Below, one piece after another: positions 1-64,000 of a stretch of 64,000 nucleotides of DNA. The position numbers and the translations under genes were made by a program. The notes beneath the pieces are model-generated. The model did not search any database. It had not been told where the DNA came from and saw only the letters and a program-made list of their open reading frames with translations. The stretch lies in contig NZ_JAQSDA010000020.1 in assembly GCF_029945685.1 (NCBI RefSeq), positions 1 through 64,000 on the forward strand. The letters are read 5' to 3'. The stretch is from Polaromonas sp. (GTDB lineage: Bacteria; Pseudomonadota; Gammaproteobacteria; Burkholderiales; Burkholderiaceae_C). Each line of letters starts with the position of its first letter. The first letter of the stretch is position 1.

Positions 1-31
1 GACATTGAGTTATGGCCGTTTTTGCGGTCTT

Positions 32-550
32 CTACATGAATCCCTGCCAACCCTCCTTACGAATACCGCCGCGGGGGCCGTCGAACACGACAGATAACAA
101 CGCTAGCGGCACCAGGCAAGCGAACACGATCCCGTCGGTCAGCCGATCGAGCGCAACCGTAGCCAGGACGCTCGCGAGCTTCAATTCCTCGCGACGCACA
201 ACCAGCCAGGAGCGGGCAATGGTGCCAAATCCAAGCGGGATCAGGGCCGCGAGCAGATAGCCAGCCACGATGGTCCCAAACAGGCGAAGCACGCCAATCG
301 GACGCAAGGGGTACAGGAGCTGGCGCCACTTCCATGCGCGCACGAGTTGGTCGATCAGGATGGACAAGGGCACAAGGACCAGCCAGCGCAGGTCCGCGCC
401 TGCGAGGATGCTGCGAAAGCGGTTGACGTCAAAGCTGCGCAGCACCCAGGCCAGCGCCAGGAGGCCGAGCAGTCCACCAACCCACGGCAACCAGCGCCGA
501 ACATCGCTCAAGCCCAGCGAGGTGGCTGGTCCGCGTTTCACTTCAGTCAC
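32..550 (-). CDS. Truncated flippase-like membrane protein (LPG synthase TM-domain family)
   Basis: The protein has several hydrophobic segments and resembles the AglD/MprF-type transmembrane domain family (UPF0104, LPG_synthase_TM), whose members move lipid-linked substrates across or within the inner membrane. I place the start at a GTG at 550 that overlaps the TGA of the upstream gene as GTGA, which suggests translational coupling; an in-frame ATG at 616 would overlap that gene by 70 bases. The product is only 172 residues, while the family usually exceeds 300, and it stops abruptly after GWQGFM at a TAG at 32-34. It therefore looks like an amino-terminal half, either a broken gene or a frameshift whose continuation lies outside the window. 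The substrate is unknown. Confidence 0.6.
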   Translation of the reverse strand: MTEVKRGPATSLGLSDVRRWLPWVGGLLGLLALAWVLRSFDVNRFRSILAGADLRWLVLVPLSILIDQLVRAWKWRQLLYPLRPIGVLRLFGTIVAGYLLAALIPLGFGTIARSWLVVRREELKLASVLATVALDRLTDGIVFACLVPLALLSVVFDGPRGGIRKEGWQGFM

Positions 551-1038
551 CGCATGAGTCCGGGCCCTAGTTGCCGTTTGCAGAACCAGATGGTCAACGG
601 CGGAAGGGCGATCCACTGCAACACAGGTGTGATGCCGATGCCGAACACCGTAAACATTCGCTCAGAATAGGACCAGCCTTGCACCCAACCTCCGGAGACG
701 GCCAACTTCTCAATGAGGATGGTGATGCCTACACCCACGGCAACCAGGGATCCGATATGCGCGAACTTGGGTCGCAAAAGCCAATACCTTCCCGCAAAGG
801 CTGCAACGCACCAGAAAGCCATCAGCATAATGACGGCGTCGCCAATGGTGGCCTGCGTGCACGACTTGACGCCCTGCCAATGCTCTGCGGTGGGCATGCC
901 CTCAAAGAAAGGGACCTGAAGAAATTCCCAGGGGAAATTCAGCAGGAGGGCAAAGATCACGATGTTGAACTCGGGCAGGTAAGTCATGCCCTGGGTCTCT
1001 TGGTTGAGTTGTTCAGGAATGCTTTTTCTCCTTTTCAC
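547..1038 (-). CDS. Hypothetical multi-spanning membrane protein
   Basis: This 163-residue protein has about four hydrophobic segments (roughly residues 25-45, 65-85, 93-112 and 130-150). I do not recognise a named family with confidence. The GTG at 1038 gives the longest reading; an ATG at 984 (MTYLPEF) is the main alternative and removes 18 charged residues in front of the first membrane segment. It overlaps the flippase-like gene downstream, so the two probably form one transcript. Upstream lies a 375-base gap. Confidence 0.6.
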   Translation of the reverse strand: MKRRKSIPEQLNQETQGMTYLPEFNIVIFALLLNFPWEFLQVPFFEGMPTAEHWQGVKSCTQATIGDAVIMLMAFWCVAAFAGRYWLLRPKFAHIGSLVAVGVGITILIEKLAVSGGWVQGWSYSERMFTVFGIGITPVLQWIALPPLTIWFCKRQLGPGLMR

Positions 1039-1413
1039 GCGTCAAACCGCTAAGAAGAAGTGTAATTGCATATCTGCGTGGACTTGAGGTGGCGCGAGGC
1101 CCTAGCCTCCATGCACGTCATTGTCTCCGGCGTCCCGATAGCGGCTTGCGGGCCAGAAGCGGACGTTGGCGAGTGACCGGTATCAGGCAATCAATATGGC
1201 GGCCTGATACCGATTCCAAAAATTATAAATTTCCGTTCTCGGATTGCTCATCTAGACCCGCTGAGCCCGCTGGCATTAAAGCAGCTTCAAACTGGAAGTT
1301 GAAATATGTCTAAGAAAGCGGGTCAAGTCCAGTTTGAGGTTTATTAATAGCGTTGCAAAGCCGCGTCGTAGTCGCGGGGCGACAACACGATGACGGGGTC
1401 TACATCCGTCATC
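1039..1413. other. Intergenic gap without a recognisable gene
   Basis: No reading frame here looks like a protein. The gap lies between the 3' end of the M48 peptidase gene and the start of the membrane-protein operon, both on the minus strand, so it should hold the terminator of one and the promoter of the other. Its only clear structure is the inverted repeat at 1178-1212, next to an A/T-rich stretch around 1217-1233. Confidence 0.5.
1178..1212. repeat. 11-base perfect inverted repeat
   Basis: CGGTATCAGGC at 1178-1188 is the exact reverse complement of GCCTGATACCG at 1202-1212, with a 13-base loop. No T-run follows on the minus strand, so a simple intrinsic terminator for the peptidase operon is not obvious. 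On the plus strand A/T-rich sequence follows. It could be a dyad operator or a transcript-end hairpin. Confidence 0.55.
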
Positions 1414-3366
1414 TCACCGACTCTCCGGCGCAATGCGCGGTGGCATGGGGCAATCCAGAATGCTGGCGAATGCACGCAACAGCTCCACCTCTGCCGGCGT
1501 GGCTCTCTGATCGTGCAAGGTGCTGATCACGCACGCCGTCAACAGGCGCGATTTCGCCACGGGAGCCAATTGACCCAGCTTGCCGAAGGCTTGATCCAGA
1601 TTCGCAATGCTGATCTGGTCTTTCGCCAACAATGTCAGTCCCTTTTCAGCCAGCGAAAGCGCGGAAGCATCGAACGCACCCTGGGCGCTGCTTTGACCTG
1701 TCGCGCCGGCGTGCGCCATCACCGACAAGACGATTCCAGATTCCCGCGTGAGTTGCCCGGGATCCGATAGACGCGCTCCGGTCGCTGAGGGTTTGTGAAA
1801 GTGCCCGTCCAGATGGCTGAGAAGAATCTTTTGCAATGACCACTCGAACAGGTCAACCCTCGCGTCCATGCCGATCAGTGCCGCCAGATTCGCCTTGAAC
1901 AACGGGTACTGGCTGTTGGACAACTGCTTGAGTGCAGGAATAGCAATGTCGATGATGGGCAGCCGAAACCTGATATTCAGCGCGTCCCTCTGTGGCAGTA
2001 ACCCGATCGTCAACGCGTAGACGCCCTTGTCGGCGCGGCTTCGCAACAGCCCAAGTTGCTGTGGGCGCAGCTTTGGATCCTTGTCAAGCAGCAGACAATA
2101 GATCACTGCCCGAGCGCCATAGGGCTCCCTCGCGGCTTCCCGAATCGCCGCGGGCAGTTCAGACAGCAGCGAGCGGGCGTACAAGACTGATTCCTGCGTT
2201 GGTTTGCCGATGCTATCCATCACTGCGTTTGCGTCGGCTGCCGCCGCAACCGCCGCGACGGTCGCCATGTGTACGGCCGTGTCCGGTCGCCCCACCGCAG
2301 GTGAACCATCGGCTTGAGATTGACTGTCAGCAGGTGATGGTGCATCGGAGACATCGAAACTGCCGTCCCACTGGGGATCGATGCGCAGGATGCGACTGGC
2401 AAGTGGTGGATGGGTGGACGACAGCCACTGCGTGAAACCTTTGACCCCCTGGGCGAAAAAAGCATGGCTGACTTCGGGTGCGCCCGGATTGCGCACGATG
2501 GATCCAGCCTTCAAGGCCCCAATCCGCTTCAATGCACCCGCGATCCCGCTCGGGTTGCGGGTGAACTGGACCGCCGACGCGTCTGCCAGGTATTCCCTTT
2601 GCCGGCTAACCGCCGCCTTGATAAGTCCGCCGAAAAACGTGCCGGCGAAGCCGATCACCATCAGCCCGACCGCCAAAGCCAATATTGCGGCTCCGCTATT
2701 GCCGTTGCCACGCCGGCGCCCCGAGAACGATGCCGAGTACATCAGGTAGTAGCCCAGAATGCCCAGGACCAGGATTCCGTACAACGCACCGATCAGGCGA
2801 GTATCGAGCCGCATGTCACCATTGAATATGTGACTGAACTCGTGAGCGATGACGCCTTGCAGCTGATCACGGCTCAGCTGCTCGATCGCCCCCTGCGTAA
2901 TTCCCAGGACCGCGTCACGCGGCGAGAACCCGGCGGCGAAAGCGTTGATGCCCGGCTCATTGGCCATCAGATAGACCGGTGGTGCCGGCGTTCCCGACGC
3001 GATGGCCATTTCATCCACGACATTGAGCAGCTTGCGTTGATGGGGGTCCTCGGTATTGCGTAGAATCAACTGCCCACCCAGCGTCTCGGCGACAACCTTG
3101 CCACCCGCGGACAAGGCCATCATCTTGTACAGGCTGCCGACAAGCACCACCACGCTGACCCCTGCGCCCACGGTGGCAAACATCTTCCAGTCAACTTGCG
3201 CGACAAAAGTCTGGCCGTCGCGCAGCTGCTGGCTATTGACAAAACCAAACACCACCAGCACCAGCACATTGGCCATGACAATCAATGCGACAACTGCGAC
3301 AGCAAACAGGACGATCAGCAACGTCGTGTGCTTGTGCGCGCGTTCCTGGGATTCGAAGAAATTCAT
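1414..3366 (-). CDS. M48-family zinc metallopeptidase (HtpX-like)
   Basis: This is an inner-membrane protease of the M48 family, which acts on misfolded or surplus membrane proteins. Two amino-terminal hydrophobic segments (about 18-40 and 62-84) precede the zinc site HEFSH at residues 175-179. Further membrane segments follow near 195-210 and 225-250. The 650-residue length is about twice that of HtpX; the extra 300 carboxy-terminal residues are soluble, helical, and not assigned to a family. The lemA gene lies 28 bases upstream on the same strand, and LemA/M48 pairs are common, so one operon is likely. Confidence 0.88.
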   Translation of the reverse strand: MNFFESQERAHKHTTLLIVLFAVAVVALIVMANVLVLVVFGFVNSQQLRDGQTFVAQVDWKMFATVGAGVSVVVLVGSLYKMMALSAGGKVVAETLGGQLILRNTEDPHQRKLLNVVDEMAIASGTPAPPVYLMANEPGINAFAAGFSPRDAVLGITQGAIEQLSRDQLQGVIAHEFSHIFNGDMRLDTRLIGALYGILVLGILGYYLMYSASFSGRRRGNGNSGAAILALAVGLMVIGFAGTFFGGLIKAAVSRQREYLADASAVQFTRNPSGIAGALKRIGALKAGSIVRNPGAPEVSHAFFAQGVKGFTQWLSSTHPPLASRILRIDPQWDGSFDVSDAPSPADSQSQADGSPAVGRPDTAVHMATVAAVAAAADANAVMDSIGKPTQESVLYARSLLSELPAAIREAAREPYGARAVIYCLLLDKDPKLRPQQLGLLRSRADKGVYALTIGLLPQRDALNIRFRLPIIDIAIPALKQLSNSQYPLFKANLAALIGMDARVDLFEWSLQKILLSHLDGHFHKPSATGARLSDPGQLTRESGIVLSVMAHAGATGQSSAQGAFDASALSLAEKGLTLLAKDQISIANLDQAFGKLGQLAPVAKSRLLTACVISTLHDQRATPAEVELLRAFASILDCPMPPRIAPESR

Positions 3367-3394
3367 TGATCGACCGCCGGGCTATCCGCCTCGG

Positions 3395-3991
3395 TCAGAA
3401 CGACACTTTCGGCGCCGCCTGAATCGCGGCGCTGTCCGCGAACTCCAGCAGCGCCGCATCCTGTGCGTGGCCAAACATGGGCGCAAAGACAACAGGTGGG
3501 AAAGACTGCTTGTAGGTGTTGTAGGCCATCACCTGGTCGTTGAACGCCTGGCGCGAAAACGAGACCTTGTTCTCCGTCGACGTGAGCTCCTCGCTTAGTT
3601 GCATCATGTTCTGGTTGGCCTTGAGGTCCGGATATGCCTCCATCAGCATCTTGAAGTTCGTCAGGACGCCGGACAGCCTGCCTTCGGCGCCGACCAGCCC
3701 TTTCATGGCGGCGGGGTCGCCGGGCGCCGCCGCGGCGCTGGACAACATGCCGGACGCCTCGTTGCGCGCCTTGACGACCGACTCAAGCGTTTCACGTTCG
3801 TGTTTGATGTATCCCTTGGCGGTCTCGACCAGATTGGGAATCAGGTCATAACGACGCTTGAGTTGTACTTCTATCTGGGCGAAGGCATTCTTGTACCGAT
3901 TTTTCAGCATGACCAGCTTGTTGAAAATCACGATTGGAAAAAATGCCGTCAATGCAATGACGACCAGAACGACTATCAGTGTGGTACTCAT
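3395..3991 (-). CDS. lemA: LemA family protein
   Basis: LemA proteins are small envelope proteins with one amino-terminal membrane anchor and a helical soluble domain; their role is not settled. Residues 4-27 form the anchor and the family motif RRYDLIPNLVE lies at 46-56. I chose the ATG at 3991 because AAAGGGA stands just upstream; a longer reading to 4027 adds 12 charged residues without a better site. The product is 198 residues, normal for the family. It precedes the M48 peptidase gene, its usual partner. Confidence 0.9.
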   Translation of the reverse strand: MSTTLIVVLVVIALTAFFPIVIFNKLVMLKNRYKNAFAQIEVQLKRRYDLIPNLVETAKGYIKHERETLESVVKARNEASGMLSSAAAAPGDPAAMKGLVGAEGRLSGVLTNFKMLMEAYPDLKANQNMMQLSEELTSTENKVSFSRQAFNDQVMAYNTYKQSFPPVVFAPMFGHAQDAALLEFADSAAIQAAPKVSF

Positions 3992-4081
3992 GTTTTTCCC
4001 TTTTGATTTGGTTGACTGGAAACGCAAGAATGGATATTCGGATGGGCCTGTTGGAATAGGCCGACGTGCTCGATTACAGTC

Positions 4082-4342
4082 TCAGCCGTTGTTCCAACAC
4101 CGTTTGAAGAAGTTGAAGACCGGCACGTAGACCATTCCGGCATATGCGCCATACAGGAAGCTCTCAATCAAGCCAATGAAGAAGCCCGGCCAGGTGAGCC
4201 ACTTAAACCCTGGTAACACTTGCTCGAGAAACCCGGACATGTGCAGGCTCGTAGGAGTGGCAAGCCCATAGCTCACGCAAACCAGAAACGAAATCATCGA
4301 TGTGACGCCAAGGGCCCAGGAAACAACCTTCATGTTGAGCAT
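4082..4342 (-). CDS. DUF5676 family small membrane protein
   Basis: This 86-residue protein has two hydrophobic segments (about 8-28 and 52-78). It contains the recognisable DUF5676 pattern: a CVSYGL stretch, PTSLHMSGFLE, a conserved LPGFKWLTW, and an ESFLYGAYAG segment near the end. The function is unknown. GGGGAAC lies upstream of the ATG. It follows the Gly/His-rich small membrane protein gene by nine bases, and the two are probably cotranscribed. Confidence 0.75.
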   Translation of the reverse strand: MLNMKVVSWALGVTSMISFLVCVSYGLATPTSLHMSGFLEQVLPGFKWLTWPGFFIGLIESFLYGAYAGMVYVPVFNFFKRCWNNG

Positions 4343-4351
4343 GTCGTTCCC

Positions 4352-4552
4352 CTAGTGGCGATGTGCGCTTTTGGTGTCATTTGACGCCGTTGGGGAGGCT
4401 CCGCCGACCCGCTCGTCATCGGGCCTCTTGGCACCGCCCGCTCCACCGTGCCCGCCATGCCCGCCGCCGTGTCCGCCGTGCCCAAACATGTGCATCGCGA
4501 TGAACGCAACGCCAAAAATTGCCCAGATCCAGTTTTCAGATAGCCAAGCCAT
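4352..4552 (-). CDS. Small Gly/His-rich single-span membrane protein
   Basis: This 66-residue protein has one membrane segment (WIWAIFGVAFIAMHMF) followed by a run of GHGG repeats and a polar tail ending in HRH. The repeated Gly-His pattern suggests metal binding on one side of the membrane. The ATG at 4552 is chosen because AAGGAG lies 6 bases upstream; a reading from 4591 lacks such a site. Small proteins of this kind often accompany copper-resistance genes, which fits the HMA and ATPase genes farther along this strand. No defined function is known to me. Confidence 0.7.
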   Translation of the reverse strand: MAWLSENWIWAIFGVAFIAMHMFGHGGHGGGHGGHGGAGGAKRPDDERVGGASPTASNDTKSAHRH

Positions 4553-4615
4553 TTGCAGCTCCTTGGGTGAATAAAGTTTGATTGCCAACATGCCTCGAAC
4601 GGTGTTTCCGCGGCT

Positions 4616-5293
4616 TCAACGAGGCCGTTCTTCTTCTCTGCGAACGGTCGGGCTGGAACCGTCCAGCAGCTGACGCCATTTGCCAAATCGCGGTATGAAC
4701 ATCGGCACGCGCCGCTGATACGCGCGGTACTCGTCGTCGAACTGCTCCAGCACCCGCCTTTCCTCGCTGCGAGCCAGCAGGTAGTAGGTCAGCACGATGA
4801 CGGGGAACAAGGCGACCGAGAAAATCGTCGGCCAATGCACGACACCTTCACCGAAGAGTGCCAGAAACAGAGCTGTGTACTGTGGATGCCTGACCAGAGC
4901 GTACAAGCCGCCAGTGACCAGTCGGTTCTGCTGGCGTGCGCGGTAGAGTTGGCGCCAACCCTGGATGAAAAGCCCGATCCCGACAAACAGCAACGCGTAT
5001 CCAAGCACCATGGCAATCATCATGCCGAGCTCTCCCATGCCCAATGCCGTCGACCAGAGGCTGGCGCTGAGATTGGCCCCATCGAGGCCAAAGAAACGCA
5101 CCATCAGATAGATGGTGAGCGGAAAACCATACATTTCCGCATACAGCGCAATGATGAACGCTTGTACCAGACCGACACTGGCCCACTCGCGCCAGCTCTT
5201 GGGGGCCAAATAGCGGTACAACACCCAGGACACGACCACGATCATGATCGCGGCAAGACCCCATACACCGGTGTGTGCAACTGCTTCATTCAT
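4616..5293 (-). CDS. Isoprenylcysteine carboxyl methyltransferase-like membrane protein
   Basis: The 225-residue protein has about five membrane segments. The carboxy-terminal half carries the pattern of the ICMT/PEMT-like methyltransferases: GGLYALVRHPQYTALFLA (the RHPxY motif that helps bind S-adenosylmethionine), then a final helix pair and LARSEERRVLEQFDDEYRAY, with the ExxL and Y residues typical of the family. The substrate is not known for bacterial members; a lipid or small membrane substrate is usual. I place the start at the ATG at 5293, preceded by AGGAAGG. The 244 bases up to the PPK2 gene hold nothing I recognise. Confidence 0.8.
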   Translation of the reverse strand: MNEAVAHTGVWGLAAIMIVVVSWVLYRYLAPKSWREWASVGLVQAFIIALYAEMYGFPLTIYLMVRFFGLDGANLSASLWSTALGMGELGMMIAMVLGYALLFVGIGLFIQGWRQLYRARQQNRLVTGGLYALVRHPQYTALFLALFGEGVVHWPTIFSVALFPVIVLTYYLLARSEERRVLEQFDDEYRAYQRRVPMFIPRFGKWRQLLDGSSPTVRREEERPR

Positions 5294-5537
5294 GATGAAA
5301 CGCCTTCCTGCTTGATGGATGGATGCAAGCGGACGACGCACCGCCATCCACAGCCTGCATGCGGTATCTCCCTTCGGAACGCACGCGTCGCGATGTTGGC
5401 CGGTCCGCCGGACATGGACAAGTACCGCCTCCTCCGGAGCGCGTGAAGGGAGAACGGACACGGGCGGCCAGCGTCCATACCGACCCGCCAATCTTGGTCG
5501 TGCCGGTTTTCACGGAGGCTCAGCTTTCTTCATCGGC

Positions 5538-6413
5538 TCAGCTCGCCAATCGCTTGTCGTCGATGCATTCCGGGGTGAACTCAAAAGCAATCTCCGTGTC
5601 CGGTTGAACCAGCCTGGACTCTTTGCCGGCATAGTCAAGGCGTGACAGGATGTCGCGCATCAGGTTCAGGCGGGCCAGGCGCTTGTTGTCCGTGCGGATC
5701 ACCCGCCAGGGAGCAATGGCGGTGTGCGTGCGCATGAGCATGGCATCGCGTGCATCGGAATACGCTTTCCAGCGCTTGACGGCGACAGCATCAATCGGAC
5801 TCACTTTCCACTGCTTGAGCGGGTCGCGCCTGCGGTCGGCCAGCCGTTCGATCTGCTCCTTCTTGCTGATGTCGAGGTAGTATTTCAGCAGCTTGATACC
5901 GGAATTGACCAGCATTTCTTCGAATTTTGGCACCGAGTTCATGAACTCCTCATGCTCTTGCTTCGAGCAAAATCCCATGACATGTTCGACACCGGCGCGG
6001 TTGTACCAGCTGCGGTTGAACAGCACGAGTTCCTCGGCAACCGGCAGATGAGCGACGTAACGCTGGAAGTACCAACCCTTGATATCCCGATCCGACGGTT
6101 TGCCGAGCGCCACCACGCGGGTCTCGCGCGGGCTGAGGTGCGCGACAATGCGCTTGATACTACCGTCCTTGCCTGAACTGTCGCGCCCTTCCAGAAGCAC
6201 GAGAATTCGGTCGCCGCAGCCAATGAAATGGTGTTGCAGTTTGACCAGTTCCACCTGAAGCATGTGCAACTGCGCGTCATAGTCGTCACGCGAAATACCG
6301 GACTGCGACTCCACGCTCGCCCGGCCCACTTCGACTGGTGTAGCGCCCTTCGCAACCGGCAAAGCTTCACTGGCATGACGTTTGTTCTTGCCACTTTTTT
6401 GCTTCTTGCTCAT
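5538..6413 (-). CDS. ppk2: Polyphosphate kinase 2 family protein
   Basis: PPK2 enzymes move phosphate between polyphosphate and nucleotides, usually making NTP or NDP from polyphosphate. The 291-residue protein has a Lys-rich amino end (1-40), a Walker A loop EGRDSSGKDG at 75-84, the lid-type region KPSDRDIKGWYFQRY, and a Walker B segment ELVLFNRSWYNRAG at 128-141, all classic for PPK2. The length fits the short single-domain class. Its ATG overlaps the stop of the small HMA gene as ATGA. Polyphosphate can bind metals, so the link to the HMA and ATPase genes may be functional; that is inference. Confidence 0.92.
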   Translation of the reverse strand: MSKKQKSGKNKRHASEALPVAKGATPVEVGRASVESQSGISRDDYDAQLHMLQVELVKLQHHFIGCGDRILVLLEGRDSSGKDGSIKRIVAHLSPRETRVVALGKPSDRDIKGWYFQRYVAHLPVAEELVLFNRSWYNRAGVEHVMGFCSKQEHEEFMNSVPKFEEMLVNSGIKLLKYYLDISKKEQIERLADRRRDPLKQWKVSPIDAVAVKRWKAYSDARDAMLMRTHTAIAPWRVIRTDNKRLARLNLMRDILSRLDYAGKESRLVQPDTEIAFEFTPECIDDKRLAS

Positions 6414-6652
6414 TGTGTGCTCTCGCTGGCAGACGGCTCCTGGTGCACGTTTGCGACGTGGCCCAGACCGGAAATGGCTGACATGATTTGCAGCGATGTC
6501 ACCCGGGATGGGTCGGCTTGCACGGTGGCGCTGCCCGGCTTGAGGGGTACCTCAACCTGATCGACCCCGTCGAGAGAAGACACTGCACGGCGCACCCCAG
6601 CCACGCAGCCGCCACAGGTCATACCGTAGATATCGAATTTGAAGGTTTGCAT
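6410..6652 (-). CDS. Heavy-metal-associated (HMA) domain protein, CopZ-like
   Basis: This 80-residue protein is a single ferredoxin-like HMA domain with the soft-metal site GMTCGGC at residues 11-17, as in CopZ/Atx1 copper chaperones, followed by a short polar tail. It would carry Cu(I) or a similar ion in the cytoplasm. It overlaps the PPK2 gene by 4 bases and lies 24 bases after the Rieske gene, so it belongs to the minus-strand transcript that includes the P1B ATPase. The ATPase has cysteine-less HMA-like domains, so this protein may supply the metal-binding thiols (inference). Confidence 0.85.
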   Translation of the reverse strand: MQTFKFDIYGMTCGGCVAGVRRAVSSLDGVDQVEVPLKPGSATVQADPSRVTSLQIMSAISGLGHVANVHQEPSASESTQ

Positions 6653-6676
6653 ATTGTTTACTCAGTTTGAAAGTGA

Positions 6677-7270
6677 TCAGCCCACCGGATCAACACCGAT
6701 CACCAGCCGGTTGTCGCCGGCGAAGTGATAAACCGGAACCTCAAGGTTTGTCGGCGCCGGAACGCTCTTGAACACACGGCCGGAGAGGTCGAACTTGGAG
6801 CCGTGGCAAGGGCAGAAGAAGCCGCCGGGCCAACTCGCACCGAGGTCGGCTGCGCCAGGGACGGGTCGAAACGTGGGAATGCAACCAAGATGGGTGCACA
6901 GTCCGACCATGACGGAGAACTCTGGCTTGACCGATCGGCCGGTGTTGCGGGCGAAGGCCGGCTGTTCAGATCTCAGAGAGTGCGGGTCTGCGAGCAAGTC
7001 GTCGTGACGGGTGAGTGCGTCCAACATTTCCGGCGACCGCCGCAGCACGAAGACCGGTTTTCCTCGCCACGCCACAGATCGCAGCTCACCCGGCGCGATG
7101 TCGTTCAGGCTGAGCTCGACCGGCGCTCCGAGCGCACGCGCTCTTTCGCTGGGGGCCATTGAGGCGACAAATGGCACCGATGTGGCAATCAGACCTGCTC
7201 CGCCGGCGACCGCCGTGGCGGTCAGCCACCTGCGGCGCTCGGGGTCCTTGGGAGAATTCGGCCCTTGCAT
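6677..7270 (-). CDS. Rieske [2Fe-2S] protein (ubiquinol-cytochrome c reductase subunit-like)
   Basis: This resembles the Rieske subunit of cytochrome bc1, which passes electrons from quinol to cytochrome c at the outer face of the membrane. Counting from the ATG at 7270, a twin-arginine-type leader (RRRWLTAT, then a hydrophobic stretch) occupies about residues 12-38. The cluster ligands are in CTHLGC (125-130) and CPCHGS (153-158), both complete. An ATG at 7270 follows the ATPase stop by one base and is preceded by AGAAGG; an ATG at 7288 would overlap the ATPase gene. No cytochrome b or c1 gene is nearby, so a normal bc1 role is doubtful. Confidence 0.88.
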   Translation of the reverse strand: MQGPNSPKDPERRRWLTATAVAGGAGLIATSVPFVASMAPSERARALGAPVELSLNDIAPGELRSVAWRGKPVFVLRRSPEMLDALTRHDDLLADPHSLRSEQPAFARNTGRSVKPEFSVMVGLCTHLGCIPTFRPVPGAADLGASWPGGFFCPCHGSKFDLSGRVFKSVPAPTNLEVPVYHFAGDNRLVIGVDPVG

Positions 7271-7271
7271 G

Positions 7272-10028
7272 TCACGCGGCCTTCTCATGATTGGGCTGCG
7301 GGACGGCGTCCGTGACAGGCGTCTTGCTGCTTGCCACGGCCTTGCTCGGCTGTCGGATGCCCGCCAGCTTGGTGCGCTTGAGCATCAGCGCATTGATCGC
7401 CACGATCAGCGTGCTGCCCGACATGGAGATCGCAGCGACCTCCGGGCTCAGCACGAACGGGTACAGCACGCCGGCGGCCAGCGGGAAAGCAACGGTGTTG
7501 TAACCGACGGCCCACCACAGGTTCTGGTGCATCTTGCGCACCGTGGCGCGCGACAGCTCGATCGCGCCAACGATGTCGTAGGGGTCGCTTTTCATCAGCA
7601 CTACGTCGGCGCTTTCCATCGCCACGTCGGTACCCGCACCGATGGCAAAACCAACGTTGGCCTGGGTCAGGGCAGGCGCGTCGTTGACGCCATCGCCCAC
7701 CATGCCGACCTTCTTGCCAGTGGCCTGCAGCGCCTTCACCTTCTCCGCCTTCTGACTGGGCAGCACGTCGGCCAACACCTGGTCGATGCCCAGATCGGCT
7801 GCGATGCGCGTGGCCGTGGCAAGGTTGTCGCCGGTCAGCATCACCACTTCGATTTTGCGTTCGCGCAACTTGGCCACTGCCGCCTTGGAAGTGGGCCGGA
7901 TCGCGTCGGCAATCGCGATGAGTCCGATGACGCTGCCTGCCTGCGCCACGTGCACCACCGTGCGCCCGTCGCCCTGCAGGCGCTTGGCTTCTGCCTCCAG
8001 CGCGCCGAGCGCAAGCTTTTGCGTGTCCATCAGCAGGCGGTTGCCCAGGTACACCGTACCGGCCGCTGTTTCAGCACGCGCACCCATGCCGTCGAGGCTT
8101 TCGAAGCCGGTCGGTGGCACGATGGTGAGCTTGGATGCACGACGCACGATGGCCTGCGCCAACGGATGGTCTGAGCCCTGTTCGACGGCGGCGGCGGCAG
8201 TCAGCAGTACGTCCTCGGTGACGCCGTCTGCCAGCACGGTCTCCACCACCTCGGGTTGCCCCACCGTAAGCGTTCCGGTTTTGTCGAAGATGATGACGTC
8301 GAGCTTGGTGGCGTCTTCCAGCGCTGAGGCGTTCTTGAACAGGATGCCGTTGGCAGCGCCGAGGCCCGTGCTGACCATCACGGCCATCGGTGTTGCCAGG
8401 CCCAATGCATCCGGGCAAGCAATCACGAAGACGGTGATGGTGAGTGTCACTGCGAACAGCAGTGGCTCGCCGATGACCCAGAACCACACGGAGAAGGTTG
8501 TCAGACCGATGGCGATGGCGGCAATCACCAGCCATTGCGCGGCCCTGTCGGCCAGAAGTTGTGCCGGCGCCTTCGAGTTCTGTGCCTCTTGAACCAGCTT
8601 GACGATCTGTGCCAGCGCCGAGTCTGCGCCGACCTTCGTGGCCTTGTAGCGAAAGCTGCCACTCTTGTTCATGCTGGCGCCCACGACGGTGGCGCCCGGC
8701 CCTTTCTTCACGGGCATCGACTCGCCGGTCAACATTGATTCGTCCACCAGCGACTCGCCGGTTTCGATGGTGCCGTCCACCGGAATCTTGTTGCCTGGCC
8801 GGATGACGACGATCTCGCCGGCCAGCACCTCGGCCGTCGGCACTTCGACCTCGGTACCGTTGCGGATGACGTTGGCCTTGGACGGCGTCAAGTTCATCAG
8901 TGCCTTGATCGCCGATGAAGCGCCGGCACGTGCGCGCATCTCCAGCCAATGCCCGAGCAGGATGAACACCAGCAGCACGGCAACGGCCTCGAAGAACTGC
9001 CCCTCGCCCTTGAAGAAGAACGTGGTGCCGACGCTGAACAGGTACCCGGTGCCGACGCTCAGAACGATCAGCGCGGCCATACCCAGAACGCCCTTCTTGA
9101 GCGCACGCCAGGCTGACACGAAGAAGGGCCAACTCGGATACAGGATGGCCGCGCTGGCGAAGAAGAACAGCCAGAGGTTCAAGTCCAACCCGAAGGGCGG
9201 CGCGGGCGCTGGCCACATGTCGCCCATCGGGGCATAGACGAAGATTGGGAGCGTGAAGGCCAGGCAGATCCAGAAGCGGTTGCGCATGTCGCGCACCATC
9301 GCTCCCATGTCACTGCCGCTGTGGCCCATTTCATGGGCCATATTGGCCGCCTTGTCGGGCTTTGCGCCGGGTGCTGCATGGCCCCCGGGACCGGCGTGGC
9401 CGGCGGCAGCATCGCCCGCCGCGGGCGAGGGCGCGAAAGCTTTGGGTGGCGCAACGTCGGATGTTGGAGAGGGCGCTTCGGGCTTGCCTTTGTCGTCACC
9501 GGTCAATGCCTCGCGCACCCAGGCGGTCGCGGCCTCGATGGGTCCGGGTGCCTCGCCATCGGGGTCAGCTTCGGTCGCGGCCCCAGGCGGCGTGGCTTCG
9601 CTCACGGGGGTCGCTGCGGCAGCGGTGGTTGGCTCGGGGGGCGCGCCAGGCCCGGCATCCTTTGGCGGGTCGGCAACCGGAGTTACCGATGCAGCGTCCT
9701 TGGCGGGCGTGGGAGGTGCTGCGCTCTCGGCGTCCGTCTGAGGTGGTGAGGGCACTGGAGATTGTGTTGGCGGCGCCTGCCCCGCAGGCTTGGCCGCGAC
9801 ACTGGGTTTCGGCATCGGTTGGTCCGCCGCCTTGTACCCGCGCTGGCGAACGTCCGACTTGATATCGGCCACTTGCAGTCGTGTTTCGTCATAACGCACG
9901 GTGGCCGTCGCTGCAGCGTGATTGACGGTCACGCTCTCGACGCCCGGCACCTCGCCGATGCGCGCTTCGACGCCCGGCACACTGAGCACCGACAGCATGT
10001 CGCTCACGTCGATCACGCTCGTTTTCAT
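7272..10028 (-). CDS. Heavy-metal P1B-type ATPase with CPD motif and cysteine-less HMA-like N-terminus
   Basis: This is an ATP-driven metal exporter in the inner membrane. Residues 1-70 have the HMA-fold pattern but no CxxC. Residues 71-210 are a Pro/Ala-rich linker, and 215-245 are rich in His and Met ([18 protein letters not shown]) just before the first membrane helix. The core has TGES, the phosphorylation motif DKTGTLT near residue 580, an HP pair in SDHPLA, and GDGVNDAP. The transport-site motif in the sixth helix reads CPD (residues 538-540) rather than CPC or CPH. The His/Met-rich end resembles CopB-type copper pumps, so copper is the best guess. It overlaps the small HMA-like gene upstream as ATGA. 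Confidence 0.9.
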
Positions 10029-10417
10029 GGCGCTTTGTCCGGTTCGACCGGCTTGTCCGCCGGAGCCTCGGCGGGGTTTGCGTCGCCTTCAGCGGCGGCG
10101 GCTGGGTGAGGCGTGGGTGTCTTCGGCGCAACGGGCTCGGCGGCATCCTCCTTCGTCACAGCGGGCGCTGCGTGGCCTTCGTGGCCGTCCGACGTCGGCG
10201 CCTTGGACTGCGCATCGACCTCGGAGCCGCGTTGGCGAACGTCCGACTTGATATCGGCCAGGTCGAGCCGCGTTTCGTCAAATCGTACCGTGGCGTTGCC
10301 GGCCGCGAAGTTCACGGTCACGCTCTCGACGCCCGGCACTTCACCGATCCGCTCCTCAACGCCCACCACACTCAGTACCGACAGCATGTCGTGTACGTCT
10401 ATCACACTCGTTTTCAT
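9841..10417 (-). repeat. Pair of 188-base direct repeats encoding the HMA-like domain
   Basis: Positions 9841-10028 and 10230-10417 align over 188 bases without a gap and with clear majority identity; they encode the first 63 or so residues of the ATPase and of the small protein. Between them lies the divergent tail of the small gene. The arrangement is a tandem duplication of a 5' gene end. Confidence 0.8.
10025..10417 (-). CDS. Free-standing cysteine-less HMA-like domain protein
   Basis: The first 65 residues repeat the amino-terminus of the following ATPase almost residue for residue (both begin MKTSVIDV and share [12 protein letters not shown] and [11 protein letters not shown]). The rest is an Ala/Pro/Glu-rich tail with a short HEGHA element. 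The fold pattern is that of an HMA domain, but the metal-binding CxxC is absent. AAGGAG lies 7 bases upstream of the ATG. The stop overlaps the ATPase start. It probably arose by duplication of the ATPase 5' end and may act as a partner or decoy domain for it (inference). Confidence 0.72.
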
Positions 10418-10487
10418 CGTATCTCCTTGGTTGTCTGCGGGTTGATCCCTGTGCCACCGGCCTGTTAGCGGGATGGAAAAAGCGCGA

Positions 10488-10892
10488 TCAGTGGTCTTGA
10501 ATCATCTTGTGTTTGACGCTCTGCTTCGCCTCGTCGTCAGGCCAACCGGTGTCCGCCATCTCGCATGCCGCAGCCACCGTCGACGCGCCGGCGCGCCAGA
10601 ACCAGCCGACAGGAAGGAAAGATGCAGTCTGGTTGACGATCTCATCCAGTCGCTGGAAACTCACGGCCAGGCCGGATTCCACCTGGGTCACGTCGGCTGA
10701 CAAGGGCTGAAATTCACCCGTGGTTTCGTCATGTTGGTGCGGCATGAAGATGCCGAGCTGAAACGCAGACAGCCTGCGCAGCATGTGCTGCACTTCGGGC
10801 AACTGCATGGCCGCTTGGGCAGTTTTCAGCGCAGGGGGCAGCCCGCAATTGTTCGTGGACGTGCTCGTTCCTGAAACAGTGGCGATGGTCAT
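10488..10892 (-). CDS. Hypothetical protein
   Basis: This 134-residue soluble protein is not one I recognise. It has no signal peptide or membrane segment, two or three cysteines, and a central MLRRLSAFQLGIFMPHQHDE stretch with a HxH pair. AGGAGA lies just upstream of the ATG, inside the end of the glycoamylase gene, and the two genes overlap as ATGA. The good ribosome site and the coupling make it a real gene. It links the glycoamylase to the ATPase operon on the same strand. Confidence 0.65.
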   Translation of the reverse strand: MTIATVSGTSTSTNNCGLPPALKTAQAAMQLPEVQHMLRRLSAFQLGIFMPHQHDETTGEFQPLSADVTQVESGLAVSFQRLDEIVNQTASFLPVGWFWRAGASTVAAACEMADTGWPDDEAKQSVKHKMIQDH

Positions 10893-12316
10893 GTGACTCT
10901 CCTGTTTGACGGTATTGACCCATTGGAAGTGGCTGGGTCGATGGCCACCTTGTCTTTAAGCCAGCCGCCGGTGAAGCCGGCTCGCAGCAGTCCGGTGGTG
11001 ATCGGCGCGCAATCTCGCATCAGTCGCCACAGCAGGCCGGAGCGGTGGTTTTCGATCATCAACACGATCGGCCCCTGGTTGAGACCGAAGTGCCACGGCG
11101 ACACCCACCAGCCGTAGGGGTTGCCCGGCTCGCCGGGATGCGAGGGGTTGAAAGAGGCCTTGAAGCCGTAGGAATTGAATTCGGTCAACTTGGCTTGATG
11201 AATGCAGTAGTCCAGCGCTGGCAACACGATCTCGGGTGCGAAAGGTAGCGATGCCACCAGAGCCCACGGTGCAAGCGTGCCGTCATCGGGACCGTAGGGC
11301 ACGCCGCGTGCCAGGTAGTCGAAGAACTGGCGCTCGATACCGCCGACCTTGAGGGCGCCGGGACCCGGTCCTTCGCTCGCCGTGATTCCCCAGCAGTGGC
11401 TTCCGTAGCCTTCGAACTTGCGCGGGTTGTCGATCGCGTAGCGCTGCTGCGCATAGGTGGCGCGCCGGCTGTTCTCGAAATAGTCAATGCCCTTGCTGAG
11501 CATGAACGTGTCCTGAATACCACGAAAGTCGATCCAGATGTGAGACAACTGGTGCGTGAACAGTGGTCCCGCGTACAAATAGTCCTGACCTTCACTTTGC
11601 TCCCAGCGGTAGGTAGCGGTCCATGCCGTGTAGCTCTTCGCAGGCAACGGATATGTCGGCGAGCCCAGACCCAGCACGTAGAGCAGGAGTGCCTCGTCGT
11701 AGCCTTCCCAGCGGTAGGGGAGGAATCCGCTCTCGGGCTTCCACCCGTGTGTGACCGTTGCGCCCCCATCTTGCGCCCATTGCCAGTTGGCGCGGCGATA
11801 GAGCGCGTCTACCAGGGTGCGCACTTCGATTTCGTCGGCCGTGTCGGCGCCGAAAAACATGCCAGCCGTCAGCGCACCGGCCAACAAAAACGTGCTGTCC
11901 ACCGTGGATAGCTCGCACTGCCAGGCGCGCCGACCCGTCTGCATGTCGAGAAAGTGGTAGTAAAAGCCCTGGTACCCCGTAGCGTCTGCCTCGGTGCCTT
12001 GCGGGCTGTTCCAGAAAAATCGAAGCGTTGCAAGCGTCCGCTCCAGCGCTGCTGCCCGTGTCATGAAGCCGCGTTCGACGCTCACGGGGTAGCACGCCAA
12101 GGCCAGGCCTGTGGCCGCTATGCTCGAAGGCCAATCAGGCGCCGTCTTGTCGATCACCAGTCCGTTGGCAGGGTTAGTTTCATGCAGGAAGTAGCCGAAA
12201 GTCTCGCGCTGAAGTTCATCGAGTAAGGAGTCGATAGTCGGTCTCATGCCGCCGCTCATGCGCTCACTCGGCAGGGTTGGCGTGCTGCCGGCGGGATGAG
12301 TTGTGCGATCGCGCAT
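10889..12316 (-). CDS. Glycoamylase-family (PF10091-type) glucan hydrolase
   Basis: The sequence follows the putative glucoamylase family pattern: LLDELQRETFGYF at the start, an ERGFMTRAAALERTL helix, GWKPESGFLPYRWEGYDEALLLY and SPTYPLPAKSY in the middle, GPLFTHQLSHIWIDFRG, and NPYGWWVSPWHFGLNQGP near the end. It forms an all-helical toroid. In cyclic beta-1,2-glucan synthases this domain sits between the glycosyltransferase and the GH94 module; here it is a separate 475-residue protein without a signal peptide. ATGs at 12259 and 12247 are alternative starts. The GH94 gene lies 4 kb away on the other strand, and the two could act on the same beta-glucan (inference). Confidence 0.85.
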   Translation of the reverse strand: MRDRTTHPAGSTPTLPSERMSGGMRPTIDSLLDELQRETFGYFLHETNPANGLVIDKTAPDWPSSIAATGLALACYPVSVERGFMTRAAALERTLATLRFFWNSPQGTEADATGYQGFYYHFLDMQTGRRAWQCELSTVDSTFLLAGALTAGMFFGADTADEIEVRTLVDALYRRANWQWAQDGGATVTHGWKPESGFLPYRWEGYDEALLLYVLGLGSPTYPLPAKSYTAWTATYRWEQSEGQDYLYAGPLFTHQLSHIWIDFRGIQDTFMLSKGIDYFENSRRATYAQQRYAIDNPRKFEGYGSHCWGITASEGPGPGALKVGGIERQFFDYLARGVPYGPDDGTLAPWALVASLPFAPEIVLPALDYCIHQAKLTEFNSYGFKASFNPSHPGEPGNPYGWWVSPWHFGLNQGPIVLMIENHRSGLLWRLMRDCAPITTGLLRAGFTGGWLKDKVAIDPATSNGSIPSNRRVT

Positions 12317-12817
12317 GTCGTTAAAATTCTAGTTAGGAACGCACTGCCAGCCGAGGTTACCGAGCTGCGTTTGCTTTATCGTCGACTGAAATTACACGAG
12401 TTCAGTCGTTCGGTCTGTGCGGCAACGAACGGTACAGCCTGGGTCCTCCAAAGATTACGAGTAGCAAGATTTTCCATCCATCCGCTGATTTTTCTGCCTG
12501 ATATCCGTCGGGGACTACAAGAAGTGGAGCTCTGTGACTACGCTGGTCGTAGTGGCGCACCGCAACATAGACCAGCACGGCGTATGCGAAGGGTCTCGGA
12601 GCTGTCGAGATGGACAGTTCGTTCGATTCAATGAAAGACCATTGGCTTGCTGCGTGGTTGGACGCGATAGGAGCGCTGGACAGCCTTAAAAGCTGGCTGC
12701 GCGTACACACGGCAGTCCATTCATTGATTGTTTGCAGTGGAACGCGCGCGGCGACTTCTCCGATGCGCGCATGTCATGTGATCAATTTGCGTTGACTCTG
12801 ACAGAAAGGTAAGCCAG
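12317..12817. other. Divergent intergenic region
   Basis: These 500 bases separate the minus-strand glycoamylase gene from the plus-strand gnd gene, so promoters for both should lie here. I see no convincing gene; a possible 102-codon minus-strand frame has no ribosome site or family resemblance. The base composition is lower in G+C than the flanks. An AAAGGTAAG ribosome site at about 12806-12814 serves gnd. Confidence 0.45.
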
Positions 12818-13846
12818 ATGCAGCTCGGCATGATCGGATTGGGGCGGATGGGTGCCAGCATGGTGCGGCGCTTGCTCGGGGATGGTCACACGTGTGTGGT
12901 TTACGACGTGCAACCTGCGACAGTGGCTGGGCTTGTCAAGGACGGTGCGACAGGGGCGGAGTCACTAAATGAGATGGTTTGCCAACTTGCCCAACCCCGC
13001 ACAATCTGGATGATGGTGCCGGTGGCAATCGTGGATCAAGCGCTCGGTGACCTCGTACCCTTGCTGGACGCGGACGATATCGTCATCGATGGCGGAAATT
13101 CATACTACCGCGACGACATGCGGCGAGGCGCGCAACTACAGGCGCGGGGCATTCACTACCTCGACGTCGGGACCAGCGGTGGCGTTGCCGGACTGGAGCG
13201 CGGCTACTGCCTGATGATCGGGGGCGAAGGTGGTGTGGTTGAGCATCTGCGGCCGATCTTCTCGTCTTTGGCGCCGGGTATTGAAGCTGCAAAGCGGACT
13301 CCCGGCCGCAACGCCGGCACGGGAACGGCCGAAGAAGGCTTCCTGCACTGCGGTCCGCATGGGGCAGGGCACTTCGTCAAGATGGTCCACAACGGCATCG
13401 AATACGGGTTGATGGCGGCGTACGCGGAAGGGTTGAACATTTTGCGAAGCGCCAACGTTGGCCGGCGCGACCAGCAAGCGCAGAGCGTGCACGATGCCGA
13501 AACAACGCCGCTGCGCGACCCTGAGTCGTATCAGTATGACCTGAATCTTCCCGAGATCACTGAGGTCTGGCGCCGCGGCAGCGTCATCGGATCCTGGTTA
13601 CTCGACCTGACCGCGACCGCCTTGGTCAAAGATCCCGAGCTGGCTGATTACGATGGCCATGTGTCGGACTCAGGCGAAGGCCGCTGGACGATCCAGGCGG
13701 CGATCGATGAAGGGGTACCGGTGCCGGTTCTCAGCGCCGCGCTCTTCGAGCGTTTCACCTCGCGAGGCAATGCCGAATTTGCGAACCGGGTCCTGTCCGC
13801 GATGCGGTATGAATTCGGCGGCCATGCCGAGAAGCCCGCGCCATGA
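12818..13846 (+). CDS. gnd: 6-phosphogluconate dehydrogenase, decarboxylating (short form)
   Basis: The enzyme oxidises and decarboxylates 6-phosphogluconate to ribulose 5-phosphate. A Rossmann loop GLGRMGASM at 7-15 binds the dinucleotide. Substrate motifs follow: DGGNSYYRDD, LDVGTSGGVAGLERGYCLM, and GHFVKMVHNGIEYG with the catalytic lysine at 188. At 342 residues it is the short class rather than the 470-residue form; that class often prefers NAD, which I cannot confirm here. It feeds the transaldolase/transketolase/phosphoketolase genes downstream. Its stop overlaps the start of a broken HAD gene as ATGA. Confidence 0.93.
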   Translation: MQLGMIGLGRMGASMVRRLLGDGHTCVVYDVQPATVAGLVKDGATGAESLNEMVCQLAQPRTIWMMVPVAIVDQALGDLVPLLDADDIVIDGGNSYYRDDMRRGAQLQARGIHYLDVGTSGGVAGLERGYCLMIGGEGGVVEHLRPIFSSLAPGIEAAKRTPGRNAGTGTAEEGFLHCGPHGAGHFVKMVHNGIEYGLMAAYAEGLNILRSANVGRRDQQAQSVHDAETTPLRDPESYQYDLNLPEITEVWRRGSVIGSWLLDLTATALVKDPELADYDGHVSDSGEGRWTIQAAIDEGVPVPVLSAALFERFTSRGNAEFANRVLSAMRYEFGGHAEKPAP

Positions 13847-13925
13847 CAACCCCGCCTGACGTCGTGTTCGTGCTCGACGCGGTCAACACTGCTCGATAAC
13901 GACCCGGTCATCAAGACCAGCTTTT
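13843..13925 (+). pseudogene. Remnant of a HAD-family phosphatase gene
   Basis: Translation from the ATG at 13843 gives MTTPPDVVFVLDAVNTAR and then a stop. This matches the start of the intact HAD gene at 20164 (MTAPIDTVFLLDVDNTLLDND). Two missing bases after AACAC shift the frame; restoring them gives LLDND and a little more similarity, after which it is lost by about 13925. The first catalytic region DxDxT is also damaged (DAVNT). The ATGA overlap with gnd shows that the gene once followed gnd in an operon. The stretch from here to 14060 holds no other gene. Confidence 0.75.
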
Positions 13926-14060
13926 ACTTGGGGCAATGTACGGTGACGCACAGACGCAGTCAACGCGAGACGCGCACTGTGCGTGGGTGACTCCCACTCT
14001 GGCGTCGCGCGTACCTGACGGCCGCAACGTCCAGGTTCTCGACTACAACGAAAGGCTCAC

Positions 14061-14792
14061 ATGTTACGCAGCACGAATGATCTGAAGAAGTATGTCGTCG
14101 GCGCGACCGACGGTGAGATTGGTCAGGTGAAGGATTTCTTCTTTGATGACGAAAAGTGGGTTGTACGCTACCTCGTCGTCGAGACGGGTGACTGGCTGTC
14201 CAGCCGCAAAGTCTTGATCTCGCCGTTCGCGATCAGCCGATCAACGTGGGCGGCAATGCTCCTGCCGGCCTCGATCACCAGAGCGCAGGTGAAGAACAGT
14301 CCTGACGTTGATACCAAGAGGCCGGTCTCCCGCCGACATGAAATGCAATACGCCGGGTACTATGGCCACCCAACTTATACAGAGAACCAGGCGCGCGCCG
14401 AGGCGGTGCGGAATGAAAGCGACGATCCTCATCTTCGCAGTTGCAAGGCCGTGGCGGGCTATCACATCCATGCCGCCGATGGCGACATCGGTCATGTGCA
14501 GGGCTTTCTGGTCGAGGACGATACATGGGCCATTCGCTATCTCATCGTGGACACGAGCAACTGGTGGCTGGGGCGGCAGGTGCTTATCGCGCCGCAGTGG
14601 ATCAAGAAAGTCAACTGGAGCCAACGTACGGTGTCGGTCGATCTGACCCGGCAGGCCGTGCAAGACGCTCCCCGCTACGACCCGGCCGTGCTGCTGAACC
14701 GCAAGCAGGAACTGCAGATCTACGCGCATCACCGTCGCCCCTCGTATTTGGCGGATGGGTTGAAACGTGACAACGAACTATCGCGCATCTAA
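14061..14792 (+). CDS. Protein with two PRC-barrel domains
   Basis: Each half has the PRC-barrel beta pattern: residues 1-75 (GATDGEIGQVKDFFFDDEKWVVRYLVV split by a turn) and about 128-205 (HAADGDIGHVQGFLVEDDTW and then IRYLIVDTSNWWLGRQVLI). Such barrels bind proteins or RNA, or sit in photosynthetic or stress-related complexes; the exact role here is unknown. There is no signal peptide. AAAGG lies upstream of the ATG. The next gene encodes a secreted PRC-barrel protein 16 bases downstream, so they form one unit. Confidence 0.85.
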   Translation: MLRSTNDLKKYVVGATDGEIGQVKDFFFDDEKWVVRYLVVETGDWLSSRKVLISPFAISRSTWAAMLLPASITRAQVKNSPDVDTKRPVSRRHEMQYAGYYGHPTYTENQARAEAVRNESDDPHLRSCKAVAGYHIHAADGDIGHVQGFLVEDDTWAIRYLIVDTSNWWLGRQVLIAPQWIKKVNWSQRTVSVDLTRQAVQDAPRYDPAVLLNRKQELQIYAHHRRPSYLADGLKRDNELSRI

Positions 14793-14808
14793 CCAAAGGA
14801 ACCGAACC

Positions 14809-15723
14809 ATGAAACACATCCACAAAGTGCAAGCCGTGAAACCCTCAACGCTGCGACCTTCGATGGCAGTGCTTGTTTGCCTTGGCCTGGCGGCTCCGAT
14901 TGTCTCGGCCCAGACGGCCCAAAACCCGCCGGTCCGGACTTCGACACCGCAGGTGACGGAGGTCGTTGTTACACAGCCGGCAGAAAAGTGTTCCAGCGAT
15001 CTTCAGGACTTCAACCGCGTGATGCAAAAGGACGGCTATTGGTTGCGTGGTTCCGGCTACGGATACGGCTATCCGATCTACGGCTACGGCTATGGATATG
15101 GCTACGCCGGGCTTGGCGCGATTGGCACCGGCGCTGTCCCGACCGCGATCGGCCATGGTCGTATGCGGCCAGGGTATGAGATCCGGACACTCATTGCCTC
15201 CGCAAATATTCTCGCTCAGAGTGGTCAACAGCAATCGTGCGATGCCGTGCTCGTCGCCGCGCGGGATCTGTACAAAGTCTATGCGGCGGACCTTGCAAAG
15301 AACGGCGTGCCCAAGTCCGACAGCACAGGTTGGCGGCATCAGCAGATCGCCGCCGCTCAGCCGATCGACGGCACCAAGACGCCCTACCGAACCGATCAGT
15401 TGATCGGTGCGGATGTGGTCAATCCGAAAGGTGTGGACCTGGGCAGCGTTGACGACATCGTCGTGGACCCGCAGACAGGCAAGTTCGCCTACCTCGTCAT
15501 CGGCCGCGGAGGCTTCTTTGGCTTCGGCGAAAAGTACGTGCCGGTGCCCTGGGGCCATTTCAAGGCGGCCCCGGGAGCCAACCTTCTGGTCCTCGACATC
15601 ACCAAGAGCAGCCTAGACGGCGCGCCACGGGTGAAGTCAAGCAACTCGTCCACAGCGTATGACAACTTCCGCGACCAGAGTCAGAAGGTGGACGACTACT
15701 GGAAAGCCCACGTGATGAAGTGA
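14809..15723 (+). CDS. Secreted PRC-barrel protein with Gly-Tyr repeats
   Basis: A signal peptide occupies residues 1-35 (a basic start, then a hydrophobic run ending VSAQ). Around residues 82-105 is a GYG(Y) repeat (GYGYGYPIYGYGYGYGYAG) that is likely flexible. A PRC-barrel follows near 200-265 (the GADVVNPKGVDLGSVDDIVV region, then YLVIGRGG and VPWGHFK). The protein is therefore expected in the periplasm or outside. The ATG at 14809 has AAAGGAACC upstream. With the two-barrel protein before it, it suggests an envelope or stress role, not known in detail. Confidence 0.82.
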   Translation: MKHIHKVQAVKPSTLRPSMAVLVCLGLAAPIVSAQTAQNPPVRTSTPQVTEVVVTQPAEKCSSDLQDFNRVMQKDGYWLRGSGYGYGYPIYGYGYGYGYAGLGAIGTGAVPTAIGHGRMRPGYEIRTLIASANILAQSGQQQSCDAVLVAARDLYKVYAADLAKNGVPKSDSTGWRHQQIAAAQPIDGTKTPYRTDQLIGADVVNPKGVDLGSVDDIVVDPQTGKFAYLVIGRGGFFGFGEKYVPVPWGHFKAAPGANLLVLDITKSSLDGAPRVKSSNSSTAYDNFRDQSQKVDDYWKAHVMK

Positions 15724-15866
15724 TGGTTCCGCAGGCGGTCATCAGGGCAGGGTGCGTCACCGCACCGACGGCGGGCCCGGCCGACCGCAAACTCAATTCC
15801 ACAATTCCACAATTCACCAACGAATTGCGAATCACCCGAATGTCCACGTTTCACCAGGAGAATATC

Positions 15867-16094
15867 ATGTCCGACACCAAGAGCCACCCGGCGTGTGAGC
15901 ACCACCACATGGCTGCTGCGCGCCACGTCGCCGCGGCGTACCACCACTTTCAAGCCGCCGCTGCACTCGACAGTTGCAACCATGAGCAGGCCCAGACTCA
16001 CGCAGCCACCGCCGATGCAGAGAGCGGCGCCGCTCACAAGTGTTCGATGGCAGCCGGCCAGCACTCGCACAAGGCGCCTGTTGAGACCGCATGA
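15867..16094 (+). CDS. Small His-rich hypothetical protein
   Basis: This 75-residue protein is rich in His and Ala (HPACEHHHMAAARHVAAAYHH) and has three cysteines (CEHHH, SCNHEQ, HKCSMA). The spaced His and Cys residues on alanine-rich helices suggest metal binding, but I know no named function. CAGGAG stands just upstream of the ATG at 15867, which sets the start; a frame open farther upstream lacks such a site. It lies between the PRC-barrel genes and the GH94 gene. Confidence 0.65.
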   Translation: MSDTKSHPACEHHHMAAARHVAAAYHHFQAAAALDSCNHEQAQTHAATADAESGAAHKCSMAAGQHSHKAPVETA

Positions 16095-16204
16095 ACAGCA
16101 CGGCCTGACCGGCGGTATGCAGTCATGGTTTCATTTGCCTTGCTGATCTACGTTGGGACCGGTTCGCTCCCCGCAGCGACCTCGATGGTGCGCGGTCCTC
16201 CTCT

Positions 16205-19200
16205 ATGAGTGCCGTCGACTCCAAAGCGCTCTTGCGCGCTGCCAGCGGGCCGCAGGTGCAGTTGCTGTCCAACGGCAGCTACCACGTCATGCTCACGCGC
16301 GCCGGCGCAGGCTACAGCCGCTGGAAGAACCTGGCCGTCACGCGCTGGCGTGAGGACGCCACCTGCGACGACTGGGGCAGCTTCTGTTACCTCCGCGACC
16401 TCGTCAGCGGCGACGTCTGGTCGAGCACCCATCAGCCGACGCTGCGGCGCGCCGACAGCGACGAAACCACGTTCACGCCGGGTAGCGCCGCTTTTGCGAC
16501 CACGTTCCACGGCATTCAGGCGCAGACCGAGATCGTCGTCTCGCCGCAGGACGATATCGAAGTACGGCGGGTCCGGCTGACCAACCACTCTGCCACGCCC
16601 AGGCTGATTGCCATCACCAGCTACACCGAAGTTGTGCTCGCAGCAGCCGCCAGCGATGCGGCTCACCAGGCATTCAGCAAGCTGTTCATCGAAACGGAAA
16701 TCCTGCGTGAGCATCAGGCGATTCTTTGCAGTCGCCGCGCGCGCGCGCCCGACGAGCCGACTCCGTGGCTGTTCCAGTTTCTCACCGCGTCGCAGCCGCC
16801 CGTGGGGGACGTCTCGTACGAGACCGACCGCATGCGTTTCATCGGTCGTGGCCGCTGTAGGGCCGACCCGCAAGCGATGGACGACGACGGGCCGCTGTCG
16901 GGCAGTGCCGGCCCGGTGCTCGACGCCATGGCTGCGATCCGCCGCACCATCGCGCTCGATCCCGGTGCAACGGCGTGCGTCGATCTGATCACCGGGGTTT
17001 GCGGGTCACGCGAGGAATGCCTTGTGCTGATCGCCAAATACCGGCATCGTGCGATGGTCGATCAAGCGCTCGCCGTCGCGCCGAAGCGCGCCAGGGAGGT
17101 CCTGGCTGCGCTGAAGGCCACCGAGGCAGACGCGCTGTTGTATGCCCGACTTGCCGGTGGCGTCATTTATGCCAACGCCGCGTTGCGCGCCGCGCCTGAC
17201 GTGCTGGCCAGCAACCTGCGGGGCCAGCAGAGCTTGTGGGCCTACGGCATCTCGGGCGATCTGCCGATCGTGCTGCTGCGCATCGCTGTTCCGGCCGACA
17301 TCGAGCTGCTGCGCCAGGTGTCACAAGCCCATGCCTGGTGGCGCCTGAACGGCCTTGCCGTGGATCTGGTGGTCCTGTGCGAGGGCGAGGCCGCTGCTCG
17401 TCCCGCCCTGCAGCAACAGGCCCTCGAGTTGATCGCCGCCGGCGCGGGCGACGGCCACATCGACAAGCCGGGCGGCGTCTTTGTCCGCCTCGCCGAGAGG
17501 GTGTCCGAGGCCGACCTCGTTCTGTTGCAAGCGGTGGCCCGCGTCCTGCTTACTGGCGCCGCCGGACCGCTGGCACGACAGCTCGATGGTCTCGCTTCAG
17601 CGTCTGTGTCGATGCCGAACCCGCTACAGGACGCCGCGCCTGGAGCTCGCGACGGCTGCTACGACACCGACCAAACAACGACACGGCAGCCCGTCGAGCC
17701 AGCCCCGCGCGATCTGCTCTTCGACAATGGCACCGGTGGCTTCAGCGCCGATGGTCGCGAGTACGTCATCACCAGCGCGACCGGAAGGATGACACCGCTG
17801 CCTTGGGTGAATGTGCTGGCCAACGCGTCGTTCGGCACGCTGCTCTCGGAAAGCGGCAGCGCCACCACCTGGAGCGAAAACGCGCAGGCCTTCCGTCTGA
17901 CGCCGTGGTCCAACGACCCGGTGGGCGACCCAAACACCGAGGCCTGCTACATACGCGACGAAGACACCGGCCACATCTGGTCGCCCACGCTGCTACCCTG
18001 CGGCGGCACGACGTCCTATGTCACGCGGCACGGCTTCGGCTATAGCGTGTTCGAACACGACGAGGACGGCATCAGCTCCGAACTCGTCGTGTACGTGGCC
18101 CAGGACGCGCCGCTCAAGTTCGTGCAGTTGACCCTGAGCAATGCGTCGGGCCATACGCGGCGCTTGTCCGTTACGGGCTACCTGCAGTGGGTGCTGGGCG
18201 ACGAGCCGGCAAAAACACGCATGCACGTCAGCACCGAGATCGACAACGAATCCGGTGCCCTGTTCGCGCGTAACCCCTACAACACGGCGTTCGCCGGGCG
18301 GGTGGCGTTCTTCGCGGCAGACGCTGACGACACGGCGGGCACCAACCCTGGCAGCTCTATCAGCCATTGCGCCGATCGCGCCAGTTTCCTCGGCCGCGAC
18401 GGCACCTTGCGCAATCCCGCCGCGATGAAGCAAGCGCGGCTTTGCGGAAGTATTGGTGCCGGCCTGGATCCGTGCGCGGCTATCCGCATTCCAGTCGATC
18501 TGGCGCCAGGGCAGACGCGCGAGATCGGCTTTCGTGTTGGCGCCGCAGGTGGTGCGGAACAGGCGCGCCGGCTCGTGCAACGCTGGCGTGGGCCGGTCGC
18601 TGCGAAAGAGGCGCTGGCGGCGGTGAAGCAACATTGGCAGCACACGTTAGGCGCGGTACAGGTCGAAACGCCCGATCGCTCGCTCGATGTATTGGCCAAC
18701 GGCTGGCTCGTTTACCAGGTGCTGGCTTGCCGGCTCTGGGCCCGCACCGCCTTCTACCAATCGAGCGGTGCCTACGGTTTTCGAGACCAGCTGCAGGACG
18801 TTATGGCGCTGGTTCACGCCGTTCCCGCGTTGGTGCGCGAACACCTGTTGCGCAGCGCGGCGCGCCAGTTTCCTGAAGGCGATGTTCAGCACTGGTGGCA
18901 CCCCCCATCGGGCGGCGGCGTGCGCACGCGTTGCTCGGACGACTACCTGTGGCTGCCGCTGGCCACTTGTCGCTATATCACCGTGACGAGCGACTTTGCC
19001 GTGCTCGACGAGCCCGTGCATTTCCTGCAGGGCCGCGCGATCCAGGACGGTGAAGAGTCGGTCTACGACCAGCCTGCGCCGTCCGACGAGGTGGCCAGGC
19101 TCTACCAGCATTGCGTGCGAGCCATCGAACACGGCTTTCGCTTCGGCGAGCACGGTCTTCCGCTGATGGGTTCAGGCGACTGGACCGATGGCATGAACCT

Positions 19201-20167
19201 TGTCGGCCCAGCCGGCAAGGGCGAAAGTGTCTGGCTCGGCTTCTTTCTATGCGCCGTGCTGACGCAATTCGAGACATTGGCACGGCAGCGTGGCGATGCC
19301 GCCTTCGCCGGTCGCTGCGCCAGCGAGTCGGAGCGGCTGCAGGCTGCCATCGAGCAGCACGCCTGGGACGGCGCCTGGTACCGCCGCGCCTGGTTCGACG
19401 ACGGCTCGCCGTTGGGCACGTCGGGCAATACCGAGTGCCGTATTGATTCGATTCCGCAGAGCTGGGCGGTGCTGTCTGGCGCGGCCAACGCGCAGCGCGC
19501 GCGTTTGGCGATGAATGCGGTCGATGCGCAACTGGTGCGCCGCGACGCTGCCCTGATCCAGTTGCTCGACCCACCGTTCGAACACTCGGACCCCACCCCG
19601 GGCTACGTACAAGGCTATGTGCGTGGCGTCCGCGAAAACGGTGGTCAGTACACCCACGCCGCCGTCTGGGTGGCGATGGCCTTCGCGGTGCTCGGCGACG
19701 CCGAGCGCGCGTGGGAAATGTTCACTCTGCTTGACCCCAGCCGTCACGCAAGAACGGCGAACGCCGTGACGCGTTACAAGACCGAGCCTTACGCCATGGC
19801 GGGCGATGTCTATTCCATCACTCCGCACGCGGGTCGTGGCGGCTGGTCCTGGTACACGGGTGCAGCTGGTTGGATGGTGAGGTTCATCCAGGAATCGCTA
19901 CTGGGCCTGCGGATCGAGGGCGACAAATTGTGGATGACCCCTTGCATTCCGGCGCATTGGAAATCGTTTGAGCTGCATTACCGCTTTCGGCGCACTTATT
20001 ACCACATCACAGTCAGGCAAATTCCCGGCACGGCTGGCCTGCTGGGCCTTGGGGACCTCACGCTCGACGGCGCCACCCTGCCAGGCAAGGTGGTTCCTCT
20101 GCTCGATGACGGACGCGAGCATCGCGTGGAGGTGGCCTGGCATGGGCCGGAAGGAGATTGCCCATGA
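16205..20167 (+). CDS. GH94-family glycoside phosphorylase-like protein (two sandwich domains)
   Basis: GH94 enzymes split beta-glucosides with phosphate and release glucose 1-phosphate. Residues about 15-270 form one glycosyltransferase-36-type beta-sandwich (SNGSYHVMLTRAGAGYSRW). A second sandwich begins near 500 (DNGTGGFSADGREYVI). The helical barrel follows from about 840 (GFRDQLQDVMAL, then GSGDWTDGMN at 989-996, with the aspartate pair that supplies the general acid). The end has SITPHAGRGGWSWYTGAAGW. The arrangement matches the carboxy-terminal part of ChvB/NdvB cyclic glucan synthases, without the GT84 membrane part. Its stop overlaps the HAD start as ATGA. The substrate is inferred, not shown. 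Confidence 0.85.
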   Translation: MSAVDSKALLRAASGPQVQLLSNGSYHVMLTRAGAGYSRWKNLAVTRWREDATCDDWGSFCYLRDLVSGDVWSSTHQPTLRRADSDETTFTPGSAAFATTFHGIQAQTEIVVSPQDDIEVRRVRLTNHSATPRLIAITSYTEVVLAAAASDAAHQAFSKLFIETEILREHQAILCSRRARAPDEPTPWLFQFLTASQPPVGDVSYETDRMRFIGRGRCRADPQAMDDDGPLSGSAGPVLDAMAAIRRTIALDPGATACVDLITGVCGSREECLVLIAKYRHRAMVDQALAVAPKRAREVLAALKATEADALLYARLAGGVIYANAALRAAPDVLASNLRGQQSLWAYGISGDLPIVLLRIAVPADIELLRQVSQAHAWWRLNGLAVDLVVLCEGEAAARPALQQQALELIAAGAGDGHIDKPGGVFVRLAERVSEADLVLLQAVARVLLTGAAGPLARQLDGLASASVSMPNPLQDAAPGARDGCYDTDQTTTRQPVEPAPRDLLFDNGTGGFSADGREYVITSATGRMTPLPWVNVLANASFGTLLSESGSATTWSENAQAFRLTPWSNDPVGDPNTEACYIRDEDTGHIWSPTLLPCGGTTSYVTRHGFGYSVFEHDEDGISSELVVYVAQDAPLKFVQLTLSNASGHTRRLSVTGYLQWVLGDEPAKTRMHVSTEIDNESGALFARNPYNTAFAGRVAFFAADADDTAGTNPGSSISHCADRASFLGRDGTLRNPAAMKQARLCGSIGAGLDPCAAIRIPVDLAPGQTREIGFRVGAAGGAEQARRLVQRWRGPVAAKEALAAVKQHWQHTLGAVQVETPDRSLDVLANGWLVYQVLACRLWARTAFYQSSGAYGFRDQLQDVMALVHAVPALVREHLLRSAARQFPEGDVQHWWHPPSGGGVRTRCSDDYLWLPLATCRYITVTSDFAVLDEPVHFLQGRAIQDGEESVYDQPAPSDEVARLYQHCVRAIEHGFRFGEHGLPLMGSGDWTDGMNLVGPAGKGESVWLGFFLCAVLTQFETLARQRGDAAFAGRCASESERLQAAIEQHAWDGAWYRRAWFDDGSPLGTSGNTECRIDSIPQSWAVLSGAANAQRARLAMNAVDAQLVRRDAALIQLLDPPFEHSDPTPGYVQGYVRGVRENGGQYTHAAVWVAMAFAVLGDAERAWEMFTLLDPSRHARTANAVTRYKTEPYAMAGDVYSITPHAGRGGWSWYTGAAGWMVRFIQESLLGLRIEGDKLWMTPCIPAHWKSFELHYRFRRTYYHITVRQIPGTAGLLGLGDLTLDGATLPGKVVPLLDDGREHRVEVAWHGPEGDCP

Positions 20168-20883
20168 CTGCACCAATAGACACCGTGTTTCTGCTCGACG
20201 TGGACAACACGCTGCTCGACAACGACAGCATCACTACGGACCTGCGAGCGCATCTGGAAAGGGAGTTCGGTGCCGTCGCCGCAGCCCGCTATTGGGCCCA
20301 TTTCGAGACCTTGCGCAATGAGCTTGGCTACGCCGACTACTTGGGCGCACTGCAGCGCTGGCGGCTTGACGCCGAGCCCCTGCCGGGTGAAGAGATGCGC
20401 TTGCTGGAGATGTCGAGCTTTCTGGTCGACTACCCCTTCGCCGATCGCCTGTACCCCCACACCATGGATGTCATCCGGCGCCTGAACGCCTTCGGGCGCA
20501 CGGTCATTCTGACGGATGGCGATGTGGTGTTCCAGCCGCGCAAGGTTCGGCGCTCGGGCCTGTGGGATGCCGTGTCTGGCCGGGTCCTGATTTACATCCA
20601 CAAGGAGCAGATGCTCGACTCGATGCAGCGCCACCATCCGGCGCGGCACTACGTGATGGTCGACGACAAGCTGCGCATCCTTACTGCCATGAAAGAAGTC
20701 ATGCGGGATCGCCTGACCACCGTCTTTCCGCGGCAGGGCCATTACGCGCTGGATCCTGCCGCTGCCGCCAAGTATCCGGCCGCTGACATTTCCATCGAGC
20801 GCATCGGCGATCTGCTCGATATCGACATCGGTGCGTTGTGGGCTGCCGAAAACCCGAGCGCCACAACACAGGACACGCCATGA
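20164..20883 (+). CDS. HAD-family phosphatase
   Basis: The 239-residue protein has the haloacid-dehalogenase motif I DVDNT (residues 12-16, with nucleophile and acid aspartates), motif II in ILTDGD, and the motif III/IV region VMVDDKLRI. It likely removes phosphate from a sugar phosphate. The ATG at 20164 overlaps the GH94 stop as ATGA, and the stop overlaps the transaldolase start the same way, so it is translated with them. A broken copy lies after gnd at 13843. The substrate is unknown. Confidence 0.85.
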   Translation: MTAPIDTVFLLDVDNTLLDNDSITTDLRAHLEREFGAVAAARYWAHFETLRNELGYADYLGALQRWRLDAEPLPGEEMRLLEMSSFLVDYPFADRLYPHTMDVIRRLNAFGRTVILTDGDVVFQPRKVRRSGLWDAVSGRVLIYIHKEQMLDSMQRHHPARHYVMVDDKLRILTAMKEVMRDRLTTVFPRQGHYALDPAAAAKYPAADISIERIGDLLDIDIGALWAAENPSATTQDTP

Positions 20884-21986
20884 ATACCAACACACAAACA
20901 CTGCACGACCTGGGCCAACGCCTTTGGCTCGACAACATCACGCGCGACTTGCTGACCAGCGGCACCCTGGCGCGCTACATCGCCGACCTGTCGGTGACGG
21001 GGTTGACTTCCAACCCGACGATTTTCGAGAAGGCCATCGGCAGTGGCGCTAGCTACGACGATTCGATCCACCGACTGGCTGCGCGCGGGCTGTCGGACGA
21101 GGACATCTTCTTCGAGCTGGCGCTGCAGGACCTGACGCAGGCCGCCGATCTGTTCCGCCCGGTCTTCGATGCCAGCGACGGCGCCGATGGCTGGGTTTCG
21201 CTCGAGGTTTCACCGCTGCTGGCGGCCGACACAGCCGGCACCATCTGCGCCGCAGCGCAACTGCACGCACGCGCTGGCCGGCCCAACCTGTTCATCAAGA
21301 TTCCCGGCACGACCGAGGGCTTGCCGGCCATCGAGCAGTGCATCTTTGATGGTGTTCCGATCAATGTGACCTTGCTGTTCTCGCGCCAGCACTACCTGGC
21401 GGCGGCCGAGTCTTACCTGCGCGGCATCGAGCGCCGCATTGATGTCGGGCTGTCGGCGAAGGTTCAATCCGTGGCATCGCTTTTCGTCAGCCGCTGGGAC
21501 GTCGCGGTGAAGCAGGAGATCGCGCCGTCGTTCCGCAATCGCCTGGGCATCGCCGTCGCCATGCGTTGCTACAAGGCCCAGCGCGAGCTGCTGGCCTCAG
21601 AGCGCTGGCGCAGACTGGCTGCGGCAGGTGCCCACCCGCAGCGCCTGCTGTGGGCCAGCACTGGCACCAAGGACCCGGCGGAGCGCGACACTCTGTACGT
21701 GGAGGCTCTCGGAGCACCCGAGACGATCAACACCATCCCCGAGCCGACGTTGCTGGCTTTTGCCGACCATGGCCGGCCCGGCGCGGTGATGCCGGTCGAC
21801 GGCGGGTATGCCGAGCCGGTGCTCGATGAGTTCAGGCGCGAAGGCGTCGATGCAGAAGCGCTGGCCGCCCGACTGCAGCGCGAGGGTGTGAAAGCCTTTT
21901 CCAAGTCATGGAGTGGCTTGTTGGCGCGGATCAGGGAAAAGCGCTCGGTACCTGAGGCTCCCACGACCAAGGAGCAGCCGCAATGA
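20880..21986 (+). CDS. tal: Transaldolase
   Basis: Transaldolase moves a dihydroxyacetone unit between sugar phosphates in the non-oxidative pentose phosphate pathway. The 369-residue protein has VTGLTSNPTIFEKAI near the start and the Schiff-base lysine K140 in FIKIPGT, followed by INVTLLFS. The length fits the class often found next to transketolase or glucose-6-phosphate isomerase in actinobacteria and proteobacteria. The ATG at 20880 overlaps the HAD stop (ATGA), and the stop overlaps the DUF2090 gene (ATGA). Confidence 0.93.
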   Translation: MNTNTQTLHDLGQRLWLDNITRDLLTSGTLARYIADLSVTGLTSNPTIFEKAIGSGASYDDSIHRLAARGLSDEDIFFELALQDLTQAADLFRPVFDASDGADGWVSLEVSPLLAADTAGTICAAAQLHARAGRPNLFIKIPGTTEGLPAIEQCIFDGVPINVTLLFSRQHYLAAAESYLRGIERRIDVGLSAKVQSVASLFVSRWDVAVKQEIAPSFRNRLGIAVAMRCYKAQRELLASERWRRLAAAGAHPQRLLWASTGTKDPAERDTLYVEALGAPETINTIPEPTLLAFADHGRPGAVMPVDGGYAEPVLDEFRREGVDAEALAARLQREGVKAFSKSWSGLLARIREKRSVPEAPTTKEQPQ

Positions 21987-22942
21987 AGCCCGGATACGAC
22001 CTCGGATATGACAAGGCGCTGTACCTGCTGCCGTTCGATCACCGGCACTCCTATGTCAAGAGCCTGTTCAACTTCGAGGCGCCGCTGACGGCAGAGCAAA
22101 CCAGGCGCGTCTACGACAGTAAACACCTCATCTACGAGGGCTTCCTGGCTGCCATCGAGAAAGGTTTGCCCCATCAGGCGGGCGGCATTCTCGTCGATGA
22201 AGAATTCGGTGCCGACATCCTTCGCGACGCGCGGCGGCGCGGCTTCGTCACCGCGCTCTCCACTGAACAAAGCGGCTCCGAGGAGTTCGAGTTCGAGTAC
22301 GGCGCAGACTTCCGGCGCCACATCGAGAGCTTCGATCCCACGTTCGCCAAGGCGCTGGTGCGCTACAACATCGAAGGCGAGGCGGACCTGAATCGGCGCC
22401 AGTCCGGCCGCCTGAGGCAGCTTTCCGATTACTGCAGGCGCAGCCGGCGGCGCTTCATGTTCGAGTTGCTTGTGCCAGCCACCACGGAGCAGCTGCAGCG
22501 CCTGGACGGTGACATGGATGCCTACGACCGGGACCTGCGCCCGATCCTGATGCAGGACACCATACGCCATTTGCAAAATGCCGGGATCGAGCCCGACGTC
22601 TGGAAGGTCGAAGGGCTGGCGCGCCGTGGCGACTGCCAACGCGTCGTCGCGGCGGCGCGCTGCGACGGGCGCGACACAGTCGGCTGCATTGTGCTCGGCC
22701 GCGGGGCCGATGCGACCCAGGTTCGCCACTGGCTGACCACTGCGGCCGGTGTCCCCGGCTTCATCGGCTTTGCTGTCGGCCGCACGACCTTCTGGGATGC
22801 AGTCGTCGGCTGGCAAGCGCTGACAGGGACACGCTCCGACGCGGTACAACAAGTCGCGGCGCGGCTGCTCGACTGGGTCGGTACCTTCGAGGCCGCGCGC
22901 CTCGCCAATACCACCGATACCCTGGCCGGAACCACGCCATGA
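21983..22942 (+). CDS. DUF2090 aldolase-like protein
   Basis: The 319-residue protein matches the DUF2090 domain, found alone or as the second half of IolC-type inositol-degradation proteins, and has a class I aldolase-like barrel pattern (YLLPFDHRHSY at 14-24, GGILVDEEFGADIL, FELLVP, DVWKVEGL). Lysine 208 in WKVEG is a possible Schiff-base residue. Overlaps with the transaldolase and transketolase genes (ATGA on both sides) argue for an aldol reaction on a pentose-pathway intermediate. That is inference; no substrate has been shown for such free-standing members as far as I know. Confidence 0.78.
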   Translation: MKPGYDLGYDKALYLLPFDHRHSYVKSLFNFEAPLTAEQTRRVYDSKHLIYEGFLAAIEKGLPHQAGGILVDEEFGADILRDARRRGFVTALSTEQSGSEEFEFEYGADFRRHIESFDPTFAKALVRYNIEGEADLNRRQSGRLRQLSDYCRRSRRRFMFELLVPATTEQLQRLDGDMDAYDRDLRPILMQDTIRHLQNAGIEPDVWKVEGLARRGDCQRVVAAARCDGRDTVGCIVLGRGADATQVRHWLTTAAGVPGFIGFAVGRTTFWDAVVGWQALTGTRSDAVQQVAARLLDWVGTFEAARLANTTDTLAGTTP

Positions 22943-25089
22943 GCGATCGGTCCAACGAGCTGGCCGACGCGCCCGCGAGCGAGGCCGGGCGACTCGACCA
23001 GCTGTGCATCGACACGCTGCGCACGCTGTCCATCGATGCCGTGCAGCAGGCGAACTCGGGCCACCCCGGCACGCCGATGGGCGCAGCACCGATCGCCTAT
23101 TGCCTGTGGCAGCGCTTTCTGTGCTACGACCCGAGCGATCCCGATTGGCCTGACCGGGATCGCTTCGTGCTATCGGTCGGCCACGCATCGGCGCTGCTCT
23201 ACAGCCTGCTGTACTTGTGTGGAGTGACGGGCACCGGCGCAAACTACCCACAGCCGGGCTCGCTGGCGGTGGCGCTGCAAGACCTGAAGACGTTCCGCCA
23301 AGCCGGTAGCCGCTGCACCGGGCACCCGGAATACGGCTGGACCGCGGGTGTGGAGACCACCACCGGTCCGCTCGGGCAGGGCGTTGCCACCAGCGTGGGC
23401 ATGGCGATGGGACAGGCCTGGCTGGCAGCCACCTACAACCGCCCGGGCCATGAGCTGTTCACCCACCGCGTGTTCGCGTTGTGCAGCGACGGCGACATGA
23501 TGGAAGGCGTGAGCGCCGAAGCGGCGTCGCTGGCCGGGCACTTGAAGCTAGCGCGGCTCTGCTGGATCTATGACGCGAACCGCATCAGTATCGAAGGCTC
23601 GACGGCCATCACCTTCACTGAGGATGTGGGGGCGCGCTTCGAGGCCTATGGCTGGCGCGTCGTTCGTGTGGCCGATGCCAACGACCTGGCCGCGCTCACG
23701 CGCGCCATGCAGGCCTGTGTGGACACGCCGGACCGGCCGACGCTGGTGATCGTGCAAAGCCACATCGGCTACGGGTCGCCGAGCAAGCAGGACAGCAAGG
23801 AAGCACATGGCGAGCCACTGGGCGCCGGCGAAGTGCGGCTGACTAAGCAGTTCTACGGCTTCGACCCCGATGCGTTCTTCGCCGTGCCCGCTGGTGTGCA
23901 GGCGCATTTCAGCGCCGGGTTCGGCCAGCGCGGCGCCAGCGCGCACCAGGCGTGGACCGCACGCTTCGCAGCCTACCGAGCGCAACACCCAGAACTCGCT
24001 GCGCAGATTGACGCCCTGCAGCACCGCCAATTGCCGCCTGACTGGGACCGTGCGCTGCCCAGCTTTGCACCCGACGCCACGGGACTGGCCACGCGCGAGG
24101 CATCGGGCAAGGTGCTGAGCGCGATCGCCCAGCAGATGCCCTGGCTGCTGGGCGGGGCCGCAGACCTGGGGCCTTCGACCAAGACGGCGCTGGCCAAAGC
24201 CGGCGAATTCGAGCCGCCGTCGGGTGGCGGCGAAGGTGGCGCGATGGAGGCAATCGACGTGATCGACTATTACTCCGGCCGCAACATTCACTTCGGCGTG
24301 CGCGAACATGCCATGTGCGCCATCGCCAACGGCCTGGCCCTGTCGAAGCTGCGCCCTTTTGCTGCCAGCTTTTTCATCTTCACCGACTACTGCCGCGGCG
24401 CCATCCGGCTCAGCGCGATGATGGGTGTGCCGGTCATCTACCTCTGGACCCACGATTCGATCAGCATGGGCGAAGACGGGCCGACGCACCAGCCGGTGGA
24501 GCAACTGGCGTCGTTCCGCGCTCTGCCTGGCATGGTGCTGCTGCGCCCGGCCGACGCCAACGAGGTGGTCGAGGCCTGGCGCGTGGTGATGCAACTGACC
24601 GATAGACCGGCCAGCCTGGTGCTGTCGCGCCAGACCCTGCCCACGCTGGACCGCAGCCGGTACGCCAGCGCCAGCGGTGTGGCGCGTGGGGCGTACGTGT
24701 TGGCCGACCCGCAGGGCGGCAAGCCTGACGTGCTGCTGCTGGCCACCGGCAGCGAAGTGGCGCTGTGCATCGAGGCATACGAGCAACTAACACGCGAAGG
24801 CATCCGCGCCCGTGTCGTCAGCATGCCGTCGTGGGACCTCTTCGACGGCCAGAGCGCCGAGTACCGCGACAGCGTGCTGCCGCCCGCAGTGGCGGCGCGC
24901 GTTTCGGTCGAGGCAGCGTCGCCGTTGGGTTGGGAACGCTATGTCGGCCGGGACGGGACGATCATCGGCATGCATTCGTTCGGAATCTCGGCCCCTGGAA
25001 AGGTTGCGCAGGCGCATTTCGGCTTCGATGTCGCTCATGTTGTCGCGGCGGCCAGGGAACAGAAGGCGCGGCACGCGCGGAAGGCGTAG
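22939..25089 (+). CDS. tkt: Transketolase
   Basis: This thiamine-diphosphate enzyme moves two-carbon units between sugar phosphates. The 716-residue protein shows the family motifs in order: [10 protein letters not shown] near 39-48, a thiamine-binding [13 protein letters not shown] region (in CSDGDMMEG), a [14 protein letters not shown] loop, [16 protein letters not shown], and [17 protein letters not shown]. The length is a little above the usual 660. It starts by ATGA overlap with the DUF2090 gene and is followed after 7 bases by pgm. It supplies or uses xylulose 5-phosphate together with phosphoketolase. Confidence 0.95.
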
Positions 25090-25096
25090 GCCCAAC

Positions 25097-26788
25097 ATGG
25101 CAAGCGGCAGGATCAGCTCCCTGGCCGGCCACCCGGCGCCTGAGTCGTCGCTCGTCGACGTGTCCAGGCTCGTTACCGCCTACTTTGCGAGCGTGCCCGA
25201 CCCCACGGTCGTGGCCCAACGCGTCGCGTTCGGCACCTCGGGCCACCGCGGCTCGGCCCTCGACGCTTCGTTCAACGAATGGCATTTGCTGGCGATCACG
25301 CAGGCGATATGCCACTACCGCAAAGCCAACCACATCGACGGGCCGCTGTTCTTGGGCATCGATACGCATGCGCTTTCGGCGCCTGCGTGCGCCAGTGCGC
25401 TGGAAGTGTTGGCGGCCAATGGTGTCGATGTAATGTTGGCGACCAACGACGAGTACACGCCAACGCCAGCGGTCTCGCATGCGATCGTGGGCTACAACCG
25501 CCGGCGTTCGCACTTGAGTGACACTGGCCTCGCCGACGGCATCGTGGTGACGCCTTCGCACAACCCGCCGCGCGACGGCGGTTTCAAGTACAACCCGCCG
25601 CACGGCGGCCCGGCTGGCCAGGACATCACGAACTGGATCGAGGCCGAGTCCAATCGCCTTCTCGAAGCACGCCTCGAAGGCGTGAGGCGCGTCTCTCACG
25701 CCAGAGCACTTCAGGCCGCAACGACGCATCGCTACGACTTTCTGAACTCCTACGTCGGTGACCTCGGCAACGTGATCGACATGGACGTGATCCGCCAGGA
25801 GAAGGTGCGCATGGGCGTCGATCCGCTGGGCGGCGCCGGAGTGCACTACTGGGCGGCCATTGCCGAGCGCTACCGCCTCGACCTGACCGTCATCAGCGAG
25901 GTCGTTGATCCGACCTTTGCCTTCATGCCGCTCGACTGGGACGGCAAGATTCGCATGGACCCGTCGTCGCCGTATGCCATGCAACGGCTGGTGGACATGA
26001 AGAGCCGCTTCGACATCGCTTTCGCCTGTGACACCGACCACGACCGTCACGGCATCGTCACCTCAGGGGGCGGCTTGCTGGCGCCTGACCACTACCTGGC
26101 GGCGGCCATCGACTATCTGTTCCAGCACCGCCCGGATTGGGGGCTTTCGGCTGCAGTTGGCAAGACCGTCGTCAGCAGCCGGCTAATCGATCGACTCACG
26201 GCCAGGCTCGGTCGCCGACTGGTCGAGATGCCGGTCGGTTTCAAGTGGTTCGCCGGCAGTCTGCAAAACGGTGCGCTTGGCTTTGCCGGCGAAGAGAGTG
26301 CAGGCGCCACGTTCCTGCGCCGAGACGGGTCGGCCTGGACGACCGACAAGGACGGCATCGCGGCTGCACTGCTCGCGGCCGAGATCACTGCGGGCATCGG
26401 GTGCGACCCCGGCCAGCGGTATGCAGGCTTGGCCGAGGAGTTCGGCGGGCCAGTGGCACGCCGGGTGCAGGCCCCTGCGACGGTGCAGCAGAAAGCGCAA
26501 CTAGCGGCGCTCGCACCACAGCACATCACCGCGACTGAACTGGCCGGGGAACGTATCGAGAACATCCTCAGTCACGCTCCCGGCAACGGTGAGCCGATCG
26601 GCGGCATCAAGGTCAACACAGCCAGCGGCTGGTTCGCCGCGCGGCCCTCTGGCACCGAGGATATCTACAAGATCTACGCCGAGAGCTTTGTAGGCGCCGA
26701 ACACCTGCAGCGCATTCTGCAAGAGGCGCAGGCCATCGTCGATGCGGCGATTTCCCCTTCGTCTGCACTTAAAATCAATACTCCCTAA
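25097..26788 (+). CDS. pgm: Phosphoglucomutase (alpha-D-glucose phosphate-specific)
   Basis: The enzyme interconverts glucose 1-phosphate and glucose 6-phosphate. The 563-residue protein has FGTSGHRG near residue 50 and the phosphoserine motif [11 protein letters not shown] with Ser154. A metal-binding loop follows (CDTDHDRHG), then a sugar-binding GEESAG motif, and finally the phosphate-binding end [13 protein letters not shown]. The ATG at 25097 is chosen because AAGGCG precedes it and a longer reading would run inside tkt. It would connect a GH94 product to the oxidative pentose pathway or glycolysis (inference). Confidence 0.95.
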
Positions 26789-26799
26789 AGGGCTCTTCC

Positions 26800-29178
26800 A
26801 TGTCTGATTCCTTGAACCCTGACACCCTGCAGAAGATGCACGCCTACTGGCGTGCGGCGAACTACCTATCGGTCGGGCAGATTTACCTGCGGGACAACCC
26901 GCTGCTGGAGCGCCCGCTCACGCTCGGCGACATCAAGCCTCGCCTGTTGGGCCATTGGGGCACGACGCCGGGCTTGAACCTTCTCTATGTTCACCTGAAT
27001 CGGCTGATCAAAGAGAACAACCTGAACATGATCTACGTCATGGGTCCTGGTCACGGTGGGCCAGGCATCGTAGCGAACAGCTATCTGGAAGGGTCTTACA
27101 CCGAACATTACCCAGCCATCGAACGCAACCGCAACGGCTTGAAGCGGCTGTTTCGACAGTTCTCTTGGCCGCACGGCATCCCCAGCCACGTGTCACCAGA
27201 AGTGCCAGGTTCGATCCATGAGGGTGGCGAGTTGGGCTACTCATTGGCCCATGCTTATGGCGCTGCATTCGATAACCCCGATCTCATCGTCGCCTGCGTT
27301 GTCGGTGATGGTGAGGCCGAGACCGGCGCGCTGGCGGCGAGCTGGCATTCGAACAAATTTTTGAACCCTGCTCGCGACGGAGCGGTGCTGCCGATCCTGC
27401 ACCTCAATGGCTACAAAATTGCCAACCCCACGGTGCTGGCGCGCATCAGCCGGGAAGAACTGACCGATCTGATGCGCGGCTACGGCCACGAGCCGTATTT
27501 CGTCGAAGGCGACGACCCGGTGCTCGTGCACCAGGAGTTGGCCGGCGCGCTGGATGCGGTGCTGGCACAAATACGCGAGTTTCAACAGCAGGCGCGAGCA
27601 CTCGACCCGGGGCAGCCTCTGCCACGCCCACGCTGGCCGATGATCGTCTTGTGCACACCCAAAGGCTGGACAGGGCCGAAACGCGTTGACGACAAGCAAG
27701 TTGAAGGCAGTTGGCGGTCGCACCAGGTGCCGATTGCTGAGTTCAAAACAGGCGGGCATGTGCAGCAGCTCGAAGCCTGGCTCAAGAGCTACCGGCCCGA
27801 GGAATTGTTCGACGAGGACGGCCGGTTCCGTGAGGAGTTGGCTGCGCTAGCACCGACGGGCCAGCGCCGTATGGGCTGCAATCCGCACGCCAACGGGGGC
27901 GTGTTGCTGAAACCGCTGGACATGCCTTCCTTCCGCGTCTATGCCGTTCCGGTGACCGAGCCGGGAGCCATGGAGGCTGAGGCCACACGCGTCCTTGGTA
28001 GGTTTCTGCGCGACGTGATGAGACTCAACCTGAAAGCGGCCAACTTCCGACTCTTTGGCCCGGATGAAACTGCGTCAAACCGGTTGGATGCGGTGTTCGA
28101 AGTTTCAGGCAAAGTGTGGCTGGACGGTGTGCAGGAGGAGCGTGACAACCACCTCAGAGCCGATGGCCGCGTAATGGAAGTGTTGAGCGAGCACCTGTGC
28201 GAAGGCTGGCTCGAGGGCTACCTGCTCACGGGTCGTCACGGCCTGTTCTCCTGCTACGAGGCCTTCATCCACATCATCGATTCGATGTTCAACCAGCACG
28301 CCAAGTGGCTGAAGGTGTGCAACCAGATTCCCTGGCGCAAGCCGATCGCGTCATTGAATTACTTGCTCACCTCGCATGTCTGGCGGCAAGACCACAATGG
28401 CTTTTCGCATCAAGACCCCGGCTTCATCGACCATGTGGCGAGCAAGAAGGCGGACGTGGTGCGCATCTACCTGCCGCCCGACGCCAACACGCTGCTTTCG
28501 GTGGCCGACCACTGCCTGCGCAGCCGCAACTACGTCAACCTCATCATCGCCGGCAAGCAGCCTTCGCCGCAGTGGCTAGACATGGACGCGGCCGTGCGTC
28601 ACTGCGCGGCCGGTGCAGGTGTGTGGGAGTGGGCCAGCAGAGATGCGGGTGTTGGTCAGGTCGACCCCGACGTTGTGATGGCCTGCGCCGGCGATGTGCC
28701 AACGCTGGAAGCTCTGGCCGCCGTGACCCTGCTGCGGACATATGTTCCCGATATCCGCATCCGCTTCGTTAACGTCGTCGATCTCATGGTGTTGCAGCCG
28801 CCCTCAGAACACCCCCACGGCCTGGCCGACCGCGAGTTCGATGCCCTGTTCACCACCGACAAGCCGGTGATCTTTGCCTTCCACGGTTACCCTGCAATCA
28901 TCCATAAGTTGACCTACCGGCGGCACAATCACGACAACATTCATGTGCGCGGTTACAAGGAAGAGGGCACCACCACGACGCCGTTTGACATGGTGGTGCT
29001 GAACAACGTGGATCGCTTCCAATTGGCGCTGGACGCGATCCAGCGCATTCCGAGGCTGGCGAACCAGGTCGCCGCGGAAACCGCGCGGTACGAGACAACC
29101 ATGCAACGCCACAAGCTCTACATCGGCGAACATGGCGAGGACATGCCGGAGATTTTGGACTGGCGGTGGACAGCGTGA
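26800..29178 (+). CDS. xfp: Phosphoketolase
   Basis: Phosphoketolase splits xylulose 5-phosphate, and often fructose 6-phosphate, with phosphate to give acetyl phosphate and a triose or tetrose phosphate. The 792-residue protein is full length. It has the thiamine-diphosphate domain features [19 protein letters not shown] near 85-103, [16 protein letters not shown], and [11 protein letters not shown]. The second domain has [12 protein letters not shown] and SHQDPGF, and the carboxy-terminal part [20 protein letters not shown]. It lies 11 bases after pgm. Acetate kinase follows directly, the usual pair for making ATP from acetyl phosphate. Confidence 0.96.
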
Positions 29179-29188
29179 AAGTTTGTGG

Positions 29189-30280
29189 ATGCACTCGCTG
29201 AACGTTCTCGCGATGAACAGCGGCTCGTCGTCGCTCAAGTTCGGCTTGTACCGCGTCGATTCGACCGGAGCCCAGAAGTTGCTCGGTGAGACCATCGCCA
29301 CGGCTGAGAATCCGGACGCGATCACCCAGGTCGCCAGCGTTCTGGCAGCATCCGGGATGCCGCCACCGGATGCCATCGGGCACCGCATCGTGCATGGCGG
29401 GCCTGCGCTGCGGCAGCATTCCCGCATCGACGATGCGGTGCTGCGCCAGCTGCAAGCCGCCGCCGCCTTTGCGCCGCTGCACGCGCCCGCCGCGCTGGCG
29501 CACATCCGTTTCGCACAAGCGCACTTTCCCGGCGTTCCTCAGGTCGCGTGCTTCGACACCGCCTTTCATGCCGAGTTGCCAGAGGTCGCCCGTGTGCTTC
29601 CGATCGCCAGGGAACTGCAGTCTGAAGGCATCCAGCGCTACGGCTTCCATGGACTGTCGCTCGAATCGATTGTGCAGCAATTGGGCAATGGCATGCCGGT
29701 GCGGCTGGTCATCGCCCATCTCGGCAACGGTGCAAGCATCACCGCAGTCAAAGGTGGTAAGTCGATCGACACCAGCATGGGCTTGACACCAACCGGCGGT
29801 GTGATCATGGGCACGCGCAGCGGCGACCTGGACCCGGGCTTGCTCGTGTACCTGATGCGCGAGAAGCGGCTTGACGCTGCCCAGATCGAAGCCCTGGTCG
29901 ATCACCAATCCGGCCTCAAGGGGATTTCTGGACTGGATAGCGACATGCGGCAGTTACACGAAGCGGCGCCGTCCAACCCGGACGCGCGGCTGGCCATCGA
30001 GATGTTTTGCCAGTCCGTGCGCAAGCAGATCGCTGCGATGATCGCCGTGTTAGACGGGCTTGACCTGCTTGTTTTCACTGGCGGAATCGGCGAGAACGAT
30101 GCAGTTGTGCGTGCGTCTATCTGCGCTGGTTTGTCTTGGATAGGCGTAAATCTGGACGAAGCCCGCAACTGCTTGGCGAGCAATCCGATCAACAACGCCA
30201 CATCGCGATGTTCGGTGCAGGTTCTCGTGTCCAAGGAAGACGAGCAGATTGCCCGCCATGCGTGGGCCTTGGTCGCATGA
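29189..30280 (+). CDS. ackA: Acetate kinase
   Basis: Acetate kinase makes ATP and acetate from acetyl phosphate. The 363-residue protein begins with the phosphate-binding strand LNVLAMNSGSSSLKFGLY. It also has GHRIVHGG, FDTAFH, RYGFHGLS, HLGNGASITAV, DTSMGLTPTGGVIMGTRSGDLDPG (split by a turn) and FTGGIGEN. All of these are family hallmarks. The length is slightly short of the usual 395-400. I place the start at the ATG at 29189, ten bases after the phosphoketolase stop, because the MHSLNVLAMNSG beginning fits the family; upstream residues read from inside xfp. A clear ribosome site is not seen. Confidence 0.94.
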   Translation: MHSLNVLAMNSGSSSLKFGLYRVDSTGAQKLLGETIATAENPDAITQVASVLAASGMPPPDAIGHRIVHGGPALRQHSRIDDAVLRQLQAAAAFAPLHAPAALAHIRFAQAHFPGVPQVACFDTAFHAELPEVARVLPIARELQSEGIQRYGFHGLSLESIVQQLGNGMPVRLVIAHLGNGASITAVKGGKSIDTSMGLTPTGGVIMGTRSGDLDPGLLVYLMREKRLDAAQIEALVDHQSGLKGISGLDSDMRQLHEAAPSNPDARLAIEMFCQSVRKQIAAMIAVLDGLDLLVFTGGIGENDAVVRASICAGLSWIGVNLDEARNCLASNPINNATSRCSVQVLVSKEDEQIARHAWALVA

Positions 30281-30427
30281 ACTCGCATGCCGTCAGCAGG
30301 AGGGAGAGGGTCACTCGTTCTCGACTGGCCACAATGGTCTGGACCCCTCCCATTCGATCGAGCACATCAGGTTGATGATGGCGAAGCTGCCTTCGGAGCA
30401 TCGTTGGAGACGCGTAGTAGCCGAAGT

Positions 30428-30811
30428 CTATCTGCCCCGGAACCGATTGGCCCGACCGACAAGACTGATCATCTCGGCGGCCGCATGAATCGTCAGCCGA
30501 TGCGGTGTAAAATCCCGTCTCGGCAAGATGTACGCCGCCATATCGCGAATCGCTTCAAGCTGTTGTTCACCGGCTTGAGCCAGCAACGCGATGACGAGGT
30601 TTTCGAGCGCAATGACGCGCACTTGAAGCTGCACCAGCTCGGCGTTGCTCAACGGTGGTGAATCGGCCCGTGGCTTGCGAAGGCCAGAGCCAGAGTCCGG
30701 GTCGGCGGGCCCAGCGCCGCCCTCGTTCTCCCAACGTGCGAGTGCACGGTCGCGCAAGCGCTGCGAAGAATCGGCGCGTCGGTCAGGCGCGTTGGTCGAG
30801 TCGAAGGTCAT
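30428..30811 (-). CDS. Small hypothetical protein coupled to the amidotransferase gene
   Basis: This 127-residue protein has a charged amino half with Arg-rich and Gly/Pro-rich stretches and a helical carboxy half (about 55-120) with a heptad-like LVQLQVRVIALENLVIALLA, which could form a coiled coil. No membrane segment or known family is evident. Its ATG at 30811 overlaps the stop of the amidotransferase gene as ATGA, which supports a real gene and coupled translation. A longer reading upstream lies inside that gene and is a shadow. It faces ackA convergently. Confidence 0.6.
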   Translation of the reverse strand: MTFDSTNAPDRRADSSQRLRDRALARWENEGGAGPADPDSGSGLRKPRADSPPLSNAELVQLQVRVIALENLVIALLAQAGEQQLEAIRDMAAYILPRRDFTPHRLTIHAAAEMISLVGRANRFRGR

Positions 30812-32655
30812 GCGTGCGACGTGCTGGAAAGCGCGTCTGAGCCAGGTTGCATGACGGTGCCATGAGGGACGCCATCGATGTGCACTTGCAGCCACCATTC
30901 CAGCAGCGCCAGATGCCACAGCTTGCTGCCCTGGATGCGCGTGAAATGCGCCTCCGGGTTGGCCAGCAGCTTTTCGACATACGCGCGCTGGTACAGCCCG
31001 CGCCGGATGCAAGCATCCGACTGCAGAATGCCCCGCATCAATTCCAGGAACGGGCCGCGCACGTGTTTCAAAGCCGGCACAGGGAAGTAGCCTTTCGGAC
31101 GGTCGATCACTGCATCCGGGATCACGCCGCGCGAGATCGCCTTTAAGGGAAATTTTCCCCCCTCCTTGAGTTTCAGTTCGGGCGGCATCCTGGCGGCAAG
31201 TTCGACCAGCTCGTGGTCTAGGAAGGGCACCCGCACTTCCAGGCCCCAAGCCATCGGCATGTTGTCCACGCGCTTGACCGGATCATCGACGATCAAGGTC
31301 GTCGCATCAAAGCGCCAAACCTCGTCGAGAAAGGTGTCGGCCTGCGGCGTGGCGAGTTCGCGCGCGACCAGCTCCGTTGTCACGTCGGGCACGTGCCATG
31401 CCGGCGCAATCATCTCCAGATACTCCGCATGATCACGGTCGAAGTAATGCCGGCCGAAGCGTTCGACTGGCGGGCCGGTTTCAGCATCCATCAACGGGTA
31501 CCAGAAGTAGCCGCCAAACACCTCGTCGGCGCCTTGCCCGGCCAGTACCACCTTCACTTCCTTCGACACCCGCTCGCTAAGCAGGTAGAACGCGATGACG
31601 TCGTGGCTCATCATCGGCTCTGTCATGGCCGCCACGGCTTCTGGCAAGCGGGCAAGCACCTCGCTGTTGGGGATTAAGTGCTTGTGGTGGCGGGTCTTGA
31701 ACTGCGCAGCGATCAGGTCCGAGAACTCGAACTCGTCAGCCTTCTCAGCGCCCACACTGACCCCCGGGATGCCCTCAAAGCCAATCGAGAACGTCAACAG
31801 GTCGTCCACTTGATCGGCCAGCAATCCAACCAGCAGGCTCGAATCCAGCCCCCCCGACAGCAGGACCCCCACCGGTACGTCGGCGGCCAGGCGGTGGCGG
31901 TCAAGCGCGCGCACCAGGACCTCGCGCGTCTTTGCAAGCCATTGCGCTTCTGAAAGCGGCTCTGTCAGTCGTGTCGCATCCAGCGTCCAGTAAACCTTCT
32001 GCGCGACGGCCCCGCCCATGCTGACTGTCATCGTGCTGGCGGGCGGAAGTTTGCGAACGCCGGTCAGTATCGTGCGCGGTGCCGGCACCACGGTGTGCAG
32101 CATGAAGTGGTGGTGCAATGCGACAGGATCGAGACGTGTATCGACGCCGCCGCCAGAAAGCAGCGCGGGCAAGCTCGATGCAAACCGCAGACGATTGTCA
32201 TCCTGGGTCAAGTACAAAGGCTTGATACCGAAGCGGTCCCGCGCCAGAAACAGACTGGCGCGACGCATATCCCAGATGGCGAAGGCGAACATGCCGTAGA
32301 AACGTTGTACGCACTGTTCGCCCCATGCAGCGTACGCCTTGAGAATGACCTCGCTGTCACCTTCCGAGACGAAGGTATGGCCCATTGAGATCAGTTCGGC
32401 ACGTAGTTCCCGGTAGTTGTAGATCGTGCCGTTGAACACCAGAGCGAGGTGCAGTGTGTCGTCCACCATCGGCTGTTCGGCGTTTGCAGACAGGTCGATG
32501 ATTGCGAGGCGCCGGTGCCCAAAGGCAACCGGTCCGTTCGCATATGTTCCCGCGTGGTCTGGTCCGCGGCGTGCCAGCGTTTCGGATATGCGTTTGATTA
32601 CCGCCATGTCAGGTGACGTGGCGTCGAATCTCAGTTCACCGCAAATGCCGCACAT
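30808..32655 (-). CDS. Asparagine synthase-family amidotransferase (N-acetylglutaminylglutamine type)
   Basis: The 615-residue protein begins MCGICGE, so Cys2 becomes the amino-terminal nucleophile of the glutamine-hydrolysing domain. That domain also shows RGPDHAG, GHRRLAIIDLS and FNGTIYNYRELR. The synthetase half has the ATP loop LLSGGLDSSLLVGLL and a KVVLAGQGADEVFGGY segment. The pattern DPVALHHHFMLHTVVPAPRTIL closely resembles the amidotransferase (AsnO-type) that makes the osmoprotectant N-acetylglutaminylglutamine amide. Its usual partner, a GNAT/ATP-grasp dipeptide synthetase, is not in this window. A plain asparagine synthetase is the alternative. Confidence 0.85.
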   Translation of the reverse strand: MCGICGELRFDATSPDMAVIKRISETLARRGPDHAGTYANGPVAFGHRRLAIIDLSANAEQPMVDDTLHLALVFNGTIYNYRELRAELISMGHTFVSEGDSEVILKAYAAWGEQCVQRFYGMFAFAIWDMRRASLFLARDRFGIKPLYLTQDDNRLRFASSLPALLSGGGVDTRLDPVALHHHFMLHTVVPAPRTILTGVRKLPPASTMTVSMGGAVAQKVYWTLDATRLTEPLSEAQWLAKTREVLVRALDRHRLAADVPVGVLLSGGLDSSLLVGLLADQVDDLLTFSIGFEGIPGVSVGAEKADEFEFSDLIAAQFKTRHHKHLIPNSEVLARLPEAVAAMTEPMMSHDVIAFYLLSERVSKEVKVVLAGQGADEVFGGYFWYPLMDAETGPPVERFGRHYFDRDHAEYLEMIAPAWHVPDVTTELVARELATPQADTFLDEVWRFDATTLIVDDPVKRVDNMPMAWGLEVRVPFLDHELVELAARMPPELKLKEGGKFPLKAISRGVIPDAVIDRPKGYFPVPALKHVRGPFLELMRGILQSDACIRRGLYQRAYVEKLLANPEAHFTRIQGSKLWHLALLEWWLQVHIDGVPHGTVMQPGSDALSSTSHA

Positions 32656-33105
32656 GGAAGGCCTGGCGTAGGATGGGTAAGCCGTTCCTCGACACGGCCA
32701 GATGCACTGCGGCACCTTCCAGAGAACGGGATGCGATGCTGCCTGTTCTTGAAGGCGCATCCATATGCGGTGATGGTAGAAAAGCGTTCACGGGTTGGGA
32801 CAGGTTAGGTTGAGCATTCGGTATGTCTAAACAGGATATCAGTCGTTGCCTCCCCCTGTCTGTTCGATGGACGATCCGGTGGCGACAGTGACATATCGAT
32901 GTAAGGCAGTGCGCTGAGTTCGGTAGCAATGTGTCGCTTTGTAGGCTGAGCAGCGCGGGCGGGCGTACTATGGGGCAAATGTCTGAATCCCTCTCCTTTC
33001 ACCCAACCGGGCGTCGATCTTCATGAGCTTGGCTGCACACAGCTGATATTTCGTCCGGAGATATCGCCTCCCAAAAATGTCGGGTGGCGTGCTGTCAACC
33101 GGACC
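32656..33105. other. Intergenic gap between the amidotransferase and copper genes
   Basis: This 450-base stretch has no convincing gene on either strand; short frames here are interrupted and have no ribosome sites. It lies upstream of the minus-strand amidotransferase and downstream of minus-strand copZ, so it should contain the amidotransferase promoter. It also marks the change from the carbohydrate block to the metal-resistance block. Confidence 0.45.
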
Positions 33106-33303
33106 TCAAAGTGCCGGCGGGTAACCAGCCTCGGTCAGCGCTTCGACGAAATCCGACCGGTCTTCGGTCGATTCGATCTTGACCCTTTTGGTGTTTATGT
33201 CGACATCCACCTTGGAGTTGGGATCGACGAGCTTGGCGGTCATGGCGACGGTGCTGGCGCAGTGGCCGCAGCTCATGTCTGGCAGGTTGAATTCAAGCAT
33301 CAA
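33106..33303 (-). CDS. copZ: Copper chaperone (HMA domain)
   Basis: This 65-residue protein is one HMA domain with the Cu(I) site MSCGHCAS at residues 10-17. It would pass copper to CopA in the cytoplasm. The start has two adjacent methionines (33303 and 33300). It is transcribed away from copA, and the gap between the two genes holds a promoter with 19-base spacing facing each gene, as expected for CueR control. The ending EAGYPPAL is typical of the family. Confidence 0.9.
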   Translation of the reverse strand: MMLEFNLPDMSCGHCASTVAMTAKLVDPNSKVDVDINTKRVKIESTEDRSDFVEALTEAGYPPAL

Positions 33304-33329
33304 AGGCTCCTAAAAAATTGGAATGTCTA

Positions 33330-33360
33330 AATTTAGACCTTGCCACCGTGGCAAGGTCAA
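33330..33360 (-). promoter_or_regulatory. CueR-type promoter and operator of copZ
   Basis: On the minus strand TTGACC (33360-33355) and TAAATT (33335-33330) are separated by 19 bases, the long spacing used by MerR-family activators. The spacer carries a perfect 23-base dyad at 33336-33358 with arms GACCTTGCCAC and GTGGCAAGGTC around one central C. CueR is encoded 2.5 kb away. Confidence 0.75.
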
Positions 33361-33411
33361 AATGTTTCGTCACATATCCACATGCTGGGCAGGGAATTAA
33401 CTTCTACCGGC

Positions 33412-33442
33412 TTGACCCTTCCATGGTGGGAAGGTTCAGAAT
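33412..33442 (+). promoter_or_regulatory. CueR-type promoter of copA
   Basis: TTGACC at 33412-33417 and CAGAAT at 33437-33442 are separated by 19 bases. The spacer contains CTTCC and GGAAGG arms, an imperfect dyad like the copZ site (ACCTT and AAGGT halves). The position, about 35-45 bases upstream of the copA start, fits a promoter. Confidence 0.65.
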
Positions 33443-33487
33443 TTCCTCATCGCCGCCACGCCGGCCTAAAAGCAGATGAGGAACACC

Positions 33488-35905
33488 GTGAACACAGCAA
33501 CAGCAGTTCAACCCAGCGCGCCAGGCCAAATCGACTGGACCTTACCAGTCGAGGGAATGACCTGCGCGTCCTGCGTCAGCCGCGTCGAGAAGGCCCTTTC
33601 GGCTATTCCGGGTGTCAGCGAGGCGAACGTGAACCTGGCAACCGAGGCGGCCACCGTCCGGGCCGATAAGGGCGTGGCCCTGAATGCGTTACGCGCAGCC
33701 GTCGAGAAGGCCGGATACACGGTGGGCGAACAAACGGTGCAATTGAGTATCGAGGGCATGACCTGCGCATCCTGCGTTGCTCGCGTCGAAAAAGCCTTGC
33801 TCAAAGTGCCCGGCGTGACCTCCGCCCAAGTCAACTTGGCCACCGAAACCGCCGAGGTTAAGCTGGCGAGCCGTGATCTGGACGTCAGCGCTCTGACTGC
33901 GGCGGTGGCCAAGGCCGGCTATGCCGCGCGCGCGATCGCCGAGGAGAAGAGGCAGGGGGAGGCGGTCAAGGGCGGCAACGAATGGTGGCCGGTGGCTGTC
34001 GCGGCCGTGCTGTCGATTCCGCTGGTCATTCCGATGGCCGCCATGCTGTTCGGCATCGAATGGATGCTCCCTGGCTGGGTGCAATTTGCCTTGGCAACGC
34101 CAGTGCAGTTCTGGCTGGGCGCCCGGTTTTACCGCTCTGGGTGGAAAGCACTCAAGGCGCGCGCCGGCAACATGGATCTGCTGGTGGCGCTTGGGACCTC
34201 AGCGGGTTATGGCTTGAGCGTGTACCAATTGCTGGTCCACGGTGACCATGGGATGGCACACCTCTACTTTGAGGCCTCAGCAGTAGTGATCACCTTGGTA
34301 CTGCTCGGCAAATGGCTGGAAACCCGTGCTAAACGCCAGACGACAGAAGCCATTCGCGCGCTCAATGCGTTGCGGCCGGAAACAGCCCGGGTGCGCCGGG
34401 ACGGACAGGATCACGGAATACCGATCAGCCAGGTGCTCAAGGACGACATCGTGGTCATTCGCCCGGGGGAACGCGTACCGGTGGACGGCGTGGTGGTGGA
34501 AGGGGCCAGCCAGATCGATGAATCCCTGATCACGGGCGAAAGTCTGCCCGTGGCCAAACACGAGGGTGACAAGGTCACCGGAGGTTCAGTGAATGCGGAA
34601 GGCTTGCTGCTGGTAAAAACCACCGCCATTGGCGCCGAATCGACCCTGGCGCGCATCGTGCGGCTGGTCGAATCCGCCCAAGCGAAGAAAGCGCCCATAC
34701 AGCGCTTGGTCGACAGGGTCAGCGAGGTCTTTGTGCCGGTGGTGATCGGCATTGCGCTGGTCACCTTGCTGGGCTGGGGCCTCAGCACGGGGAACTGGGA
34801 AAACGCCATTCTCAACGCTGTAGCGGTGCTGGTTATTGCCTGCCCCTGTGCTCTGGGCCTGGCCACTCCCACAGCGATCATGGCTGGTACCGGGGTTGCT
34901 GCCCGGCATGGCATCTTGATCAAGGACGCCGAAGCACTCGAAATTGCACATAGCGTCAAAGTGGTTGCGTTCGACAAAACCGGTACGCTTACCGAAGGCA
35001 AACCAGAGCTGGTAGCAGCCGATGCCGTCGATGGCAATCGTCTGGCTTTTCTTGCGGCAAGTGCCTCTATCCAGGCGGGCAGCGAACACCCTTTGGCACG
35101 CGCCGTCATGGATGCCGCTGTTCAAGAGGGCGCTCAACTGACATCGGCGTCCAAAGTTCGCGCTATTGCCGGCCGCGGCATGGCTGCCGTAGTGGCGCAG
35201 CGTGACCTGCGCCTTGGCAGTTCACGTTTCATGGACGAACTGGGAGTGGGCCTTGGGCCCTTATCGGGACGTGCCGCCGAGCTCCAGGCCCAAGGCCGGA
35301 CGGTGTCGTGGGTGGCTGACATCACAGACCAACCGGTGCTTTTGGGCTTGCTGGCGTTTGGCGATGCTGTCAAACCGACGGCGGCACTAGCCATCGCTAA
35401 GCTCCACGAACAAGGTGTCAGGTCCGTACTGGTGACTGGCGACAACCGCGGCAGTGCCCAGGCGGTGGGCAAGCAACTCGGCATTGATGAAATCCGTGCC
35501 GAAGTGCTGCCGGAAGACAAAGCCAGGATCGTGGGTGAACTGAAAGCCGGGGGCGTCATCGTCGCCATGGTTGGGGATGGCATCAATGACGCGCCGGCGC
35601 TGGCAGCTGCGGACGTCGGAATCGCCATGTCCACAGGAACAGATGTCGCGATGCATGCTGCGGGCGTGACGCTCATGCGCGGCAATCCGGCCCTGGTAGC
35701 TGATGCAATCGACATCTCGCGCCGTACTTACGCGAAAATCCGCCAGAACCTGTTTTGGGCATTTATCTACAACGTGGTGGGTGTGCCGCTGGCAGCCTTC
35801 GGTCTGCTGAGTCCCATGGTTGCTGGCGCGGCCATGGCTTTTAGCAGCGTCAGCGTGGTGACGAATGCCTTGATGCTGCGCCGCTGGAAAGGAAGCAACA
35901 CATGA
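33488..35905 (+). CDS. copA: Copper-exporting P1B-type ATPase
   Basis: CopA pumps Cu(I) out of the cytoplasm. Two HMA domains are visible, each with GMTCASC (near residues 18-24 and 87-93), followed by the membrane part. The core has TGES, the transport motif [24 protein letters not shown] and [14 protein letters not shown] favour the GTG at 33488, with GAGGA five bases upstream, over the ATG at 33476, which has no such site; the difference is four residues. The stop overlaps cueR as ATGA, so the sensor is made together with the pump. Confidence 0.95.
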
Positions 35906-36357
35906 ACCAATCGAATATGGGGGGGCCATTCAACATCGGCGAAGCCGCTCGCCAATCCGATGTCTCCGCAAAAATGGTGCGGCATTACGAGTCGCTGGGT
36001 CTGCTGCCCAGCGTTGATCGAACGGACTCAGGGTACCGCCAGTACTCTGATAAAGAGGTTCACACCCTTCGCTTTATCAAGCGTTCCCGGGCCTTGGGCT
36101 TCAGCATGGCCGAAATTGCGGAGCTGCTCAAACTTTGGCAAAACCAACGACGCTCAAGCAGCGATGTTCGAAAGATCGCGCTCAAGCAAGTGGCTGATCT
36201 CAACGAGAGGATGTCAGAGATGGGGGCAATGAAGCGGGCCTTGGAGACCTTAATTCATTGCTGCCATGGCGATCACCGGCCTGACTGTCCAATCCTTGAC
36301 CAGTTGGGTCAAGTTCACAACTTGCCGGCCAGCGTTAAGGCTCGACGCAGCGACTGA
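35902..36357 (+). CDS. cueR: Cu(I)-responsive MerR-family regulator
   Basis: CueR activates copper-efflux promoters with 19-20-base spacers. The 151-residue protein has the MerR helix-turn-helix ([20 protein letters not shown], residues 10-29), a long dimer helix, and the metal loop [13 protein letters not shown], where Cys121 and Cys129 correspond to the two Cu(I) ligands of CueR. It follows copA with an ATGA overlap. Two matching promoters are seen upstream of copZ and copA. Confidence 0.93.
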
Positions 36358-36382
36358 TCCATCAGGTTTATTTGGCAGGACC

Positions 36383-36799
36383 TTACTTTTTGGCGCCTTC
36401 GTGAGGATGCTTTGCCAGGTATTTATCAAACTGGGCAATTTCTTTTTTCTGGTCGGCAATGATTTTTTTGGCCATTTTGAGCATTTCAGGATCTTTGCCG
36501 CTGCGCAGTTGAGCTTCCGCCATGTCGATGGCACCCTGGTGGTGCATCCGCATCATCATGGCGAAATCTGCGTCGGCATTGCCGGTCATATTCATCCCGG
36601 CCATCTTGTCGTTGTTGTCCTTCATCATTGCCTTCATATCCATGCCGCCTTGCATTTGAGCGGCGGCTGCTGGCATCCCTGGCATGGCGCCGCCAGTGGA
36701 TCCAGACGATTGTGCATGCGCGACAGGCCAAACTAAAGATACTGCCAAGGTCATTGCACCGAGGCGGCAAGTGTTTAAAAGAGTGAACTTTGAAATCAT
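36383..36799 (-). CDS. DUF305 family periplasmic protein
   Basis: The 138-residue protein has a signal peptide (residues 1-29, ending in AHAQ), a Met-rich stretch (MPGMP, MQGGMDMKAMM, KMAGMNM) and the DUF305 core with DFAMMMRMHHQGAIDMAEAQL. The Met and His residues suggest binding of copper in the periplasm; the function is otherwise unknown. AAAGGAAC precedes the ATG at 36799. It follows the copper-storage gene on the same strand by 23 bases and ends 25 bases from the convergent cueR. Confidence 0.88.
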   Translation of the reverse strand: MISKFTLLNTCRLGAMTLAVSLVWPVAHAQSSGSTGGAMPGMPAAAAQMQGGMDMKAMMKDNNDKMAGMNMTGNADADFAMMMRMHHQGAIDMAEAQLRSGKDPEMLKMAKKIIADQKKEIAQFDKYLAKHPHEGAKK

Positions 36800-36822
36800 G
36801 ATTGTTCCTTTATTGAATTGTT

Positions 36823-37158
36823 TTAAGCCATCGTCGCCATGTTGCGGCACTCTTGGGCGCAGGCATGGCAGGCCTTGGCGCAGACTTGGCAATGGTCCAT
36901 GTCATGCTTGGCGCACTCGTCACCGCAGGCTTGGCAGACGTCCGCGCACGCTTTGCAGATCGCTTTGGCGTTTTCGCTGCCTCGTGCCATAGCCGCAGCC
37001 GCGACCGCACAAATCTGAGCGCAATCCATGTCCAGCGCAATGCACCGGATCATCATCTTTACATCGGGCTCCTGCAGGCATGAAGCGGCGCAGTGATTAC
37101 AGGCGATGACGCAAGCGTTACAGGCCTCTATGCAGGCGGCATGAATTTGGCGTGGCAT
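36823..37158 (-). CDS. csp: Four-helix bundle copper-storage protein (Csp family)
   Basis: The 111-residue protein has 19 cysteines in CxxC and CxxxC spacing through its length (CIEACNACVIACNHCAASC at the start). This is the pattern of Csp proteins, whose helical bundles hold many Cu(I) ions on inward-facing thiols. No signal peptide is seen, so it is the cytosolic type (Csp3-like). It is cotranscribed with the DUF305 protein beside the copA/cueR operon. The 200 bases upstream have no clear CueR site. Confidence 0.9.
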   Translation of the reverse strand: MPRQIHAACIEACNACVIACNHCAASCLQEPDVKMMIRCIALDMDCAQICAVAAAAMARGSENAKAICKACADVCQACGDECAKHDMDHCQVCAKACHACAQECRNMATMA

Positions 37159-37358
37159 ATCTAACTCCTAACGTGAATTTGTTTGGGCCGACATTGGCTC
37201 CTACATTCAGAGATTAGTTTGCGAACCCGAAAATCGTGTAATCAAAAGGCTTTAAATGCAGTAATCTCTAAAGCATCAACAATTAAAAGCAATATCCGAA
37301 GCAGTGCCGATCCGTACAAGGAAATCCATGCAACGGCTCCGTAGGGTGACCACTTAGA

Positions 37359-37865
37359 CTATTTGCGAAGCTTCGGGGCGCTACTGTGTGGGGACGGCGC
37401 AATTTGCTGGTGGGTTCTCTGAATATGCGCTGCATGCCCCAGATTCCGGGTGTTGTGATGCTTTGTATTCCGGGAGGCTTTTTCCAGACCGGAGAGAATG
37501 CCGCAATCGGCTGACGCATTGCCTGCCTGGCATTGCAGGCGCAGCGACTTCAACTCTTTCTCAAGAATACGAAGCTCGCGAATGCGTGTAGCAACATGGT
37601 CAATGTGCGCATCAAGTAGTGCATTGACCTCGTCGCAGTTCTCCTCCGGGGCATCCTTGAAATGAAGCAGGGTTCGAATCTCACCCAAAGTCATGTCCAA
37701 AGATCGACAGTGGCGAATAAAGGCAAGCCGTTGGATGTGACTCTCGTCATAGACGCGATAGTTCGCCTGATTCCTGTTGGCCTCAGGTAGCAAGCCCTCT
37801 CGCTCGTAGAAACGAATGGTTTCCGATTGTGTTTGGGCCAGCTTGGCCAATTCTCCGATCTTCAT
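37359..37865 (-). CDS. cadR: MerR-family Cd(II)/Pb(II)-responsive regulator
   Basis: CadR/PbrR proteins turn on cadmium, lead or zinc efflux genes. The 167-residue protein begins MKIGELAKLAQTQSETIRFY (helix-turn-helix). Conserved cysteines are at 77 (ENCDEV), 112 and 121 (LQCQ, ADCGIL), as in this family. The tail is His-rich (KHH, HAAHIQRTHQQ). The ATG at 37865 has GGAGG upstream; longer readings run into the promoter. It is divergent from cadA, and the shared gap carries a MerR-type promoter element. A matching element precedes the czc operon. Confidence 0.88.
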   Translation of the reverse strand: MKIGELAKLAQTQSETIRFYEREGLLPEANRNQANYRVYDESHIQRLAFIRHCRSLDMTLGEIRTLLHFKDAPEENCDEVNALLDAHIDHVATRIRELRILEKELKSLRLQCQAGNASADCGILSGLEKASRNTKHHNTRNLGHAAHIQRTHQQIAPSPHSSAPKLRK

Positions 37866-37924
37866 GGGGAAATCCTCCTTCAAACCAAAGGCAATACGGC
37901 TGACAAAGTTCGGTTTATCAGCAC

Positions 37925-37955
37925 TTGACCTTAAGGCCGCTACAGGGTTTCCAAT
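37925..37955 (+). promoter_or_regulatory. CadR-type promoter of cadA
   Basis: TTGACC at 37925-37930 and TCCAAT at 37950-37955 are separated by 19 bases, the spacing used by MerR-family activators; ACCTT and AGGGT form the outer arms of the spacer dyad. The ATG of cadA is only five bases after the -10 element, so transcription should start at or near the start codon. Confidence 0.7.
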
Positions 37956-37960
37956 TAGGC

Positions 37961-40339
37961 ATGAAATCAGAAAACTTGCCAAACACCCAATCCGATACCT
38001 GCTGCAATGCGGGTCAATCTTGCGCGCCCGCCGAGACGGCTCCCATCGCCGCGGCGAAACCGCTACCAGCGACTCAGTCCGACGACTGTTGTACTCCAAG
38101 AGAAATCTCCACACCAGCTTCGACAGCTCCCGCGCCCAAAGCAAGGGGTTCCGGACAGTTCTTTCGTATTCCCACCATGGACTGCGCCGTCGAAGAGTCC
38201 GAAATTCGTCAAGCGCTTGAGCCTATTTCGGGGATACGCTCCTTGGGATTCCAGCTCGGAGCGCGCACATTGCGCATTGATGCGACTTCGGAGGCGTACC
38301 CGCTGGCGCTAGCGGCTATTCGCAAGGCAGGTTTCGACCCCGAGCCGCTGCCAGCGGCTGGCTCTGAGCCAGCTTTGGAAGGCGCTGAAGCGGCGCACGA
38401 CCATGAGCATGGCATTTCGGGGGGCGTGTGGCGGATGGTGCTGGCCCTGGCTTTTGCGATCGGTGCAGAGATTCTTTCGTATCTCGCGCCTGACACGATG
38501 GCATGGAAGATAGGTGGCATGGCCGTGGCGGGCGTGGCGATTGGTCTTGCCGGTCTGGAGACCTATAAAAAGGGCATGGCAGCGCTGCTGCGCGGCAAGC
38601 TGAACATCAACGCCTTGATGGCGGTCGCCGTTACGGGGGCATTCTTCATCGGACAGTGGCCCGAAGCGGCCATGGTGATGGCGCTCTACGCCATTGCCGA
38701 GCTAATTGAAGCGAAAGCCGTCGATCGGGCCCGCAATGCCATCAAAGGCTTGCTGGACATGGCTCCAGCACAGGCGCTGATGCTCACACCCGACGGGTCG
38801 TGGGTGGAGACGCCGGTGGCATCCGTCGCGCTGGAGGCCACTGTTCGCATCAAACCTGGAGAACGCATCCCTCTTGATGGCGTGGTGATCAAAGGCAGCA
38901 GCGCAGTGAACCAGGCGCCAATCACGGGCGAAAGTATTCCGGTCGACAAAAGCACCGGAGACCAGCTGTTCGCAGGAACCATCAACGAAACCGGTGAACT
39001 GGATATGCGCGTCACCGCAGGTGCCAATGACACGAAGCTTGCGCGCATCATTCATGCGGTCGAGGAAGCCCAGGGAACACGCGCTCCTACCCAGCGATTT
39101 GTGGACCGGTTTGCGGCCATCTATACGCCAGCAGTTTTCGCCATTGCCATTGCTGTGGCGGTTTTGCTGCCGGTACTCACCAGCTTCACGTGGATGGAGG
39201 CACTGTACAAGGCGCTGGTTCTCTTGGTGATTGCTTGCCCTTGTGCTTTGGTCATATCCACTCCTGTTACGGTGGTAAGCGGTCTGTCGGCGGGTGCGCG
39301 CAGGGGTATCCTCATCAAGGGCGGGACATACCTGGAAGATGCTCGTCTCTTGAAGGCCGTGGCGCTGGATAAAACCGGCACCATCACAGAAGGCAAGCCC
39401 AAACTGGTGGCTTCGCGCGCCTGGGGCAGTGCTGACGAGTCCTCCGCCATGCAACTGGCGGCCGCCCTGGCAGCCCGATCAGACCATCCAGTGTCAAAAG
39501 CCATTGCGCTTGGGCTCGGTGTGCCGTCAGCCGAGGTCGACGGCTTTAAGGCCCTGCCAGGCCGGGGCGTCGAAGGGACGATCAATGGCCAGCGCCTGAT
39601 CCTCGGCAACCATCGGTTCATTCACGAACAGGGGTTTTGCGGCCTAGAACTGGAAGCCGAGCTGGCCATTCATGAACAGCAGGGCCGCTCGATAACCATG
39701 CTTGCCGACGACAAACGCGTACTGGCCATACTTGCTGTTGCTGACACGATCAAGGAAACGTCCAAACAGGCTATCGTTGACCTTAAAGCGCTGGGCGTGA
39801 CTCCAGTGATGTTGACGGGCGACAATGTTGCGACCGCGAAAGCGATTGCCGGGCTGGCAGGTATCGACGATGCCCGCGGGGACCTGCTGCCAGAGGCCAA
39901 GCTGGAAGCGATCAAAGAAATGCAGCAACGCTACGGCGCCACGGGCATGACAGGCGACGGCATTAACGACGCGCCGGCGCTGGCGCAGGCGGACATCGGC
40001 TTTGCAATGGGTGCCGCCGGCACTGACACCGCCATGGAAGCGGCCGACGTGGTCATCATGAATGACAACTTGCTGCGTGTGGCGGAGACGGTCCGCCTGT
40101 CCAAGCGCACACACGCCATCCTCTGGCAGAACATTACTTTGGCCCTTGGCATTAAAAGTGTGTTTTTAGTATTGGCCGTTGTCGGCGGCGCAACGATGTG
40201 GATGGCAGTGTTTGCGGACATGGGGGCCAGTTTGCTGGTGGTTGGCAACGGCTTGCGGCTGCTGCGAGGGTCTAAAGCGCCTTCCGTAATCAATAAAGGC
40301 AGCCTGGTCGGCCAACAGGAGCATCCTCATGCCCACTGA
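37961..40339 (+). CDS. cadA: Cd/Zn/Pb-exporting P1B-type ATPase
   Basis: This pump exports divalent soft metals. The amino end has Cys-rich elements (DTCCNAGQSC, DDCCTP), then one HMA-like domain with MDCAVEE (the DCxxEE form seen in Cd/Zn/Pb pumps) and a His stretch (HDHEHG). The core has TGES, the transport motif ACPCALVIS (the CPC with VIS typical of Zn/Cd pumps), DKTGTIT, SDHPVS and [12 protein letters not shown]. At 792 residues it is of normal size. The ATG at 37961 is at the predicted transcript start. The stop overlaps the DUF3703 gene by 11 bases. Confidence 0.93.
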   Translation: MKSENLPNTQSDTCCNAGQSCAPAETAPIAAAKPLPATQSDDCCTPREISTPASTAPAPKARGSGQFFRIPTMDCAVEESEIRQALEPISGIRSLGFQLGARTLRIDATSEAYPLALAAIRKAGFDPEPLPAAGSEPALEGAEAAHDHEHGISGGVWRMVLALAFAIGAEILSYLAPDTMAWKIGGMAVAGVAIGLAGLETYKKGMAALLRGKLNINALMAVAVTGAFFIGQWPEAAMVMALYAIAELIEAKAVDRARNAIKGLLDMAPAQALMLTPDGSWVETPVASVALEATVRIKPGERIPLDGVVIKGSSAVNQAPITGESIPVDKSTGDQLFAGTINETGELDMRVTAGANDTKLARIIHAVEEAQGTRAPTQRFVDRFAAIYTPAVFAIAIAVAVLLPVLTSFTWMEALYKALVLLVIACPCALVISTPVTVVSGLSAGARRGILIKGGTYLEDARLLKAVALDKTGTITEGKPKLVASRAWGSADESSAMQLAAALAARSDHPVSKAIALGLGVPSAEVDGFKALPGRGVEGTINGQRLILGNHRFIHEQGFCGLELEAELAIHEQQGRSITMLADDKRVLAILAVADTIKETSKQAIVDLKALGVTPVMLTGDNVATAKAIAGLAGIDDARGDLLPEAKLEAIKEMQQRYGATGMTGDGINDAPALAQADIGFAMGAAGTDTAMEAADVVIMNDNLLRVAETVRLSKRTHAILWQNITLALGIKSVFLVLAVVGGATMWMAVFADMGASLLVVGNGLRLLRGSKAPSVINKGSLVGQQEHPHAH

Positions 40340-40766
40340 TACCGCAGGTCACCTACCCGCCGACAGTCGACTGCAGAGCAGACAGCTCTATAAGCAACTG
40401 ATGCAGGGGTTCGCTGAAAGCAAGGGGCAGGACATAGAGGGCCGCTGGCGTTGGCTCATGGCCGCGCATATTGTTGGACAACATCACTTTCCTCTTCATT
40501 GGCACAACCATCGCACGATGCTGAGCTTTGCGTTGTCCAAGCGAGACTATCCTGAAGTTTTTGGCCAGTTGTTCAGATTGAGTCTGGTGCCTGTAGGACA
40601 CCTCATCGGCAAGCTGCCTAGTGGCAATATCGGCCGCGCCACTGTCAGCGCGTTCAAGCGGATGGAGCCTGATCAGGAAATGAAGCGATTGATCACCGAA
40701 GCGCGCGAAAAGTCTTCGAGGACAATGCTACTGGAGGGATCTGGTAACTCTCAGGCGAGGATGTGA
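40329..40766 (+). CDS. DUF3703 family protein
   Basis: The 145-residue protein follows the DUF3703 pattern: a central WLMAAHIVGQHHFPLHWHNH with clustered histidines, VFGQLFRLSLVPVGHLIGKLPSGNIGRATVSAFKRM (in two parts: the GQLFRL helix and the PSGNIGRA loop), and no membrane span. These genes commonly sit next to cadmium or zinc pumps and regulators; the role is unknown, with metal binding by the histidines possible. The start overlaps the end of cadA, so they are cotranscribed under CadR. Confidence 0.8.
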   Translation: MPTDTAGHLPADSRLQSRQLYKQLMQGFAESKGQDIEGRWRWLMAAHIVGQHHFPLHWHNHRTMLSFALSKRDYPEVFGQLFRLSLVPVGHLIGKLPSGNIGRATVSAFKRMEPDQEMKRLITEAREKSSRTMLLEGSGNSQARM

Positions 40767-40848
40767 GCGGGACGGACAGCACAGTAGCCCAGGGTCTCAG
40801 CCTCTCAGCCACCAAGAGGGCCTATGCCGCCCAAGATATGCAAACGCC

Positions 40849-41376
40849 TCAGGAAGCGTTCGAGCCGGACCGCTTAAACGAGGACAGCACCAGCAGTAAT
40901 GCGCCACAGACAATGCCAATATCCGCAATATTGAATGCTGGCCAGTGCCAGTCCTGCCAATAGAAATCGAGAAAGTCAACGACATAGCCACGCATCGCCC
41001 GGTCCAGCCCATTGCCCAAAGCGCCGCCAAGAACGAGGCTGTAGCCCAGGCCCTCCGCCGTGCGAAGCGGCTTGCGCAAAACCCACACAAGCCAGGCTGA
41101 AACAAGCAAAGCAACAACCAGAAAGAAAAATCTTTGCCAACCACCGGCATCGGCGAGAAAGCTGAACGCCGCGCCCTGATTCCACACATGCACCAGATTA
41201 AAAAATGCCGTGACGGGCTGGCTCCACCTGAAGGGGGTGTATTCGTGCACCCAAAACTTCACCGCGTGGTCCGCGAGAAAAATGGCAAGCGCTACGCCAT
41301 ACCAAATTGCGGAGCCGCCGAGAATTGCGGGACTGTTTGCTGACGAGGAGATAACTGATGACGAAGGGTTGGACAT
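40849..41376 (-). CDS. lspA: Signal peptidase II (lipoprotein peptidase), accessory copy
   Basis: LspA cuts the signal peptides of lipoproteins in the inner membrane. The 175-residue protein has four membrane segments and the catalytic regions NGLDRAMRGYVVDFLDFYW and FNIADIGI, with the two active-site aspartates (in GYVVDF and NIADI), plus the conserved NQGAAFSFL. It lies next to cadA and convergent to DUF3703, an arrangement known in lead/cadmium islands, where this gene is called pbrC. A housekeeping lspA would be expected elsewhere. It is divergent from the czc operon. Confidence 0.92.
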   Translation of the reverse strand: MSNPSSSVISSSANSPAILGGSAIWYGVALAIFLADHAVKFWVHEYTPFRWSQPVTAFFNLVHVWNQGAAFSFLADAGGWQRFFFLVVALLVSAWLVWVLRKPLRTAEGLGYSLVLGGALGNGLDRAMRGYVVDFLDFYWQDWHWPAFNIADIGIVCGALLLVLSSFKRSGSNAS

Positions 41377-41476
41377 TTTTAGTTGAGGTTACAGGGCTTC
41401 AAGCTAACCCCGATTCAATACGCGGCTCGCCAACTGCCCAGTACATATTCAGGAACTGTAAAGCTGCAAGTTTTAC

Positions 41477-41507
41477 TTGACCTTGAAGTGGGTTGAGGGT
41501 TTCCAAT
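41477..41507 (+). promoter_or_regulatory. CadR-type promoter of the czc operon
   Basis: TTGACC at 41477-41482 and TCCAAT at 41502-41507 are separated by 19 bases. Aligned with the cadA promoter, 24 of 31 positions agree, including both ends (TTGACCTT and AGGGTTTCCAAT). It lies in the gap between lspA and the czcI-like gene and should be bound by CadR. Confidence 0.68.
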
Positions 41508-41613
41508 CATGCATCACTTTGCTTTTACTAAAAATTCAATGTCTGCCCACTTGAAGTCCCGGCCTCTTCCCTTGCGCGGCGCGGGGGCTTTCGCGGCTGT
41601 TAGCATACGGTCC

Positions 41614-41994
41614 GTGAAACGTCTTGTTTGTCACTTCCTGATTGTCTGGCTGGCATTGCTTTCGGGCGGAGCCTATGCACACGCAGCAACCGATGCTGCG
41701 AAGGAGCTAAGCCATATAGTGGCCCACGCCACCGAGGCCCAGCTGGCAGTTGCGGATGGCACCGATGCGCGCTCCTACGCAGACGGGGGGCATGGGCACT
41801 CCGAGACCTGCAGCCAGAGCCACTGCGGCCACAGTCACACCACCGGCATGCTGACAATGGCTGATCTGCGTTTCAGTGACGCCGTGTCGGGTGCCGCGCG
41901 CCCCTCGCCGAAATTCTGGGCCAGCCGCGAACATCCCAACAGCATCGAGCGGCCCAAATGGAGCACCACCACCTCATTGGTGGTGAGCCTTTGA
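41614..41994 (+). CDS. CzcI-like secreted His-rich protein
   Basis: From the GTG at 41614 the product has a textbook signal peptide (MKRLVCHFLIVWLALLSGGA, then YAHA) and a His/Cys-rich region (GGHGHSETCSQSHCGHSHTTG). It ends with the segment IERPKW, which resembles the end of CzcI-type proteins. The total is 126 residues. A longer frame starts with an ATG at 41509, but that ATG would lie only one base after the -10 element and so before the transcript start; an ATG at 41539 is possible. CzcI-type proteins commonly head czcCBA operons and affect their expression; the mechanism here is not known. Confidence 0.65.
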   Translation: MKRLVCHFLIVWLALLSGGAYAHAATDAAKELSHIVAHATEAQLAVADGTDARSYADGGHGHSETCSQSHCGHSHTTGMLTMADLRFSDAVSGAARPSPKFWASREHPNSIERPKWSTTTSLVVSL

Positions 41995-42063
41995 CCTGAC
42001 GGGCGCTTCAAAAGTCTTTCTTTTTCCAGTGGCCTGAGTGCAAAGGTTCGCCGAAGTCTTGAT

Positions 42064-43362
42064 TTGCTTCGGAGAACGCTCTTGCTTGATTTTTCCTCTT
42101 TCCGGTTGTCGCGGCTTGCCTGCGCATGGCTGTTGGTGCCGGCCGCGATTACGCTCGCCAGTGCCCAGACAGCGCCGCCGCGCCCCATACCCTCCTTAGC
42201 CGGAGCCGCAGCGCCCACCGGCGGCACCACCCTGCGGGAGGCGGTGGACGCGGCCTGGGCCCTGAGCCCGGCGGCCCGCAGCGCAGACAGCCGCCGCGCC
42301 CAATTGCAGGCCAGGGAGCGCGCGGCATCGTCCTGGATTAACGGCTCCCCCAGCGCCTTGCTGGCGCAGCGCAGCGACCGCTTCAACAACAACGGCGGCT
42401 TGCGAGAATACGAAGCCGAGTTGGATTTGCCGATCTGGAGCCCGGGCGTGCGTAGTGCCGCGCAGCGTGAGTTGGCAGCTATGCGTTTAGGCTTCGATCC
42501 TCAGCAACAGGTAGCGAGGCTGAAACTGGCTGCGGAGGTGCGCGAAGCAGCCGCCAGCATGGCTGTAGCCCGTACTGAACGCGACCTGGCCGAACGCAAA
42601 CACAGCGAAGCGCTTACGTTGGCGCAAGACGTGGCGCGCCGCGTGACAGCTGGCGACAGCGCCCGCGTAGACGGCTTGCAGGCGCAGTCCCTGGCCCAAC
42701 GAGCCGCCAGCGGACGGGAGCAGGCGCAGCAGGCACTGGCCCGCCTGCAAAACCAGTGGCTAGCCCTGACCGGTCTGGCAGGTGTGCCGCTGCTGGATGA
42801 AACGCAGCCGTCCGCCAACCCCGTCTTGAGTCCTGAACACCCCGCATTACAGGCCGCGCAGACGCGGGTCCAGGCGGCGCAAGCAACGCTGGAACTGAGC
42901 GAAACCGACAAGCGCGACCCCATGTCAATCGGCGTCGGAATCACGCGGGAACGCTCGGCCTTTGGCGCCGCGAGCGAGAACAGCGTGCGTCTGGCGATAA
43001 AAATTCCCTTCGGCACGGACAACCGCAATGTGCCCCGCATCGCGGCAGCACGCGCAGAACTCGACGCCGCACAGGCCGAACTGGATGCTACCCAGCGGCA
43101 GGTACAGACCGAACTCGCATCGGCACTGGCCGAGCTCGACGCCGCCCGCCGCACGCAGGCCAGCATGGCCGAACGCGCGCGCCTGAGCAGTGAGGTGCAA
43201 AGCCTGGTGGCCAAGTCCTATCGTCTGGGCGAATCCGACCTGCCAACCCGTCTGCGTACCGACAGCGAAAAGTTTGAAGCCGATCTGTCCCTGGCGCGTG
43301 CCCGTGTGGGCCTTCAGCGCGCCGTTTCCCAATTGAATCAAGCCCTTGGATTGCTCCCATGA
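42064..43362 (+). CDS. czcC: Outer-membrane efflux protein of the TolC family
   Basis: CzcC forms the outer-membrane channel of the tripartite efflux pump. The 432-residue protein has a signal peptide (ending ASAQ) and two TolC-like repeats of long helices with Ala/Gln/Leu-rich heptads (about 58-230 and 250-430). The start is a TTG: either at 42064, or at 42082, where GGAGA stands six bases upstream and which may be the better choice. The stop overlaps the czcB start as ATGA. It follows the CzcI-like gene by 69 bases. Confidence 0.88.
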   Translation: MLRRTLLLDFSSFRLSRLACAWLLVPAAITLASAQTAPPRPIPSLAGAAAPTGGTTLREAVDAAWALSPAARSADSRRAQLQARERAASSWINGSPSALLAQRSDRFNNNGGLREYEAELDLPIWSPGVRSAAQRELAAMRLGFDPQQQVARLKLAAEVREAAASMAVARTERDLAERKHSEALTLAQDVARRVTAGDSARVDGLQAQSLAQRAASGREQAQQALARLQNQWLALTGLAGVPLLDETQPSANPVLSPEHPALQAAQTRVQAAQATLELSETDKRDPMSIGVGITRERSAFGAASENSVRLAIKIPFGTDNRNVPRIAAARAELDAAQAELDATQRQVQTELASALAELDAARRTQASMAERARLSSEVQSLVAKSYRLGESDLPTRLRTDSEKFEADLSLARARVGLQRAVSQLNQALGLLP

Positions 43363-45038
43363 ACCTCATTTACAAGCCAAATAAGCCTCTAGCCCATATC
43401 CAGAAGTCGTTAGTAGCTATTGTTTTCATAGCGTCGAGTTTGTTCGCCACGGCCTGGGCTGCGGGCGACCACGGCGCCGAGGCGCCAGCGGCGGCCGGCG
43501 CAGTCACCTCACCGCGTATGACCAGCCACTCCGACCTGTTCGAACTGGTCGGCGTTGTCGAAAACAGCGAGATGAAAATTTACCTGGACCGCTACGCCAG
43601 CAACGAGCCGGTTACAGATGCAAAGATCGAAGTCGAGGCCGGTGCAGCCAAAGGGATTGCCGCGCCCCAGCCGGACGGCAGCTACAGCTTCAAACATGAC
43701 TTGCTGGGCCAGCCGGGTACGCTGGCCGTCAGTTTTGTCGTCGCCGCAGGCAAGGACACCGATTTGCTGGCCGGCGACCTGGTGATACCTGACCCGCATG
43801 CCGAAGACGATCATGCAGCCACGACACGGCCCTGGCTGCGCTGGGCAGCATACGTGGGCGCTGCTCTGCTACTGGCGGCTATTGCCGCTGCGGCATGGCG
43901 AAACCGCCGACGTAAAAGCCTGGCCGGCATCTTGATGGCCGTCTGCGCCCTGGGCCTGGGCGCAACAGCCACCCTGGACGCGAAGGCAGGACCGGGCCAC
44001 GACCACGGCGACGAGTCCGCGCCCACTGCTGGCGGCAACGCCCCACGCCGTCTGGCCGACGGCGGCGTGTTTTTGCCCAAGGCCAGCCAGCGCCAACTCG
44101 GTGTGCTAACCGTGGTCGCCCAGGAGGCTTCTTTGCCGACTACGGTCGAACTCACGGGCAGGGTAGTACTCGACAGCAATGCCGGCGGCAAGGTGCAGCC
44201 GACGCAGGCCGGGCGCATCGAGGCTGGTCCGCGTGGCCTGCCGCAACTCGGGCAAGCAGTGCGCAAGGGCGAAGTCCTCGCCGTGGTGCGCGCCTCCAGC
44301 AGCGCGATTGACCGCGCCAACCAGCAGGCGCAAAGCGCCGAACTCAACGCCAGCCTGAACCTCGCCCGCCGGCGCGTGGAGCGTCTGCAGCAACTCGAAG
44401 GCACAGTACCGCAAAAGGATATTGAAGCCGCACAGTCAGACGTGGTCAGCCTGCAGCAACGTGCGGCAGCTGTCGCGGGCAGCGTGTCGGCCACCGAAGC
44501 CCTGGTGGCGCCCGTATCGGGCGTGATTGCCGCCGCCAACGTAGTAGCCGGTCAGGTGGTTGAAGGGCGCGAGGTGCTGTTCGAAATTGTCGATCCCGCG
44601 CGCATGAGTGTCGAAGCCAGCGCCTTTGATGCTGCGCTGGCCGCGAACATCGCGTCGGCCAGCGCCAGCCCGGCGCCCGGCGCAAGCGTGCCGCTGCAAT
44701 TTGTAGGTGCGGGCAGCAGCCTGCGCGAAGGCGCGATTCCCCTGGTGTTTCGCACCCTGCCAAGCAAGAACGCTTTGCCCCTGTCGATCAACCAGCCGGT
44801 CAAGGTAACCGTGCAGACCAAAAGCCAGCTCAAGGGTTTTGCCGCTCCCCTGGGTGCTGTGGTCAAAAACGCCAGCAACCAGGACATGGTGTGGGTGCAC
44901 ACCGGCGCCGAAGTATTTCAGCCCCGCACTGTGCGCCAGGTGCCACTGGACGGCAGCACCGCCGCAATTGTTGATGGCCTGAAAACCGGTGATCGGGTAG
45001 TGACGCAAGGTGCGCCGCTGGTCAACCAGGTTCGCTGA
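43359..45038 (+). CDS. czcB: RND efflux membrane-fusion (adaptor) protein
   Basis: The adaptor links the inner-membrane pump to CzcC in the periplasm. The 559-residue protein is longer than usual. A first section (1-180) has a signal peptide, a compact beta domain (about 45-150), a membrane helix (WAAYVGAALLLAAIAAAAW) and a second short hydrophobic segment near 188-205. The standard adaptor follows from about 225, with a biotinyl-lipoyl half, a helical hairpin near 315-350, and beta-barrel domains. Its start overlaps czcC and its stop is 16 bases before czcA. Metal specificity cannot be read from it. Confidence 0.87.
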   Translation: MNLIYKPNKPLAHIQKSLVAIVFIASSLFATAWAAGDHGAEAPAAAGAVTSPRMTSHSDLFELVGVVENSEMKIYLDRYASNEPVTDAKIEVEAGAAKGIAAPQPDGSYSFKHDLLGQPGTLAVSFVVAAGKDTDLLAGDLVIPDPHAEDDHAATTRPWLRWAAYVGAALLLAAIAAAAWRNRRRKSLAGILMAVCALGLGATATLDAKAGPGHDHGDESAPTAGGNAPRRLADGGVFLPKASQRQLGVLTVVAQEASLPTTVELTGRVVLDSNAGGKVQPTQAGRIEAGPRGLPQLGQAVRKGEVLAVVRASSSAIDRANQQAQSAELNASLNLARRRVERLQQLEGTVPQKDIEAAQSDVVSLQQRAAAVAGSVSATEALVAPVSGVIAAANVVAGQVVEGREVLFEIVDPARMSVEASAFDAALAANIASASASPAPGASVPLQFVGAGSSLREGAIPLVFRTLPSKNALPLSINQPVKVTVQTKSQLKGFAAPLGAVVKNASNQDMVWVHTGAEVFQPRTVRQVPLDGSTAAIVDGLKTGDRVVTQGAPLVNQVR

Positions 45039-45054
45039 AGCAGGGGCCGCACAC

Positions 45055-48000
45055 ATGTTCGAAAAACTCATACACGCCTCGCTCTCCAACCGCCTGATGG
45101 TGGTGGTGCTGTCGGTGGTGCTGCTGCTGGTCGGTGCGCTGACGCTGGTCCAGATGCCGGTGGACGTATTCCCCGATCTGAACAAACCGACGGTCACGCT
45201 GCAGGCCGAAGCCGGTGGCATGGCGCCTGAAGAAGTTGAGCAGCTCATCACTGCGCCGCTGGAGATTGCGATGGGCGGCATACCGGGCGTGGAAAGCATC
45301 CGCTCCATTTCCAGCGTTGGCCTGACCTTCGTCTACGTCACCTTCGATTGGAAAACCGACTTCTACCGCGCCCGCCAGATGGTGGGGGAACGGCTGCAAC
45401 TGGCGCGCGAGCAATTGCCCCAAGGTGTGACACATGTCGGCATGGGGCCGATCAGCTCCATCATGGGCGAGATCATGCTGCTGGCCCTGCCGATTGACAC
45501 CAGCAAGATCAGCCCGATGGCGGTGCGTGAATACGCAGATTTCGTGATGCGCCCGCGCCTGCTGACCTTGCCAGGCGTGGCCCAGGTGGTGCCGATAGGT
45601 GGCGAGGTGCGCCAGTACCAGGTGCAGCCCGACACCGCACTCATGGCAGCGCTGAAGATTGACCTCGAAAGCATCGAAGCGGCGCTCAAGGGTTTTTCGG
45701 GCAACTCCAGCGGCGGCTTTCTTGAGCTGAACTCGCGCGAGTACCTGATCCGCAACATCGGCCGCACTACGCGGCTGCAGGACCTGGAGCGCCTGCCGGT
45801 GGCGTTTCAAAACGGCAAGCCCATCCAGCTCAACCAGGTCGCCAAAGTCACCTTTGCGCCGGCCATCAAGCGCGGTGACGCCGGCCTGAACGGTCAGCCG
45901 GCGGTCATTCTGGGCATTCAGAAGCAGCCTGACGCCGATACCGTGGCACTGACGGAAAAAGTCGAGGCCGCCATCGAGGAGCTGAAGAAGGGCATGCCAC
46001 CCGGCATGGGTACCCCCCAAGTCACCATGCGCCAGGCGAACTTTATTGAATCGTCTGTGAATACACTCAAAGGCAAGTTGATGCTGGCGTTTGCTGTTGT
46101 GGCGGTAGTGCTGTATTTATTTCTGCTGAACGTTCGCACCACCGTGATTTCTCTGGTGGCCATACCGATTTCGTTCATGGCAACCGTGCTGGTTTTCAAG
46201 TATTTCGGTTTCTCCATCAACACAATGACGCTGGGTGGTCTGACAATTGCCATCGGCGAGCTGGTAGATGACGCTGTGGTGGGTGTGGAAAATGTGCTGC
46301 GCCGCTTGAAAATGGACCGCGCAGCACATCCCACCCGACGACTTGGCCCCTTGGAGTTGATTGCCAAGGCCACTCTCGAAGTGCGCTCTGGCATCGTGAT
46401 TGCCACCTTGATTGTTGTGCTGGTATTGGTGCCGCTATTCTTTCTGCCAGGTGTTGAGGGGCGCTTGATGCAGCCGCTGGCTGTGGCTTACATCGTCGCC
46501 ATGCTTGCATCAATGCTCGTCTCGGTGACGCTCACGCCAGTGATGGCGTACTACCTGTTGCCGAAAATGAAAGGGCTGGACCATGGCGATACGCGGGCCC
46601 AGCTTTGGCTGAAAGCACGCTACGCCAAAGCACTTGCATATGTGCTGGGGCGTCCTCGCACATGGGTACTGGCCGGCGCTGCGGCGGCGGTGCTGGCCAT
46701 GGCGGCCGTGCCGTTCTTTCCCACCACCTTTTTGCCCCCCTTCAACGAAGGCGTGGCACTGGTCGGTTTGCGCTTGAACCCCGGCACCACTCTTACAGAA
46801 TCGGCTCGCATCGGAAGCATTGCTGAAAAAGCCCTGGCGGAAGTGCCGGAGGTGGAACATGTGGGCCGACGTTCGGGCCGTGCCGAGCTTGATGAACACG
46901 CCGAAGGGGTACATGTGTCGGAGCTGGACCTCAAGCTAAAACGCAGTGACCGCAGCATGGAAGATATCTATGCCGATATTCGCAAACGCGTGGCCACATT
47001 GCCAGCAGCCATCGGCATCGGACAGCCGATCAGCCACCGTATCGACCACATGTTGTCAGGCGTGCGCTCGCAAATCGCTGTCAAGATTTTTGGCGACGAC
47101 CTGGACACTCTGCGCACGCAGGCCGAGGCGCTGCGCCAAAAACTCCTTGGCATCAATGGCGTGGTCGACCTTGAGGTGGAAAAGCAGGTGCTGACGCCGC
47201 AGATCAAGATCCAGGTGGACTATGACCGCGCGCTGGGCCTGGGCCTGCCGCCGGCCAAACTTCTGCAGGAGCTGCAGGTGCTGATCGATGGCGAAAAGGT
47301 CACGCAAATCGTCGAGGGCAGCCGCCGCTTCAACCTGGTGCTGCGCCTGCCTGAGGCCTCGCGCGGCATCGAAGGTCTGCGTAACCTGATGATAGACACA
47401 CCCGGCGGACGGGTGCCGCTGAGCCAGCTCGCCAGCGTGGAGGAAGGCGACGGCCCGAACCAGGTCAGCCGCGACGATGGCCGCCGGCGCATCGTGCTGT
47501 CAGCCAACGCGCAAGGCCGGGCTCTGAGCGAAGTGGTGGCCGACATGCGGGCGGCAATTGCTGCAACCGACCTGCCGGAGGGCTATTTCATCACCATCGG
47601 CGGGCAGTTCCAGGCGCAGGAAGACGCGTCGCGCCTGATTGGTCTCCTGTCGCTCGCCTCAGTGGCAATGATCTTTTTAATTCTTTACTCGCGCTACAGA
47701 TCCGCGGTACTGGCGGCCATCATCATGGCCAACATACCGCTGGCGCTGGTCGGTGCGGTGGTAGGACTTTGGCTTTCTGGGCAACCGCTGTCGGTCGCGG
47801 CGCTGGTGGGTTTTATCACCCTGGCAGGCATCGCGATCCGCAACGGCATTCTGAAGGTATCGCACTACATCAACCTCTGCGCCTTTGAAGGGGAGAACTT
47901 CGGCAATGCCATGTTGCTGCGCGGCTCGCAGGAGCGGCTCACGCCGGTGCTGATGACCGCGCTGGTGGCGGCACTGGCGCTGGCCCCGCTCTTGTTCGAG

Positions 48001-48168
48001 GCCGACATGCCGGGCACAGAAATACTGCACCCGGTGGCGGTGGTGATTTTCTCGGGACTGATCACCTCGACCCTGCTCGATTCCTTCTTGACGCCTGCCA
48101 TGGTGGCCTTGTTTGGTCGCAAGCCAATTGAGGTGCTTGTCGCCGATTCCGGTTCTGAAACGTTTTAA
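45055..48168 (+). CDS. czcA: Heavy-metal RND efflux pump (CzcA/CusA family)
   Basis: This is the proton-driven inner-membrane pump of the tripartite system. The 1037-residue protein has the RND layout: one amino-terminal helix, a large periplasmic loop (about 35-335), six helices, a second loop and six more. The fourth helix reads GGLTIAIGELVDDAVVGVEN, which keeps the aspartate and glutamate of the proton path (VDD, VEN) but lacks the DFG found in typical CzcA. Zinc, cadmium or cobalt export is therefore likely but not certain. The ATG at 45055 with CAGGGG upstream is chosen over a longer frame overlapping czcB. Confidence 0.92.
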   Translation: MFEKLIHASLSNRLMVVVLSVVLLLVGALTLVQMPVDVFPDLNKPTVTLQAEAGGMAPEEVEQLITAPLEIAMGGIPGVESIRSISSVGLTFVYVTFDWKTDFYRARQMVGERLQLAREQLPQGVTHVGMGPISSIMGEIMLLALPIDTSKISPMAVREYADFVMRPRLLTLPGVAQVVPIGGEVRQYQVQPDTALMAALKIDLESIEAALKGFSGNSSGGFLELNSREYLIRNIGRTTRLQDLERLPVAFQNGKPIQLNQVAKVTFAPAIKRGDAGLNGQPAVILGIQKQPDADTVALTEKVEAAIEELKKGMPPGMGTPQVTMRQANFIESSVNTLKGKLMLAFAVVAVVLYLFLLNVRTTVISLVAIPISFMATVLVFKYFGFSINTMTLGGLTIAIGELVDDAVVGVENVLRRLKMDRAAHPTRRLGPLELIAKATLEVRSGIVIATLIVVLVLVPLFFLPGVEGRLMQPLAVAYIVAMLASMLVSVTLTPVMAYYLLPKMKGLDHGDTRAQLWLKARYAKALAYVLGRPRTWVLAGAAAAVLAMAAVPFFPTTFLPPFNEGVALVGLRLNPGTTLTESARIGSIAEKALAEVPEVEHVGRRSGRAELDEHAEGVHVSELDLKLKRSDRSMEDIYADIRKRVATLPAAIGIGQPISHRIDHMLSGVRSQIAVKIFGDDLDTLRTQAEALRQKLLGINGVVDLEVEKQVLTPQIKIQVDYDRALGLGLPPAKLLQELQVLIDGEKVTQIVEGSRRFNLVLRLPEASRGIEGLRNLMIDTPGGRVPLSQLASVEEGDGPNQVSRDDGRRRIVLSANAQGRALSEVVADMRAAIAATDLPEGYFITIGGQFQAQEDASRLIGLLSLASVAMIFLILYSRYRSAVLAAIIMANIPLALVGAVVGLWLSGQPLSVAALVGFITLAGIAIRNGILKVSHYINLCAFEGENFGNAMLLRGSQERLTPVLMTALVAALALAPLLFEADMPGTEILHPVAVVIFSGLITSTLLDSFLTPAMVALFGRKPIEVLVADSGSETF

Positions 48169-48212
48169 CCTCACCCGTTCATTTTTTATCACCCACTTGA
48201 AAGGTAACTTCA

Positions 48213-48590
48213 ATGAAACTCCATCCCCTCGGTCTGGCCATCTGCCTTGCACTTTCCAGCACAGCCGCCCTGGCTGCTGGCAACCACGGCCACGACCCCA
48301 AATTCGGCGGCGTGGTGGTCGAAACCAAAGCGGGCGATCTGGAAATCGTCGCCAAGCCGGATGCCATCGTGATTTACGTCAGCGACCACGGAAACCCCAT
48401 GAAGCTGGACGGCGCCAAGGCCAAGGTCACGCTGCTCAATGGCACCGACAAATCCGAAACCGAGCTGCTACCTGCCGGCGACAAGCTGGAAGCCAAAGGC
48501 GCCTTCAAGGTCGCCAAAGGCACCAAAGGTGTTGCGGTGGTCACGTTGGCAGGCAGGCCTCCGGCCACGGCGCGTTTTGAAGTGAAGTAA
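48213..48590 (+). CDS. Secreted protein of the czc operon
   Basis: This 125-residue protein has a signal peptide (MKLHPLGLAICLALSSTAAL, then AAG), a His pair region (GNHGHDPKFGG) and a beta-rich body with a repeated VAKGTKGVAVV-like strand pattern. I do not recognise a named family; it resembles small periplasmic proteins that accompany metal efflux operons. It follows czcA after 44 bases. Metal binding by the amino-terminal His cluster is possible. Confidence 0.7.
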   Translation: MKLHPLGLAICLALSSTAALAAGNHGHDPKFGGVVVETKAGDLEIVAKPDAIVIYVSDHGNPMKLDGAKAKVTLLNGTDKSETELLPAGDKLEAKGAFKVAKGTKGVAVVTLAGRPPATARFEVK

Positions 48591-48734
48591 GCGTCAATCT
48601 GCGCAGCATGCTAGCTCGCGGCACGCCATCGTCACTTTGAGCACCAAAGGTGGGTACACCGCGATAAAACGCGTCCTGTAAGGACTGCTTAGAGCTGTCA
48701 CCCTTGTTTGCAATTTTCATGCGTGACGGCCTTG

Positions 48735-50057
48735 TCAAGAAGGCCAGCGCTGGTGTTCATCGTCAATGACATAGGCATGGGAATGTCTGCGGTCGGCAGA
48801 CGCTGTATCGGATTCGCCGCCGAGGTGTGGATGCTCCGGGACAAGGTCTTCGTGCCGATGCGAGAGTTCAATCGGATCTGCTGCCGGCCAAAGCCGCATC
48901 GAGAGCACCAACGCCGCGCTGGCGACTACCCCCAGCGTAACGAAACTGGCGGTCAAACCGAATTTGGCACCCAACCAGCCTGCTAGGGGGTAAGTTATCA
49001 GCCAGCAAGCATGAGACAAGGCGAACTGTGCTGCAAAGAGTGCCGGACGATCTGTATCGCTAGAAGAGCGGCGGAGCAGCCGCCCCGACGGCGTCTGCGC
49101 TAGCGAATAGCCAAGGCCCAGCACAAACCAAAGCGGCAGCAACACGGTGTAGCGGGAAGCCAGCGCAGCACCCACGAGAAGGCCAATGGCAATTACGCCA
49201 GCTCCCACCAGCATCGCGCGCCGTTCCGGGACACGGTCGAGCACTTTGGGTAACACCAACGCAATCAACATCGAACCAGCTCCGAAGCAGGCCAAAGCGA
49301 TGGCGGTTGCGGTCTGAGTCAAGCCAAAACCAGCCTGCACCAGCACCACGGTGTTGACAATGACCATCGCACTGCCTGAGGCGATAGCGAGGTTGAGGGC
49401 GAGAAGGCCCCGCAGCCGCGGCGTGGCAAGGTAGATGCGTATCCCACGGGTGGTTCGCTCATAAATGCTGCGCTTCGGCGGAATCTTGGGTCGGGGCAGG
49501 ACGGCTGAAACGACAAGTGCTGCGGAGGCCAGGAAGCCAACCACGGTACCGCCGAAGAGGCTGTGATAGCTGACCACGGTCAAAAGCAAGGCGGCCAGCA
49601 TCGGGCTGACCAGGCTTTCGAGGTCGTAAGCCAGTCGAGACAGGGACAAGGCCTTGGTGTAGGCGTTCTCTCCGGGCAAAACGTCCGGAATTGTTGCCTG
49701 GAAGGTGGGTGTAAATGCGGCGGAAGCCGATTGCAGTACGAAGATCAATACATAGATCTCCCAGATCTGCGTCACAAAGGGCAGGATCAACGCCACAGCG
49801 GCTCGAACCAGATCCAGCGCCACCAGCACCGCGCGACGCGGAAGGCGCTCGGCGAGGGCCGATGCAATGGGGGCAATGCAAATGTAGGCCAGCATTTTGA
49901 TGGCCAGTGCGGTTCCCAGGACGGCTCCAGCGTTTGCACCGGCCAGGTCGAAAGCAAGCAGGCCCAAGGCGACCGTGGCCAAACCGGTTCCCAGGAGCGC
50001 AATAACTTGCGCGAGAAACAGGTGCCGGTAAGTTCTGTTGGCGAGGACTTCAAGCAT
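48735..50057 (-). CDS. Major facilitator transporter with His-rich tail (NreB-like)
   Basis: The 440-residue protein has about 12 membrane helices and a carboxy-terminal tail rich in His (ELSHRHEDLVPEHPH, RRHSHAYVIDDEHQ), as in NreB-type nickel exporters. It includes MFS-type elements such as LPRRAVLVALD after the second helix pair. GAGGGAACC precedes the ATG. It is divergent from a CsoR/RcnR-type repressor gene, with a dyad operator in the gap. Nickel or cobalt export is likely by context. A frameshifted paralogue lies at 59762. Confidence 0.83.
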   Translation of the reverse strand: MLEVLANRTYRHLFLAQVIALLGTGLATVALGLLAFDLAGANAGAVLGTALAIKMLAYICIAPIASALAERLPRRAVLVALDLVRAAVALILPFVTQIWEIYVLIFVLQSASAAFTPTFQATIPDVLPGENAYTKALSLSRLAYDLESLVSPMLAALLLTVVSYHSLFGGTVVGFLASAALVVSAVLPRPKIPPKRSIYERTTRGIRIYLATPRLRGLLALNLAIASGSAMVIVNTVVLVQAGFGLTQTATAIALACFGAGSMLIALVLPKVLDRVPERRAMLVGAGVIAIGLLVGAALASRYTVLLPLWFVLGLGYSLAQTPSGRLLRRSSSDTDRPALFAAQFALSHACWLITYPLAGWLGAKFGLTASFVTLGVVASAALVLSMRLWPAADPIELSHRHEDLVPEHPHLGGESDTASADRRHSHAYVIDDEHQRWPS

Positions 50058-50131
50058 GTTTTGGTTCCCTCAAAAGGCTCGAAAATGCCGACATGGCCTG
50101 CCAAATGCGCCTCATCTGTGACGGTGATGAC

Positions 50132-50162
50132 TTGACTTTAACCTATCCTGGGGGGTAGGATA
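50132..50162 (+). promoter_or_regulatory. Repressor operator over a sigma-70-type promoter
   Basis: TATCCTGGGGGGTAGGATA at 50144-50162 has arms TATCCT and AGGATA around a G6-T core, very like the G-tract operators of RcnR/CsoR repressors. It overlaps the -10 element TAGGAT (50156-50161), which pairs with TTGACT (50132-50137) at 18 bases. The repressor gene starts eight bases downstream. Confidence 0.72.
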
Positions 50163-50169
50163 CCTATAA

Positions 50170-50448
50170 ATGTCCGAAAACCATCTTCATACGGCTCATC
50201 CTGATGTGGTCAAGCGCCTGAAGCGGGCGCATGGGCATCTGAAAAATGTCATTGTCATGATCGAGGAAGAGCGATCGTGCATTGACATTGCCCAACAACT
50301 TCACGCGGTGGAGCGCGCCATCAGTGCGGCAAAGAAGTTGGTGATTCACGACCACCTGGATTACTGCCTTGAAGAGGTCGCAGGGGCAGGTCCTGCCGCA
50401 ATGCGTTCTTCCATTGCGGAGTTCAAGGACATTACCAAGTATCTGTAA
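50170..50448 (+). CDS. CsoR/RcnR-family metal-sensing repressor
   Basis: The 92-residue all-helical protein has the family layout: His near the start (NHLHTAH), HPDVVKRLKRAHGHLKNVI, Cys37 in SCIDIAQQLHAVERAI, and His60, His62 and Cys66 in VIHDHLDYCLEE. The His/Cys set is that of the nickel/cobalt RcnR branch rather than copper CsoR. It would leave its DNA when metal binds. Its own promoter holds a G-tract dyad. The following genes encode an RND efflux system. NreA proteins belong to this family, and NreB is the likely type of the divergent MFS gene. Confidence 0.88.
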   Translation: MSENHLHTAHPDVVKRLKRAHGHLKNVIVMIEEERSCIDIAQQLHAVERAISAAKKLVIHDHLDYCLEEVAGAGPAAMRSSIAEFKDITKYL

Positions 50449-50826
50449 ATGCGCAGAGCTACTCGAACCGTTCTGTCGATGTTGATGCTGGTCTTCCTGC
50501 TGACGAGCATGGGTGCACGCGGATTCCATTCGAAAGAATTTGTCCACGATTTGGACCATCACGGTCAAACAAGCGTTGCAACTCTGGACAGCGTCCACAC
50601 ACGTTCGTTTGAGCCTGGCGAAGCGTCTAAGGCAGACCCGATCGACGAACTGGAGCACCAGCTGTTTCACGCTGTCAGTACGCTGTACATGCTGGCGAGC
50701 GCTACTGCAAGTTTTTCCTGGGATGCTTCAGCCCAGATATTGGTGCCTGCCTCAAGTTCCTCCAGTCTGCCAGTAGCGGAGCTTGAGCCTCCCTTCCGAC
50801 CTCCCCGAAGCTCCGCCTTCATCTAA
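50449..50826 (+). CDS. Small secreted protein heading the second RND operon
   Basis: The gene begins immediately after the stop of the repressor gene. The 125-residue product has a signal peptide (MRRATRTVLSMLMLVFLLTS, then MGARG) and scattered His residues (FHSKEF, HDLDHHG, ELEHQLFH). It ends with a Ser/Pro-rich tail with ELEPPFRPP. It resembles in layout the CzcI-like protein at 41614 and the His-rich protein at 58962. The function is unknown; a role in sensing or holding periplasmic metal is a guess. Confidence 0.62.
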   Translation: MRRATRTVLSMLMLVFLLTSMGARGFHSKEFVHDLDHHGQTSVATLDSVHTRSFEPGEASKADPIDELEHQLFHAVSTLYMLASATASFSWDASAQILVPASSSSSLPVAELEPPFRPPRSSAFI

Positions 50827-50925
50827 CTCCGCCTGCGCCGCGGAGTTCCTCGCGCTTTTTCTTTCTCCTGCTCGTCGAGCGGCGTAGCCACGTTTGGCAC
50901 GTCTTCACACTATTTGAGGTTAGCC

Positions 50926-52056
50926 ATGAGACTAAAAAATCCGTCCTTCCGGGGCCGCGTATACGCGGGTGCCGCAGCGGCGTTGTGCGTTTTCACACTT
51001 TCTGCGCAGGCACAGAGTCGGCCAGCCAAGTTTGCTGTTGCCAATGCGCAGGTGCAGGCTCTTGGCATCCAGACAGCGCCCTTGCAAACTCAGGCAGAGT
51101 CGGTGCGAACCAGTTTTCCTGCGCAGGTCGTGATTCCACCAAATGCGGAGCAGGTGATCAGTTCGCCGGTAACGGGTCTGATCTCTCAGTTGCTGGTGCA
51201 GCCGAACCAGATGGTGCGTGTCGGTGCGCCGTTGGTCCGCATTGCCAGCCCGGAACTTGGTCAACTGCAACTGCAACTGCTTCAGGCGAACACGCGCGCA
51301 ACACTGGCAAGACAGGCGGCCAAGCGTGAACAGTATCTCTTTGGCGAGGGCCTCATTGCGCAGCGCCGTGTGCAAGAGGCTCAAGCTGCCTTGCAGGAAG
51401 CCGAGGCGACATTGAAACAGGCTAAAACAGCATTGCGACTGAGCGGTATGTCGATGGCGGCCATCGACAAGGTTGCTGCCTCTGGCAATCCCCAGGACAG
51501 CATGGTGCTGGCCGCAACGCAGGCGGGGGTTGTTACCGAGATCAAAGCCAAGCCAGGTCAACGGGTTGACTCGGCTACTCCTTTGATGCATCTGGCCCAG
51601 ACCGATACGCTATGGCTCGAAATTCAGGTGCCAGTTGCCGAAAGCGCGAGTTGGGCACCGGGCAGCAAGCTGAAAGTTCAAGGGCGCGACATCACGGCGC
51701 AAATCATGAGCAGCAGCGCCATGGTGGCGTCCGGCAGTCAGATGGTGGTGATGCGCGCCCTTGTTCAGGGCAAAGCAGGCCAAGTACGCCCCGGCGAGTT
51801 GTTGACCGTCGAACTGCCGGCAGCTGCTACGGCTGGCGCATGGGATCTTCCACTTTCTGCGGTGGCTCATGACGGTGATCAGGGCTACGTTTTTGTGCGC
51901 ACACCGGACGGATTTGAAGCGAGAGCTGTCAAAGTTTCGGCCAGCTCCGGTCAGCGCGTCCGGGTTCAGGGGCCCGTTAAAGCGGGCGAGGAGGTCGCGA
52001 TCAGTGGCGTGGTGGCACTCAAGGGCGCATGGCTTAATGAAAAGGGGAGCAAGTAA
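50926..52056 (+). CDS. RND efflux adaptor protein
   Basis: The 376-residue protein has a signal peptide (ending LSAQAQ) and the membrane-fusion layout: lipoyl half (VISSPVTGLISQLLVQPNQMV), a helical hairpin at about 120-185 with Ala/Gln/Leu heptads, a second lipoyl half, and beta-barrel domains. It connects the pump at 52056 with the TolC-type channel at 55431. The ATG at 50926 follows TGAGGTTAGCC; a TTG 12 bases upstream is a weak alternative. Its stop overlaps the pump start by one base (TAATG). Confidence 0.9.
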   Translation: MRLKNPSFRGRVYAGAAAALCVFTLSAQAQSRPAKFAVANAQVQALGIQTAPLQTQAESVRTSFPAQVVIPPNAEQVISSPVTGLISQLLVQPNQMVRVGAPLVRIASPELGQLQLQLLQANTRATLARQAAKREQYLFGEGLIAQRRVQEAQAALQEAEATLKQAKTALRLSGMSMAAIDKVAASGNPQDSMVLAATQAGVVTEIKAKPGQRVDSATPLMHLAQTDTLWLEIQVPVAESASWAPGSKLKVQGRDITAQIMSSSAMVASGSQMVVMRALVQGKAGQVRPGELLTVELPAAATAGAWDLPLSAVAHDGDQGYVFVRTPDGFEARAVKVSASSGQRVRVQGPVKAGEEVAISGVVALKGAWLNEKGSK

Positions 52057-55000
52057 TGCTTTCCCGCCTTGTTCAATTTTCCCTGGCGCAACGTCTGTTT
52101 GTGCTGATGGCGACCTTGATGGTGGCCGGTGCAGGCTGGTACGCCTTGCGCGGCTTGCCGATCGACGCGTTCCCTGACGTATCCAGCACGCAAGTCAAAA
52201 TCATCATGAAAGCGCCCGGGATGACCCCGGAAGAAGTTGAGAGCCGCATTGCGGTGCCGATTGAAGTCGAGATGCTCGGCATCCCAAAAACCAAAATTCT
52301 CCGCTCCGTCACCAAGTACGGTCTGGTCGATGTGACGATTGACTTCGAGGACGGCACCGACATTTACTGGGCGCGTCAACAGGTGAGCGAACGCTTGGGC
52401 GGCCTGACAGAAAATCTTCCTACCGGCATCTCCGGTGGCATGGCTCCGGTCACGACCCCGCTCGGAGAAATGTACATGTTCACGGTGGAGGGCGAGACGC
52501 TGTCCCTGGCGGAAAGGCGCAGCGTGCTCGATTGGGTTATCCGTCCTGCGCTAAGAACCGTGCCGGGCGTTGCAGACGTTAATGCGCTGGGGGGAGTCGT
52601 CAGAGCCTTTGAGGTGGTTCCGGATCAGGCCAGTATGGCGGCGAGTGGCGTGACCATCATGCAACTGAAGGAAGCGATCGGAGCGAACAATCGCAACGAT
52701 GGTGCCGGCAGGCTTGGTGAAGGTGACGAAGTCTTGCTGGTCCGCAGCGAGGGCAGCATCACCAGCCTTGAAGATCTGCGCGCCATCGTGGTGACCATGA
52801 AGGATGGCGCACCCGTTCGCCTGGGTAACCTGGCCGAGGTCAAGATCGGGACTGTGACCCGCTACGGTGTTGTGACGCAAAGTGGACGCGGCGAGGCCGT
52901 GCAAGGCTTGGTACTGGGCCTGGCCGGAGCCAACGCGAAAATGGTGGTGGAGGGCGTACGCAAGAAGCTGGAGGAACTCCAGCCGACCCTGCCGGCAGGC
53001 GTCGAGATCAAGACTTTTTATGACCGCGCTTCGCTGGTTTCCAAGGCGGTTAACGCCGTCACGACCGCACTGATCGAAGCAACCGTACTGGTCATCGTGC
53101 TGCTCGGCCTCTTTCTGGGCAATATACGCGCGGCGCTGACGGTGGCCATGGTGCTCCCCTTGGCGGCGCTGATCACTTTCATCCTGATGCGGACCTTCGG
53201 CATGTCGGCCAACCTGATGAGCCTGGGCGGCTTGGCCATCGCGATCGGCATGCTGGTTGATGCTGCCGTGGTCGTTGTGGAAAACATCGTGCAGCGTCTG
53301 GCGACCGATCCCACCGCCGGCAAACTCCCCCGGTTACACACCATTTACCGGGCAGTGCGTGAAGTAGCGGTTCCGGTCACGGCCGGGATTTTGATCATCA
53401 TCACCGTCTTTCTGCCGCTGCTCACTCTGCAAGGCCTGGAAGGCAAGTACTTTGTGCCGGTGGCGCTGACCATCGTCTTCGCCTTGGCCGGTTCGCTGGT
53501 GTTGTCGCTGACCATCATTCCGGTGTTGGCGTCTTACCTGCTGCGCGAAGTCAAACACGAAGACCCGTGGCTGCCGCGCAAGCTTTTGAAACTCTATGAA
53601 CCAGCGCTTGTCTGGGGCCTGCAACGGCAGCGTGTCGTTGCAGCCGCCGCAGCTGTCATGCTTTTGGCGGCCGGGTTGATTTACACCCAGGTTGGCAAGA
53701 CCTTCATGCCGACAATGGACGAAGGCGACTTGATCGTGGGCATTGAGAAACTCCCGTCGATCAGCCTGGAACAAAGCGCTGCGCTTGACCTGAAAATCCA
53801 CCGCGCTCTTATGCAAGCCATCCCGGAAGTGCATGGCATCGTCGCGCGTGCTGGCTCCGATGAAATCGGCCTCGATCCGATGGGACTGAACCAGACCGAT
53901 ACCTACTTGCTGTTGAAGCCGCAAGGCGAGTGGCGCATGAAATCCAAAGAAGCGCTGATGGACGAGGTGCGCAAGGTCCTCGATCCCATGCCTGGTATCG
54001 AATACAGCTTCACGCAACCCATCGAAATGCGGGTTTCCGAGATGATCATCGGTGTGCGTGGCGACCTGGCCGTCAAGATTTTTGGCCCCGACCTGGACAA
54101 GCTGAACGAGTATGCAAACCAGGTAGAAACGCTGCTCAAGACCGTTTCTGGAAATCAGGACGTGTACACCGTGCAAAACGACGGTGTGCAGTATCTGCGG
54201 GTAGCGGTGGATCGTTTGCAGGCCGGGCGACTGGGCTTGAGCGTCGAGGAGATCCAGGATGCCCTGCGTACGCAGATTGAAGGCCAGCGGGCTGGCGTTG
54301 TTATTGAGGGCAACCGCCGCACGCCCATCGTCTTGCGTGGTGCCGAAAGTGTCCGGATGTCGCCAGCCGATTTCGGTGCCATGCGTATCACGACCAAGGA
54401 TGGCAATACGGTCCCCTTGACCAGCGTCGCAAAACTTGAACGAGCAGCGGGTCCGGTCAAGATTGACCGCGAAATGGGGAGCCGTTACAGCGTGGTCATT
54501 GCCAACGTAGCCGGCCGGGACCTGGTGGGGTTTGTGGAAGAAGCAAGGACGCTGGTGACGCAAAAAGTGCCGCTAGACACAGGTTACCGCATCAGCTGGG
54601 GTGGTCAATTCGAAAACCAGCAGCGCGCCGCAGCCCGGCTGACGGTGGTCGTTCCGGTCGCACTGGGGTTGATTTTCGTGCTGCTTTTTTCTACCTTCCG
54701 GTCCGTGCGCCAGGCCCTGCTTATTTTGAGCATCATCCCGTTTGCGCTGGTGGGCGGAATCGTCGCCTTGTGGGTGACCGGCGAATACCTGTCGGTGCCG
54801 GCATCGGTGGGCTTCATCGCTTTGCTGGGCATCACGGTGCTCAATGGGGTCGTGCTGGTGAGTTATTTCAATCAACTCCAAAGCGAGGGAATGAAACTGA
54901 GTGAGGTCGTTTTGCAGGGAGCGAAGCGCCGGCTGCGGCCGGTGCTGATGACGGCCTCCATTACCGCCTTTGGCTTGATTCCGCTGCTGTTCGCAACCGG

Positions 55001-55139
55001 CCCAGGGTCCGAAATACAACGCCCACTGGCCATCGTCGTGATTGGCGGATTGATCACGGCCACAGCTTTGACCTTGATGTTGTTGCCCATCCTGTATTTA
55101 CGCTTTGCGTTTCCGAAACGAAAGGTTTCCGATGTCTGA
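52056..55139 (+). CDS. Heavy-metal RND efflux pump (CusA/CzcA family)
   Basis: The 1027-residue inner-membrane pump has the RND fold with two periplasmic loops. The fourth helix reads GGLAIAIGMLVDAAVVVVEN, with the conserved aspartate and glutamate but no DFG, closer to the CusA pattern than to classical CzcA. Operon context (RcnR-like repressor, NreB-like exporter) favours nickel or cobalt; the helix motif leaves this open. It overlaps the adaptor gene by one base, and the DUF3240 start lies inside its end. Confidence 0.92.
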   Translation: MLSRLVQFSLAQRLFVLMATLMVAGAGWYALRGLPIDAFPDVSSTQVKIIMKAPGMTPEEVESRIAVPIEVEMLGIPKTKILRSVTKYGLVDVTIDFEDGTDIYWARQQVSERLGGLTENLPTGISGGMAPVTTPLGEMYMFTVEGETLSLAERRSVLDWVIRPALRTVPGVADVNALGGVVRAFEVVPDQASMAASGVTIMQLKEAIGANNRNDGAGRLGEGDEVLLVRSEGSITSLEDLRAIVVTMKDGAPVRLGNLAEVKIGTVTRYGVVTQSGRGEAVQGLVLGLAGANAKMVVEGVRKKLEELQPTLPAGVEIKTFYDRASLVSKAVNAVTTALIEATVLVIVLLGLFLGNIRAALTVAMVLPLAALITFILMRTFGMSANLMSLGGLAIAIGMLVDAAVVVVENIVQRLATDPTAGKLPRLHTIYRAVREVAVPVTAGILIIITVFLPLLTLQGLEGKYFVPVALTIVFALAGSLVLSLTIIPVLASYLLREVKHEDPWLPRKLLKLYEPALVWGLQRQRVVAAAAAVMLLAAGLIYTQVGKTFMPTMDEGDLIVGIEKLPSISLEQSAALDLKIHRALMQAIPEVHGIVARAGSDEIGLDPMGLNQTDTYLLLKPQGEWRMKSKEALMDEVRKVLDPMPGIEYSFTQPIEMRVSEMIIGVRGDLAVKIFGPDLDKLNEYANQVETLLKTVSGNQDVYTVQNDGVQYLRVAVDRLQAGRLGLSVEEIQDALRTQIEGQRAGVVIEGNRRTPIVLRGAESVRMSPADFGAMRITTKDGNTVPLTSVAKLERAAGPVKIDREMGSRYSVVIANVAGRDLVGFVEEARTLVTQKVPLDTGYRISWGGQFENQQRAAARLTVVVPVALGLIFVLLFSTFRSVRQALLILSIIPFALVGGIVALWVTGEYLSVPASVGFIALLGITVLNGVVLVSYFNQLQSEGMKLSEVVLQGAKRRLRPVLMTASITAFGLIPLLFATGPGSEIQRPLAIVVIGGLITATALTLMLLPILYLRFAFPKRKVSDV

Positions 55140-55434
55140 ACTTTGCTTAACCATCCTTTGCCCGCCAGCCGTCGAGGAAAAACTACTCGACCTGCTCCTT
55201 TTGTCCCCCAACGCGGCGGTATTTACAAGTGCGCCGACAGCCGCTCATGGCCTGGCTTTCGGCAGCCTTAACCAGACCGAGCAGGTGCTCGGCCGCGCGT
55301 TTGCGACCCAGGTGCAAGTGGTTATTCCTGAAGCCGACCGGCAGGCACTGCTGGGCGATATCCAAGAGCAGTTTGCCGGTGCTGGCCTGCGTTACTGGAT
55401 AACGCCAGTCATCGACGCGGGAGAAATTGCATGA
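55132..55434 (+). CDS. DUF3240 family protein
   Basis: This 100-residue soluble protein has the DUF3240 pattern (LCLTILCPPAVEEKLLDLLL, then a GLNQTEQVLGR-like loop and a VVIPEADRQALL helix). The fold resembles PII/CutA-type signalling proteins. Such genes often stand next to czcA-type pumps and may modulate or sense metal. The ATG at 55132 is within the pump's last codons and the stop overlaps the channel gene, so all three are coupled. It is cytosolic. Confidence 0.8.
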   Translation: MSELCLTILCPPAVEEKLLDLLLLSPNAAVFTSAPTAAHGLAFGSLNQTEQVLGRAFATQVQVVIPEADRQALLGDIQEQFAGAGLRYWITPVIDAGEIA

Positions 55435-56669
55435 TGATTCGACTGCTCTTGGCAACCCTGATCATGGTGGCTGGTTCTGCCTACGCACTGCAGCCACCGA
55501 ATGTCCCCGGACTTTTGCCTATGGAGATCGCGCGTCCTCTGTTGGAGCAGGACCCGCGTGTGGCTGCTGCGCGCGCAGGTTTGGAGGTCGCAAAGCAAGA
55601 GGCCAGCATTCTTGACAAATCACCTTACGAATGGACCGGCAAGGCACTGGGGCAGCGGCGATCTCTCGACACGGGGCCCCGCTACCGGGAGTGGAACGTC
55701 GGCATTGAGCGGACCATCAGACTTCCCGGCAAGGGCTCGGCTGACCGCAACATCGGTAAGGCCACTATCGAGGAGTCCGAGGCACGGTATGGAGAGGCGT
55801 TGCATGAATCCGCCCGAGAACTGGCTTCACTCTGGGTGGATTGGCTTGCTGCGGAGCGCGGTCGCGAGCTGGCTGCGTCAAATCTTGTGGCGGTGCAGGA
55901 AAATCTGAAGGCGGTAGACAAACGCCTCCGTGCTGGCGACGCATCCAAACTTGATCTCAACCTTGCTAGCGCCGAGCTAGCGGAGCAAAAACGGATGGAC
56001 AACGATGCTCGAACGCAGGCTTCGGCTGCCTGGGCTCGACTGTCGGTCCGTTTCCCCGGTATCAACCGCCAAAGCGTGCTTTTGCCGGCCCCCATGTTGA
56101 TTGCTGAGGATGAGGCCCTGTGGCGGGATCGGATCATTGGCGAAAGCGACGAACTCAAGGTTGTGCAGACCCAGTTGCGTATAGCGCAAGCCCAAGCCGA
56201 CCGTGCGCAGGCCGACCGGGTTCCCGATCCGACTTTTGGCGTTTACACGGCTTCGGAGGTCGGTGGCCGCGAACGGATTTCAGGTATCACCCTCAGTATT
56301 CCCCTGCCTGGAGGCTTGCGCGATTCACGCAGTTCCAAGGCTCTGGCGGCCGTTGAAGTGGCCCGTAATGCCGCTGACCTCAAGAAACGTGAGCTCGAAA
56401 CCGAGATTGCCTCGGCATTGGTCACTGCCCGGGGAACATATGAAAGCCTGCAGATTGCCAACGAGGGCGCTCTCGCCATGCAGGAAAACGCCAAGCTGGT
56501 GCAACGCGCTTACGCACTCGGTGAGGGAGATTTGCAAACTTTGTTGCTGGCGCGCCGGCAGACCACCGCTGCAGCCAATAGCGCATTGCTCGCGCAGGTT
56601 GGCGCTTTGAAAGCTTACTACGGGCTGCTGATTGACGCGCACCTGATATGGGGTTTGGACAGTGAGTGA
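55431..56669 (+). CDS. Outer-membrane efflux protein of the TolC family
   Basis: The 412-residue protein has a signal peptide (IRLLLATLIMVAGSAYA) and the two-repeat TolC layout with long heptad helices around 40-210 and 230-400. It completes the tripartite pump of this operon. The order adaptor-pump-DUF3240-channel differs from the czcC-czcB-czcA order of the first system. It begins with an ATGA overlap with the DUF3240 gene. A small lipoprotein gene follows after about 100 bases. Confidence 0.88.
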   Translation: MMIRLLLATLIMVAGSAYALQPPNVPGLLPMEIARPLLEQDPRVAAARAGLEVAKQEASILDKSPYEWTGKALGQRRSLDTGPRYREWNVGIERTIRLPGKGSADRNIGKATIEESEARYGEALHESARELASLWVDWLAAERGRELAASNLVAVQENLKAVDKRLRAGDASKLDLNLASAELAEQKRMDNDARTQASAAWARLSVRFPGINRQSVLLPAPMLIAEDEALWRDRIIGESDELKVVQTQLRIAQAQADRAQADRVPDPTFGVYTASEVGGRERISGITLSIPLPGGLRDSRSSKALAAVEVARNAADLKKRELETEIASALVTARGTYESLQIANEGALAMQENAKLVQRAYALGEGDLQTLLLARRQTTAAANSALLAQVGALKAYYGLLIDAHLIWGLDSE

Positions 56670-56770
56670 CGAGAGATCGATTTCAAAAGTGACGAAAGGC
56701 AACGAGGTGAATGTGCGTTCAGTCAACCTCCACGCTCACTATCAACAATCTGTCTGTGAAGGAAAACAGA

Positions 56771-57127
56771 ATGAAGCTGACATCTAAATATTTACTGCCG
56801 ATGGCTTCTTTGTTGGTTCTGGGCGGTTGTCAGACCATCTACGAAGGCAAGTATGACTGGGACGAAGGTTGGCGCCCCGGTACGGTGCTCGAGGTTGGTT
56901 CAGCGGATCAGGCTGCCAAAGAGCCTTTTCGGGATTGTCGTAAGGGTCTTAGCGTTGTGGAGAAAAGTGCAGTCAAGTTTGCGGTGGTGAGATATTCCCA
57001 TTTAAGTCACCCCCAAAAAGCAGTGATCCCAATTGCACCCGAATCGACATGGAGCCGCGGGGACCCGGTATACATCAACGTTCTGAATTGCCAAATTGCC
57101 TTGGAGCGACGATCAAATGGTGGCTAG
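56771..57127 (+). CDS. Small lipoprotein
   Basis: The 118-residue protein has a lipoprotein signal (MKLTSKYLLPMASLLVLGGC, with the lipobox LGGC and the lipidated Cys20). The mature part has two more cysteines (RDCRKG, LNCQIA) that could form a disulfide. No family is recognised. AAGGAAAAC precedes the ATG at 56771. It ends the second RND operon and faces the minus-strand HupE operon convergently. Confidence 0.68.
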   Translation: MKLTSKYLLPMASLLVLGGCQTIYEGKYDWDEGWRPGTVLEVGSADQAAKEPFRDCRKGLSVVEKSAVKFAVVRYSHLSHPQKAVIPIAPESTWSRGDPVYINVLNCQIALERRSNGG

Positions 57128-57266
57128 TTGACTGACCAGCCATCCCGACACTAGATTGGCCCGACTTCCATCAAATTTCACCGCATTCTGGTGGCCAGTT
57201 CCTGCGACGGAACACTCGCTCCGTACCGAACGGCCGGAGACAAGAGATCTCCGGTCCTGATCGGCA

Positions 57267-57467
57267 TCACTCGTGGCTGTGTCCGTGACCGCCTTTTCCA
57301 TGTGAGCCGGCCTTCTCGCATCCGGCCAGCGTGGCCAGGAAGACGACCATAAGAATGGCGCTGACAACAGTATTGAGAGTTTTCAGAAGAGTACTGAATC
57401 GAAGAGGCTTGCAGAGGGTGTGTTCAAGGCGGGCGCCACGGCAAAGGGCGCAGCGCCCTTCATTCAC
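57267..57467 (-). CDS. Small His-rich lipoprotein
   Basis: The 66-residue protein carries a lipobox LAGC near residue 49 after a hydrophobic stretch (TVVSAILMVVFLATLAGC). It ends KAGSHGKGGHGHSHE, so the mature lipoprotein would be an 18-residue metal-binding tail. A GTG at 57467 overlaps the stop of the anchor gene as GTGA; it gives an unusually long region before the signal, and no nearer start is clear. It ends the HupE operon. Confidence 0.55.
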   Translation of the reverse strand: MNEGRCALCRGARLEHTLCKPLRFSTLLKTLNTVVSAILMVVFLATLAGCEKAGSHGKGGHGHSHE

Positions 57468-58138
57468 ATCATTTTTTTGATATCGGTGTAATCACCGCGC
57501 GTGCGCAGGATGACCTTGACGTTTGACTTGCCCCGATTGCGCCAGTACCAGCCGTGGTTGCCCGTGAATGCGGCTTCCAGCACGCCGTCATCTGACGCAA
57601 CCGCACGGCCTTTCTCGTAGCTGATCGACTTGCCAGATGCATCACCGTGGGTGTCGAAGTTGACCACACCGCCCTCGACGACCCACGAATATTGAGCCTT
57701 GGCGCCTTGGACCATCTTCAGCTTGATTTCCGTGCCCTCTCCTGGAGTCAGAGTAACGGGCATCTCGTCGCGCCATTCAATCTTGGGGGCGGCAGCTTGG
57801 ATTGTCTCCTTCGGGGTAGTTGCCGCCGCTGGACTTGCGGGCGATGGGGTCGCATCGACCGCAGCCATGCCCGTCGCTGCTCCGGCCGCCGGTGACTGTG
57901 TTGCCGATGTCGCGGTGGCAGCATCGGCTGCGGCCTGCGACGCCAGCTGTTGCTTGACGTCGCCCATTTCAGTCATACGCAGGACTCGACCGATGCCGGT
58001 GGGATCGATGCCGTATTCGGCCGGAAGCACGACCGCAACCAGCAGCACCAGCGCCGAAATGACGGCCAGGATGGTGGAGCGCACAAGCTGTTTGGAAGAG
58101 GGCAGTTCGGCGCGCAGGGGGGTATCGCTGTTATACAT
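57464..58138 (-). CDS. Membrane-anchored periplasmic protein (transmembrane anchor type)
   Basis: The 224-residue protein has one membrane helix (STILAVISALVLLVAVVLPAE) near residues 20-42, then an Ala/Pro/Thr-rich linker (about 70-125), then a folded beta domain from about 130 (KIEWRDEMPVTLTPGEG to the end). Relatives are called transmembrane anchor proteins and occur next to HupE/UreJ-like genes. The ATG at 58138 is chosen; a longer frame upstream is a shadow of the HupE gene. It lies 20 bases after that gene. The role is unknown. Confidence 0.75.
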   Translation of the reverse strand: MYNSDTPLRAELPSSKQLVRSTILAVISALVLLVAVVLPAEYGIDPTGIGRVLRMTEMGDVKQQLASQAAADAATATSATQSPAAGAATGMAAVDATPSPASPAAATTPKETIQAAAPKIEWRDEMPVTLTPGEGTEIKLKMVQGAKAQYSWVVEGGVVNFDTHGDASGKSISYEKGRAVASDDGVLEAAFTGNHGWYWRNRGKSNVKVILRTRGDYTDIKKMM

Positions 58139-58158
58139 GTTGAATATTCCTTGGGTGT

Positions 58159-58896
58159 TCAGGACACAAAGTAGCCGGTGAGCTGCATGCCCACCAGAAT
58201 GAAGCCCGCGCTCATCATGGCGACGTTGGCTGTGTAGGCGTGGCGGATGAAGCTGGGTGTGCGGCGCCAGTAGCTCATGCCAATCAGGATGACCGCCAAT
58301 GCCAGCAACTGGCCGATTTCCACACCCACGTTGAAGGCCAGCAGGTTGGGTAGCAGTCCGTCGGGTGAGATCTCGTACTCCTGGATCTTGGTCGCCAAAC
58401 CAAAGCCGTGAAACAGGCCAAACACCAGGGTCGCGATCCTGGTGTTGGGCTGGAACCCCAGCCATCGCTGGAAAGCACCGATGTTGTCCAGAGCCTTGTA
58501 GACGACGGACAGACCGATGATCGCGTCGATCAGGTAGCTGTTGATTTCGACGTTGAAGTAAACGCCCAGGATCATGGTGGTGGAATGACCCAACGCAAAC
58601 AGGCTCACATAGATGCCGATGTGCTGGATCCGGTAGAGGAAGAAAATCACGCCGAACAGAAACAGGATGTGGTCGTAACCCGTCATCATGTGTTTGGCGC
58701 CCAGGTACATGAAGGGCAGCAGATTGATGCCCGAAATTTCCTGGATATAGCCCTTGTCGCCTGCGGTGACTGCGTGGGCCAAGGCCTCTGTGCCGCCAAC
58801 GAAAAGGCAGATGAAGAATGCCGAAAGAAGCAAGAGACGGGATCGCCAGATCGCCCATGGCGAACGTGGCAGCCTGTCGTGAACATGGCCGTGCAT
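58159..58896 (-). CDS. HupE/UreJ family membrane protein
   Basis: The 245-residue protein has six or seven membrane segments. It has the family's His-containing motifs GAKHMMTGYDHILFLFGV and ALGHSTTMILG, and a third, FGLFHGFGLATKI. HupE/UreJ proteins move nickel; this branch (HupE/UreJ_2) is less well known, and direction is uncertain. The amino end has MHGHVHD before the first hydrophobic segment. It lies between a His-rich secreted protein and the anchor gene on one strand, and beside an RcnR-like repressor, which supports nickel or cobalt handling. Confidence 0.85.
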   Translation of the reverse strand: MHGHVHDRLPRSPWAIWRSRLLLLSAFFICLFVGGTEALAHAVTAGDKGYIQEISGINLLPFMYLGAKHMMTGYDHILFLFGVIFFLYRIQHIGIYVSLFALGHSTTMILGVYFNVEINSYLIDAIIGLSVVYKALDNIGAFQRWLGFQPNTRIATLVFGLFHGFGLATKIQEYEISPDGLLPNLLAFNVGVEIGQLLALAVILIGMSYWRRTPSFIRHAYTANVAMMSAGFILVGMQLTGYFVS

Positions 58897-58961
58897 AAAG
58901 ACTCCTGTGGTCTGAAAGAAAGGGAAGCGCTGCGTGGCGCAGCGCGAGGACGGGAAGCGTC

Positions 58962-59375
58962 TCAGCCCATGGGCGGGCGTTCGAGCCGGGACGCCTGAAT
59001 CATTTCAATCCGCGGCTGCACCAGCCCCCGCCAGCCGGGAAGCTGCGGTGCTGCAGAACTCCAGGCAACGGGCAAGGCATGGGCCTTGTCGTGCGAATGA
59101 TCCGCCCCGTGGTGGGGATGGTCGGCACCTGCACTCTGATTCACCATCGCCAATTCGCCGCCTCTGTCCTCGTGCACATGTCCGTGCGACTCGGCCGAGG
59201 AAGATGGAGCGCCGTGGAGCGCTGCTGCGATGACTGCGAGGCCATGGGAGCCCGTGCTCCCCATCGAGGAGATGATCGTCCCGAACAGGATCACCACCAG
59301 AACCAGCCATCGCACGCCCAGCGTTGCCCCGTCAGGGCGCAAGGAGCATGAGACAAGCAAGGTCATGGAGTGCAA
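58962..59375 (-). CDS. His-rich secreted or membrane-anchored protein
   Basis: The 137-residue protein has one hydrophobic stretch (VRWLVLVVILFGTIISSMG, about 21-39) followed by His-rich segments (ESHGHVHEDRG, DHPHHGADHSHDKAH) and an end with SRLERPPMG. An ATG at 59366 is an alternative start. It is the first gene of the HupE operon and divergent from a second RcnR-like gene, whose promoter region is next to it. Metal binding is likely. It resembles in layout the proteins at 41614 and 50449. Confidence 0.68.
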   Translation of the reverse strand: MHSMTLLVSCSLRPDGATLGVRWLVLVVILFGTIISSMGSTGSHGLAVIAAALHGAPSSSAESHGHVHEDRGGELAMVNQSAGADHPHHGADHSHDKAHALPVAWSSAAPQLPGWRGLVQPRIEMIQASRLERPPMG

Positions 59376-59403
59376 TTGAGTTTCAAGGCCAAAGATGGGG
59401 ATT

Positions 59404-59426
59404 ATAGTAACCCCCCCGGGAGGATA
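59404..59426 (+). promoter_or_regulatory. Possible RcnR-type operator
   Basis: A C7 tract (59411-59417) lies between TAGTAA and AGGATA; read on the other strand it is TATCCT, a spacer, a G7 tract and TTACTA. The AGGATA half and G-tract match the operator at 50144. TATAGT at 59404-59409 could be a -10 element. The repressor gene starts ten bases downstream. Confidence 0.5.
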
Positions 59427-59435
59427 AAGTCAGCC

Positions 59436-59714
59436 ATGAAACAACCGCATACACATGCATCTCATCCAGCCATCATCAAACGCCTGCGCAGAGCCAGTGG
59501 GCACTTGAGCAGCACCATGGACATGCTGGAGCAGGGCCGACCCTGTCTCGATGTCGCGCAACAGCTGCAGGCGGTGGAGAAAGCGATTCAGCAAGCCAAA
59601 AAAGCCCTGATCCAGAGCCATCTGGACCACTGCCTTGAAGATCTCGTGGGCCCTCTGGGTGTCGGCCAGCGCCACTCCCTGGACGAATTCAGGGAAATCA
59701 CACGCTACCTCTGA
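59436..59714 (+). CDS. CsoR/RcnR-family metal-sensing repressor, second copy
   Basis: This 92-residue protein is a paralogue of the repressor at 50170, with the same His-rich start (HTHASHP), Cys37 in RPCLDVAQQLQAVEKAI, and His62 and Cys66 in SHLDHCLEDL. The histidine at position 60 of the first copy is glutamine here, so metal preference may differ. GGGAGG precedes the ATG at 59436. It is followed on the same strand by a frameshifted exporter and is divergent from the HupE operon. Confidence 0.86.
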   Translation: MKQPHTHASHPAIIKRLRRASGHLSSTMDMLEQGRPCLDVAQQLQAVEKAIQQAKKALIQSHLDHCLEDLVGPLGVGQRHSLDEFREITRYL

Positions 59715-59761
59715 ACCATGGGCTCCCACTGTTCCCGAGCGCATCGACCCCGAGACACAAC

Positions 59762-61104
59762 ATGCTTGACGTTCTTTCCCACCGCACCTACCGCCATTTG
59801 TTTGCCGCTCAGGTGATTGCCTTGTTCGGAACCGGGCGGGCCACGGTGGCGCTCGGGCTGCTGGCCTTTGACCTGGCCGGCGACAACGCGGGTATGGTGC
59901 TGGGCACGGCGCTGGCCATCAAGATGATCGCCTACGTTGGCGTGGCGCCGGTTGCAGCTGCATTTGCCGAGCGCCTGCCCAGGCGCACCATGCTGGTCAC
60001 GCTGGATCTGGTTCGGGCGGCTGTGGCGCTGCTGCTGCCATTTGTCTCCCAGATCTGGGAGGTGTACGTGCTGATTTTCGTGCTGCAGTCGGCGTCGGCT
60101 GCCTTCACGCCCACTTTTCAGGCCACCATTCCCGACGTGTTACCAGAGGAAAAGGACTACACCAAGGCCTTGTCGCTCTCACGCCTTGCGTACGACATGG
60201 AGAGTCTGGTCAGCCCTATGCTGGCAGCTGCTCTGCTTACTGTGATCGGGTTTCACGATCTGTTTGCCGGCACAGTGGTGGGCTTCCTGGCATCGGCGGC
60301 GCTGGTGGTGTCGGTGGCGTTACCGGCACATCCGGCTCCGCAGCGCCGTGGTATCTACGACCGGACCACGCGCGGGCTGCGCATCTACCTGGCCACACCC
60401 CGGTGCGCGGGCTGCTTGCCGTCAATGGGGCCGTGGCTGCGGCAGGCTCCATGGTGTTTGTCAACACGGTGGTGATTGTTCAGGTCGGGTTGGGCCTGAC
60501 CCAGAGCGCGGTGGCTTTGGCGTTGGCGTTGGCGTTGGCGTTGGCCAGTTTCGGCGCCGGTTCCATGGTGGCTGCACTGGTTTTGCCACGCCTGTTGGAG
60601 AAACTGACTGATCGCAGTGTGATGCTGGGCGGCATTGGGGTGATGGTCGCGGGCCTGTTCGCGGGAACCCTGGTGGTAGGACATGCTTCGCTGATGGTCT
60701 TGTGGTTCGTGCTCGGTCTTGGCTACTCCACTGCCCAGACGCCCTCCGGGCGCTTGTTGCGGCGATCCTCGAACCCCGAAGATCGCCCTGCGTTGTTTGC
60801 CGCGCAGTTCGCGCTTTCTCACGCCTGCTGGCTGTTCTTATACCCCTTGGCCGGCTGGCTCGGTACTCGCTTTGGGATGACCGCGACGTTCGTGATGCTG
60901 GGCTGTGCAGGCGCATTGGCCGTCTTGGTCACCACGATGGTCTGGCCATCTGAGGATCCCGACATCATCGAGCACGAACACCCGGACTTGCCGGCCGGGC
61001 ACACGCACACCCAGGGTGCTGTCGACAATGGCGATCGGGTGCGTCATGCGCATGCTTTCGTGGTCGATCACCAGCACTCCCACTGGCCCAGCGCGGGTCG
61101 CTGA
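59762..61104 (+). pseudogene. Frameshifted major facilitator exporter (paralogue of the gene at 48735)
   Basis: The first 217 codons match the intact exporter closely (MLDVLSHRTYRHLFAAQVIA at the start). At about 60400-60404 one C appears to be missing from CCCCGG-TGCGCGG; the frame then reads a false end and stops near 60475. The matching sequence continues in another frame from about 60403 to 61104 (RGLLAVNGAVAAAGSM), with the His-rich tail intact (HEHPDLPAGHTH, RHAHAFVVDHQHSH). Restoring one base gives about 447 residues. A hexanucleotide repeat adds about six residues in the second half. A sequencing error cannot be excluded. Confidence 0.82.
60523..60546 (+). repeat. Hexanucleotide tandem repeat inside the exporter pseudogene
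   Basis: The unit GGCGTT (GCGTTG in another phase) is repeated about four times in a row, encoding an Ala-Leu repeat in a membrane helix. The intact paralogue at 48735 has about six residues fewer at this place (IALACFGAG). This suggests expansion by strand slippage. Confidence 0.7.
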
Positions 61105-61502
61105 TGTCGGAACTTGCGGCCTGCACTTACGGCGCCGCGTGCGCGGATGAAGCTTGCTGGGCAGAACCTTCAAGAAGTCGGAAAGGCCGTCAGATAAATC
61201 AACATGGCGCCTTTTCGAGAGCTTCACACAGTAGGGAGCGGACATTTGCGACAAAAAATGCCGTTATTCTCATACAGGTTGTTGAATTGCACTGAAGTCT
61301 GACCAGTTTTCCATCGAATCTTGACCCACACTCTTTGCGAGCTCATCGGCTTCATCTATCGTCTCCTGGTTGCCTGCAGCGACAGCGCGGCAGATCACTC
61401 AATAGTGGACTTGATTAGAGTTTCCCTTGGCGGGAGTATGGTAGCCCTTGCGTTCCGAAGTTGACCGTCTAAAAATTGGCGCAGACCTCCCCCAATCAGA
61501 GG
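61105..61502. other. Intergenic gap before the ubiquitin-like cassette
   Basis: I see no convincing gene, repeat or RNA in these 400 bases. Short frames are broken. The base composition changes toward A/T in this stretch and stays lower through the genes that follow, so this may be one edge of a transferred segment. No integrase or attachment site was recognised. Confidence 0.4.
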
Positions 61503-61613
61503 ATGCAATCGGGACAGACAGGGATTACTATCAAATACCGTAAGCTCAACGGCCGAGATGAAATTTTCCGCGCTTGCATAAACCGTGATGGCTTTGACGC
61601 AACTTCTCTTTAA
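61503..61613 (+). other. Short open frame upstream of the cassette, possibly a gene remnant
   Basis: A frame from the ATG at 61503 to a TAA at 61611 encodes 36 residues (GITIKYRKLNGRDEIFRACI and then NRDGFDATSL). It could also begin at a TTG 30 bases earlier. Loss of one base near 61605 would join it to the frame that continues into the proline-rich peptide (FNAVVYIDPTTINQ). It may be a real small gene, the broken front part of the next gene, or chance. Confidence 0.25.
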
Positions 61614-61659
61614 CGCGGTCGTCTATATCGATCCAACGACAATCAATCAAGGAATATAC

Positions 61660-61797
61660 GTGGCTCAAAGTACACCTAAAAAACCGGGGCATCCCGAGCA
61701 TCCAGAGCATCCGAATGTGCCGCCAGGTCCGCCTCTCCAAGTCCCCCCTGGACCAACACCCCCGCCTCGTCCGCCAAAGGACCGTGAGGTTGGTTAA
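61660..61797 (+). CDS. Proline/histidine-rich 45-residue peptide ending in glycine
   Basis: From the GTG at 61660, with AAGGA six bases upstream, the product has a GHPEHPEHPN repeat, PPGPP and PPGPTPPPRPP segments, and the end KDREVG. It has no hydrophobic core and cannot fold as ubiquitin. The stop TAA is directly followed by the TTG start of the E2-E1 gene, so translation is probably coupled. A carboxy-terminal glycine is what E1 enzymes activate, so the peptide may be the substrate of the next protein; this is inference. A longer frame to 61585 exists but has no good ribosome site. Confidence 0.6.
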   Translation: MAQSTPKKPGHPEHPEHPNVPPGPPLQVPPGPTPPPRPPKDREVG

Positions 61798-63516
61798 TTG
61801 TTCTGGTACGACGAATTCCCCGCACGTTTGCAGTTTGAGCTCGATGAGCTTGAAAATGCTGGTTTTTCGGTCGTCATAGACCCGGAAAGACGAGCTGCTG
61901 GCCAGCTGGTCTTGACCGTCGTTTACCGGATCGCAGAGGCTGAGCACCCTCTGATGGTGGTGTTTCCCTCAGACTATCCGTATTTTGCGTTTCAAGTTTT
62001 TGCTCCAACTTTGGCCTTGGCAAAACACCAGGACCCTGTTTCGAAACTACTTTGCTTCGTCGCGCACATCGACTCGGAGTGGAACATGGCAGCCGACACG
62101 GTTGCCAAATATCTGCTCGAACAGTTACCTGAGGTTCTGAAGGCTGACAAGGGTGATCCGTCGGTTGCTGAAGCTCGGGAGGGTGCACCCATCACAGGGT
62201 TTCTCAACTATATGACCGATAGCCTGGTCGTGACTTCCGACTGGGCGCTGCCACCGGAAAATGGACGCGGCAAGCTGGTCATCGGCGTGGAAAACGACGT
62301 CGATCTGAACAAGCTTTTTAGGTGTGCGATTCTCGAAGTGCATGATATAAACGGCGACGTGCTGGGCCAATCGGATCTCAGCATCCAGGCCAGATATCCA
62401 GGCCGATTTCATGCACGTTGGGTCCGGTTGACTGGCCCACCCAAGTCAACCGAACCATTGCGCGTCTTGGATGAGGCGATCAAGATTTGGCCCGAGCTTC
62501 TAAAGCCCAACTTTAACGGCGAACCAGATGTTGTCGGCCTTGTTTTCGCCGACCAAGCCCGATTTGAAGAGCAACACGATATTTGGCTATTTTTGGTCAG
62601 GCGCCGGTTTCGAGCAAGCGTACCCGTCAAAACCGGAAGGAGATTGCCCCCGGGCGATCAAATTCAATATTTCCTTGCCCGTGCAGACCGAGGTAGCCGC
62701 GACGATCTGCAAACGCGTGTGCCGCGTCTGAAACCGGCGGCCGAAAAGGTTGTCTCAGTCTTTGGACTTGGTGCCCTAGGCTCAACTGTTGCATGGCAGC
62801 TTGCACGAGCCGGAATCGGACGTCTAAACCTGATTGATCATGATTTTGTTCAGGCGGGCAATATTCCGCGATGGATTATGGGTTGGGCGGCTGCAGGCTA
62901 TGGCAAAGCAGATGTGCTGGCCAAGCACATTACTCACAATTATCCCTTTGTTGAGACCCTCGCAATCCCACTGAAGGTGGGCTCTCCCATGGACGTTAAG
63001 AGTCCAGTGGGAGATTATGAAAGTCGGATGGCCCGCGCATTGGAAGGGACCGACCTCATCATCGATTGCACCGTGGAGTTCACGGTCCAGAACTTTCTAG
63101 CGGACTACGCATGGAAGCATGGCATTCCATACCTCTGGGGCACCGGAACTCCGGGGGCCTGGGGCGGTATCGTCGGTCGGGCTATTCGGGGAAAGACCCT
63201 AGGGTGCTGGAGATGTTTCAGGCATCAGCTATTCGAGAAAAAAATTGACGCTCCAGTTTTCGAGGAGGGTCCCACTGTACAGCCCATCGGTTGCTTCAGC
63301 CCCACGTTCACCGGCTCCGGTTTCGATATGGATTCAGTGGCGCTGCAAACGGTGCGTATGGCGGTGGCGACATTGTGCGTGGGTGCTGAACATGGCTATC
63401 CTGATTTCGATTGGGATGTTGGCGTTGTCAACCTCTGGAAAGACGGGCATCCGATTGCGCCCTCGTGGCAGACCTGTCCCCTCGACCAACATCCAGCCTG
63501 CGATGCCCATGGGTGA
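61798..63516 (+). CDS. E2-E1 fusion protein (ubiquitin-like conjugation; ThiF-type adenylation domain)
   Basis: The 572-residue protein has an E2-like domain in its first 115 residues (FPSDYPYFAFQVF, then a candidate catalytic Cys86 in LLCFVAHIDSEWN), a middle domain (about 130-300), and an E1/ThiF adenylation domain from about 315. The last has the nucleotide loop VFGLGALGS (321-329), the DHDFVQAGNIPRW segment, and IIDCTVEF. Cysteine pairs CWRC (470-473) and C560/C568 could hold zinc, and Cys499 in QPIGCFSPTFTG may be an E1 cysteine. The architecture resembles Cap2 of type II CBASS, but no CD-NTase is beside it. The start is a TTG right after the peptide stop. Confidence 0.85.
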   Translation: MFWYDEFPARLQFELDELENAGFSVVIDPERRAAGQLVLTVVYRIAEAEHPLMVVFPSDYPYFAFQVFAPTLALAKHQDPVSKLLCFVAHIDSEWNMAADTVAKYLLEQLPEVLKADKGDPSVAEAREGAPITGFLNYMTDSLVVTSDWALPPENGRGKLVIGVENDVDLNKLFRCAILEVHDINGDVLGQSDLSIQARYPGRFHARWVRLTGPPKSTEPLRVLDEAIKIWPELLKPNFNGEPDVVGLVFADQARFEEQHDIWLFLVRRRFRASVPVKTGRRLPPGDQIQYFLARADRGSRDDLQTRVPRLKPAAEKVVSVFGLGALGSTVAWQLARAGIGRLNLIDHDFVQAGNIPRWIMGWAAAGYGKADVLAKHITHNYPFVETLAIPLKVGSPMDVKSPVGDYESRMARALEGTDLIIDCTVEFTVQNFLADYAWKHGIPYLWGTGTPGAWGGIVGRAIRGKTLGCWRCFRHQLFEKKIDAPVFEEGPTVQPIGCFSPTFTGSGFDMDSVALQTVRMAVATLCVGAEHGYPDFDWDVGVVNLWKDGHPIAPSWQTCPLDQHPACDAHG

Positions 63517-64000
63517 ACCCATCTGGATACCGCGTCAAGCATACGGGCTGATGTGCGCCCTCGGGGAAAAATCTTTCCCATTGGAGACCGGCGGCGTATT
63601 CCTCGGCTACAAAGCAAACAACGGAGAACTAGTTGTAACGGCACTGATCGGCCCGGGTCCCAATGCCCGGCATAGTCGATACAGATTTGTGCCCGACGCG
63701 GAGTACCAACAAGAAAAAATCGAGGTGCATCACGCTCGTTCCGAGGGTCGAGAAACTTATTTGGGGGATTGGCACACCCATCCGCGAGGCAGCGCCGACT
63801 TGAGTTCGCTGGACAAAAGGACGCTCATAAGAATCGCTGATACGCCGTCTTCTGGAACGGACACACCTGTGATGGCAGTTTTGGGTGGCGAAAGCGAAAA
63901 GTGGGATCTAAACGCCGTCCGGTTTGATGGTTGGATCAGGCGCTTTCCGTTCAAACGGTGCAACTTGGTGCCGCTTCTTCCCCGGCTCTACGATCAGGCA
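63503..64000 (+). CDS. JAB/JAMM-family isopeptidase (partial, runs off the window)
   Basis: This zinc-dependent protease family removes ubiquitin-like conjugates. The frame is open from the ATG at 63503 (or 63509) to the window end, at least 166 residues. The JAMM residues are complete: Glu28 in PLETGGVFLG, His91 and His93 in DWHTHP, Ser101 and Asp104 in ADLSSLD. The start overlaps the end of the E2-E1 gene by 14 (or 8) bases. Together they match the E1-E2-JAB grouping of bacterial ubiquitin-like systems (Cap2/Cap3 and Bil types). The carboxy end cannot be seen. Confidence 0.88.
   Translation, partial: MPMGEPIWIPRQAYGLMCALGEKSFPLETGGVFLGYKANNGELVVTALIGPGPNARHSRYRFVPDAEYQQEKIEVHHARSEGRETYLGDWHTHPRGSADLSSLDKRTLIRIADTPSSGTDTPVMAVLGGESEKWDLNAVRFDGWIRRFPFKRCNLVPLLPRLYDQA

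Follow-up and report, generated by a model that had tools for sequence, protein, structure and literature searches.

At the end of the window (the whole 64,000-nucleotide stretch of the Polaromonas sp. contig analysed here), positions 61660 to 64003 read as three coupled genes: a proline-rich peptide, an E2-E1 fusion and a JAMM/JAB peptidase (Table 1). A compact cassette of three tightly coupled genes had been proposed in a preliminary description, and peptide, E2-E1 and JAB were all identified as claimed, with the short proline-rich frame upstream of the E2-E1 gene found at 61660.

Table 1. Features of the cassette, in window coordinates.
Feature	Position	Strand	Remarks
Ribosome-binding-like AAGGA	61649..61653	+	Direct reading; 6 nt before GTG 61660
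Proline-rich modifier peptide (proposed), 45 aa, MAQSTPKKPGHPEHPEHPNVPPGPPLQVPPGPTPPPRPPKDREVG	61660..61797, stop included	+	GTG start, stop TAA 61795-61797
Conserved C-terminal tail P-P-K-D-R-E-V-G-stop	61771..61797	+	Tail logo, 54 distinct peptides
E2-E1 fusion, 572 aa	61798..63516	+	TTG start abutting peptide stop, same frame
N-terminal E2 (UBC) domain, limits approximate	61798..62187	+	Invariant Cys86 at 62053-62055
E1/ThiF adenylation domain, residues 298-572	62689..63513	+	Invariant Cys499 at 63292-63294
JAB/JAMM isopeptidase, 166 aa	63503..64000	+	ATG 63503; stop 64001-64003, just outside the window; HTHP-x6-S-x2-D

The segment is indeed richer in A/T, as had been noted, with a G+C content of 0.542 (61250-64000) against 0.611 (1-61250), and the lowered G+C (0.54-0.59) continues as far as roughly 81 kb into the contig. 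Downstream of 64000 follow, in order, an HTH gene, a tyrosine recombinase, a KfrA-like gene and, on the opposite strand and 4.6 kb away, a complete type II CBASS. This CBASS comprises CD-NTases, its own Cap2-type, Cap3-type and patatin effector genes and a divergent WYL regulator. Since it has Cap2/Cap3-type genes of its own, it does not explain the cassette; as a missing partner it was rejected on the same grounds, together with its own effector gene and its position on the other strand. The earlier statement that the operon holds neither a CD-NTase nor a ubiquitin-fold gene therefore stands after extension past 64000, the nearest CD-NTase belonging to this separate system. The genome also carries a second cassette. 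For a role in defence, the island context is no more than a hint; the cassette may serve in defence or stress.

The E2-E1 fusion and its JAB partner

The window E2-E1 protein matches Pfam ThiF at 2.2e-21, while its match to Prok-E2_B when searched alone (1.3e-4) lies below the Pfam cut-off. Among the members of the family, ThiF is matched by 34/34 and Prok-E2_B by 16/34. A profile of 21 E2 parts (the window and 20 relatives) matches human UBE2L3 at 4e-6, and Cys86 aligns with the UBE2L3 active-site position, whose cysteine we take to be catalytic. Both Cys86 of the E2 and Cys499 of the E1 are invariant in all 34 members. The fusion was modelled by AlphaFold with a pLDDT of 90.3 and a pTM of 0.85. 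In a structure comparison, which covered mainly the E1 part, the E1 fold matches UBA5, MoeB, ThiF and MccB; the absence of Cap2 among the 50 matches listed is no evidence against a likeness to Cap2. The ThiF match, Cys499 and the fold match identify an E1 adenylation domain with its cysteine, and the UBE2L3 match and Cys86 an E2 domain with its own, both with a predicted catalytic role. The ThiF, Prok-E2_B and UBE2L3 matches agree with the E2-E1 fusion as originally named.

The likeness of the E1 fold to ThiF and MoeB would also suit a sulfur carrier, in which the peptide C-terminus would be turned into a ThiS/MoaD/CysO-like thiocarboxylate serving some biosynthetic reaction, and Table 1 of a 2006 survey assigns some JAB-E1 operons to sulfur metabolism (PMC1779556). 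This reading is extremely improbable, given the fused E2 with its invariant cysteine, the lack of a general biosynthetic partner in the clustering of flanking frames and a peptide composition from which a beta-grasp fold is not expected.

The JAB protein matches Prok-JAB at 2e-13 and contains the JAMM metal site HxH...SxxD, in keeping with the isopeptidase first assigned to it. Its matches to ICE_VC0181 (2.3e-23) and Cap3 (2.7e-13) are both below their cut-offs. Of 81 loci, 77 have a JAB, and 68 of these JABs show the JAMM motif. The strict motif is missing in the other nine, several of which are cut or frame-broken, while L057 and L116 have a deviating motif. In one Halomonas locus (L095), JAB is absent within 7.4 kb.

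A conserved proline-rich peptide upstream of E2-E1

The cassette recurs across bacterial phyla. Sixty-six loci with a complete 5' end came from searches in which the peptide played no part; counted among them are the window, this genome's other cassette and some near-copies (five close Sinorhizobium/Ensifer, four Sphingobium, two Hymenobacter). In 64 of the 66, a proline-rich peptide with the tail lies just upstream of E2-E1, as judged by a filter for a proline-rich ORF with [RKH]x0-2[VYI][GA] close to its C-terminus. In the remaining two (L091 and L094) the peptide frame is present, with a tail that is not intact, and the E2-E1 frames are open. Nine new places yielded eight further loci with complete 5' ends, every one of them with the peptide, which is missing only from the shortened ninth, L144. 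Within this further set, L139 closely resembles L128, as L138 does L121. Fifteen other E2-E1 loci are cut short at the 5' end or start inside the profile and could not be judged, although the peptide is visible in one of them (L058); an E2-E1 is missing from L086. No peptide was found upstream of 197 control frames, which are other long stop-to-stop frames of these loci of at least 300 aa rather than annotated genes, nor at ten other E1-type genes, the CBASS Cap2 of the same genome included. The contrast between 64/66 related loci and 0/197 control frames indicates that the combination of peptide and E2-E1 is not due to chance. Whether the neighbours of E2-E1 homologues include the peptide had been an early question about this DNA, and in both sets they do.

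An intact tail occurs in records labelled Pseudomonadota, Bacteroidota, Actinomycetota and Planctomycetota, and also Acidobacteriota (Terriglobia), Bacillota and Patescibacteria/Nomurabacteria, some carriers being metagenome bins with a possibly mistaken phylum label. A phage-borne system was rejected, as none of 50,697 phage records covers 80% of the enzyme; a pattern search of viral contigs gave no match, and a further search no confirmed relative.

The window peptide ends in Glu-Val-Gly. With 45 aa, over a third of them proline, and no family match in Pfam and NCBIfam searches, it was rejected as a CD-NTase fragment or a hidden ubiquitin fold. Its composition suggests an unfolded, polyproline-like chain without a beta-grasp fold. 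The relatives share the tail pattern P-x-x-[R/K]-x-[V/Y]-[G/A]. Among 54 distinct peptides from 65 loci, the tail core ends in G (96%) or A (4%), preceded by V in 98%, with R (91%) or K (9%) at -3 and P at -6 in 91%; the R/K, V/Y and G/A figures are partly built into the upstream filter, which failed only two loci. Some members extend beyond the tail glycine by one or two residues (A, R, Q, QG, QQ, LN, LL), as ubiquitin-type precursors likewise carry residues after their terminal glycine. In two loci (L106 and L143), it is a DUF1508-type protein, not a bare peptide, that carries this tail at its end, and the tail is therefore the constant part. Three matches to the tail DNA pattern were found in the genome: the two cassettes and one at contig position 78901, dismissed as chance because it runs antisense to another ORF, ten codons past an in-frame stop.

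Judged by its codons, the peptide is under selection as a protein. Across relatives, the tail sites use all four Gly, all four Val and all six Arg codons. In 18 peptide pairs, picked greedily by highest pS from 138 and including some near-copies, 269.5 synonymous differences were counted versus 89.5 non-synonymous ones. The pN/pS ratio of the window peptide and its Sideroxydans homologue is 0.15; the exceptions are two rhizobial pairs with few changes (0.71 and 0.97).

These data bear on the idea of a translated leader with an inert product, whose proline stretches stall ribosomes and so couple or attenuate E2-E1 translation. Proline runs can stall ribosomes, and the peptide stop precedes the aligned E2-E1 start by -4 to 68 nt, often by only a few nucleotides. 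That distance is nevertheless variable, conservation is strongest at the C-terminal P-x-x-R-x-V-G, synonymous codons are freely swapped and pN/pS is mostly low; tail extensions and DUF1508-type proteins with the tail would make no sense for a leader. The leader explanation is thus very unlikely.

Comparison with known systems

The nearest parallel is Cap2/Cap3 of type II CBASS, which likewise combines an E2-wing-E1 fusion with a JAB-type partner. The substrate here would be a proline-rich peptide of 40-60 aa rather than a CD-NTase (length figures are touched by script starts placed too late for the L058, L099 and L106 peptides), and neither the CD-NTase nor the effector that define a type II CBASS operon is in the three-gene cassette. 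When profiles are compared, the E1 part is all that aligns with three Cap2-type proteins. A tree was built with 35 of the 60 full-length peptide-linked E2-E1 proteins; 34 of these group together at 98/98, away from the Cap2-type ones, with L057 unplaced. The Cap2-type protein of the nearby CBASS matches PADLOC PDLC00853 over 550 aa (3.4e-178), whereas the PADLOC matches listed for the window E2-E1 are to E1 parts only (best 5.8e-30). Neither the PADLOC profiles nor the tree places the window protein as an ortholog of Cap2.

A detached CBASS module, with E2-E1 and JAB acting in trans on a CD-NTase and the peptide incidental or a competitor, would fit Cap2 as the closest solved relative by sequence (7to3, 7.5e-22) and the presence of a CBASS in the same island. 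However, Cap2-type and Cap3-type genes are already part of that CBASS, whose Cap2-type protein groups apart in the tree and is without a peptide. The plasmid loci examined, 12 of the best 13 among 246 matching plasmid records (H7 left out) besides H16 as a CBASS control, show no annotated CD-NTase in the operon (0/12, from incomplete gene tables). An annotated nucleotidyltransferase does lie roughly 1 kb from the L054 cassette, on the opposite strand. The link between peptide and enzyme persists across phyla. A detached module is accordingly a highly improbable explanation.

E2-E1 and JAB operons appear as classes 6b and 6c in Table 1 of Iyer, Burroughs and Aravind 2006 (PMC1779556). Both rows list the NGR234 plasmid, and 6b also the actinobacterium 'Asp.' (PMC1779556). 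As pNGR234a carries the peptide-E2-E1-JAB cassette (L048), the enzyme pair was probably part of that set. The partner listed there differs, being a polymerase-beta nucleotidyltransferase or a metal-binding protein; in the paper's text 'proline' occurs once, in a figure legend, and section 14 and the table do not report the peptide (PMC1779556).

Bil (BilABCD) and Bub operons are described as holding a bacterial E1, E2, modifier and JAB-type peptidase, as the cassette does. BilA has two ubiquitin-like domains and is trimmed to expose a glycine, and BilD and BilB are given as separate E1 and E2 proteins (PMC11354881). Here, E1 and E2 are fused and the only candidate modifier is the 45-aa proline-rich peptide, which sets the cassette apart from Bil. 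Bub operons presumably differ from it as well. The anti-phage system 6A-MBL (NCBIfam NF058523) shares the E2, E1 and JAB modules, listed in row 6a as one E2-E1-JAB chain next to a gene for a metallo-beta-lactamase (PMC1779556). In the cassette, JAB is a separate gene and the NF058523 scores are 68.9 and 67.7 versus a cut-off of 320, outside that family. Pup/UBact has a small unfolded protein modifier, as is proposed for the cassette, and differs in ligation chemistry: the modifier is joined via a side-chain carboxylate by PafA-type ligases. That system is not known to include an E1, E2 or JAB.

A proposed peptide modifier

The evidence points to the peptide as the modifier, a role left open by the preliminary description, and the cassette is quite probably a self-contained ubiquitin-like conjugation system. 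The E1 domain would read the linear tail P-x-x-R-x-V-G, adenylate the C-terminal glycine of the peptide with ATP and take the activated glycine on Cys499 as a thioester. Cys499 would pass the peptide to Cys86 of the fused E2 domain, which would transfer it to an amine, most likely a lysine, of a target encoded outside the cassette. JAB could trim the short post-glycine extensions of some peptides and also take the modifier off again. The invariant E1 and E2 cysteines and the tail extensions of one or two residues fit such a relay with JAB processing and deconjugation. A bare peptide as E1 substrate for protein conjugation would be unusual, which counts against this model.

The usual account of E1-E2 cascades is that they recognise a beta-grasp fold. 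Cap2, which conjugates cGAS, not a beta-grasp protein, via a single C-terminal Gly or Ala, offers a precedent for a substrate without that fold (PMC10097602; PMC12355090). A 2025 review regards Cap2 as the only such transferase system then known to activate a non-beta-grasp protein and suggests further undiscovered ones (PMC12355090). It is rather likely that the cassettes represent a class of ubiquitin-like systems with a fold-free polyproline tag as modifier, whose E1-E2 reads a linear C-terminal P-x-x-R-x-V-G, a portable conjugation tail that can be grafted onto cargo; CBASS cyclase C-termini would follow the same principle, ubiquitin-type machinery without ubiquitin. The portability is proposed on account of the DUF1508-type proteins of L106 and L143, which end in this tag. 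No such modifier is described among the literature matches listed, and an earlier mention in the primary Bil/Bub papers or the 2009 E1 survey is possible. If true, the cassette would add a non-beta-grasp case, more stripped-down than any other, in which a tail alone serves as a novel type of ubiquitin-like modifier. As a candidate, it joins the bacterial conjugation systems of mobile islands, and three small genes make the minimum that an E1 must recognise directly testable. A compact tagging tool might also result.

An E1 could instead activate the peptide C-terminus towards a small-molecule or antimicrobial product, as in microcin C or pantocin. This is very improbable: the E2 with its invariant cysteine and JAB would have no role, no transporter, immunity or tailoring gene generally recurs in the short flanks examined, and DUF1508-type proteins carry the same tail. 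Clustering of flanking open frames found no target or effector gene constant in the neighbourhoods of the relatives. A hidden third partner was rejected, since nothing beyond E2-E1 and JAB (or frames antisense to them) is general in the loci, mostly of 8 kb. RES-Xre pairs occur in nine loci, and an HTH gene with a putative metallopeptidase, recognised by eye, in a few.

The cassette and the linkage of its peptide to the enzyme

The window represents bases 1-64,000 of contig C20 in a genome of 4.74 Mb, and all three cassette genes, located at its right end, point rightward. The first encodes a short proline-rich peptide, MAQSTPKKPGHPEHPEHPNVPPGPPLQVPPGPTPPPRPPKDREVG, followed by the E2-E1 fusion and the JAB peptidase. 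A second cassette with an identical gene order is present on contig C6 of the same genome, with a peptide of 46 residues ending in RPVG. Neighbors of this second cassette include an AAA ATPase, a subtilase and, judged by likeness, a KfrA-like gene; a gene of the latter kind is found near both cassettes.

Coordinates of the cassette genes and neighboring features
Feature	Position	Strand	Remarks
Peptide	61660 (GTG) to TAA 61795-61797	+	45 aa; AAGGA 6 nt before GTG
E2-E1	TTG 61798	+	572 aa; start abuts peptide stop, frame shared
JAB	ATG 63503 to stop 64001-64003	+	166 aa; start overlaps E2-E1 gene end
Second cassette, C6	L034:3183-7776
Type II CBASS	L002:7640-14556 (C20 ~68.6-75.6 kb)	opposite to cassette	beyond window
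Metal/copper resistance or efflux genes	window 55431-59714
Split MFS transporter	59762-61104		overlapping frames 59762-60475, 60403-61104

The peptide belongs to the E2-E1 enzyme. In a plasmid search (tblastn) with the E2-E1 protein, 246 records were matched, eight of them over at least 80% of its length. An upstream proline-rich ORF ending in R-x-V-G was present in all 12 loci examined (12 of the best 13 of the 246), the tail being prolonged by two residues, QQ, in Hymenobacter. The peptide is annotated in just one of the 12, a Hymenobacter locus (“hypothetical protein”; the PLSDB gene table is incomplete). The CBASS control, plasmid record H16, has no such upstream ORF.

Genome contigs were searched with a DNA pattern of an E1 motif distant from the peptide, yielding 68 loci, 67 with the enzyme. 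To these were added the 12 loci from plasmids and both loci of the source genome. The preliminary description had grouped the peptide with the enzymes, and the homologues bear this out: the peptide is found in 64 of the 66 loci with a complete 5′ end and, in a later whole-genome profile search likewise blind to the peptide, in 8/8 such loci among nine new places. The remaining two of the 66, L091 and L094, retain a proline-rich frame whose tail either continues further or has been lost. The ninth new place, L144, is a second E2-E1 copy in genome G1234, N-terminally shortened (profile 220-588) and without peptide. When the filter behind these counts was applied to 197 other frames in the loci, each open over 300 aa or more, and to 10 other E1-type genes, it detected such a peptide for none of them.

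A phylogenetic tree was built from 44 E2-E1 proteins. Of the 35 peptide-linked ones, 34 join with a support of 98/98, and the Cap2-type protein of the source genome falls outside this branch. The branch that also takes in the Clostridiaceae protein L057 (tail K-R-Y-G, long branch) has a support of just 40/2.

At E <= 1e-45, the full-length enzyme is encoded by 3/369 genomes of the class and 2/398 of the phylum sample, both including the source genome, and by 7/200 genomes of the family around a Pontibacter carrier. Among the matches listed for a 299-genome family sample, full-length ones occur in the source genome only. Carriers with an intact tail, several of them metagenome bins, belong by record title to Pseudomonadota, Bacteroidota, Actinomycetota, Planctomycetota, Acidobacteriota (Terriglobia), Bacillota, Patescibacteria/Nomurabacteria and KSB1. 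In Chloroflexota bins, the enzyme is present, and no intact tail was seen.

Composition and conservation of the peptide

The peptides of 65 loci represent 54 distinct sequences, with a median of 47 aa, 35% proline overall, no cysteine, and lysine in 52 of them. When the sequences are anchored at the tail, the core ends in Gly (96%) or Ala (4%). The position before it holds Val (98%), and the next one back is variable (Pro in 74%); further back follow Arg (91%) or Lys (9%) and, at -6, Pro (91%); this conservation is partly built into the filter, though just two loci failed it. One or two residues follow the Gly in five of the 54 (A, R, Q, QG, QQ), and the tail is extended by LN in L141 and LL in L142.

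The tail sites use all synonymous codons (Gly 29/10/8/5, Val four, Arg six). Across 18 pairs, chosen greedily by highest pS from 138, 269.5 synonymous versus 89.5 non-synonymous differences were counted. The pN/pS is 0.15 between the window peptide and that of Sideroxydans, and 0.71 and 0.97 in two rhizobial pairs with few changes. Judged by its sequence, the peptide is a real protein, of which the tail is the constant part.

In L106 and L143 (Hymenobacteraceae group), the bare peptide is replaced by a DUF1508-type protein ending in the same proline-rich R-x-V-G tail; DUF1508 is the YegP family. The L106 protein (L106:1596-2087) contains two DUF1508 stretches (Pfam 1.1e-21); the one upstream of the L143 E2-E1 is DUF1508-type by sequence likeness.

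A Val-Ala end replaces Val-Gly in L065, L077 and L125. The same Gly/Ala alternation has been reported for CBASS cyclases (PMC10097602).

Relation to known conjugation systems

Iyer et al. 2006 probably covered the enzyme pair in their classes 6b/6c, because the lists of these classes include the NGR234 plasmid; section 14 and the table of that paper do not report the peptide (PMC1779556). Among the papers listed in literature searches, no description of such a modifier appeared; an earlier mention in primary papers is possible. Cap2 is presented in a 2025 review as the only known case with a non-beta-grasp substrate (PMC12355090). We infer that the cassette is a bacterial ubiquitin-like conjugation system, the novelty of which lies in the modifier.

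Cap2 becomes linked to the C-terminal Gly of cGAS by a thioester, Ala being tolerated (PMC10097602), and the JAB-type Cap3 reverses the Cap2 reaction (PMC11153139). By analogy with these two enzymes, the peptide would be activated at its Gly, passed via Cys499 of the E1 domain and then Cys86 of the E2 domain, and joined to an amine of some target; the JAB would trim the peptide and reverse the conjugation.

A JAB gene is present in 77/81 loci, and three of the four loci without it end within 236 nt. Downstream of the Halomonas E2-E1 copy (L095), it is absent across 7.4 kb. The strict JAMM motif is found in 68 of the 77 JABs.

Genomic surroundings

Between 61.2 and ~81 kb of C20, the G+C content drops from 0.61 to 0.54-0.59, in a stretch containing a tyrosine recombinase, a KfrA-like gene and a type II CBASS. 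In the CBASS operon, two cyclases of the cGAS type, which score 341 and 219 bits (cut-off 150) and have lengths of 389 and 496 aa, are encoded with a Cap2-type E1-E2 (PADLOC 3.4e-178), a Cap3-type JAB (120.8 bits, under the NCBIfam Cap3 cut-off of 200; PADLOC JAB 1e-45) and a patatin. It is accompanied by a divergent WYL regulator. A CD-NTase immediately past 64,000, which the preliminary description had named as an argument against its reading, is not what follows: since the CBASS starts at 68.6 kb on the other strand, this objection does not apply.

No further gene is generally recurrent in the flanking sequence covered for these loci. Nine loci from the Sinorhizobium/Ensifer/Sphingobium group (L048, L050, L051, L052, L062, L064, L067, L102 and L118) have a RES-Xre toxin-antitoxin-type pair upstream of the cassette, which is encoded on the other strand. 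Metal/copper resistance or efflux genes lie near the cassette in L043, L044, L051, L052 and the window, and may reflect only shared vehicles. The MFS transporter of the window, adjoined by a metal-sensing repressor gene, is split into two overlapping frames and looks broken.
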